This document shows, piece after piece, positions 1 to 33,222 of a stretch of DNA of 33,222 nt. The stretch spans positions 1-33,222 of the forward strand of contig JASFYL010000009.1 in assembly GCA_030055575.1 (NCBI GenBank), read 5' to 3'. The position numbers and the translations under genes are program-made. The notes below the pieces were generated by a model that worked only from the letters and a program-made list of their open reading frames with translations, was not told the origin of the DNA and made no database searches. This stretch comes from Thermoproteota archaeon (GTDB lineage Archaea > Thermoproteota > Methanomethylicia > Methanomethylicales > Methanomethylicaceae). How positions within the stretch are numbered: the first letter of the stretch is position 1; each line of letters starts with the position of its first letter.

Positions 1-270
1 TTCCCCTATCAGTTCATCCCCGCATGTGATCTTGATGTACGTACAGTTCGGCCAGACAAAGCTCCTGTCCGTTGCGCAAGCGTAAACCTTCTTCCTCTTT
101 AATGCCTCCCTAACGCCGACATTGATGCCTTGGCACAGCCCCATCAGCACGCCCTTTTCAGACTCACACTCAAGTCTAAGGACTTCCTCCTTTTCCTCTT
201 CTGTGAGCTCTTTAACACACACTATTCCGCCAATCTTCCTTATTCTATCTGCCATATCACCTTCTGACAT
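1..270 (-). CDS. Unknown protein, 3' end cut by window edge
   Basis: This frame is open from an ATG at 270 to base 1 (90 codons, no stop), so its C-terminus lies outside the window; it is absent from the ORF track because it is incomplete. The product starts MSEGDMADRIRKIGGIVC and continues through an acidic helix (KELTEEEKEEVL) to a Cys-containing part (GLCQGINVG, YACATD, PNCTYIKITC). Five cysteines in 90 residues suggest metal or Fe-S binding, but no standard ferredoxin or zinc-ribbon spacing is clear. The start overlaps the end of the RACE-type activator by 14 nt and has a GGTAAGG-like ribosome site, so it is the next gene of the MCR-activation operon. I do not recognise the family; a link to corrinoid or MCR activation is inferred from position only. 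Confidence 0.7.
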   Translation of the reverse strand, partial: MSEGDMADRIRKIGGIVCVKELTEEEKEEVLRLECESEKGVLMGLCQGINVGVREALKRKKVYACATDRSFVWPNCTYIKITCGDELIGE

Positions 271-2152
271 AGCGCCTTACCACCCTCGGTGCCTTGATGA
301 CCCCCGCAGTCTCCGGAAATTCCTCTAGCCTGCTGTTGGGTATGTACATAGCATTTACGTATTCTTCTTCAAATATTGGTTTTGCTGCTAACTCTATATA
401 CTTTATTTTTGAGGCGACCAGCTGGGCCTCGGTCCTCATTTCTACCGACTTGAGACATAGCCTGGCACCAGACCCTGCTGTGTTCCCAGTAAAAGATATC
501 CTGTCTAATGGGATTTCGGGTATCATTCCAATAGTCCTTGCGCTCCTTGGGTCAATATAATTTCCAAAAGCACCAGCTATAACCACCTCTGAGAGGGAAT
601 TCCTGTCGAAGCCCCCTTCACGCACGAGGGTCATATAACCGGCATAAATCGCGGCTTTTGCTTTTTGGATCTCCCTGATGTCGTCCTGAGTTATCACGAG
701 GTCTTCCTTGCCCGTCTCTGTCTCCTCTTTCCCAACCAATACAAATTCCTTCCCGCCCTCCCCATCCCTGACGCCTCCTCTTTCCAAGATCCTCCCTGAG
801 GTATCTATTAAACCAGCCTTTAGCATCTCGGCCACGGCGTCAATCATCCCGGATCCGCATATCCCCCTGGGCTTCTTGTCGTCGATCGTCTTGTAGGAGA
901 CCCGAAGATCCTCATCGTCGATCCATACCTTCTCGATTGCCCCACTCGCGGCCCTCATGCCGCACCTTATGTGGGCGCCCTCGAAAGCGGGTCCTGATGC
1001 GGTTGAGCATGCCCAAATCCCGTTCTTGTCCCCCAGCATCACTTCGGTGTTTGTCCCTACGTCCATCAGGAGGGTGAGCCTTTCCTTCTCATGGAGCTTG
1101 GAGGCAAGGATATCTGCTATGGCATCCGCGCCCACAAATCCCGCCACGTTGGGGAGGAAGTGCACATTGCCCGAGCGGTTTATCCCTATCCCCACGTCCC
1201 TTGCCTTCGCGTCGAAAGCCCTCCCCATCCCGGCAGCGTATGGCGCCAGTCCAAGGCTCTTCACGTCGATCCCAAAGATGAGGTGATGCATTGCTGTGTT
1301 CCCGACCACGACCGCTTCATATATCTCGTTTCTGTCAATCTCAACGCTCGCAGTACCAGAGCCTATCAACTGGTTTACCCCTTCGAGAACAGCGCTGCGT
1401 ACCTCCTCGAGCTTCTCAATACCCTGCGACGCGTAGTTGATCCTTGTGATCACGTCCTCCCCAAACCTTATCTGCGGATTCATGATTCCATCCGCGTATA
1501 CTATTGATCCATCGTTGAGGTCAACTATGAATGCTGCGAGCTTCGTGGTTCCGACATCCACTGCGAGCCCGTACTTCTTCGCTGTCGTGTCGCCTTTCTC
1601 CAACGCAGTTACCTCTCCCCTACCAGTCACCACGGCAGTGACCTTCCACCCCCCCTCCCTGAATACCCTCGGGAGTTCTCGCGCCACGTGGGCGTCGATC
1701 TTCAGCCCTCTGTATCCCATCTCGGATAGCTTTCCTAGGAGCCTTTCGTCGTCAGCCGAGGGGTCATTCAGTGTTGGGGGTTCAAGCTCGAGGAAGATCT
1801 TTTCAACATTGCACTTCAGCTCTATCATCGGCTCCTTTCCCATTATTACTAGCCTCTGTTTGCCCACTCTGCTCTGGTCTGGCACTCTGACGGTTACCTC
1901 GCCCTTGACGTACGCCTGGCAGGCGAGCCTGTAGTTCTTGTCCCTTTCCCCTGTGATCCTCTTCTTTTCTTGTTCTGTGGGAGGGGAGACCTTTCCATCC
2001 ACAATCTCGATGAGACACTTCCCGCAGTAGCCTTTCCCCCCACAGATGGCAGCGAGATCCACACCACACAGCTGCGCAGCAGACATCAGGGAGGTGCCTT
2101 CTCGGATCCTACATCTCTTCCCTTCCGGAAGGAACCTCACCTCAAAACTCAA
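257..2152 (-). CDS. RACE/RamA-like reductive activator of corrinoid proteins (2Fe-2S + DUF4445 ASKHA ATPase)
   Basis: This 631-residue protein has an N-terminal 2Fe-2S ferredoxin domain (residues about 1-95, ligand motif CGGKGYCGKC plus a later LAC) followed by an ASKHA-type ATPase of the DUF4445 family. ASKHA motifs include GLAVDVGTTKLAAF, VVGNTAMHH, LLMDVGTNTEV and ICGSGMID. In this family (RACo, RamA relatives) ATP hydrolysis drives reduction of inactive Co(II) corrinoid to Co(I) so that methyltransferases can work again. RamA carries C-terminal 4Fe-4S ferredoxin domains; this protein instead has the N-terminal 2Fe-2S layout of the RACE type. The start is TTG inside the atwA end (11-nt overlap) with AGGAGGAAGG upstream, so translation is coupled to atwA. 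The methyltransferase it serves is not in the window. A role in delivering electrons to MCR itself is possible from position but unproven. Confidence 0.88.
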   Translation of the reverse strand: MSFEVRFLPEGKRCRIREGTSLMSAAQLCGVDLAAICGGKGYCGKCLIEIVDGKVSPPTEQEKKRITGERDKNYRLACQAYVKGEVTVRVPDQSRVGKQRLVIMGKEPMIELKCNVEKIFLELEPPTLNDPSADDERLLGKLSEMGYRGLKIDAHVARELPRVFREGGWKVTAVVTGRGEVTALEKGDTTAKKYGLAVDVGTTKLAAFIVDLNDGSIVYADGIMNPQIRFGEDVITRINYASQGIEKLEEVRSAVLEGVNQLIGSGTASVEIDRNEIYEAVVVGNTAMHHLIFGIDVKSLGLAPYAAGMGRAFDAKARDVGIGINRSGNVHFLPNVAGFVGADAIADILASKLHEKERLTLLMDVGTNTEVMLGDKNGIWACSTASGPAFEGAHIRCGMRAASGAIEKVWIDDEDLRVSYKTIDDKKPRGICGSGMIDAVAEMLKAGLIDTSGRILERGGVRDGEGGKEFVLVGKEETETGKEDLVITQDDIREIQKAKAAIYAGYMTLVREGGFDRNSLSEVVIAGAFGNYIDPRSARTIGMIPEIPLDRISFTGNTAGSGARLCLKSVEMRTEAQLVASKIKYIELAAKPIFEEEYVNAMYIPNSRLEEFPETAGVIKAPRVVRRYVRR

Positions 2153-3821
2153 TGCCTTCCTCCTCCAGGAGTCTCTTCACAACCGAGGACGGATCTCCGT
2201 CCATGACAACCCTCCCGTTCAGCATCAGTATTGCACGATCCGAGACCTCCTCTAGGAGATCCAGCTGGTGGCTGACGAGCACAATTGCCGGTCTGAACTT
2301 CTCCTTCACCATCTTGAGCGAGTTGGCAACCGTCCTGAGCGTTATGGGATCCAGGTCCCCAAAGGGCTCGTCGAGGATAAGTACCTTGGGGTTTGCCACG
2401 AGAGACAGCGCCAAGGCTACCCTGATCTTCTCCCCCCCGCTCAGCTCGTAAACATGCCTCTCAAGTATGTTTGTGCCGAGCCCTACAGCCTCAAGCACAG
2501 CTACGGCGACGCTTTTCGCCTTCTCGGGGTCTTTGGTTTTGAAGAGTTCTCTCAGCAGATCTTGGCTCATTCCCATCTCGTCGAGCTTTGCCTTCATCTC
2601 CCCCTCAGGCAGCTCAGAAACCCTGCTCAGTGCGTCAACTACTTCGTCGGAGATCCCGCTCCTTTCAGCCCTTTTCAGCGCAGCCAAAAGTGCCCCGTAG
2701 TCCTTTAACCCAAGCTTCGCTGCGAAGAGGTCCAGCACCTTGGCAAAGTGAGGCAGGTCGAACTCCTGGTGCAGAATCCCGATCCTCCTCCGGGCCATCA
2801 GGTTCTTCCTGCCGAGCCTGCCCAAGACGACCCATTCCCCCTTGTAGGTTATCTTGACCTCCCCCTTGTCTGGGATCTCCAATCCGGAGAGCATCCTGAG
2901 AATTACGGTCTTTCCTGCCCCGGATGGACCGACGATGCCCGTGATCTCCCCCCTCTTGAACTCCAGGTTAGTTTCGGTCATCTCGAAGACCATTCCGTAT
3001 GGGATCAGCTTGTAGACCTTACTTGCCCCCTCCATCTTCAGGACGACCTTGCCGTCCAACTTTACCTTCCTTACAGGAGCCTCCAGCCTGGATAGGAACT
3101 TGGAGAGGACTGCCTCGGTCTTGCCGTCGTCTACCACCCTGCCCTTGTCGATTAGGATGGTCCTCACGGAAAGAGACCTGTGAATTTGCGGATTGTGGGA
3201 GGCGAAGAGGATCGCAGTCCCGAGCTCCCGGTTTGCCCGCTTCAGGGCGTCTAGTAGTGCTTCCCTGGTTGCTGGGCAGGTCATGGTGCCAGGCTCGTCT
3301 AGCAACAGCAGTCTGGGCTTCCTGGCGATCTGACGGGCGATGATCAGCCTCTGCTTCTCTCCACCGCTGAGCACCTCAGACCAAAGCTCGGCGCGCCTTT
3401 CCAAACCAACTACCTTCAGTATCTCCATGGCTCGTTCGCGGTATTCCCTGTACTCTCCCTCCCCCTCTGGGATGGTCTCTTGGAATCCGTCGGAGTACCT
3501 TATCGCCCTGATCACGTTGTCGACTGCACTGTCTGGCCAGAGCCCGAAGCTCCTCTGCAACTGTATTGCAGTCAGCTTCTGGAGCTCGAGAAGATCGCTC
3601 TTTGGCGAGTTTGGGCTGATTTTCAGGTTATCGAAGGAGATGGTCCCAGAATCGAAGCTCTCCACTCCTCTCAAGATCTTCAACAATGTGCTTTTACCTG
3701 CGCCGCTCTCGCCTGCAATGCCAAGTATCTCCCCTTCTTCCATTGAGAATGTTACCCCTTCCAGGGCGATCACGCCATGTTCAGGGTACTTCTTTGTTAA
3801 GCCGTTCACTTCGAGCAACAC
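2142..3821 (-). CDS. atwA: Methyl-coenzyme M reductase activation component A2 (twin ABC ATPase)
   Basis: This 559-residue protein has two complete ABC ATPase modules in tandem and no membrane segments. Module 1 has Walker A GESGAGKST, signature LSGGEKQR and Walker B LLLLDEPG; module 2 has GPSGAGKT, LSGGEKIR and VLILDEPFGD. About 120 residues between Walker A and the signature of module 2 form an extended insert. Component A2 is the ATP-hydrolysing part of the system that reduces Ni in coenzyme F430 of MCR to the active Ni(I) state. The identity rests on the soluble twin-ABC layout, length close to the family's and neighbours mmp7, mmp17, mmp6 and mmp3. It starts at GTG with a GGGGGT site about 7 nt upstream, 13 nt after the mmp7 stop, and overlaps the next gene. 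A generic ABC ATPase is the alternative but is unlikely here. Confidence 0.93.
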   Translation of the reverse strand: MLLEVNGLTKKYPEHGVIALEGVTFSMEEGEILGIAGESGAGKSTLLKILRGVESFDSGTISFDNLKISPNSPKSDLLELQKLTAIQLQRSFGLWPDSAVDNVIRAIRYSDGFQETIPEGEGEYREYRERAMEILKVVGLERRAELWSEVLSGGEKQRLIIARQIARKPRLLLLDEPGTMTCPATREALLDALKRANRELGTAILFASHNPQIHRSLSVRTILIDKGRVVDDGKTEAVLSKFLSRLEAPVRKVKLDGKVVLKMEGASKVYKLIPYGMVFEMTETNLEFKRGEITGIVGPSGAGKTVILRMLSGLEIPDKGEVKITYKGEWVVLGRLGRKNLMARRRIGILHQEFDLPHFAKVLDLFAAKLGLKDYGALLAALKRAERSGISDEVVDALSRVSELPEGEMKAKLDEMGMSQDLLRELFKTKDPEKAKSVAVAVLEAVGLGTNILERHVYELSGGEKIRVALALSLVANPKVLILDEPFGDLDPITLRTVANSLKMVKEKFRPAIVLVSHQLDLLEEVSDRAILMLNGRVVMDGDPSSVVKRLLEEEGIEF

Positions 3822-3834
3822 AGCTTCGACCCCC

Positions 3835-4740
3835 TCAGAACATCGACCTAGGAAGCACTTTCACTAAAATATAATTCCTCATAAGCGATCTCTTGATGAC
3901 CGCAACCTCTGAGAGGCTGCGCCCTTCGATGTTTACCTTGCCTATCCTTTCCTTGTAATCATCGTAAGGTAGCTTGACCCTGATCCCATCTATCTTTAAT
4001 GTGACCGGATTAGGTGAGAGTGCCTCTGCGGCCTCAGGCACCTGCCTCTCTACTTCGTTCTTAACAACAATCGGCTCAACGACCAGTGGATCCATGTCCA
4101 TCTCCCTCCTCCTCTGCTCCACGATTACGCCTGCAAGCCTTGAAACCTCTTTCAGCTTTTCGATAGCATCTCCCGTTCTCGCTCTCTCAGGGTACCTTCC
4201 AATCCCGCCAACGTAGCCTTCGGCGCCTGACAGCCCTCCTATAATGGGTCCCCCAGTCACAATCACCGGGACCTCGATCTCCTGGAAGAGTTTGGTCTTC
4301 TTCAAAAGGCAAGCCTCGAAGTTACCGAGGGTGAATACCGCGAGGTCGTGTTCCTCTATCAGCTCCTTCTCCTTCATTGTGGTGTGGACTATCTTCTGAC
4401 CCACTCCCCTTGAAAGCCCTATTATGTTAGTTTTAGCCCCGTGCCTTCGTAGGTTCTCAGCAATGTCGCACGCAGGATGGGGAAGGTGGTGCCTTGAGAG
4501 CGTGGGTGCGATTACCCCGATCTCAGTGCCTATGAGGGGGGCCTCTGTGATCTTGCCCTTCAACTCTGAGACGATGGTCTTGAGCATTTCCAATTCCTCC
4601 TCCGGGACGGCTATGTTCATTATTAGGTCGAGGCCAACCACTGTCTTCTGGACCACGAATCCGCCCACGTCCTCGAGGAACTCGATTATCCTCTCGTGCC
4701 TATAGAGGCCCCCCTCGAAGAGCAGGAACTTAAGCACCAC
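3835..4740 (-). CDS. mmp7: Methanogenesis marker protein 7 (MCR activation complex subunit)
   Basis: This is Mmp7, a subunit of the MCR activation assembly (component A3a, with McrC, Mmp3 and Mmp17). The ORF track extends it to 322 residues, but that start lies 74 nt inside mmp17. A GTG at 4740 (or 4737) directly after a GGGAGGGGGG purine tract gives about 301 residues starting VVLKFLLFEGG, which fits the usual length near 300. Conserved-looking blocks are SRHHLPHPACDIAENLRRHG, HDLAVFTLGNFEACLL, and a glycine-rich VIVTGGPIIGG. The two cysteines in HPAC and FEAC are candidates for Fe-S cluster ligands (inference). It overlaps the mmp17 stop and precedes atwA by 13 nt, so the three genes are tightly coupled. 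Confidence 0.88.
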   Translation of the reverse strand: MVLKFLLFEGGLYRHERIIEFLEDVGGFVVQKTVVGLDLIMNIAVPEEELEMLKTIVSELKGKITEAPLIGTEIGVIAPTLSRHHLPHPACDIAENLRRHGAKTNIIGLSRGVGQKIVHTTMKEKELIEEHDLAVFTLGNFEACLLKKTKLFQEIEVPVIVTGGPIIGGLSGAEGYVGGIGRYPERARTGDAIEKLKEVSRLAGVIVEQRRREMDMDPLVVEPIVVKNEVERQVPEAAEALSPNPVTLKIDGIRVKLPYDDYKERIGKVNIEGRSLSEVAVIKRSLMRNYILVKVLPRSMF

Positions 4741-5275
4741 TCCCCCCTCCCATTTGCGCGGCGAGCGCTTTCCACTCCTCTTTGATCGGATCCTCGGAGG
4801 CAATTATCGTGAGAGTGCCCTTTCCCCTCGTTGCGCTCCTGACCCTGAATCCTTCTGGGATTATCCTAGTGGCTAGCTCGTTGATCCTCGACTCGAGGTC
4901 GTACCCCTTCTCGCTCAGCCTTATCCCCTTAACCTCGTCTGGGTCTGCCCCAGAGACGAATATCTCGAGCCTGCCTATCTGCTCCACCCTGTCCCTCCCG
5001 TACTTGGACCAGAGTGCCTTGAGCGCATCGCCAAGGAAGATCTCGCTGCTCAAGGTCACCCTTATTCCATTCTTCCTAGAGTCGATATACGAAGCCTCGC
5101 CAAGTGTGCTCTTGCCAGAGAGTTCTTTGTACTTTATCCTGATGATGAAGACAGGCTCCCCGACCTTTATCTTAATCTCGATCGACTCTATGCTTCCGCC
5201 TAGGCCGAGATCCTCTACGCTCTTCTCTGCTATGTACCTGTATTGCTGCCCTCCTAGTTCCTCATCAGCGTCCAC
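4730..5275 (-). CDS. mmp17: Methanogenesis marker protein 17 (MCR activation complex subunit)
   Basis: This 181-residue protein matches Mmp17 in length and in position between mmp6 and mmp7. Mmp17 has been found with Mmp3, Mmp7 and McrC in the MCR activation complex. The sequence contains no cysteine, so any cluster ligands would have to come from partners. The first usual start is a GTG at 5275, giving MDADEELGGQQYRYIAE. A strong ribosome-binding sequence (GGAGGTGG, 5301-5294) instead lies 6 nt before an in-frame GTT at 5287, which would add four residues (VKIF). The annotated start may therefore be a few codons short, or the GTT may be a base error or an unusual start. The end overlaps the mmp7 start. 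Confidence 0.82.
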   Translation of the reverse strand: MDADEELGGQQYRYIAEKSVEDLGLGGSIESIEIKIKVGEPVFIIRIKYKELSGKSTLGEASYIDSRKNGIRVTLSSEIFLGDALKALWSKYGRDRVEQIGRLEIFVSGADPDEVKGIRLSEKGYDLESRINELATRIIPEGFRVRSATRGKGTLTIIASEDPIKEEWKALAAQMGGGSGA

Positions 5276-5282
5276 GAAGATC

Positions 5283-5684
5283 TTAACTGTGTGCCACCTC
5301 CGATTCTATTATCTCCTTGAGCTTACCTACCTCCAGCTTCCCCTTCTTCCTCTTAGCAGGCGCTTCGCCTTCTTCCTCAAGGGCTCTGGAGACATTCCTA
5401 AGGACTTCCCTCTCGGCGCTGAGCATATGATATCCTGGTCTCGGCCCCCCGCCCCTCTTTGCCCTGCAGATTCTCTCGTCCCCTATACGGTACCCTCTTT
5501 GCTTATAGAAGATCCTCTTCGGATCAAGTGCCCTAAGCTCGGCCAAGGCCCTCTCGACGTTTTCTACTTCTCCTTCAATGAGAATACCGTAGCATGTCTC
5601 CTTGTATTCTATCCCTTCAAACGAAGCCGCCTTTTCTGCTAGCATCGATGGCGTCAAGCTAGAATCTGGAGAGAGCACAACCAA
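5283..5684 (-). CDS. mmp6: Methanogenesis marker protein 6
   Basis: This 133-residue protein is assigned to the Mmp6 family from its length, its place in the mmp operon and a block I recall as typical for the family (IFYKQRGYRIGDERICRAKR, then GGGPRPGYHML). A Lys/Glu-rich helical tail (APAKRKKGKLEVGKLKE) follows. The function of Mmp6 is not established; the gene co-occurs with MCR. The first usual start is TTG at 5684. A GGAGGTG site at the end of mmp3 sits about 8 nt before an in-frame ATA (which would add IKTF), while the TTG has no good site, so the start is uncertain. It lies 8 nt after mmp3 and its stop falls 7 nt before the mmp17 GTG. Confidence 0.82.
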   Translation of the reverse strand: MVVLSPDSSLTPSMLAEKAASFEGIEYKETCYGILIEGEVENVERALAELRALDPKRIFYKQRGYRIGDERICRAKRGGGPRPGYHMLSAEREVLRNVSRALEEEGEAPAKRKKGKLEVGKLKEIIESEVAHS

Positions 5685-5692
5685 GAATGTCT

Positions 5693-7222
5693 TTATCGTG
5701 CTCCCACCTCCTGTAAATAGATTTCATCGCCTTCCTTCACGCCTTTAAGCAGAGTGAGCCCTCCGACCACCTCTCCGATGAGGTTGGTTCCGTCAAACCC
5801 TTCGGCAGTGGGACCGAATCTGTCGCTGTCAGTCAGCCTTACCCCGATCATCCCAACGAACTTCTTGACGGTGTTCGTCAGCCCTATCTGCCCTGAGCGT
5901 ACCCTTTCGGTTGGCACATTCTCTGGCGTCAGCCCCTTAGCGATCCCCCCATCCCCCCTGAAGAGCACCATCTCCATCTTGGGGTTTGAGAAGTATACCC
6001 TTAGCTTTCCGTAGGTCTTACGTTCGAGCCCCGTGACCGCCCTGAAGTACTTGACCGAACGCGGTGCGTCTTCGTAGTATAGCCTAACTTTGAGGATCTT
6101 CTCAGGGGACGTTGTCTTGCAGACGACCTCTCTCTTCTTGTAGATCTCGAGAGTGTTCTGGGGCATATGCTCGACTATTATTCCTTCCCTTTCATCACCC
6201 TCTAAGAGCACTTTTATATTCAGTTCCCTGAGGAGCTCCTGGGCCTCGCTGAAACTCTTCCCCAAGATCCTTATCCTTTTCGGACGTGGCAGAACGGAAA
6301 GTACGTCTCCTTCCTCTGCGAGGTCTACGAGCTCCATGCCGCTCAGAACTTTTCCCACGATCGTGTGGGATTGGGCGAGCGGGACGTCCTTCTTGTATAT
6401 GTAAAGCCCACCGACATTCTCGCCGCTATTCCGTACAGTAACAGTCCCCCTTCTTCTTTCCCCCATCTTCTCTGCAACGAGGGATGTCACCTTTAACTCG
6501 TTGCTGCAGATGTAACTGCTGGCATCTGAAGTCACCTTTATGATCCCCTGATCAAGCATGTTATAGGCATGCTCTCCGCAGACTGGTGAGTCGTATTCCA
6601 GGGATAGCTCAACTCGGGTGAAGATCTTGTCAGACTCCTCGAGGATCATCCCGGGCTCTCCCCTCAATAGCGACTTTGTTCTTTCCCTAACCTCCAAGAC
6701 CGGTTTGACTGAGAGTATCTTGTCTCCCATCTTGAGAGAGCCGATCAAGTGTCTCCCATATACGACCCTCCCTAATGCGGCGCACCCCCTTGGCGGATAG
6801 TAAGACGCCAAGTGGGGTCTCTTGGAGAACACGAGGTGGGCATTTTCCCTGCTGAGCCCTGAGAGGCTTATTGTCACTTCTGTTCTGGCGAGTGTTACTG
6901 GTTCGAGCGAAGGTTCTGCGTCAAAGAATGACGGACCAAAAACTACCGCGTCCTTGGTCACCCACCTGACGCCTGAACCCTCGAATCCATGATAAGCCTT
7001 CTTCCACACCTCCAGAAGTACCTTGCAGTCGACCTTGATAATCATACGCCCCTGTGTCGTCTGAAACTCGAACAGATCCGTCTCTATGCTCTCTTCACTG
7101 ACCTTTCTCCTGACCGCTATGAGTCGCCCGTCGGTCGCCCCGAGTCCTGCCTTACTCAGGATCGATCCTAGGCTCTCACCATTCTCTGCCTCGAACTCTT
7201 CCCCATCGATAGCGATCTTCAA
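5693..7222 (-). CDS. mmp3: Methanogenesis marker protein 3 (MCR activation complex subunit)
   Basis: This 509-residue protein has the length and context of Mmp3, described as related to cyclophilin-type peptidyl-prolyl isomerases and as part of the MCR activation complex. The N-terminus resembles a ubiquitin-like fold (IAIDGEEFEAENGESLGSIL). The middle has the HIVF-like segment ENAHLVFSKRPH and PPRGCAALGRVVYG. The C-terminus has cyclophilin-like stretches (KFVGMIGVRLTDSDRFGPT, FDGTNLIGEVVGGLTLL). Cysteines occur in PPRGCAAL, DSPVCGEHAY, SYICSNEL and EVVCKTT and could bind a cluster (inference). It starts at TTG (7222) with GGAG about 10 nt upstream and is the first gene of the minus operon, diverging from mcrD. 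Confidence 0.88.
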   Translation of the reverse strand: MKIAIDGEEFEAENGESLGSILSKAGLGATDGRLIAVRRKVSEESIETDLFEFQTTQGRMIIKVDCKVLLEVWKKAYHGFEGSGVRWVTKDAVVFGPSFFDAEPSLEPVTLARTEVTISLSGLSRENAHLVFSKRPHLASYYPPRGCAALGRVVYGRHLIGSLKMGDKILSVKPVLEVRERTKSLLRGEPGMILEESDKIFTRVELSLEYDSPVCGEHAYNMLDQGIIKVTSDASSYICSNELKVTSLVAEKMGERRRGTVTVRNSGENVGGLYIYKKDVPLAQSHTIVGKVLSGMELVDLAEEGDVLSVLPRPKRIRILGKSFSEAQELLRELNIKVLLEGDEREGIIVEHMPQNTLEIYKKREVVCKTTSPEKILKVRLYYEDAPRSVKYFRAVTGLERKTYGKLRVYFSNPKMEMVLFRGDGGIAKGLTPENVPTERVRSGQIGLTNTVKKFVGMIGVRLTDSDRFGPTAEGFDGTNLIGEVVGGLTLLKGVKEGDEIYLQEVGAR

Positions 7223-7291
7223 TCGATCTACGCTCCAGCGGCAGCACTACATTATTAAATCCCTGATTAATTTATAGGTTAGTGATCCGAG
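7223..7291. promoter_or_regulatory. Divergent promoter region between mmp3 and mcrD
   Basis: This 69-nt gap separates the two operons. It contains ATTATTAAAT near 7249-7258, usable as a TATA-like box in both directions, and ATTAATTTATAGG near 7266-7278 on the plus strand. Both operons must start here, so any regulator bound in this gap could control all MCR-activation genes at once. No convincing inverted repeat is visible. Confidence 0.6.
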
Positions 7292-7618
7292 ATGTCTCAG
7301 TCACCTCACCCTAGAGAGATCGAGGTCATGCCAAGGAGACTGATGAGCTCCAAGAAAGCGACGGATCTCTCTGCTATAATGCGCGAGACCGATGGAGTAG
7401 AAGAGGTTCTTACACACACAATCAAGTACTCGGGGGGAGGAGCCGTAACGGGGAGGTTCATACTCGTCCTCAAGGAGGGATTCAAACCCGAGGATGTGAT
7501 TGAGAAGATAAGACCTGTTTGTGAACAATCGATGCCATATGGCTATGACATCAGGGTGGGTCAGTTCACCAAGCCAAGACCGACTGTTAAGGACTACCTC
7601 CGCGGGCTCAAAAGGTGA
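7292..7618 (+). CDS. mcrD: Methyl-coenzyme M reductase operon protein D
   Basis: This 108-residue protein carries the C-terminal McrD signature YDIRVGQFTKPRPTVKDYL and an N-terminal EVMPRRLMSSKKATDL segment. McrD is usually encoded inside mcrBDCGA and has been reported to bind MCR and assist its assembly, although it is not part of the mature enzyme. It is shorter than McrD of classical methanogens (roughly 130-170 residues): the loop rich in Pro and Gly before the central strand is reduced to KYSGGGAVTGR. Here it leads an operon with mcrC and mmp5, away from mcrBGA. The ATG at 7292 is the only reasonable start, and the stop overlaps the region just before mcrC. Confidence 0.88.
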   Translation: MSQSPHPREIEVMPRRLMSSKKATDLSAIMRETDGVEEVLTHTIKYSGGGAVTGRFILVLKEGFKPEDVIEKIRPVCEQSMPYGYDIRVGQFTKPRPTVKDYLRGLKR

Positions 7619-7623
7619 AACAT

Positions 7624-8304
7624 TTGCAGGATTCGATCGGAAGGGACGTCCAGATTGTCGATTGCCGGGAATCTATGGGCATAGGCGAAGGTGGGGGTCT
7701 TGCCCAGCGCGGTACGATCTCGGAGTCCGAAAGCTTCGAAGTAGTTGCTGTAGCGATGTCTCCCTCGAAGCGGCACATAACAAAGCCTATCTGCGAGATC
7801 ACCTATGGGTTGAGGGAGCAGGGGATACGTACCAGCGTGCTTGTACTGGAGTCCGGGGCGGGTGTCCCTCCCGACTCCCCTTACGGGGGGGCCCCTGGCG
7901 GGTCTATGGCAGGAATCAACGAGAAGGAAGTCTTCCAGATCAGAAGGTTCAAGCTTGCTTTGATGCACCTCGGTGGCATAAGCGGTCATGTAGTACACAA
8001 GGCTAAGTCTTTCTTGAGGTATGTTGACATACCTGCTATTATAGTGTGCGAGGCACCCGTAGACTATGAGGACTTTGCCAAAGTCGGCATAATCACCAGG
8101 CTTGTACGCCCGCCCCCCGGAAAGGTGGAGTGCGCAGGGGTAATACTAGACCTCGTCACTGGGGTGGTCAGGGGTGTAAGCTGCCCGAGGGACAAGCTGA
8201 ATGAGATAGTGATAAAAGTAAAGTTCTGGCTGAGTAAGATCAGCGCTGATGAAGTGATGCTTGGGAGGAACGAGATTGGCAAAGGTATTCATATTCCCGC
8301 CTAA
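7624..8304 (+). CDS. mcrC: Methyl-coenzyme M reductase operon protein C
   Basis: McrC is part of the MCR activation complex (component A3a). The diagnostic motifs are IVDCRESMGIGEGGGLAQRG near the N-terminus, AMSPSKRHITKPICEITYGL, a Gly-rich GVPPDSPYGGAPGG, IIVCEAPVDYEDFAKVGI and GVSCPRDKLNEI. The cysteines in DCRE, PICE, VCEA and SCPR are likely functional (inference: cluster or F430-related chemistry). The ORF track starts at GTG 7615, overlapping the mcrD stop. A TTG at 7624 with AGGTGA 6 nt upstream gives MQDSIGRDVQIVDCRE, which fits the usual short N-terminus better, and is used here. A C-terminal tail of about 20 residues (DEVMLGRNEIGKGIHIPA) extends past the usual end and overlaps the mmp5 start. 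Confidence 0.92.
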   Translation: MQDSIGRDVQIVDCRESMGIGEGGGLAQRGTISESESFEVVAVAMSPSKRHITKPICEITYGLREQGIRTSVLVLESGAGVPPDSPYGGAPGGSMAGINEKEVFQIRRFKLALMHLGGISGHVVHKAKSFLRYVDIPAIIVCEAPVDYEDFAKVGIITRLVRPPPGKVECAGVILDLVTGVVRGVSCPRDKLNEIVIKVKFWLSKISADEVMLGRNEIGKGIHIPA

Positions 8305-8740
8305 CAGCCTAATCCTCTATGATCTGGTGACGCGCGAGGGTCATAAGCCCTTAGGTCTGGGCGAGGAGGTATCAAAGAACCTCTCCAAGCCGGAGATCGA
8401 CTCCCCCCCTATGAACATAACCCCTGAGTTTCCGAGGCGTGGACTGAAGTACGCGGCGATAGAGGTCCCTTCAGGGGTGAGGGGCAGGCTGGCACTGATT
8501 GGGCCCCTTATCGAGGAGGCAGACGCAGCCATAGTCGTTGAGGATCCCGAGGCACTGTTCGGATGCGCTAGCTGCGGCAGGACAAACGAGTTCATCCGAT
8601 ACATAATTAAGCGGAAGGGCCTCCCAGTGGTTACCGTTCCCTACCCCAGAACAGAGGAGGATGCGAAGATAATGGTGTCCAAAATAAGGTCATTCCTGAA
8701 ATCTTTGGGTGATAAGAATGGTATGCCTAGTGGTAGATGA
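8276..8740 (+). CDS. mmp5: Methanogenesis marker protein 5
   Basis: The product (about 154 residues) is assigned to Mmp5 from the start AKVFIFPPNSLILYDLV, the central IDSPPMNITPE and AAIEVPSGVRGRLALIGPLI segments, and a CASCGRTNE CxxC motif. Mmp5 is restricted to organisms with MCR and its role is not known; the CxxC could bind a metal. The TTG at 8276 is preceded by GGGAGG at good spacing and gives the expected N-terminus, so it is preferred over the TTG at 8261 in the ORF track. It overlaps the mcrC end by 29 nt and the following winged-helix gene by 23 nt, which implies coupled translation. Confidence 0.82.
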   Translation: MAKVFIFPPNSLILYDLVTREGHKPLGLGEEVSKNLSKPEIDSPPMNITPEFPRRGLKYAAIEVPSGVRGRLALIGPLIEEADAAIVVEDPEALFGCASCGRTNEFIRYIIKRKGLPVVTVPYPRTEEDAKIMVSKIRSFLKSLGDKNGMPSGR

Positions 8741-9224
8741 TGATAGACTCGCAGGAACCTGTAGCGCTCTCTTGGACGAAAAGTCCAGAGAAGTACTGCT
8801 GTCCCTTCAAAAGGGTCCGCTTACCCTCGACCAGTTGTCCGAGATGCTTATAATAAGCAAGAAAGACGCGAAGGACCGCATAGAGCGCCTCACTGAAGCG
8901 AAGCTGGTCAGGAGGACTCCTGGGATAGCAGGAGGTCCAGACCTATACTCGCTAGAGTTCTCCATGGAGATAGAAGGAGCATGCCCAGATCAGTCCCTGG
9001 TCGAAGAGCTGTACCAAGAGATCGGCAACTCCTTCTTCTCTTTCCTAGAGAAGAACTCTGATAAAATATCTGCACTCTGCGACTCTATGGGAGCTTCCCT
9101 CGGAAGGGCAGTGGAACAAGTATTTCTCAGCTCAGTCTCGAGGGTGGTGAAGGATCTTCAGATCGAGATTAATGAAGAGGACAGGCGGCTTAGCGCCCAC
9201 CTCGGCACAATCCAGCCTACATGA
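8718..9224 (+). CDS. Winged-helix protein, possible regulator of the MCR-activation operon
   Basis: The product (about 168 residues) has a winged helix-turn-helix of ArsR type at about residues 20-70: DEKSREVLLSLQKGPLTL, DQLSEMLIISKKDAKDRIER, LTEAKLVRRT. The C-terminal half (QSLVEELYQEIGNSFFSFLEKN and SVSRVVKDLQIEINEE) is helical and may mediate dimerisation. No metal-binding site is obvious. ATG 8718 is chosen over GTG 8709 because GGTGAT precedes it. The start lies inside mmp5, so it belongs to the mcrD-mcrC-mmp5 operon. I do not recognise a named family; autoregulation of the divergent MCR-activation operons is an inference from position. Confidence 0.75.
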   Translation: MVCLVVDDDRLAGTCSALLDEKSREVLLSLQKGPLTLDQLSEMLIISKKDAKDRIERLTEAKLVRRTPGIAGGPDLYSLEFSMEIEGACPDQSLVEELYQEIGNSFFSFLEKNSDKISALCDSMGASLGRAVEQVFLSSVSRVVKDLQIEINEEDRRLSAHLGTIQPT

Positions 9225-9498
9225 ACCTCTTCAGCATCTCGTTCATCTTTTTTACAATAAACTCCTGCGCCTTTTCGAGGCTCTCCCTGCTCCCCACCAG
9301 TATCCATGCCATTGGGGCCGCCTCATTCTCCCCGATCCCTGGGACTCTGACTTCTCTCTCTCTTAGCTCTACCCCGAAAGTATTGACTGCCTCTGCTATC
9401 ACCGAATACGGAGTCCCAGCTGGGACCGGCAGACAGTAGATCCCATCCTCTCTTTCCCCTCTCTCTCTTCCCACATCCTCGCGGTCTCTATTCCCCAT
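9217..9498 (-). CDS. Small unknown protein, possibly frameshifted at its 5' end
   Basis: The 93-residue ORF encodes a basic-acidic start (GNRDREDVGRERGERED) followed by an ordered part (GIYCLPVPAGTPYSVIAEAV, AAPMAWILVGSRESLEKAQE) ending in a helix. The ordered part looks like a small alpha/beta domain; I do not recognise it. The gene converges on the winged-helix gene with an 8-nt overlap. The start is doubtful. Upstream in another frame there is a coding-like stretch (LQAFRLSEKEINRSQLILEL, then WGIETARMWEERE) that runs into a purine-only tract at about 9440-9475, where one indel would join it to this frame. Either the gene is longer and frameshifted, or the upstream similarity to coding sequence is chance. 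Confidence 0.55.
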   Translation of the reverse strand: MGNRDREDVGRERGEREDGIYCLPVPAGTPYSVIAEAVNTFGVELREREVRVPGIGENEAAPMAWILVGSRESLEKAQEFIVKKMNEMLKRFM

Positions 9499-9682
9499 AA
9501 TTCAAGGATCAACTGACTTCGGTTTATCTCCTTTTCGGAAAGTCTGAATGCCTGGAGTGTTCGGTTATTGTATGCCGAGATCGTTCTGTCTTTCTTTTTG
9601 TTCTGGCAGCGTCCCCACCATCCCGCGGCGCCTAATTCGGTGGCGCTCTACTGATCAGCGCAAGACCCCTTCATTCGATCCG

Positions 9683-10258
9683 CTATCTGCTCGGGTTAAA
9701 TAGGACCTCGCGTAGTAGATCACTTATCTCGGCATCGTGGATCTCATCAATTAATTTTCCCACCTCTGATTCGCAGGAATCCAGGATGTCCGACACCTCA
9801 AAACCTCTTTTGCGGTATTCTTCCGCCTGTCTTAGCGTTGCTAGCAAATCTGCCAATTTTACTATCTTTGCTTCGATAGTCTTTCTCGATATGTACTCGG
9901 AGAAGAGTTCCAACAGCCCATCCCACCTTTCCCCGATATCCCGAAGCAATTCAAATTCTATCCTCTCCTTCTCTTCCTGTCCCAACACCTTAGACAGGTT
10001 CTTCGGCATGTCTCCGGAAATCGCCTCCGCCAAGTCGTGGATCATTCCCATCAAAATCATTTTTTTTCCGTCTACCTTGTCTTCCTTCGAGGAAAGGCGT
10101 AGGGTAATGAGGCTGAGGATCGCTGTGACCTTGAAGGTATGCCCGGCTATGGTCTCCGCTTCGAAACGAGGGACCCCCCTCTGGAGCCATCCAGTCCTGG
10201 GGATGTTCTCCAAAACAGAAAATATATGCAAAATCCTCTTGGTTTCCACACTTACCAC
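9683..10258 (-). CDS. HD-domain phosphohydrolase (YfbR/HDDC2-like 5'-deoxynucleotidase)
   Basis: This 191-residue protein has the layout of YfbR/HDDC2-type HD hydrolases: RTGWLQRGV, then ETIAGHTFKV (first His), MIHDLAEAISGDMP (HD pair) and KLADLLATL (last Asp). These residues bind a divalent metal, and relatives remove phosphate from deoxynucleoside 5'-monophosphates; the substrate here is not shown. The start is a GTG at 10258; a TATA-like TTTTAAATAG on the minus strand near 10280-10290 would place transcription start almost at that codon, so the message may be leaderless. A GTG three codons in has AGGTGG upstream and is an alternative. It is the only gene in its transcription unit. Confidence 0.85.
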   Translation of the reverse strand: MVSVETKRILHIFSVLENIPRTGWLQRGVPRFEAETIAGHTFKVTAILSLITLRLSSKEDKVDGKKMILMGMIHDLAEAISGDMPKNLSKVLGQEEKERIEFELLRDIGERWDGLLELFSEYISRKTIEAKIVKLADLLATLRQAEEYRKRGFEVSDILDSCESEVGKLIDEIHDAEISDLLREVLFNPSR

Positions 10259-10278
10259 CTTGATGACTCTCGAGCGTT

Positions 10279-10292
10279 TCTATTTAAAAGCA
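10279..10292 (-). promoter_or_regulatory. TATA-like box for the HD phosphohydrolase gene
   Basis: The minus strand reads GCTTTTAAATAGAAA here, about 25 nt before the GTG at 10258. The spacing is right for an archaeal promoter with a leaderless message. The rest of the 10259-10454 gap shows no gene. Confidence 0.5.
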
Positions 10293-10454
10293 ACTCCAGA
10301 ACTCGTGTCAATGATCTCCAGGTAAGTGGGTGCTGATCTACCGAATAATCTAGCGAGGGTCCTTTGGATTCAGATGCTCCATGTTTATCTCGAACGAATG
10401 AGGTGAGGGTAAGGAGCAGACGCTCGCCCTAGATGCTGCCATTGATTTACCCTT

Positions 10455-11717
10455 CTATTTGCTGTTACCTCCCCTCCTTATCTCTCCAATGATCTCTTTG
10501 GCCCTCGAAAGCCTGATGTTCTTCTCAGCTATCATGATCTGAGCAACTTTTTCGATCTCTATACCCTCTGCTCCAGCCATCACGGCGATATTCCTGGAAT
10601 GCAGCCTCATGTGCCCCTTCTGTATCCCTTCGCTCACCAGTGCCCTTAGCGCGGCAAAGTTTTGGGCAAGCCCAACGGCACACATCACCTCGGCGAGCTC
10701 GTTCGCCCCGCCCACGCCGAGGATTTTCAATGCCACCTGGGCTACCGGATGCACCTTGGTAGCGCCCCCAACAGTCCCGACGGCTAACGGCAACTCAAGC
10801 TCTCCCACTAGATCGCCATGCTCGTCCCTCCGCCATCTTGATAGGGGCTTATATCCGCCCGAGAGCGCAGCGTAGGCATGAGCACCAGCCTCTACCGCCC
10901 TTGCGTCGTTTCCTGTAGCGATGGCTACGGCGGTAATACCGTTCATGATGCCCTTGTTGTGGGTCACAGCCCTATAAGGGTCTGACAGGGCAAAGTCATA
11001 AGCCGCCAGAACCCCCTCGACCACTTCCTCTCCTATGCGGTCTCGCCTGTATACCACGCTCGCTCTGGAGATTCTCTCTGTAGCTAGGTTGGAGATTATC
11101 CTTAGGAGGCTCCTCCCGCCCGTCAGCTCTTCGAGCTTCGGCGCAATCCCCTCTGCTATTGTGTTGATTGCGTTGGCTCCCATCGCATCTCTGCAGTCAA
11201 CATAGAGTTCGACAACCAGCATTTTGCGGGGTGAGTCATAAGCCTTGACTCCGATGTCAATCGCCCCCCCGCCCAGCTTTGGGAGAGACCCTGCGTATGC
11301 GTTCGCCTCATCGAGGATCTCCTTTCTTGCGGAGAGCACATTCCTTGCGCTACCTTCGAGGTCTTCCAAACCGATAATCTGAACCTGTCCTCGCACTATG
11401 GGTCTGGTGCTGGTTGCGATGAACCCGTCTGGAAGAGCAAGCTTAGCGGCATGGCTCGCCGCCGCAACAACCGACGCCTCTTCAGTTGCCATGGGCACAA
11501 GGTAATCCCTGCCGTTCACTCGAAAGTTCGTTGCAATGCCCAGGGGAAGCTGGAACATCCCTATTACGTTCTCGACCATCGTATTGGCTAGTTCGATAGG
11601 GAGCCCCTCCCTCAGCTTACTGAGGTCCTCTTCGCTTAGCCCGGCTATTTTCTTGACAATCTCGAGCCTTTCTTGTAATCCCATCCTGTAAAAACCGCTG
11701 ATCGCTGGTTTATCCAC
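10455..11717 (-). CDS. 3-hydroxy-3-methylglutaryl-CoA reductase, class II (bacterial type)
   Basis: This enzyme reduces HMG-CoA to mevalonate, the committed step to archaeal isoprenoid lipids, or can run the reverse reaction in mevalonate-degrading bacteria. It is class II: MVENVIGMFQLPLGIATNFR, PMATEEASVVAAAS (catalytic Glu), AVTHNKGIMNG (catalytic Lys), ATGNDARAVEAGAHAYA (catalytic Asp) and GHMRLHSRNIAV (catalytic His). The usual class I enzyme of most archaea is not present in the window. About 420 residues, soluble, with no membrane part. The TTG at 11723 overlaps the GT4 stop; a GTG at 11717 has GGTGAT 5 nt upstream and is preferred. Transcribed last in the operon coiled-coil protein-GT4-HMGR. 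Cofactor preference cannot be read with certainty. Confidence 0.93.
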   Translation of the reverse strand: MDKPAISGFYRMGLQERLEIVKKIAGLSEEDLSKLREGLPIELANTMVENVIGMFQLPLGIATNFRVNGRDYLVPMATEEASVVAAASHAAKLALPDGFIATSTRPIVRGQVQIIGLEDLEGSARNVLSARKEILDEANAYAGSLPKLGGGAIDIGVKAYDSPRKMLVVELYVDCRDAMGANAINTIAEGIAPKLEELTGGRSLLRIISNLATERISRASVVYRRDRIGEEVVEGVLAAYDFALSDPYRAVTHNKGIMNGITAVAIATGNDARAVEAGAHAYAALSGGYKPLSRWRRDEHGDLVGELELPLAVGTVGGATKVHPVAQVALKILGVGGANELAEVMCAVGLAQNFAALRALVSEGIQKGHMRLHSRNIAVMAGAEGIEIEKVAQIMIAEKNIRLSRAKEIIGEIRRGGNSK

Positions 11718-11719
11718 GA

Positions 11720-12988
11720 TCAATCACCACTGCCAGAGCCGTATTTGAGTATGTTTGAGTAGAGCTGTATGTGGTCATCTGCCCCCCGCTTTGTAGAGAA
11801 ATGCTTTTCGTAAATTTCCTTGCTCCTCCTGCCCATCTCCTCGGCTAGGATTGGGTTTTTAATTATGTGCTTGATCGCACCTGCAAGGGATCCTGGATCG
11901 TTCGGTCTGACCAAGTACCCGTTGATTCCAGGCCAGATCTGGCTCGGGATCCCTCCTACTGCAGTACCTATCACTGGTTTCCCAAACGCCATCCCTTCAG
12001 AAATCGCAAGTCCGAACCCTTCATGTAGGGACGGGAGTACTACAAGGTCACACTCCTTATACGCAGCCATAAGCAGCTCGCGGTCGATCGCCCCAGCCAA
12101 AATCACCCTCCCCCCATAAATTGGTTGGTTAGCCCTCTCGCGGAGCTCACTCCTGTATTCCTCTTTGTCTTTAACCCTCAAAATATCCTTACTAAAAGAA
12201 CCATTTCCTATGAAGACAAGCCTGTAACGAAAGTCTAGCTTTGCTGCAGCCTCCAGAAGAATGTCCTGCCCTTTGAATCTGTCTATCCTAGCAACACAAA
12301 TGATCAGTTTCTCATCCCAACCTATCCCAAACTTCTCCCTGAAACTGAGTTTGGGCTCCTCGACATCTATGAACGGGGGTATCACCGTTACCCTGTCAAA
12401 GGGAATACCTGACTTTATTGCTGCACTAACGTAGTGCTTGGTAGAGAAGACAGAGCTGGCGCAGTGGCTTATGTGTCTGATTACAAACTCCCTCCAATCG
12501 TGGTGTATCTCCTCAGTGAATGGTATGTGCCAGGTGAAAACTAGGGGCAAATGTATGCCTTTGAGGAGCGCCACGCTCGAAAGTAGCTGGAAGTCGTGGA
12601 CATGTATGATATCGGGATCTTCCGATCTGATCACCTCCAAAATCCTCTTATGAAATGCCTCGTTGACCTTGATATAATCGTTGAAACCGTATAGGTGTTT
12701 GTTGTAAAAAGTCTCTAATGGGACTTTCTTGTTATGGAAGACCTTTAGAACGATCTCCTTGAATTCTGTATACCCCTGCAGGGTCTCCTTCCCAAACTCA
12801 CCCTCTGCAGGGACCCTGAATACCTTGAACCCTGCAATTGACTCGATCGCTTTCCCCCTTGGGGGCTTCATGTTAACGAAAACCACCTCGTGACCTAGCT
12901 CCTTCAACCTTCTCCCTAGCCATGCCAAGTAGTAGGAAACCCCGCCGGTGCTGGGTAAGAATGACTGACTTGCGTACAATATCTTCAT
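11720..12988 (-). CDS. Glycosyltransferase family 4 (GT-B fold)
   Basis: This protein of about 422 residues transfers a sugar from a nucleotide-sugar donor to an unknown acceptor. The N-terminal Rossmann domain starts MKILYASQSFLPSTGGVSYY with a glycine-rich acceptor loop; PDIIHVHDFQLL and LVFTWHIPF follow. The C-terminal donor domain has LIICVARIDRFKGQD, LVVLPSLHEGFGLAISEGMA (with the E-x7-E type motif) and FGKPVIGTAVGG. The ATG at 12988 overlaps the upstream stop in an ATGA, so the 22 extra N-terminal residues in the ORF track are rejected. There are no membrane segments. Its place between a coiled-coil protein and HMG-CoA reductase hints at a glycolipid or prenyl-lipid-linked glycan, but this is inference. 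Confidence 0.88.
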   Translation of the reverse strand: MKILYASQSFLPSTGGVSYYLAWLGRRLKELGHEVVFVNMKPPRGKAIESIAGFKVFRVPAEGEFGKETLQGYTEFKEIVLKVFHNKKVPLETFYNKHLYGFNDYIKVNEAFHKRILEVIRSEDPDIIHVHDFQLLSSVALLKGIHLPLVFTWHIPFTEEIHHDWREFVIRHISHCASSVFSTKHYVSAAIKSGIPFDRVTVIPPFIDVEEPKLSFREKFGIGWDEKLIICVARIDRFKGQDILLEAAAKLDFRYRLVFIGNGSFSKDILRVKDKEEYRSELRERANQPIYGGRVILAGAIDRELLMAAYKECDLVVLPSLHEGFGLAISEGMAFGKPVIGTAVGGIPSQIWPGINGYLVRPNDPGSLAGAIKHIIKNPILAEEMGRRSKEIYEKHFSTKRGADDHIQLYSNILKYGSGSGD

Positions 12989-14619
12989 TTGGCGCCCACT
13001 GCCCTCACATACGACAGCTGGAAGTCGTTTATAACCCGCATAGTCCTCAGGCACTCGGCTGCCGTAATTATCCTGTTCCTGTTCTCTGGAGACAATAAGT
13101 CAAAGGTTTCCCTCGCTTTGAAAAGCATTGTCGAGAGCAACTCCCAATTGCCCTCGATATACCTCAGACCGTTCCTTACTAGCGATGTCGCCCTAACGCT
13201 CTCGACCTTCCCCTTTTCACTGAAAAAGATTTGGGGCTCCACTGCGTCGAACTTGCCCTCGGTTGAGAAGAGATAAAATGGAATCTGGAGGAGACTGACT
13301 TCCTCCTTCGATTCTCCTTCGTCGTTTAGCATGAATGACTCGATATTCCAGCAGTCGCTCTTTACTTTACAGAGTATGAACTCCAGATATTGCCTCTCTC
13401 TTTCGAACTTGAGTCTCTCGTTTGCCTCTTGGGCTCTTATTTCAATGAGACCTCGCTCTTTCTCCTCGCTCAAGTTCAAGAGCTGCCTGACCAGCGCCTC
13501 CCTCCTCCCGGTGAAGCACTTGTGGAGGTTGTTGAGTTCATCCTCCTCCTTTGCAGGGAGGAGCCTCTCCTTTTCAAGTATGGTTTTAATCTCTTCATCG
13601 GTTCTATTTGCCTCATCCCTGAGCCTTCCTATCTCTGTAGAGATCTCGTTGAATCTCTTGACACAGCCCTCCAATCCATTGCTGAGCTTCCAGAGTTCCC
13701 TGCTATGTTTCTCCCTGGATCTTACGCTCTCATTGACCTTGCTAGGTAAGTCCCCTGCCTCCAGCACCTCGACCTTATTCTTTTCGATTGCCTCTCGCAG
13801 ACGGTCAATCCTCTTTGATATCGACTTTTTTTGAGAAAGGATCTTCTCCTTTTCAGCCTCAAGCTCGTTAACCTTTGTTCTCAAATCAGCCGCCTTCCTT
13901 TCAAGCACTTCCCTCTCCTGCCTGAGTTCTTCTCTCCTTTTAGCAAAATTCATCTTGAGCTCCTTTGCAACGGCTCTCTCTTTGTAGGTCTCAATGCCCT
14001 CGATCTCAAGGTTCTTCAGCGAGATCTTCTTGTCAAAGTCCTCGAGAATGGACCTGTACTCTTCAGCGAGCTCGAGCTGAACCTTGTTGTGCCGGTCGTT
14101 GAGGGATGCGAGTTCCTTCTCCAACAACCCGATCACACCTCTGTTCGAGTCTAGAATATTCTTTATCCGGAGGGCTATCTTCTGGGCATCCTCCTTTGAG
14201 ACTGCTGGGGGCAGGGCTATTCCGTTGCGCACACCCTCCACGGAGGAGGAATTTTCATTCCAGGTCCTGAGCCAAGGGCATAGGTCGGTGCCTAGAATGG
14301 GCAGTACGTACATCTTTGAGACGAGCCCCTCTTCAGACAAGCTGTCCTCGTAGAGGTACGTCTGGTTCATGCCGAGCCCATCGACAGGGATTATGTGCCC
14401 CTCGCACCTGACGAGGTAGAGTGGATAATAGATCCTGAATATAAAATCCGTCCGGCGCCCTTCTTCTCTAAACACTTTGAGGGCGCTTGTCCATCTTCTC
14501 CTTAGTGCACCAGATGCTTCTAGGATCGCGATCACATCGCTAAGGTCGGGAGTTAGAGCCCTTGTAATGCCGTCCTTGTCTTTTGCGTAGGCAAAGTTCA
14601 GCAGAAATATCGTCATCAC
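12985..14619 (-). CDS. Large coiled-coil protein of unknown function
   Basis: This 544-residue protein has an N-terminal folded domain (about 1-140, including FIFRIYYPLYLVRCEGHIIP and YVLPILGTDLCPWL), a long coiled coil of about 250 residues (for example KRREELRQEREVLERKAADL and KKSISKRIDRLREAIEKNK) and a C-terminal folded part of about 130 residues (for example FILCKVKSDCWNIESFML). Heptad-rich Glu/Lys/Leu content is obvious. The N-terminal MMTIFLLNFAYA looks like a strand rather than a signal peptide. GAGGTG directly precedes the ATG. It leads the operon with GT4 and HMG-CoA reductase and overlaps GT4 by an ATGA. I do not recognise the family; SMC/Rad50 features (Walker motifs) are absent, so it is not an ATPase of that type. 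Confidence 0.8.
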   Translation of the reverse strand: MMTIFLLNFAYAKDKDGITRALTPDLSDVIAILEASGALRRRWTSALKVFREEGRRTDFIFRIYYPLYLVRCEGHIIPVDGLGMNQTYLYEDSLSEEGLVSKMYVLPILGTDLCPWLRTWNENSSSVEGVRNGIALPPAVSKEDAQKIALRIKNILDSNRGVIGLLEKELASLNDRHNKVQLELAEEYRSILEDFDKKISLKNLEIEGIETYKERAVAKELKMNFAKRREELRQEREVLERKAADLRTKVNELEAEKEKILSQKKSISKRIDRLREAIEKNKVEVLEAGDLPSKVNESVRSREKHSRELWKLSNGLEGCVKRFNEISTEIGRLRDEANRTDEEIKTILEKERLLPAKEEDELNNLHKCFTGRREALVRQLLNLSEEKERGLIEIRAQEANERLKFERERQYLEFILCKVKSDCWNIESFMLNDEGESKEEVSLLQIPFYLFSTEGKFDAVEPQIFFSEKGKVESVRATSLVRNGLRYIEGNWELLSTMLFKARETFDLLSPENRNRIITAAECLRTMRVINDFQLSYVRAVGAK

Positions 14620-14635
14620 CTCTAAACCGTACCCG

Positions 14636-14652
14636 TCCTATTTAATCCGATC
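14636..14652 (-). promoter_or_regulatory. TATA-like box for the coiled-coil/GT4/HMGR operon
   Basis: The minus strand reads CGGATTAAATAGGAC here, 17-30 nt before the ATG at 14619. Between this box and the Rpo12 promoter (14653-14869) I see no convincing gene. Confidence 0.5.
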
Positions 14653-14869
14653 TTTTTTATCCTTAACGGACAACCTCTCAAGGGTCTGGGGCATCCTACG
14701 CTTTTCTGATTTCTGTCGGGATCTTGCCCAAGCGGGCATCCGGCCGAACCTTCTCCAGTTTACTGCCGCTTCGCTAATGCTGGATCGTCTGTGGTGACGA
14801 TAATTGACTGATATTCTATAATCCGCTCTTCAGCGAACTGCTTACTTGCGTTGACCTACTGGGACGCGT

Positions 14870-14884
14870 AATGCTTTTTAACAA
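14870..14884 (+). promoter_or_regulatory. TATA-like box for rpo12
   Basis: GTAATGCTTTTTAACAAGG lies about 35-40 nt before the Rpo12 ATG, the expected distance for an archaeal promoter with a short leader. Confidence 0.5.
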
Positions 14885-14914
14885 GGCTTGATTATCGAGT
14901 AGCAGGTGCCACCT

Positions 14915-15061
14915 ATGGCAAATTATCTGTGCGAAAAATGTGGTAAGGTTATCAAAAGCGAAGACCTGATCGGTCTTCCCGGCATAAGGTGTCCGTCGTG
15001 CAGCCACAGGATCCTCTACAAGTCCAGATCGCCCATAATAAGGGAGATTCGAGCCCGCTGA
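14915..15061 (+). CDS. rpo12: DNA-directed RNA polymerase subunit P (Rpo12)
   Basis: This 48-residue gene is too short for the ORF track and lies opposite a shadow ORF. The product starts MANYLCEKCGKVIKSEDL, followed by GIRCPSCSHRILYKSRSP and IIREIRAR. The CxxC...CxxC zinc ribbon and the basic RILYK-RSP tail are diagnostic of Rpo12/RpoP (RPB12 homologue), which sits at the Rpo3/Rpo10 platform of archaeal RNA polymerase. GGTG lies about 6 nt before the ATG. In many archaea this gene follows the L37Ae ribosomal protein gene; here it stands alone between a divergent coiled-coil gene and a convergent agmatinase gene. Confidence 0.93.
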   Translation: MANYLCEKCGKVIKSEDLIGLPGIRCPSCSHRILYKSRSPIIREIRAR

Positions 15062-15067
15062 GGTATC

Positions 15068-15952
15068 TCATTTCCGCTTCATCATCGTGCAGATCTCGAA
15101 TATCATTTTAGAAGCTAGCAGAGCCGTGATGCCCATATCGTACTTTGGTGCAACTTCCACTATGTCGAAGCCGACGACCCTTTCGTCTATCACCTCTTGG
15201 AGCATATCGAGGAGCAGGCTTGGGTGAATCCCCTCTGGCTCAGGGTTGCCGACCCCAGGGGCATAAGAGGGATCGATGACATCCATGTCGATCGTGATGT
15301 AGACCTTTTCCGAGCCCTTCAGCGCCTCCCTCAACCACGAGGAGGAAGATTTGGTTCCTTCCCTTAATAGGTCCCTCGAGGTCATGAACTTGATTCCGTT
15401 CTCCTTGACCCACCTCAATTCCTCCCCGAAGGTCGCCCTCACCCCGCAGAAGATTACTCTGTCCTTCCCTTCCTCCTCCATCACCCTCCTCATAACGCAG
15501 GCATGAGAGAGCCTGTTCGAGAGGTACTCGTCCCTGAGGTCAAAGTGCGCATCAAAAGATACGAAAGTGCACCCTTTGATCGCCTTGGCTGCCCCGAGCG
15601 TCATGAGATGCTCCCCTCCAACCATAATCGGGATCTTTCTCGTCGAGACGATGTCTTCGACAGTGTCCCCGACCCTCCTTATCGTCTCCCCTGCATCGCC
15701 GTGGACGACTGCTAGGTTTCCGAGGTCGTGAAGCCTGAGTTCCTCAAAATCAGTTCCGGTTCTCCATGACCACGTCTCTATGTTTGCCGAAGCCTCCCTG
15801 ATCGCATCTGGACCGAAGCGCGATCCCGGTCTATAGCTGGAGGTACCGTCAAACGGGACCCCAAAAAGCGCAAAATCCGACTCTGCATAATCCCTTTTGA
15901 ACCCTCCAAAATATGCTGGGCGGTCGTCAAGATAGAATGGAATATGCGGCAT
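15068..15952 (-). CDS. speB: Agmatinase-type ureohydrolase (arginase family)
   Basis: This 294-residue enzyme has the dinuclear Mn site of the ureohydrolase family: MVGGEHLMTLG (His), SFDAHFDLRDEY, RLSHACVMR and VYITIDMDVIDPSYAPG. Agmatinase cuts agmatine into putrescine and urea for polyamine synthesis; arginase or guanidinobutyrase activity cannot be excluded by eye. Length and the N-terminal YAESDFALFGVPFDGTSSYR block fit agmatinase. The ATG at 15952 has GGAGG about 9 nt upstream. A TATA-like AATATATATACC on the minus strand at about 15999-16012 would start transcription near 15978. The gene is monocistronic and diverges from glyS. Confidence 0.88.
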   Translation of the reverse strand: MPHIPFYLDDRPAYFGGFKRDYAESDFALFGVPFDGTSSYRPGSRFGPDAIREASANIETWSWRTGTDFEELRLHDLGNLAVVHGDAGETIRRVGDTVEDIVSTRKIPIMVGGEHLMTLGAAKAIKGCTFVSFDAHFDLRDEYLSNRLSHACVMRRVMEEEGKDRVIFCGVRATFGEELRWVKENGIKFMTSRDLLREGTKSSSSWLREALKGSEKVYITIDMDVIDPSYAPGVGNPEPEGIHPSLLLDMLQEVIDERVVGFDIVEVAPKYDMGITALLASKMIFEICTMMKRK

Positions 15953-15997
15953 TTTTCCAGCGCCTCCATTGACATCTAGCTTCTATGCCTGAGGGCG

Positions 15998-16073
15998 TGG
16001 TATATATATTGAGCTGCTTTCCGTCATGCAGAGCTCAGAGAATCGTCTGAAAAGAGAATATACATATATTCCC
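15998..16073. promoter_or_regulatory. Divergent promoters for agmatinase and glycyl-tRNA synthetase
   Basis: GGTATATATATTGAG (about 15999-16013) is a TATA-like box for the minus-strand agmatinase gene. GAATATACATATATTCC (about 16057-16073) is the TATA-like box for the plus-strand glyS; it also forms an almost perfect inverted repeat, which may be due to its AT content. Confidence 0.55.
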
Positions 16074-16108
16074 TTAACCATCATTTTCTGGTTCAAGAGG
16101 GCTTTCCT

Positions 16109-17827
16109 ATGGACAAGTATGATAAGGTGGTCGAGCTGTGCCGCCGGAGAGGCTTTTTCTGGCCCTCCTCCGAGATCTACGGCGGTGTGGCCGGTTTCTT
16201 GGACTTCGGGCCGATGGGCACAATGCTCAAGAGGAACATCGAGAGGCGCTGGCGGGAAACTTTCATACAAAGCCACCACGGGCTCGTCTACGAGATCGAG
16301 ACGCCTGTGGTTATGCCGGCGCGAGTATTCGAGGCCTCTGGACATGTCGAGAACTTCACCGATGTAATCGTAGAGTGCCTCCAGTGCCACAAGCGCTTCA
16401 GGGCCGACCACCTGATATTAGAGCAGGCTGGGGAGATCCAGGGGATCGAGGGCATGTCCACGAAGGAGCTGGACGAGCTGATCTCTGAGAAGGGAGTTAG
16501 GTGCTCGGAGTGCCGCGGTCCTTTGGGCAAAGTGTCAAGATTTAACTTGCTCTTCAGGACCAACATCGGACCTTATTCTGAAAGTGTTGCCTACCTTAGG
16601 CCTGAGGCAGCACAGGGAATGTTCGTCAACTTCAAGAGCATCTTCAACGCCATGAGGGAACGCCTCCCGATGGGACTTGCACAGATAGGCAAGGTGGCTA
16701 GGAACGAGATCTCCCCTAGGCAGGGGCCGATCAGGCTCAGGGAGTTTACTATAATGGAGGTTGAGTTCTTCTTCGACCCGAAGGCTCCAGGTTGCACGTT
16801 GATAGATGAGGTGTCTGATGTCAGGCTTAGGCTTCTCACCGAGGATATGGTAAAAACCAAGACTGAAGAACCTATGGAAGTTCGAGTCGCTGAAGCACTG
16901 AAAGAGGGGTATATCAAGACTGAATGGCTCGCCTACTTCATGGCCCTCTCGACACGGTTCATATCCGAGCTAGGCGCCCCGACAGCATCACAGATGTTCG
17001 TTGCGAAGCTCCCGGACGAGCGGGCACATTACTCTGCTCAGACCTTCGACCAGCTGGTTAGACTCGATAGGTGGGGGTGGGTTGAAGTTTCGGGGCATGC
17101 CTACCGTACAGATTACGACCTCTCGCGCCACATCCAATATAGCGGCCAAGACCTCTCAGCGTTCAGGAAATTCCAAACCCCGCACCCAGTAAGAGTTACC
17201 GTCGCAAAGCCGAAGGTGGAGAGGATAAGCGCTGACTACGGTAAGGAAACCGGAAAAATCCTCTCAGCGATTAAGGGGATTGACCCTGGCGCACTCAAAT
17301 CCAGGCTATCCTCTGGTCCAGTCGAGGTAGACGGACTCATCATCCGATCAGAATATGTGGAGTTTTTGGAGAAGGAGGAAACTCTAAGCGGGGAACGGTT
17401 CGTTCCGCATGTGGCTGAGCCATCTTTCGGAGCTGACAGACTAACCTACCTGGCGCTCGAATGCGCTTACACGGAGCGGGAAGACCGAGTGGTTCTGAAG
17501 CTCCCTCCCTCGATTGCCCCTGTCCAAGTTTCGGTTTTCCCGCTTGTCAACCGGGACGGCATCTGGGAGAAGGCCTTCTCAATACACGACTTAGTCAGGC
17601 GCGCCGGCATGATATCGGAATTCGACGACTCCGGTTCTATCGGCAGGCGGTATGCGAGGGCTGATGAGATCGGATGCCCATTTGCTGTGACTGTCGACTA
17701 CCAGACAATGGCCGATGATACGGTGACCGTCAGAGACCGCGACTCGTGGGAGCAGACGAGGGTGCCTGTGAATGGACTTAAGGAGTTCCTCTGGAGCCGT
17801 CTTGCTCCGTTACGCTTTATAACATGA
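16109..17827 (+). CDS. glyS: Glycyl-tRNA synthetase, archaeal/eukaryal homodimeric type
   Basis: This 572-residue class II aminoacyl-tRNA synthetase charges tRNA-Gly. Visible features are the N-terminal RRRGFFWPSSEIYGGVAGFL with DFGPMGTMLKRN, a CLQCHKRF/CSECRGPLG metal-binding insertion, YLRPEAAQGMFVNF, motif 2 as ARNEISPRQGPIRLREFTI, motif 3 as EPSFGADRLTYLALE and a C-terminal anticodon-binding domain (PPSIAPVQVSVFPLVNRDG). The usual FRNE of motif 2 reads ARNE and the usual G(I/V)DR reads GADR; both are mild deviations. The ATG is the first codon of the open frame. It lies 29 nt before the next gene and could be co-transcribed with it. Confidence 0.94.
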   Translation: MDKYDKVVELCRRRGFFWPSSEIYGGVAGFLDFGPMGTMLKRNIERRWRETFIQSHHGLVYEIETPVVMPARVFEASGHVENFTDVIVECLQCHKRFRADHLILEQAGEIQGIEGMSTKELDELISEKGVRCSECRGPLGKVSRFNLLFRTNIGPYSESVAYLRPEAAQGMFVNFKSIFNAMRERLPMGLAQIGKVARNEISPRQGPIRLREFTIMEVEFFFDPKAPGCTLIDEVSDVRLRLLTEDMVKTKTEEPMEVRVAEALKEGYIKTEWLAYFMALSTRFISELGAPTASQMFVAKLPDERAHYSAQTFDQLVRLDRWGWVEVSGHAYRTDYDLSRHIQYSGQDLSAFRKFQTPHPVRVTVAKPKVERISADYGKETGKILSAIKGIDPGALKSRLSSGPVEVDGLIIRSEYVEFLEKEETLSGERFVPHVAEPSFGADRLTYLALECAYTEREDRVVLKLPPSIAPVQVSVFPLVNRDGIWEKAFSIHDLVRRAGMISEFDDSGSIGRRYARADEIGCPFAVTVDYQTMADDTVTVRDRDSWEQTRVPVNGLKEFLWSRLAPLRFIT

Positions 17828-17855
17828 ACCCCGTATCCTCTTTACTGGTGATGGC

Positions 17856-18116
17856 ATGTCGAGGACTCCTGAAAAACGTCTAAGGCTGAGGCGAAAGGAC
17901 GATAATGATAAGGGCGTGGGGAAGCTGAGCGCTGCTACCGCGAAATACCTACAGATTGATGATAAGTTCGAAGTAGTGGTGGCAGGGAAGAAAAAGATGG
18001 AGCTGAAGGCGATTCCGCTGCCTGACATCCCAGAGAACGAAGTCTGGGTTAACACAGAAGAGATGCGCGCACTCGGTCTTGCAGACAACTCAATAGCTAC
18101 TATAAGGAAAGCCTAG
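17856..18116 (+). CDS. Small conserved-looking protein, possible double-psi-barrel domain
   Basis: The 86-residue product starts with a basic tail (SRTPEKRLRLRRKDD) followed by two similar beta-rich halves: GKLSAATAKYLQIDDKFEVV and EVWVNTEEMRALGLADNSIA. The pattern of a helix turn followed by a G-D/N-turn and a V-x-V strand resembles CDC48 N-terminal or other double-psi-barrel domains, but the match is by eye only. Its position 29 nt after glyS suggests the same transcript. Function unknown; an AbrB-like DNA-binding fold is the other possibility. Confidence 0.65.
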   Translation: MSRTPEKRLRLRRKDDNDKGVGKLSAATAKYLQIDDKFEVVVAGKKKMELKAIPLPDIPENEVWVNTEEMRALGLADNSIATIRKA

Positions 18117-18127
18117 CGGCAAGCGGA

Positions 18128-19036
18128 TCACACATTTTTTGCATACTCTGCGGCATTAATCCCTGCTGCTGCACCCTGCCCAGTAGCCACTATTATCTGG
18201 TGGCTTCTCCCAGTGCAGTCTCCTGCTGCGAAGATGCCCTTGATATTCGTCTCCAGATTGTAATCCGTCACGATGTACCCGTCTTCATTAACATTTATCC
18301 CTGCCCTCTTGACCAGCTCTACCGTAGGGACCGAGCCTATGGCAATGAAGACTCCGTCCGCCTCTATTTTATCCAAGTAACCGTTTTTCTCAAAGACCAG
18401 TCCTTCTACCTTTTCCCCGCCTATCATCTCCCTAACTTTCGCTCCAGTGATTGGAGCGATGCCCAGATCCCTTATCCTCTTAAGGTATGCCTCCTCTGCC
18501 CTGATCTCTTTGTCTTCGGATATCCACACGATCTTGTCCGTCAAAGAGGCGAGATACAAGAGGTCGCTCGCTGCCTCATTGCCACTGCCAATAACTACAA
18601 CCCTCTTGTTCTTGAAGAAGAAACCGTCGCATGTGGCGCAGTACGAAACGCCCTTGCCGAGAAGCCTCTCCTCCCCAGGGATGCTGAGCTTTCTCTGCCT
18701 CAATCCGGTCGCAATTATGAGAGATTTTGCTGAATAAATCCCGCCCTTAGTTACCACTTCCTTGACTTTCCCTTGGATTCTGAATTCTAAGGCAGCTTCC
18801 CCTTGCCTGATCACAGAGCCGAACTTCTCAGCTTGCTTCGCAAACCTTCCCATTAGCTCCATCCCGGATATCCCTTCTGGAAAGCCGGGGTAGTTGTCTA
18901 CATTATGCGCGTATCCAGCCCTCCCCCCAACCATCGCCTCTTCCAAGACGATCGTTCTCAAGCCGCTTCTTGCAGCATAAATTGCAGCAGCCAGACCTGC
19001 AGGTCCAGCACCGACTATGAGCACATCACAATCCAT
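18128..19036 (-). CDS. trxB: Thioredoxin-reductase-like FAD disulfide reductase
   Basis: This 302-residue flavoprotein reduces a thioredoxin- or glutaredoxin-like partner. The FAD-binding N-terminus is [20 protein letters not shown], the redox pair is CATC in [10 protein letters not shown], and the second FAD motif is [15 protein letters not shown]. The nucleotide-binding subdomain has [14 protein letters not shown], but the HRRxxxR-type motif that binds the NADPH 2'-phosphate is missing: the equivalent region reads [17 protein letters not shown]. It may therefore use another electron donor (NADH or F420H2, as reported for some methanogen enzymes). ATG 19036 follows a GGGGG stretch. It is convergent with the small 17856 gene. 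Confidence 0.88.
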
Positions 19037-19085
19037 TGAGACAATGCCCCCTAAGTTCTAAAACCGGAGCGGTTCCTAATTCTTA

Positions 19086-19242
19086 CTATTGCTTTGGAGT
19101 ATCTAAGATTAACTCGCAGTTCAGATAAGCCCCCACTACCTCCTCAATCTTCCACCAATTCCTTTCTAGTCTAAATGTAGGCAAACCGCTCGGTGCCTGT
19201 CTCCCCTAGATAGTCTATACGCATCCACGCGTCATTTTCCAT
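19086..19242 (-). pseudogene. Remnant of an excisionase/MerR-like DNA-binding protein
   Basis: The 19037-19384 gap (348 nt) is not empty. On the minus strand an ATG at 19242 reads MENDAWMRIDYLG and, after a frame change, the sequence continues APSGLPTFRLERNWWKIEEV VGAYLN to a stop at 19086. The second part has the typical end of an excisionase-family helix-turn-helix domain (G-LP-x-R-x-x-R-x-W-x-I-x-E-x-x-x-Y-L). About ten residues that should lie between the two parts are missing, so an internal deletion plus frameshift is likely. This is reading by eye over a short stretch; chance is possible. The neighbouring island supports a mobile-element origin. Confidence 0.35.
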
Positions 19243-19328
19243 ACAAATCTGTGCTAGTAGTCAAAAGTAATCTGTCTTATTACAAAGTAGTATTTTAGGT
19301 GTTTTTTTAATGTGGCGTTTTTGTAACT

Positions 19329-19343
19329 AAAACTTTATTAAAG
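19329..19343 (+). promoter_or_regulatory. TATA-like box for the DUF47 gene
   Basis: AAACTTTATTAAAGAC about 45-55 nt before the TTG start resembles an archaeal TATA box; TTTTTTTAATG further upstream (about 19302) is a weaker alternative. Confidence 0.4.
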
Positions 19344-19384
19344 ACTATGGCTTTTCTTAGCGCGACCTTTAGGGGAGATTGGAT

Positions 19385-20056
19385 TTGACCTTCCAGAGAG
19401 AGGAGCTGAGCGACCTCGAAAATAGGGCATACAGGAGATCACTCGACCTACTCGCCGACCATGCCAGAAAAGTTCAGGACGCAATAAGAGAACTAGTATT
19501 TATGGTTGAAGAATTCGTAAATGGAAAAGATATCCAGAGGCATTATGAGAGGATCACAAAGCTCGAAGAAGAAGCAGACGAAATAAAGATAGAGCTCATC
19601 GACATGCTCACAAAATCGGCGCCAGGCTTCCTCTATAGAGAGGATTTTCTCAGGCTGATATTCAAGGTTGAGAAGATAATAGAGGTCGCCCATACCATCT
19701 CGAGGTTCGTACTGAAGCTCTCAGCCAACAAGATAAAGTTTGAACCATGTTTTGGGAAGGCGCTCGCAGAATTGGCGGCAGAATCGCTATCAGCTTACGA
19801 GAAGCTGAGGGACTGTATCATGGCCCTCGCAATGAATCCCATGAACGCCCTCAAGCTAGTGGGCGAAGTCCACACCGCTGAGAGCAACTTTGACCTCTCC
19901 CAACAGGACTTGGATCTGAGGATTATCACGGAGGTGCAAGACCCGAGTCTGGTCTTGATGTGCAGGGATCTGATCTCTAACCTCGAATACATGGTAGATG
20001 CCATGGAAGACGCCTCTGACGATGTCAGGGTCCTTGCGCTGCACCGTGTCCTGTAA
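19385..20056 (+). CDS. DUF47/PhoU-like helical protein
   Basis: This protein of about 223 residues is all-helical, with two related halves typical of PhoU-like DUF47 proteins: LLADHARKVQDAIRELVFMV, RITKLEEEADEIKIELIDML, REDFLRLIFKVEKIIEVAHT, then GEVHTAESNFDLSQQDLDLR and DLISNLEYMVDAMEDASDDV. The ExxxD/E-rich helices bind metal clusters in relatives. DUF47 proteins usually accompany a PiT phosphate permease and are thought to control it. No permease gene follows here: downstream sequence is AT-rich and gene-poor. The TTG at 19385 is 7 nt after GGGGAG and is preferred over TTG 19379. Confidence 0.82.
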   Translation: MTFQREELSDLENRAYRRSLDLLADHARKVQDAIRELVFMVEEFVNGKDIQRHYERITKLEEEADEIKIELIDMLTKSAPGFLYREDFLRLIFKVEKIIEVAHTISRFVLKLSANKIKFEPCFGKALAELAAESLSAYEKLRDCIMALAMNPMNALKLVGEVHTAESNFDLSQQDLDLRIITEVQDPSLVLMCRDLISNLEYMVDAMEDASDDVRVLALHRVL

Positions 20057-20348
20057 ACGATAGACAGACGATATCCTGAGTCATGGTCATAGTTCGCCAT
20101 TTGGAAGACAATGGAAAGGCATACGCAAGGAACAAGGATATAAAGGCAGGGAGATGTGTCGAAGACAATTTCATAATTTCTTCTGACTCAAACACAAAGA
20201 GAGGCAGAGAATGAATTGAAGCTACTCTCCTAGCAGATGCAGGATCAAACACGCGATTAGTACACGCTATTAAGTTGGCTCTGGTTCGGGAATGCAAATT
20301 CTAAAGCCCGGTTAGGTTACTGGAGCTCCCTTAAAGCATCAGGAATCA

Positions 20349-20438
20349 ATGATGGCTAACTATTGCTCTATCTGTCGGGAAGAAATCGCTCACGGATCCA
20401 ACTTCTGCTGCTATTGCAGACCTCGTTATACAGCCTGA
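20349..20438 (+). pseudogene. Zinc-ribbon protein fragment
   Basis: A 29-codon frame reads MMANYCSICREEIAHGSNFC then CYCRP and soon stops. CxxC...FCxYC is the usual N-terminal zinc-ribbon module of archaeal multi-domain and membrane proteins, but the expected downstream domain is absent in this frame. The ORF at 20363-20641 in another frame may hold unrelated or shifted sequence (it includes FVLCSECF). Most likely the 5' end of a broken gene; a genuine very short protein cannot be excluded. Confidence 0.4.
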
Positions 20439-20648
20439 ACCAAAGCGTTAGAACATATGTTGTGCTTCGAGGTAATGGTGATGGTGAATGGCTCTTCCTT
20501 GGGCGGACTAAATTTTCGTTTTTACCTATCCTTAATTTTGTTCTTTGTAGCGAGTGCTTCATACATATGACCTTGAGTTGGCTTTTTTCACAATTCTACG
20601 AAGGGATTATTCGATTTGCCGCAAAGTTTAGAGGAATTTGATATATGA

Positions 20649-21081
20649 AATCGAAGAACGCAAGTCAATTGGTGTTTGATAGAAGAAACTCCAGCAAACC
20701 TTCCTTCCGAACTCGCGGTGTTCAAGGACAGAGCAGCCAGAGCCAACACCGCCATCTTTGAGGTCCTCGATAAAGAAAGCTCCCCTACCATGAAGCAACT
20801 CCTCAAACAAGCCGATACCCAGGCTTAGATGAAACCTGCTACGCGAGCCTAACCAAACGCCTACACGCGCTGTAAGAAGCAGGCTACATCAAAGAAACCA
20901 AAACAACCCGAGAAGGCACAAAAACACAAACACGCCACGAGCTGAAACCTAAAGCCTACCTCGCCATGCAACTCAAAAAAACACCATGTAAGACATAATC
21001 GACAAAGCCACAGACACACAAGCAGCACAAATATTGCTCGCTTTGTTAAACGTTTTTTCTAATGAAAAAGATGGAACATAG
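20649..21081 (+). pseudogene. Broken winged-helix transcriptional regulator
   Basis: Reading three frames in turn restores one protein-like sequence: SELAVFKDRAARANTAIFEV, LDKESSPTMKQLLKQADTQ, (frame change at about 20823-20826) LDETCYASLTKRLHAL, (in-frame TAA at about 20871) EAGYIKETKTTREGTKTQTR, HELKPKAYLAMQLKK, (frame change and TAA near 20987-20992) DIIDKATDTQAAQILLALLN and VFSNEKDGT, stop at 21081. The middle part has the recognition-helix and wing pattern (SLTKRLHAL-EAGYI-(wing)-YLAM) of winged-helix regulators. At least two indels and two stops show that it is dead. Codon use is unlike the flanking genes. Family cannot be named beyond winged helix. Confidence 0.6.
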
Positions 21082-21261
21082 TATTGGCACTTCACACGAC
21101 CTTAAAAAATCAATCTAAAAGATTAGAGTAAACGCGAGAGCTTTTATGGTAAGATTATACATAGATCTTGAAATGTACAGTACAAAAAAGAAAATCCTTT
21201 GTAATATATATCTTTCCTACTGTAAATATTTGATTATTTAACTCACATGCAAAAATCGGAT

Positions 21262-22545
21262 TTACCTTTTCTTTCTAAGATAAACAACAATACCTAAAAC
21301 ACAAATAGCAAGAAAGATAACTATAGCAATTATTAAGAATGTATTATTTAGCAAGAAACCAAAAATGCCTCCATATAACCCCTCGCTTTGTTTATCAGGC
21401 AGATAATCCTTCCAACTTTCAACCTCTGCTTGCACATCAAAAGAGGTTTTGCTGCCCAAGCCCTGGCTTGTCGCAGTAACCTTCTCTCCCTCACCTACAA
21501 TTATGCTCGCGCCAGAAGTTTTGCTCCTAAATTCCACTGTTCCCTCAATAACTTTGATTGTTGATTGTCCGTTTTTCTCTTCAAGAACAAAAGTAGTTCC
21601 CTTAATTCCAGCAACAGCCTGACCCATCTCAATATCCATCTGTCCCTCAATTACCATTTTCTTCATATTCGACCATAATCGCCCGCCAAGCAGCTTAAGC
21701 ATGTTATCAGAATCTGGAGTGGCCTTCCCAAGTATTACTGTCGTGTCCTCTTTCAGAACAAAAGTACTCATGTCTCCAAAAGAAAGTATAGCTGAACTCC
21801 TATCTGATGTTCTGATTTTTGTTCCATACGGCAATTTCATATCAAGCTTTGCAAAACTCCATTCATCCTCCCCCTGATAGACTGGGTTTCCATCACTATC
21901 ATAACCTGAAGGCAAACAAATCTCAACCTGCCCAGCTAAATCAGAAAATTTAGCGCCTGAATCAGGAAAATCATCACCTGCCTGCTCACTGATTGTAACC
22001 CGATAGGGCAAATATATCTCTCCTAAAGCATAATCCATAACCGAATGCTTTACAGTGCCGCTCTGAGGATCGACAAAGACGTTTCCGCCGTCACCGAAGC
22101 ATCGTAGGCTACCTTCCAGATTGTTTTTGGTAATTTTCTTATCTGAAATAGTTAATTCATAATGCACTTTTATTGCTGGGTCCTGCGTGCTACTTTGACC
22201 GAATATTGCTCCGGATAGAATACCTGTTTGCTGATTGTAATCTATTGTGATCATGAGGTATACTCTGTTGAAATCAAGGGTTTCTTCAGAAAAGTGGCCA
22301 TTAATAGTAGATGGGGCGTTGGCGCTTCGTAGAAAACCTTTGCCTCCAACAACCTCCACTGTTTTTGCTGAAAGCCAAGTTATTGGATAGGGAAGGTTTT
22401 CACCAAACGTTATGTCAAAGGTGGCGGGCAAATTTTCTTCTGCTGCTTGAGTTACAATCAAAAGAGCTGATGAACTTAATAAGAAGACAATTAGCAAAGA
22501 GAGCGCAGTTTTAAACATACCGTAATTAGAAAGAAACTCTCCCAT
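21262..22545 (-). CDS. Membrane-anchored FecR-domain protein
   Basis: This 427-residue protein has an N-terminal signal or anchor segment (TALSLLIVFLLSSSALLIV), a long extracytoplasmic part, and a C-terminal membrane helix (FLIIAIVIFLAICVLGIVVY) followed by RKKR. Residues about 230-365 form a FecR domain: GTKIRTSDRSSAILSFGDMS, FVLKEDTTVILG, GGRLWSNMKKM, AVAGIKGTTFVLEE and VIEGTVEFRSK. In bacteria FecR acts with sigma factors; in archaea FecR domains occur in surface proteins of unknown role. The stop-transfer basic tail puts the bulk outside the cell. A start at M10 (22518) is also possible: ATTCTTAAAT near 22550 on the minus strand would start a leaderless message there. The gene is AT-rich, stands alone in the island and may be foreign. 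Confidence 0.78.
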   Translation of the reverse strand: MGEFLSNYGMFKTALSLLIVFLLSSSALLIVTQAAEENLPATFDITFGENLPYPITWLSAKTVEVVGGKGFLRSANAPSTINGHFSEETLDFNRVYLMITIDYNQQTGILSGAIFGQSSTQDPAIKVHYELTISDKKITKNNLEGSLRCFGDGGNVFVDPQSGTVKHSVMDYALGEIYLPYRVTISEQAGDDFPDSGAKFSDLAGQVEICLPSGYDSDGNPVYQGEDEWSFAKLDMKLPYGTKIRTSDRSSAILSFGDMSTFVLKEDTTVILGKATPDSDNMLKLLGGRLWSNMKKMVIEGQMDIEMGQAVAGIKGTTFVLEEKNGQSTIKVIEGTVEFRSKTSGASIIVGEGEKVTATSQGLGSKTSFDVQAEVESWKDYLPDKQSEGLYGGIFGFLLNNTFLIIAIVIFLAICVLGIVVYLRKKR

Positions 22546-22625
22546 TTAAGAATTTGCATTTCAAAGGCTTTGTCTCTTCCTATTTTGCCCAGCTACCTAG
22601 TTTAGGTTTACGATAAATAGTCATT

Positions 22626-22953
22626 CTACTCACTATTCCTCAGAGCAGCGCCTATTCGGATTGCCTCACATAACTTAGGCATATTAGACGATAAAACAAA
22701 AGTTCTTCCAACCTTGACTAAAAATTCTTCACATAAAAGGACTGCGTTAGCTATGGCTTCTTTTGAGGGCTTACCAGTCTCCGTGCGCTATAAGAATCAT
22801 CAGATAAAAAGGCATCGAGTTCCCAAGAAGCATATACATCTCTTTAGGCTTAAGCAACAAGCCAAGCAATAGAATCAGGAAGATCGACGCGCTCAAAGAA
22901 ATAATCCGTGCATGGGGACTGAACTCAGAAATCCTAACACGCCAAGCCTTCAC
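22626..22953 (-). pseudogene. Frameshifted remnant of a small membrane protein
   Basis: On the minus strand an ATG at 22953 opens a frame with a strong hydrophobic stretch (ISLSASIFLILLLGLLLKPK, then SMPFYLMILIAHG) that ends at about 22771. In the next frame the sequence continues protein-like (TGKPSKEAIANAVLLCEEFL, VKVGRTFVLSSNMPKLCEAI, RIGAALRNSE) to a TAG at 22626. One frameshift joins them. The family is not recognised. The other strand of 22880-23080 also shows short coding-like pieces (DALKEIIRAWGLNSEI, KQQLLKEIHESKNE) interrupted by stops, so strand assignment is uncertain. 22546-22625 and 22954-23093 contain no intact gene. Confidence 0.35.
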
Positions 22954-23093
22954 GTAGCCGCACTTAACGGTAATGGACCGCAGCCAGCTTTAGCAGAGTC
23001 AGCTGCATCAGCTTAGCCAAGCTTTGAAACAGCAGTTGCTTAAGGAAATCCACGAATCCAAAAACGAAAAAGTATGAATTCAAGCTTAAGCGT

Positions 23094-23169
23094 TGGTAGC
23101 CCGGGAGAGATTCGAACTCTCGTCGGCGGGTCCAGAGCCCGCTATGCTTGGCCGCTACACCACCGGGCT
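23094..23169 (-). tRNA. tRNA-Gln (anticodon CUG), CCA encoded
   Basis: On the minus strand, AGCCCGG (23169-23163) pairs with CCGGGCT (23104-23098) as the 7-bp acceptor stem. The anticodon arm is GCGGG-CTCTGGA-CCCGC, giving anticodon CTG (Gln). The T arm is GAGAG-TTCGAAT-CTCTC. The discriminator base is A (23097), followed by an encoded CCA (23096-23094). No intron is present. A TATA-like AAAAATAAATTAT lies upstream at about 23191-23204. The 3' end borders the AT-rich island. Confidence 0.95.
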
Positions 23170-23190
23170 GAATATTCCAGACTGGTTGGA

Positions 23191-23204
23191 TAATTTATTT
23201 TTAT
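23191..23204 (-). promoter_or_regulatory. TATA-like box for tRNA-Gln
   Basis: The minus strand reads GATAAAAATAAATTATCC about 25-35 nt upstream of the mature tRNA 5' end, the correct spacing for an archaeal tRNA promoter. Confidence 0.5.
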
Positions 23205-23302
23205 CGGAGACTGCACGCTTGGCAGACGGGCGACAAAAGTTAGATTCTCCACCTAAGCAAAAGGTTTAATTACTGGGTTTTGCTCTGTTTAATAAGCAAA
23301 TC

Positions 23303-23319
23303 GAAATGTATATATATTA
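23303..23319 (+). promoter_or_regulatory. TATA box for tfb
   Basis: CGAAATGTATATATATTAG is a strong BRE/TATA-like sequence about 55-70 nt before the TFB start. Confidence 0.55.
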
Positions 23320-23374
23320 GCAGTAACTAACTCTTCAACCCTCAAGATCTGTTTAACATAAAAGGGTGGAATTG

Positions 23375-24361
23375 TTGTCGCAGCTAGAGACGAAGGACGG
23401 CAAACCCTCGAGCAGGCTGAATACTTCGGACGCCGACGCAGAAAACGGGTCTGCTTCAATGAAGTGTCCCGGCTGCGGGGGTTCGAATTTCGTAAGGAGC
23501 TTCGAGAGGGGGGAGGTTACCTGCACGAACTGCGGTCTCGTTGTGACCGAGAAGATCATCGACCGGGGTCCTGAATGGCGGGCGTTCACCTCCGAAGAAC
23601 GTGACAAGAGAAGCAGGGTCGGATCTCCTCTTTCTCCCACGGTTCACGACCGGGGTCTCTCAACAATAATTGACTGGCGTGATAAGGACGCGATGGGGAG
23701 GAAGCTGGAGCCTAAGAAGCGGATAGAGATTCTGAGGTGGCGGAAGTGGCAGATAAGGACCCGGGTTCACAGCTCTATGGACAGGAACCTCGCCCAGGCG
23801 ATGAGCGAACTCGACAGAATAAGCTCGCAGATAGGTCTCCCTAAGAGCGTCAAGGAGGAGTCCGCCGTAATATACCGGAGGGCTGTCGAGAAGGGTTTGG
23901 TTCGGGGGAGATCCATCGAGTCAGTAATGGCTGCTGCGATCTACGCAGCCTGCCGCACTCAGAAGGTCCCAAGAACGCTGGACGAGATAGCGAGGTACAC
24001 AAAGGCAGGGAGGAAAGATGTTGCCAGGTGCTACCGGCTACTCCTTAGGGAAGTGGATGTCAACATCCCGATAGCCGATCCGATTGACTTCATCACTAGG
24101 ATAGGCGGGGCCCTGGACTTGAGCGGCACGACCCAGCATAAGGCAGCAGAGATAATCCGTGAAGCAAAGAAGATGGGGATCACTGCAGGAAAGGACCCTG
24201 CCGGTCTGGCGGCAGCTGCTATATACGTGGCATCACTGCTGGAGAACGAACGGAGGACCCAGAAAGAGATCGCGCAGGCTGCCCAGGTTACTGAGGTCAC
24301 CGTCAGAAACAGGTACAAGGAGTTGATGAAGGAGCTGAACATCGAGGTCCCCCTCCAATGA
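23375..24361 (+). CDS. tfb: Transcription initiation factor B (TFB/TFIIB)
   Basis: TFB bridges TBP-DNA and RNA polymerase at archaeal promoters. After a Ser/Asp-rich leader of about 25 residues the zinc ribbon reads [20 protein letters not shown] with TNCGLVV. The B-reader/linker region follows ([37 protein letters not shown]), then two cyclin-like repeats ([20 protein letters not shown] to [30 protein letters not shown] to YKELMKELN). The ORF track starts at GTG 23366. GGGTGG at 23364-23369 would sit correctly for TTG 23375, used here; the difference is three residues. Genome-wide there may be other TFB copies, which cannot be judged from here. Confidence 0.94.
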
Positions 24362-24362
24362 G

Positions 24363-24677
24363 CTACTCCCCCTCCCTTTCTTCCTCATAACCGCTTACTT
24401 CTTCCATGTAGTTTTTATCTCCTTCCTTTTCGGTCGGAGCCTCGCTTTCTCCTTTCCCCCCAAGGGTCTGTCTAAACTCCTTCACATCCTTCAGATCCAG
24501 CTCGGGGAATATCGTGCTCTGGTAACCGCACTTATTGCATACATACGAGGGCTGGGTGATGTAGCCCGTCATCGTCAGTGGAGAGATGTCTATGCTCCCG
24601 CATTCAGGGCAGACTTTCGCTGTGCGCCCTCTCTTCAGGGAGGAGATGGTGTTTCTAAAGTCTTCGATGGGACCCAT
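24363..24677 (-). CDS. Zinc-ribbon protein of unknown function
   Basis: This 104-residue protein has a single zinc ribbon (AKVCPECGSIDISPLTMTGY and PSYVCNKCGYQSTIFPEL) and a long acidic, disordered tail (GESEAPTEKEGDKNYMEEVS). The ribbon resembles that of small archaeal TFIIS/TFIIB-like proteins, but no catalytic acidic hairpin is seen. It lies 4 nt after the aIF1 gene, so both are in one transcript, and it converges on tfb with only 1 nt between stops. Association with translation or transcription is inferred from the neighbours. Confidence 0.75.
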   Translation of the reverse strand: MGPIEDFRNTISSLKRGRTAKVCPECGSIDISPLTMTGYITQPSYVCNKCGYQSTIFPELDLKDVKEFRQTLGGKGESEAPTEKEGDKNYMEEVSGYEEEREGE

Positions 24678-24681
24678 TTCA

Positions 24682-24990
24682 TCACTCTACATCTATGTTG
24701 TTGCTCGGGAAGCCGCTCTCGACGAGGATCTCCGCGGCCCTCTCCCTGTGGTCTCCCTGGAGCTCGATCCTCCCGTCTTTGTCTGTCCCTCCACATGCCA
24801 GCTTGCTCTTGAGCCTACCCGAGAGCTCCTTAAGGTTGATGCTCTTTTCATCGATGCCTTCTATGATGGTGACGTCTCTCCCCCACTTCCTCTTTTCCAA
24901 AAAGACTCTTATCCTCTGTTGCTCTTTGACTATTGCTTCACAAACACACAGATCCTTTGGAAGTCCACACTTAGAACATATCTCGCTCAA
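24682..24990 (-). CDS. Archaeal translation initiation factor aIF1 (SUI1)
   Basis: The 102-residue protein has an N-terminal zinc-binding segment (CSKCGLPKDLCVCE) followed by the SUI1 fold: RIRVFLEKRKWGRDVTIIEG, LKELSGRLKSKLACGGTDKD and GDHRERAAEILVESGFP. aIF1 binds the small ribosomal subunit and secures start-codon selection. The start is TTG with AGGTGA about 10 nt upstream. A TATA-like TTTTATAAATATGG on the minus strand (about 25035-25050) drives it. Confidence 0.92.
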   Translation of the reverse strand: MSEICSKCGLPKDLCVCEAIVKEQQRIRVFLEKRKWGRDVTIIEGIDEKSINLKELSGRLKSKLACGGTDKDGRIELQGDHRERAAEILVESGFPSNNIDVE

Positions 24991-25032
24991 GTTTGTGTTT
25001 CACCTGAATGTCAGTGATTTTATCTGCTATCG

Positions 25033-25050
25033 CCATATTTATAAAACGAT
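25033..25050. promoter_or_regulatory. Divergent promoter between aIF1 and the DUF1922-like gene
   Basis: CATATTTATAAAACGATC contains a TATA-like core readable on both strands. It is suitably placed for aIF1 (minus) and can serve the plus-strand zinc-ribbon gene at 25117 with a leader of about 45 nt. Confidence 0.5.
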
Positions 25051-25116
25051 CGGATTATCCAACGTTATCTACCCTTCAGCGGGGAAAAGGAATATCGTTC
25101 GAGAGGAAGGAGATCC

Positions 25117-25332
25117 ATGCAGTATGCTGTGTTTTTGTGCAGGAAATGTGGCTATTTGTGCGCCACCAAGGAAGGCTCTAAGACTTTCAGATGTGTAAAG
25201 TGCGGTTCAAGGAGCGAGACCTCCAGAAGCGTTCTCGTCGCCAGCGGCATCAGCTCGAGCGATGTCCCTCGGTTAATGGCGAAGCTGAAGGAGGATCAGG
25301 CTCGGCGGACTCTTGGCACAGGAAGAGATTAA
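25117..25332 (+). CDS. DUF1922-like zinc-ribbon protein
   Basis: The 71-residue product has a compact zinc ribbon (VFLCRKCGYLCATKEGSKTF then RCVKCGSRSETSRS) and a C-terminal helix (LMAKLKEDQARRT). Size, ribbon and helix agree with the DUF1922 family known from methanogens such as Methanothermobacter; function is not established. AAGGAGAT lies just before the ATG. It is 24 nt from the next gene and may share a transcript with it. Confidence 0.75.
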   Translation: MQYAVFLCRKCGYLCATKEGSKTFRCVKCGSRSETSRSVLVASGISSSDVPRLMAKLKEDQARRTLGTGRD

Positions 25333-25356
25333 TCGCCCATTAGTCCAGTCTCTAAT

Positions 25357-26391
25357 ATGGATCGAAGGATCATTTGGGGCGTTATAATAGTCGCAGTGCT
25401 GATAATCGGGGCAGTCGCCGGGGTGTTCTTGTTCTATAAGCCGCCCTCCATGAATATGAAGATAGGGTACCTTCCGGCAGCGAGCTATGGCCTCATCTGG
25501 GTCGCATACGAAGGAGGATTCTTTGAGCATGAGGGGCTGAACGTTACCCTTATTGAATACGGGAGTGTCGCCGACCTAGTCGCGGCACTTTCGAGGGGAG
25601 ATATAGACGGTGCGCCGGTGACCTCTGTGGCGATAGCTGGCTTCATCAGGAATTTGGATGCCGTCGTCGTGGCCGGCAACTCTTTGGATGGAACCGCCCT
25701 AGTCTCAACAAAGGGCTCCAGCATAGGCTCCCTTTCCGACCTCAGCGGGAAGAGGGTTGCAACAGTCCTGTACGTGCCGGGCGACTTCATATTCAAAAAA
25801 CTGCTCGGCGAGTTGGGCATCGCTGTCAACTTCTCGTCATACATGTCTCCAGCCGATGCGCTCTTGGCGCTCGAAGGCGGTCAGGTCGATGCTGCTTTCC
25901 TATGGGAGCCTTACTCCTCGCTTGCCGCGTATCGGAACCTGGAGATCGTGTTGTGGGACAAAGAAGTATACCCAGTGGATTACCCGTGTTGCCTCCAGGT
26001 ATTCCGGTCATCGTTCGCCTCCTCGGATCCGGATGCCGTCACGAAGTTCGTCAAGGCACTCATAAAGGCAGAGGTCTTCGCCTATAATAAACCAGACGAG
26101 TCTCTTCCAATGGTAAAGAAATATCTCCCTGCTCTTTCGTACCCAATAATCTACGACAGCATCATCGGTCTGGAGCCGCGCATAAATCAGTCTAGGAACC
26201 CTCTTAGCGGGTACTTCAATGTAACTGAACTCCAGCAATTCTTCCAGCTCCTGATACCATCGATCCTGTCCTTGAACGATTACAACCAACTCGTGACGAA
26301 GCTTGATACCCGATACTACAACGCTGCCCTCTCAGAACTGAAAAGGGAGGGTTTTAATCTGCCATCCATATACACAAAGAAAGTAGGGTGA
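25357..26391 (+). CDS. Membrane-anchored NMT1/SsuA-type substrate-binding protein, orphan
   Basis: This 344-residue protein begins with a membrane anchor (IIWGVIIVAVLIIGAVAGVF) followed by a periplasmic-binding fold of the NMT1/THI5/TauA kind: MKIGYLPAASYGLIWVAYEG, FFEHEGLNVTLIEYGSVADL, SRGDIDGAPVTSVAIAGF and ALEGGQVDAAFLWEPYSSLA. Relatives bind sulfonates, nitrate, pyrimidines or similar small molecules for ABC import. No ABC permease or ATPase gene is next to it, so it either works with a distant transporter or acts as a sensor. The ligand cannot be read from the sequence. It is followed after 6 nt by a small unknown gene. Confidence 0.85.
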   Translation: MDRRIIWGVIIVAVLIIGAVAGVFLFYKPPSMNMKIGYLPAASYGLIWVAYEGGFFEHEGLNVTLIEYGSVADLVAALSRGDIDGAPVTSVAIAGFIRNLDAVVVAGNSLDGTALVSTKGSSIGSLSDLSGKRVATVLYVPGDFIFKKLLGELGIAVNFSSYMSPADALLALEGGQVDAAFLWEPYSSLAAYRNLEIVLWDKEVYPVDYPCCLQVFRSSFASSDPDAVTKFVKALIKAEVFAYNKPDESLPMVKKYLPALSYPIIYDSIIGLEPRINQSRNPLSGYFNVTELQQFFQLLIPSILSLNDYNQLVTKLDTRYYNAALSELKREGFNLPSIYTKKVG

Positions 26392-26397
26392 GACGCC

Positions 26398-26718
26398 TTG
26401 CTATCAACAACGATCTACTACTTTGTAAACGACCTCTTCCGTTTGCGGGGACAGCGCATCACTGTCAAAGACATGGAGGAGATAGAACAGAAATACGGCG
26501 CGAAGATCTCACTGCATCCAGATAAGGTGGGGGCGCCTGGCCCTATGTCTAGGATCCTGCTTAAGGCATATGCAATTGACATTATGCGGATAACAATCGA
26601 AGCCGAGAGCGAGGAGCAGATACGCGCGTCGCTATCAGCGATTAAGAATCTATACGGACCATACGAAACTTTCCTCGGAAAGGAGAGTTCTATCGCCAGG
26701 AAGTACAAGGGCGCTTAG
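26398..26718 (+). CDS. Small unknown alpha/beta protein
   Basis: The 106-residue product (TTG start, GGGTGAG about 5 nt upstream) has an N-terminal helix with STTIYYFVNDLFRLRGQRIT, a VKDMEEIEQKYGAKISLHPD segment and a C-terminal DIMRITIEAESEEQIRASLS unit that looks like an ACT/ferredoxin-like half. I do not recognise the family. The 6-nt gap to the substrate-binding protein gene indicates one operon, so it may modify or sense the same ligand (inference). Confidence 0.65.
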   Translation: MLSTTIYYFVNDLFRLRGQRITVKDMEEIEQKYGAKISLHPDKVGAPGPMSRILLKAYAIDIMRITIEAESEEQIRASLSAIKNLYGPYETFLGKESSIARKYKGA

Positions 26719-26735
26719 CTCTCCGTGATCACATG

Positions 26736-26753
26736 TTTTCGTTAATACGAAAA
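26736..26753. promoter_or_regulatory. Candidate operator: perfect 7-bp inverted repeat upstream of the DtxR-type gene
   Basis: TTTTCGTTAATACGAAAA is a perfect inverted repeat (TTTTCGT-TAAT-ACGAAAA). It directly abuts the TATA-like CTTATATACTTTTTT (26755-26769) where a repressor would block TFB/TBP. A further half-site-like CGAAAA occurs at 26777-26782 (ACACCGAAAACTG). Metal-dependent autoregulation by the downstream DtxR-type protein is inferred. Confidence 0.6.
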
Positions 26754-26754
26754 A

Positions 26755-26769
26755 CTTATATACTTTTTT
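26755..26769 (+). promoter_or_regulatory. TATA box for the DtxR-feo unit
   Basis: CTTATATACTTTTTT lies about 30-40 nt before the ATG at 26795 and follows the inverted repeat directly. Confidence 0.55.
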
Positions 26770-26794
26770 GGAACACCGAAAACTGTGAAGTCAG

Positions 26795-27229
26795 ATGATT
26801 CAACGCGAGCACAAGAACCCTGATGATTACCTTGAACTGGTTTACGTGCTTTCCGAGGAGTCCTCGAAAGGTCTTGTCAGGGTGAAGGAGATCTCTTCAG
26901 TATTGAAGGTTTCTCCGTCAACGGTAACAGAGATGATGCAGCGCCTTTCTGAGAAGGGTCTTGTGATAAGAGTTGACTATGAGGGAGTTAGGCTGACCGA
27001 GATGGGGAGATCCTCTGCAAGGGCAGTGCTGAGCAGGCACCGCATATTGGAGTGCTTCTTCTACCAGTTCCTCGACATGAAGCCCGAAGAGGTGGCTGAG
27101 GAGATCTGTGGCATCGAGCACCATATAAGCGACCGCGTACTTTTGCGGCTTTACGAGAAGCTGGGAAGACCGAAGGTCTGCCCTCATGGGAAGCCCATAC
27201 CCATCAACCTTGAGGTATGTTTTGACTGA
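26795..27229 (+). CDS. DtxR/MntR-family metal-dependent repressor
   Basis: This 144-residue protein has the two core domains of the family: an N-terminal winged helix (NPDDYLELVYVLSEESSKGL, VKEISSVLKVSPSTVTEMMQ, VDYEGVRLTEMG) and a metal-binding/dimerisation domain (LSRHRILECFFYQFL, EEICGIEHHISDRVL, CPHGKPIP). The usual ligands (His, Glu, Cys/Met, His) are present as RHRILE, CGIEHH and CPHG. The C-terminal SH3-like domain of DtxR/IdeR is missing, as in MntR and many archaeal members. It precedes feoA and feoB, so Fe(II) is the likely effector. The palindrome over its promoter suggests autoregulation. Confidence 0.9.
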   Translation: MIQREHKNPDDYLELVYVLSEESSKGLVRVKEISSVLKVSPSTVTEMMQRLSEKGLVIRVDYEGVRLTEMGRSSARAVLSRHRILECFFYQFLDMKPEEVAEEICGIEHHISDRVLLRLYEKLGRPKVCPHGKPIPINLEVCFD

Positions 27230-27332
27230 CTGCTAGAATGAGCGTCCCTTACCTTCCCTTCTGATTGAGCAAGGAGATCCGTGGTGGGACGGGTTCGCTC
27301 AGGATAAGTTCAGAACCTTCAGGGTGAAAAAC

Positions 27333-27647
27333 GTGTCCGGAACAAATCCAAAGAATGGGACGAAGATTGTGGACGAATACTACCGGCTCTCAAAACGGAG
27401 CAAGTACCCAGTCGAAGAGCTGGTGCCCCTCTCTAGCCTGAAGCAGGGTCAGAAGGGAAAGCTGGTCTTCGCACTGGGCGAACCAGGGACGATTAGGAGG
27501 CTTTGCGATTTGGGGCTTATCCCGGAGACAGAGGTACGCGTACTGAAAAAAGGTTCGGCAGGAGGTCCAGTCATGCTCGAGGTCAGATCCTCCGAGATCG
27601 TGATTGGAAGCGAGATAGCCTCAAAAGTGCTGGTAAAGCCCCTCTAG
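27333..27647 (+). CDS. feoA: FeoA-domain protein
   Basis: FeoA is a small SH3-like cytosolic partner of the FeoB ferrous iron transporter. The core spans VPLSSLKQGQKGKLVFALGE, IRRLCDLGLIPETEVRVLKK, VMLEVRSSEIVIGSEIASKV. An N-terminal tail of about 30 residues (SGTNPKNGTKIVDEYYRLSK) is not part of the usual 75-residue protein. The ORF track starts at GTG 27324; GTG 27333 has AGGGTG 6 nt upstream and is used here. It lies 16 nt before feoB. Confidence 0.88.
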   Translation: MSGTNPKNGTKIVDEYYRLSKRSKYPVEELVPLSSLKQGQKGKLVFALGEPGTIRRLCDLGLIPETEVRVLKKGSAGGPVMLEVRSSEIVIGSEIASKVLVKPL

Positions 27648-27663
27648 CGAGAGGTGCCTGAAT

Positions 27664-29631
27664 ATGGCCCAACACCGCCGGTGCGAGAAGGAGATGCTAG
27701 TGATAGCGCTCGTAGGGAACCCCAACGTGGGTAAGAGCACGCTCTTCAACCAACTGACTGGTCTTAACCAATCTGTTGGGAACTGGCCAGGAAAAACTGT
27801 TGAGATAGCTGAGGGGAAGCTGGTATTCAAGGGGCTCCAAATAAAAATAGTAGACCTCCCGGGCATCTACTCCCTCTCTTCATATTCCGACGAAGAGGTA
27901 GTCACCAGGGACTATCTTCTTTCCGGGTCGTCCCATGTTGTGGTAAATGTAATAGACGCCTCTGCATTGGAACGCAACCTATACCTTACGCTCCAGCTAC
28001 TGGAGCTGAGGATCCCTCTGATAGTTGCGCTCAACTTCATGGACGATGCAAAGAAGAAGGGGGTAGAGATCCAAGCCTTGGCTCTCTCGAAGGAACTTGG
28101 AGTCCCTGTAGTCCAAATAAACGCTTTCTCTGGCGCTGGGCTTGCAGAGCTCGTCGAAGTTGCCACCGCTCAAGCCAGGGCCCCACCGCCTAAGAGGGTA
28201 AGGTACGGAGGGGGCGTAGAAGTGCATCTCTCACGCCTCTCTGATGCCTTCAGAAACGGCGGGTTTGTGCTCCCTCCAAACCTCAACCCTGAGTGGGTAG
28301 CTATCAAACTGATCGAAGGAGATCAAGTCCTTATTGAAAGGTACCCTGTGCCTGCTTCTCTTCGTTCCGTTGCATGTGAGGTTTGTCGTTCCATTGAGTC
28401 TATCCATGGCGAACCGAGCGGGGTAGTTATGGCGTCAGAGAGGTATGCTGCGATCCACAGGATCGTTTCTTCCTCATCCAAGTTCTATCCCACACCCGTT
28501 AGGACTACTTATGAGAAGGTCGAGTCCGCATTGACCCATCCAGTTTTGGGGTACCTTGTGCTCCTTCTCGTTCTCGCAGCCTCGTTCTATTCGATATTCG
28601 CAATAGGTGGCTTTCTCTCCACATACGTTGAGAGCCTTTTTCTCAATCTGATCCTGTGGGCAGATGGGGTGCTTTCCGCCTCTGTAACCGATCCGTTTAT
28701 CTCCGACCTGCTACTCAATGGCATCCTTTTCGGGATGGCTGCAGCTATTTCGATAATCGTCTCCTACATCTCCGCTTTCTATCTCGTGATGTCGATCCTC
28801 GAGGACACAGGCTACCTCCCTAGGGCTGCCTTTCTGCTTGATTCCATAATGCATAAGGTCGGTCTCCACGGAAAGGCTTTCATCCCTCTGCTTTTGGGTT
28901 TCGGGTGCAGTGTGCCTGCCTGCATCTCCTGCAGAATAATGGAGACCAAAAAAGAGAGGTTCATCCTAGGGGCACTCGTGGTGCTCGTACCGTGTTCTGC
29001 GAGAAGCGTCATCATATTTGGGATGGTGGCTGAGTACCTAGGCCCTCTTTTCGCTGTCGGGATCTATGCTTTAGACATCCTGGTCGTGCTTGCTCTGGGT
29101 CGTTTTTTGTTCAAAGTCATGCCTGGGGAGTCGGTCGGACTGATAATGGAGATGCCCCGCCTCCGGCTCTTCAAGCCTCTCTTCGTCGTCAAAAGGACTT
29201 GGATAAGAACGAGGGAGTTTCTGTTTATCGGTTTCCCACTGATCGTGGTCGGTTCAGTCGTCGTAGAGTCCATGCGGCTGCTAGGACTCTTGGATCCTTT
29301 CATAGACGCGATCTCACCGTTCACCTCTGGTCTACTTGGTCTCCCAGCCGTCGCCGGGGTCGCTCTAATATTTGGCATCCTGAGGAAAGAGATGGCACTC
29401 GTAATGTTGGCGACCTACGCCAACTCATTCGACTTTGCCTCATTCATGAGCCCAATCCAGATGGTAGTATTCACTACATTCATGGTGTTCTATGTGCCAT
29501 GCGTGGCGACAATCGCAGCCTTGGTGAAGGAGTATGGACTGAAAGGTACTGTCTTCATGGTTGTAATCAGCATACTCACGGCTACTGCCATAGCCACGAC
29601 AGTTAGGCTGATTCTCTGCCTCTTTCTCTGA
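27664..29631 (+). CDS. feoB: Ferrous iron transporter FeoB
   Basis: This 655-residue protein imports Fe(II). The N-terminal G domain has G1 GNPNVGKST, G3 DLPGIYSLS, G4 as NFMD and an intracytosolic helical region. The C-terminal half has two Gate domains with at least seven membrane helices (for example VLGYLVLLLVLAASFYSIFA, LLLGFGCSVPACISCRIMET, FLFIGFPLIVVGSVVVES). GFGCSVPAC is the conserved Cys-containing gate motif. Length is at the short end for FeoB because the C-terminal tail is reduced. It follows feoA by 16 nt and converges on the HIT gene with a 29-nt overlap of coding ends. Confidence 0.95.
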   Translation: MAQHRRCEKEMLVIALVGNPNVGKSTLFNQLTGLNQSVGNWPGKTVEIAEGKLVFKGLQIKIVDLPGIYSLSSYSDEEVVTRDYLLSGSSHVVVNVIDASALERNLYLTLQLLELRIPLIVALNFMDDAKKKGVEIQALALSKELGVPVVQINAFSGAGLAELVEVATAQARAPPPKRVRYGGGVEVHLSRLSDAFRNGGFVLPPNLNPEWVAIKLIEGDQVLIERYPVPASLRSVACEVCRSIESIHGEPSGVVMASERYAAIHRIVSSSSKFYPTPVRTTYEKVESALTHPVLGYLVLLLVLAASFYSIFAIGGFLSTYVESLFLNLILWADGVLSASVTDPFISDLLLNGILFGMAAAISIIVSYISAFYLVMSILEDTGYLPRAAFLLDSIMHKVGLHGKAFIPLLLGFGCSVPACISCRIMETKKERFILGALVVLVPCSARSVIIFGMVAEYLGPLFAVGIYALDILVVLALGRFLFKVMPGESVGLIMEMPRLRLFKPLFVVKRTWIRTREFLFIGFPLIVVGSVVVESMRLLGLLDPFIDAISPFTSGLLGLPAVAGVALIFGILRKEMALVMLATYANSFDFASFMSPIQMVVFTTFMVFYVPCVATIAALVKEYGLKGTVFMVVISILTATAIATTVRLILCLFL

Positions 29632-30106
29632 ATCCTTTTCTTATCCTCTCGAGCGTCCGCGAGAGGTGCTCGGGCATCACCTTTACAGAAGATAAGACAG
29701 GCATGAAGTTAGTGTCCCCTGACCACCTGGGCACTATGTGGAGATGAATGTGGTCGAATCCCGCTCCTGCAGCCTTGCCTATATTGAATCCAATATTGAA
29801 TCCGTCTGGACGCATCTGTTCTCTGAGCACAGCCACGGCGTCCTTAAGCAGCCCCGTCAGGTCGTCCCACTCTTCCTTCTCGAATCCTTCGATAGAAGTT
29901 ATGTGCCTGTATGGTGCAATCATTATGTGCCCCGTGTTGTATGGGAACTTATTAAGCATACCGAATACCTTTGACCTCCTCTCGAAGATCAGGTTCTTCT
30001 CATCCTCTTGCTCGGACGCACTGAGGCAGAATATGCATCCCTCTTTATTTCCCTCGCCTCCTGTAACAAACTCCACCCGCCAAGGCGCCCAGAGTATCTT
30101 CTCCAT
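29603..30106 (-). CDS. HIT-family hydrolase/phosphorylase (Ap4A phosphorylase-like)
   Basis: This protein of about 167 residues has the histidine-triad motif HIHLHIVPRWSGD, an N-terminal MEKILWAPWRVEFVTGG with GCIFCLSASEQEDE, and FPYNTGHIMIAPYRHITSIE. The WAPWR...CIFC start is shared with bacterial and archaeal Ap4A phosphorylase-like HIT proteins that act on dinucleoside polyphosphates or other nucleotide conjugates. The ORF track adds 23 residues; a TATA-like AAGTTAAAAGG on the minus strand near 30131-30142 would start transcription after that longer start, so ATG 30106 is preferred. Its end overlaps the end of feoB. Confidence 0.88.
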   Translation of the reverse strand: MEKILWAPWRVEFVTGGEGNKEGCIFCLSASEQEDEKNLIFERRSKVFGMLNKFPYNTGHIMIAPYRHITSIEGFEKEEWDDLTGLLKDAVAVLREQMRPDGFNIGFNIGKAAGAGFDHIHLHIVPRWSGDTNFMPVLSSVKVMPEHLSRTLERIRKGFRERGRESA

Positions 30107-30254
30107 ACTCCGGAGTCTTTCCTGAAGCCTTTTAACTTTTTCTCGGCGAAGGTTATCTGGAGCAAGCCATAACATTATGAAGTGTCGTTGTCATCGTTAG
30201 GTTCGCAGTTTAAGAGCATGCTTGACTGCTTGCCGTCCTTCGCCTCGGATCCAT

Positions 30255-31268
30255 TCATCCCAGAATTAATCTGCCGAGAAGCGCGCTCAACTCGAAATTC
30301 GAGTTACAGAATGCTGTTTCTACTGCCTTCCCTGCGTCTTCAATTGACCTGAATGTTTTGCCTCCCAGTGTTAACACGCTCCTGAGGAGGGTATTCTTCT
30401 CCTTCCCTGCAAACCTTCCCTTCTTTATGGTGTTGCCATCCAAGAAACCGCCGAGCTCAAGAAACCTTCTGCACACCTCATTACTGCAAGTCATCAGATA
30501 GGAGGTGCCCTTGTATCTTTTGTCCGCATAGCTCTTGAAATTTAGGGATAGCGACTCTGTCAAGATCTGATACTCCTCGCAAAGTCGTGCTGGTATGGAG
30601 GCGCCCAGACCCAGCTTTGGGTAAACCACAAAGCCGTGGGGACCATGCCTGAACGACAAATTGATCCAACCCGAAACAGACATTATGACCCTGATCGATT
30701 CCTCCCTCACGCTTCTGTCTCCCTCGGTGATGTAAGCGATCGTAGGGGCTCCCCCCTTCCTCTGATTTGTTTCTGGGGACAGCTCCTTGATCTCGACCAC
30801 TGCGTCCTTGCAATAGAGTTGAGTGACGTACGTGTTCCTGTCGGAGATGTGCAATGTAGATGGCGAAGCCTGATACAGCTCGTAGGCGAGCCCCGAGAAG
30901 ACCTTGTGGAGCGTATAGTCTTTCCCATAGAATCTTATACAGTACTTTCCGCCCCTGTCATAGACCGAACCCCCAGAGACGACCATCCCCAGGAAAAGCC
31001 TCTTTAGATCTGCTCGAGTAAACTTCCTTGAAACTCTTCTGACATAGTCGTTGTCATAGTTAAGCAGGATCCCTGAAGCAGAAGCACCGAGTATCTGTCC
31101 CAGCATCTCCATATAAGGGGTCGGTGGCATTGCTGTCTCTCGACCACACTCCACTACTACGGCTCCTTCTACAGAAATCGTCATCGCGATCGTTTCCAAA
31201 CAGGCGAAGATGAGTAGCACAATCCCTATCAGCCTAAGCGCTTTCGACCATTCTGCCGCCAAATTCAC
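30255..31268 (-). CDS. Degenerate LAGLIDADG-like protein
   Basis: The 337-residue protein resembles a double-motif LAGLIDADG endonuclease. Helix 1 is LKRLFLGMVVSGGSVYD and helix 2 SIRVIMSVSGWINLSF; each is followed by beta strands and a second helix, ending with RRFLELGGFLDGNTIKKGRF, much like the IGF-K end of the fold. The acidic residues needed for DNA cutting (D/E before the helix-end glycine) read Ser-Gly and Ser-Gly-Trp, so it probably binds nucleic acid without cutting it. The N-terminal LRLIGIVLLIFACLETIAM is hydrophobic; it may be a membrane anchor, or translation may begin further in (MTISVEG at 31184). It lies 6 nt after the JAMM gene. The family assignment is by eye. Confidence 0.6.
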   Translation of the reverse strand: MNLAAEWSKALRLIGIVLLIFACLETIAMTISVEGAVVVECGRETAMPPTPYMEMLGQILGASASGILLNYDNDYVRRVSRKFTRADLKRLFLGMVVSGGSVYDRGGKYCIRFYGKDYTLHKVFSGLAYELYQASPSTLHISDRNTYVTQLYCKDAVVEIKELSPETNQRKGGAPTIAYITEGDRSVREESIRVIMSVSGWINLSFRHGPHGFVVYPKLGLGASIPARLCEEYQILTESLSLNFKSYADKRYKGTSYLMTCSNEVCRRFLELGGFLDGNTIKKGRFAGKEKNTLLRSVLTLGGKTFRSIEDAGKAVETAFCNSNFELSALLGRLILG

Positions 31269-31274
31269 TACCGA

Positions 31275-31652
31275 TTATTCTGTGGTGAAATCTATCTTAA
31301 TTCCCTTGCTGTTGTAAGCGGCAACACTCTTACTGTCATAAGGGTAGGCTGCTATAAGCATCAACCTCCCGAAGAAGTTGTTCAAATCTTCGTTCGAAGG
31401 ACTTGCATCCCCTGAGGGGTGTGAGTGGGCGACCCCGATAATACTCAGGTCGAAAGGTATCATGAACGTCGAAAATGATGAAAACCCATCCCCATATGTA
31501 GAAAATGGAGGTATCAAGAACTCCTTGATCTCAGCGCAGCCACCCTTGATTCTACCACGAATGAGCATAATGTTCTCCCTCGGGAAGACCTCCCTGCACA
31601 TCTCGAGGAATGTCTCAAGGATCTCTTTTTTCACCCTCGCTCTCAGCAACAA
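31275..31652 (-). CDS. JAMM/MPN+ metalloprotease
   Basis: This 125-residue single-domain protein carries the JAMM zinc motif HSHPSGDASPSNED (HxHx7SxxD); a Glu earlier in the chain (AEIKEFLIPP region) would complete the site. Archaeal JAMM proteins remove ubiquitin-like modifiers (SAMPs) or process sulfur carriers, and this one is minimal in size. The start is not certain: TTG at 31652 overlaps the symporter by 38 nt; GTG 31634 is a shorter option. It lies between a sodium symporter and the LAGLIDADG-like protein, a mix that gives no hint of the target. Confidence 0.85.
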   Translation of the reverse strand: MLLRARVKKEILETFLEMCREVFPRENIMLIRGRIKGGCAEIKEFLIPPFSTYGDGFSSFSTFMIPFDLSIIGVAHSHPSGDASPSNEDLNNFFGRLMLIAAYPYDSKSVAAYNSKGIKIDFTTE

Positions 31653-33105
31653 CTTCCGAGCCCACCTGTGCCTCTCTGATCTTCCTTGCGCCCTCCAAGT
31701 TCTTTTCGAACATTCCTAATATAGCATATGTTGCAGTTGAGATAATCAGCGTCCACAGGTTTGTCGGGAGTCCCATTGGGCTAAGTTTTAGGTAGTAGAG
31801 CGTCACTGCGGTTGCGAAACCTACTATTAGAGCCATGGAGGCCGAGACTTTCCCTCCCCTTTCCCATACAAAACATCCGAGGACGACTGGAGCTATTGGC
31901 AACAGCAGAGAGGATGACAAGACAGCAAGGTCGACGATAAGTCCCGGTCTGGAGAGTGAAAACAGGGCACAAGCCGCCGCTAGGGCAACCATCACTGCCC
32001 TTCCCACTGCCACCTGCGCCTTCTGGCTCATCTTTGGCATCCGTGGTATGAATAGATCCCTTATGGACATCGAGCTCAATGTGAGTATGATGCTGTCTAT
32101 CGTTGAGATCGAAGCGGCGATGATTGCCACCAGCCCTATGACACTCAGCCACAGCGGTACCATCTTTAGCAGAGTGGGCGTCACCGAGTCCCTGTATGTG
32201 ATCAAGGGGAAGCCCCCCGCCTCGGTCGCGCCCCTGATCATGATCCCGAGGGCGCAAACCAGGACTGTGAAGAAGAGCCCATAGAACCCAAACCAGATGA
32301 TCATCCCTTTCTGGGCTTTTTTGCTCTTTGGCGCGAAAAGTCTCTGGACGACCTGTGGGTTCGTAATCGCAAAGAAGAACCATGGTATGGTCATGTTCAG
32401 GAAGTTCTGTGGTGTCCAGTAACTGTTGGGAACGCGGCTGATCTCTCCTGAGAGGAATGTAAATGAAGGCATCTTTGTTGCCCAGTCAACTACCCACGCG
32501 AGGACGACCACTCCTGCTGAAATCATGAGTATTCCTTGATAGACATCCGTCCACCCTACGCTCCATACTCCTGCTATAATCGACCAGATGAGCGCCAGTG
32601 AGACCGCTATGAGGACAGCCAATACGAAGGGGACCGCCCCCCCCGATGCCCCCTCGGCTGCGGATGCTATGCCAATTATTTGCGAAGAGGAGTAGGGGAT
32701 AAGCGCCACGAGTGATATCATGGTTGCGATAGCGCCGACGGCAGGGCTTCCGTACCTGTCGGTTAGGACCTCAGCCGGAGATATATACCCGTGTTTCATG
32801 TGGAGCGAGTAGTACTTGGGTGCCAAGTAGTATAGTAGGAAGAGCGTGCCTACGAAGTAGACCAGTTCGAATCCAAGCGTTCCGACACCCCACTGGTAGC
32901 TCAGACCCACGAGACCGATAAACATGAACGCACTATACGTCGTTGCAGCATACGAGAGGGCTACGACCAGAGTCCCAAACCTGCCCCCCGCGGTGTAAAA
33001 GTCCCTCACGTCCCTTTGAAGGTGCCTCTTTGCAAACCAGGCTATTGCGGTTCCCATGGCAATATAAACCACAATGGCTAAGTACGTTGAGAGGGCTTCC
33101 ATCAC
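31615..33105 (-). CDS. Sodium:solute symporter (SSS family)
   Basis: This 496-residue membrane protein has about 13 predicted membrane helices, for example LSTYLAIVVYIAMGTAIAWF, GTLVVALSYAATTYSAFMFI, GAIATMISLVALIPYSSSQI and SVIGLVAIIAASISTIDSII. The ASISTIDSIILTLSSM segment holds the residues that bind Na+ in this family. It imports an organic solute with sodium; substrate could be a carboxylate, amino acid or vitamin (PanF-like), not decidable here. GTG 33105 has GGAGG 6 nt upstream and immediately follows the stop of the upstream small membrane protein, so the two are coupled; ATG 33102 is the alternative. Confidence 0.9.
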   Translation of the reverse strand: MMEALSTYLAIVVYIAMGTAIAWFAKRHLQRDVRDFYTAGGRFGTLVVALSYAATTYSAFMFIGLVGLSYQWGVGTLGFELVYFVGTLFLLYYLAPKYYSLHMKHGYISPAEVLTDRYGSPAVGAIATMISLVALIPYSSSQIIGIASAAEGASGGAVPFVLAVLIAVSLALIWSIIAGVWSVGWTDVYQGILMISAGVVVLAWVVDWATKMPSFTFLSGEISRVPNSYWTPQNFLNMTIPWFFFAITNPQVVQRLFAPKSKKAQKGMIIWFGFYGLFFTVLVCALGIMIRGATEAGGFPLITYRDSVTPTLLKMVPLWLSVIGLVAIIAASISTIDSIILTLSSMSIRDLFIPRMPKMSQKAQVAVGRAVMVALAAACALFSLSRPGLIVDLAVLSSSLLLPIAPVVLGCFVWERGGKVSASMALIVGFATAVTLYYLKLSPMGLPTNLWTLIISTATYAILGMFEKNLEGARKIREAQVGSEVVAESEGEKRDP

Positions 33106-33222
33106 TTACTGCCTCCTCAATGCGAACCATACAAAAGCCAAATACGCTCCAGAGAGACAAACCCAGAATAGTGCTGTGTAAGGTCCCTCAACTGTACTAA
33201 GGATTGTAAAAGGCACAATGAA
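33106..33222 (-). CDS. C-terminal end of a small membrane protein (DUF3311-like symporter partner), cut by window edge
   Basis: The frame is open from the window edge to a TAA at 33108-33106: FIVPFTILSTVEGPYTALFW then VCLSGAYLAFVWFALRRQ. One membrane helix ending in a basic tail fits the small DUF3311-type proteins that are often encoded just before SSS symporters. Its stop touches the symporter start. Only 38 residues are visible, so the family is tentative. Confidence 0.55.
   Translation of the reverse strand, partial: FIVPFTILSTVEGPYTALFWVCLSGAYLAFVWFALRRQ

Follow-up and report, generated by a model that had tools for sequence, protein, structure and literature searches.

Gene content of the locus

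MCR is the methane-making enzyme. The window analysed here, a stretch of 33,222 nucleotides, is contig C97 of a Methanosuratincola genome (Methanomethylicales) that is ~88% complete. Two operons diverge in it from a single 69-nt gap (7223-7291), and a check of open reading frames and coordinates verified gene order, strands and gap as they had originally been predicted. The leftward operon has the order mmp3-mmp6-mmp17-mmp7-A2p-RACo-p1, and the rightward operon consists of mcrD, mcrC, mmp5 and a winged-helix gene. Neighbouring genes of the leftward operon overlap or lie at most ~15 nt apart when the likely start of mmp7 is taken, and we infer that mmp3 to p1 are co-transcribed. RACo and p1, which close this operon, had been overlooked in the original prediction.

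The identities first given to mmp3, mmp6, mmp17, mmp7, mcrC and mmp5 hold, as all of them score above the cut-offs of their families. On the minus strand, mmp3 (5693-7222) reaches 482 bits with TIGR03268 (cut-off 234) and 287 bits with the solved chain 8s7v_J, and the Tyr-Phe pair that holds the latch is conserved in the alignment. It is followed by mmp6 (5283-5684; TIGR03272, 132 bits against a cut-off of 126, and PF09875 above cut-off), mmp17 (4730-5275; TIGR03291, 115 against 67, and PF09886 above cut-off) and mmp7 (3835-4803; TIGR03274, 392 against 349). The true start of mmp7 is probably near 4737; the TIGR03274 match starts only at residue 26. When aligned to PDB 8s7v, residues H106, C112 and C165 of Mmp7 are conserved as the equivalents of H84, C90 and C143 of Methanococcus maripaludis, where H84 and C143 are iron-sulfur ligands and C90 is a possible one (PMC12176620). 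On the plus strand, mcrC (7615-8304) scores 283 bits with TIGR03264 (cut-off 213.5) and 233 bits with 8s7v_I, and its cluster ligands C17, H54, C60 and H125 correspond in the same alignment to C12, H49, C55 and H118 of M. maripaludis McrC (PMC12176620). The next gene is mmp5 (8261-8740; TIGR03271, 212 against 140; PF09885, 203 against 25).

Two further assignments stand in part. The mcrD gene (7292-7618, plus strand) encodes a short form of 108 aa that passes the gathering score of Pfam MCR_D (PF02505, 45 against 25 bits) but stays below the cut-off of TIGR03260 (48 against 100). An iterative profile groups it with operon McrD, and it matches the solved McrD structures 8w33 and 8gf5; judged by these matches, it is a genuine McrD, though short and divergent. 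The putative winged-helix regulator (8709-9224, plus strand) rests on synteny and on HTH Pfam matches below threshold. Its alignment with a Nezhaarchaeota gene located between mmp17 and mcrB gives 19-26% identity, and the two are probable homologues. Neither a second copy of mcrC or mcrD nor an intact mcrBDCGA operon with its own mcrC and mcrD was found in the ~88% complete genome, in which both genes are single-copy.

A paralogue of component A2

The gene at 2142-3821 (minus strand) encodes a tandem ABC ATPase in which the Walker A, signature, Walker B and His motifs are intact in both ABC halves. It had been named atwA, the gene of component A2, but it reaches only 319 bits with TIGR03269, for which the cut-off is 517. 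The true atwA, with 722 bits, is located at 13299-14885 of contig C79, beside mcrBGA and ~20 kb from the gene at 2142-3821, and a full-scoring A2 was also found in 21/21 other genomes tested. A zinc-binding Cys4 loop, present in all 15 A2 sequences aligned, is deleted in all 14 paralogues, which form a separate, ancient clade in the tree (support 100/100). The latch residues P396/F399 fall in a variable region where alignments disagree, and with this limit position F399 is E, D or N in paralogues and F or L in A2. Judged by alignment and tree, the product is a sister protein of A2, here called A2p, and should not be annotated as AtwA.

When proteins are counted per genome, TIGR03269 alone confuses second true A2 copies with paralogues, and the paralogue alignment was therefore used for the phylogenetic profile. 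A2p is confined almost wholly to genomes that also encode A2 (94 of the 98 paralogue genomes). It is missing from 58 genomes that have both A2 and McrD, and thus is not required for MCR activation generally; a further 32 genomes hold A2p and A2 without McrD. In Nezhaarchaeota the paralogue adjoins mcrA and mcrD; in those euryarchaeal genomes that were inspected, it is not located at the marker operon.

RACo and p1

The next gene (257-2152, minus strand) encodes a RACo-type ATP-dependent reductive activator of corrinoid proteins. All four Pfam domains (Fer2, RACo_linker, Raco_middle and RACo_C_ter, i.e. the 2Fe-2S, linker, middle and ASKHA domains) are above cut-off, and PDB 3zyy is matched over the full length with 421 bits. 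In four genomes (G022, G030, G083, G090) the cluster RACo is the only one, and each of them encodes 4-5 corrinoid proteins. The same search found one or no corrinoid protein in two Nezhaarchaeota genomes (G121, G127), where RACo is encoded outside the MCR region, so the link between RACo and these proteins is not a strict one. It was not found in six euryarchaeal genomes tested (hydrogenotrophic, aceticlastic and ANME), all of which encode MCR activation genes. From the co-occurrence, RACo most likely maintains the corrinoid proteins of the methyltransferases as Co(I). Among the papers searched, none pairs RACo with MCR markers.

The leftward operon ends with the 5' part of p1 (1-270, minus strand), which continues onto contig C79 and is ~181 aa long in relatives. 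Its family has no Pfam or NCBIfam match; the AlphaFold model has a pLDDT of 89, and a fold search of the PDB gave no match (best E 0.14).

A conserved block between the operons

Within the intergenic gap lies a predicted divergent promoter/operator block of 45 bp (7244-7288, unstranded). Its identity within the genus is 96-100%, compared to 63-73% in the flanking DNA, and the footprint is limited to the genus. It contains two TATA-like boxes, TTATTAAA at 7252-7259 (plus strand) and TATAAATTA at 7268-7276 (minus strand), flanked by the inverted repeat CACTA (7245-7249) / TAGTG (7280-7284). A scan for sigma-70-type promoters, a class that is not apt here, gave no match. Conservation above that of the flanks supports the joint control of both operons that had been suggested, and the shared block most likely co-regulates them. 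The footprint was also considered as a control element of mcrB; this was dropped, since the motif is absent upstream of that gene.

The MCR island

Contigs C97 and C79 share an identical 92-base overlap inside p1. Because the two contigs thus abut, mcrBGA is placed ~25 kb from the operons of the window, and the gap between window and mcrBGA is largely a contig break. The island reads: window operons, ~10 kb of unrelated genes, mmp15-ycaO-tfuA-atwA, an mmp2-like gene, DUF2098 (C79:15886-16167; 62.8 bits against 25) and mcrBGA. An identical gene order is found on an unbroken 371-kb contig of a relative (Ch88). The mcrBGA genes are contiguous, with neither mcrC nor mcrD between mcrB and mcrG, which agrees with the earlier placement of mcrC and mcrD outside an mcrBDCGA operon. 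Separation from mcrBGA thus applies to the operons but not to the locus, and mcrCD belongs to the same island rather than to an unrelated locus. The window by itself also falls short of a near-complete module, as the true A2, DUF2098 and Mmp15 sit with mcrBGA; of the activation machinery named for the window, McrC, Mmp3, Mmp7 and Mmp17 are there and component A2 is not. We regard the locus, from its gene content, as the form that the MCR-activation locus takes in Methanomethylicales, within an MCR island of ~30 kb.

Comparison with known systems

The divergent layout is common to 17/17 Methanomethylicales records, and A2p and RACo are present in all 16 that are long enough to show them. Overall the locus represents a known marker cluster in a lineage-specific form; what is new is that the mmp3-6-17-7 operon includes A2p together with the RACo-type activase of corrinoid proteins. 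It is also not unusually self-contained, as had been proposed: Nezhaarchaeota have nearly the whole activation set in one region, and in Methanomassiliicoccales mcrC, Mmp3, Mmp7, AtwA and mcrBDGA lie within ~16 kb (PMC4153887). For the latter, mcrC was described in 2014 as clustering with activation genes, and there, as here, mcrC accompanies Mmp7, Mmp17, Mmp3 and related markers outside mcrBDGA (PMC4153887). However, their cluster includes AtwA and an Mmp15-type activase, with mcrD in the mcr operon (PMC4153887), whereas here mcrD accompanies mcrC, AtwA lies beside mcrBGA, and A2p and RACo are part of the cluster.

With the euryarchaeal marker operon AtwA-mmp3-mmp6-mmp5-mmp15-mmp17-mmp7 (e.g. 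Methanohalophilus mahii, PMC3226654) the locus shares the core order mmp3-mmp6-...-mmp17-mmp7 on a single strand. It differs in that mmp5 has its place in the divergent operon of mcrD and mcrC, mmp15 and AtwA are grouped with mcrBGA, and A2p, RACo and p1 come after mmp7. Every component of the M. maripaludis complex (PMC12176620; PDB 8s7v, 8s7x, 9h1l) has a homologue in this genome, and the cluster-binding residues of McrC and Mmp7 are kept; the genes are dispersed in M. maripaludis, whereas here they form two groups in one island, separated by ~25 kb. Earlier tables already list a second A2-like ABC protein for archaea that have MCR, as 'Paralog of AtwA' (PMC3226654) and AtwA1/AtwA2 (PMC3087415). 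Compared to these tables, A2p is defined here as a sister clade free of the zinc motif, of which the 2011 entries are candidate members only; its gene accompanies MCR activation genes in Methanomethylicia and Nezhaarchaeota, and many MCR-bearing Halobacteriota lack it. RACo resembles the activator of the corrinoid/iron-sulfur protein (3zyy) in domain set and length, but is encoded in an MCR-activation operon. According to a review (PMC9081873), the mcrBDCGA operon of Verstraetearchaeota is complete, which does not fit these genomes.

Proposed function and alternatives

By homology and conserved ligands, and by the roles known from work on M. maripaludis and other models, McrC, Mmp7 and Mmp17 would form an iron-sulfur relay, while Mmp3 would hold the opened McrA latch. 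Together with the true A2 and DUF2098 encoded on C79, these proteins would carry out the ATP-dependent reduction of F430 to Ni(I), and McrD would help assembly. The leftward operon would also yield the MCR-lineage A2 paralogue and the RACo-type activase. Since A2p and RACo sit in the mmp3-6-17-7 operon, one transcript may serve both nickel (MCR) and cobalt (corrinoid) activation, and if the shared block co-regulates both operons, Ni(I) and Co(I) activation would be switched on together in this methyl-reducing methanogen. We consider this combination of activation locus, A2p, RACo and shared block with joint Ni/Co switching a probable explanation of the whole. The more specific proposal, that one operon and one divergent control block couple the reductive activation of nickel (F430) and cobalt (corrinoid methyltransferases) in Methanomethylicales with A2p as a second dedicated ABC motor, is tentative.

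The strongest competitor, although unlikely, is that A2p and RACo act on MCR itself, with RACo passing low-potential electrons to the distal iron-sulfur cluster of Mmp7/Mmp17, driven by ATP, and A2p driving another stage of activation or repair as a second ABC motor. It would account for the presence of both genes within the marker operon in 16/16 Methanomethylicales records showing the region, for A2p beside mcrA and mcrD in Nezhaarchaeota and for its co-occurrence with A2 (94/98); moreover, which donor supplies the complex with electrons in the cell is not known (PMC12176620). RACo is, however, lacking in six euryarchaeal genomes with MCR activation genes and matches a corrinoid-protein activator of solved structure over its full length, and A2p is lacking in 58 MCR genomes and, where euryarchaeal genomes were inspected, lies apart from the marker operon.

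That the gene at 2142-3821 is AtwA after all, and that the window suffices for a near-complete, self-contained activation machine, is very improbable. A2 is indeed the top NCBIfam match of the protein and a solved A2 chain its sole PDB match at E<1e-40, but the score below the curated cut-off, the full-scoring A2 in the same genome and in the 21 others, the zinc motif in 0/14 paralogues and the separate clade all argue against it. We give equally little credence to A2p as a partner of McrD in F430 loading and MCR assembly: the two genes are neighbours in Nezhaarchaeota, but the phylogenetic profile (32 genomes with A2p and A2 without McrD, 58 with McrD without A2p) rules out an obligate partnership.

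MCR activation is a bottleneck for in vitro work and for heterologous production of the enzyme, and the co-encoded mcrC/mcrD, mmp3/6/17/7, A2p and RACo of one methanogen lineage provide a short candidate list. Adjacent to the rightward operon is a small unannotated protein, sm93 (9217-9498, minus strand). A fold search gave only weak KH-like matches (best E 0.017), which we do not claim as an identity. Its predicted fold is beta-alpha-beta-beta-alpha, and in Methanomethylicales, Nezhaarchaeota and Methanothrix the gene is linked to mcrC/mcrD.

MCR activation genes and the A2 paralogue

Judged by its McrC, which is 97% identical to those of Ca. Methanosuratincola petrocarbonis V4 and Ca. M. subterraneus Ch88, the source organism is a Ca. 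Methanosuratincola (class Methanomethylicia). Its genome comprises 1.36 Mb (~88% complete), and the window spans the entire contig C97. Leftward mmp3-mmp6-mmp17-mmp7 and rightward mcrD-mcrC-mmp5-winged helix were found with the content and directions originally predicted, 69 nt apart from start codon to start codon. Mmp3, Mmp6, Mmp17, Mmp7, McrC and Mmp5 exceeded their NCBIfam cut-offs, but McrD and the presumed AtwA did not. McrD (108 aa), which stays below the TIGR03260 cut-off, clears the Pfam MCR_D threshold and has matches to McrD chains of solved structure. A search for further copies of mcrC or mcrD, run on the ~88% complete assembly, found none elsewhere. McrC and Mmp7 keep their cluster-binding residues, and Mmp3 keeps the Tyr-Phe pair with which it holds the McrA latch. 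The window carries a genuine and well conserved locus for MCR activation, of a kind for which prior art exists; the novelty lies in the revised A2 assignment, the adjacency of contigs C97 and C79, the A2 paralogue and RACo-type corrinoid activase encoded alongside, and a conserved divergent control block.

The gene at 2142-3821 (-) had wrongly been called atwA, which encodes component A2, the ATPase of MCR activation. Its product reaches 319 bits on TIGR03269 (cut-off 517), whereas the true A2, on the neighbouring contig C79 (13299-14885), scores 722 bits. The solved A2 structure matches the two proteins with 237 and 581 bits, respectively. Among 22 genomes drawn from Methanomethylicia, Nezhaarchaeota and Euryarchaeota, all 22 contain true A2, and 20 also have a hit that scores in the range of the paralogue. 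In a tree the two proteins form separate clades (100/100 support); since each has Thermoproteota and euryarchaeal members, the duplication would be old, unless transfer is invoked. The zinc loop, a conserved feature of A2 in methanogens and methanotrophs (PMC12176620), is intact in 15/15 A2 and deleted in 14/14 paralogues; the window paralogue retains two intact ATPase sites. Proteins of this kind were known before: a table from 2011 lists a "paralog of AtwA" among the methanogen markers (PMC3226654). Genome counts in Halobacteriota refine its distribution: of 257 genomes, 156 have A2, 98 the paralogue (94 of these together with A2) and 120 McrD; 32 combine paralogue and A2 without McrD, and 58, including G407 (Methanocella) and G412, combine A2 and McrD without the paralogue. 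Several of the latter kind carry two true A2 copies.

Junction with mcrBGA

The predicted separation from mcrBGA holds insofar as C79 carries mcrBGA without mcrC or mcrD, but most of it reflects a contig break. C79 opens with the reverse strand of the window start (92 identical bases), and the gene cut by the window end (p1, 1-270 (-)) continues on C79:1-366. Joining the contigs places mcrD ~24.8 kb from the mcrA stop, and a 371-kb contig of Ch88 has the identical order, unbroken. Ahead of mcrBGA, C79 carries mmp15 (profile 599/456), ycaO (468/365), tfuA (247/235), the true atwA, an mmp2-like gene (239, under its 365 cut-off), DUF2098, a HAD-type gene and a DUF483 gene.

The p1 family (~181 aa), kept at the activation operon end in Methanomethylicales, had no match in Pfam, NCBIfam or PDB folds. 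Upstream of mcrB (L129 11508-15331, on C79), an HTH regulator gene adjoins mcrB and is followed by genes resembling an ABC transporter of the nitrate/sulfonate type; the window encodes a similar substrate-binding protein at 25357-26391.

RACo-type activase and a probable control block

The product of 257-2152 (-) has the complete RACo domain set and matches the solved RACo structure 3zyy with 421 bits across its length. A strong RACo match was found in the MCR cluster of every Methanomethylicales genome tested, and in none of six euryarchaeal genomes anywhere. The cluster RACo probably serves the corrinoid proteins of the methyltransferases in this methyl-reducing lineage; in a less likely rival reading it acts directly on MCR. 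In G022, G030, G083 and G090 it is the sole RACo of a genome with 4-5 corrinoid-protein domains; the window's genome has a second RACo/RamA-type gene (C24, 58785-60757) adjoining a corrinoid protein gene. Caution towards the corrinoid reading comes from two Nezhaarchaeota, whose RACo genes lie outside the MCR region. If the cluster RACo does serve corrinoid proteins, we infer that one operon carries reductive activation of Ni as well as Co.

The predicted joint control of the divergent operons is supported, at the sequence level, by a block at 7244-7288 that is 96-100% identical across the Methanosuratincola genomes compared, against 63-73% in the 320 bp on either side. Within it lie two TATA-like boxes, one on each strand, and an inverted repeat (CACTA/TAGTG); a search upstream of mcrB gave no match to the motif. 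The winged-helix gene is no more than a candidate regulator, and part of the Methanomethylicales lacks it.

Gene order in other archaea

The divergent mmp3/mcrD-mcrC layout recurs in 17/17 Methanomethylicales records, and A2 paralogue plus RACo in all 16 long enough to show them. Nezhaarchaeota have, within ~20 kb, mcrC/mmp3-mmp6-mmp17, winged helix, mcrBGA, A2 paralogue, mcrD and the small protein gene sm93, then DUF2098, DUF483, mmp5, mmp15, mmp7 and A2. Four euryarchaeal loci read A2-mmp3-mmp6-mmp5-mmp15-mmp17-mmp7, with the paralogue elsewhere. Methanomassiliicoccales hold mcrC, markers, AtwA and mcrBDGA within ~16 kb (PMC4153887), and mcrC also lies apart from the mcr operon in ANME-1 and Methanoperedens (PMC9081873). 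Being conserved across the order, with related arrangements in other archaea, the locus is a lineage variant of known clustering rather than an unusually self-contained unit. The complete mcrBDCGA operon ascribed to Verstraetearchaeota in a review (PMC9081873) does not fit the genomes examined here.

In Methanothrix records (L051-L113), mcrC lies outside any mcr operon, with no mcrBDGA within the fetched flanks. The unannotated sm93 (~75-93 aa; window 9217-9498 (-)), whose confident beta-alpha-beta-beta-alpha model gave weak, KH-like fold matches only, recurs near mcrC/mcrD in Methanomethylicales, Nezhaarchaeota and Methanothrix (besides the window, L034-L060 and L135-L180).
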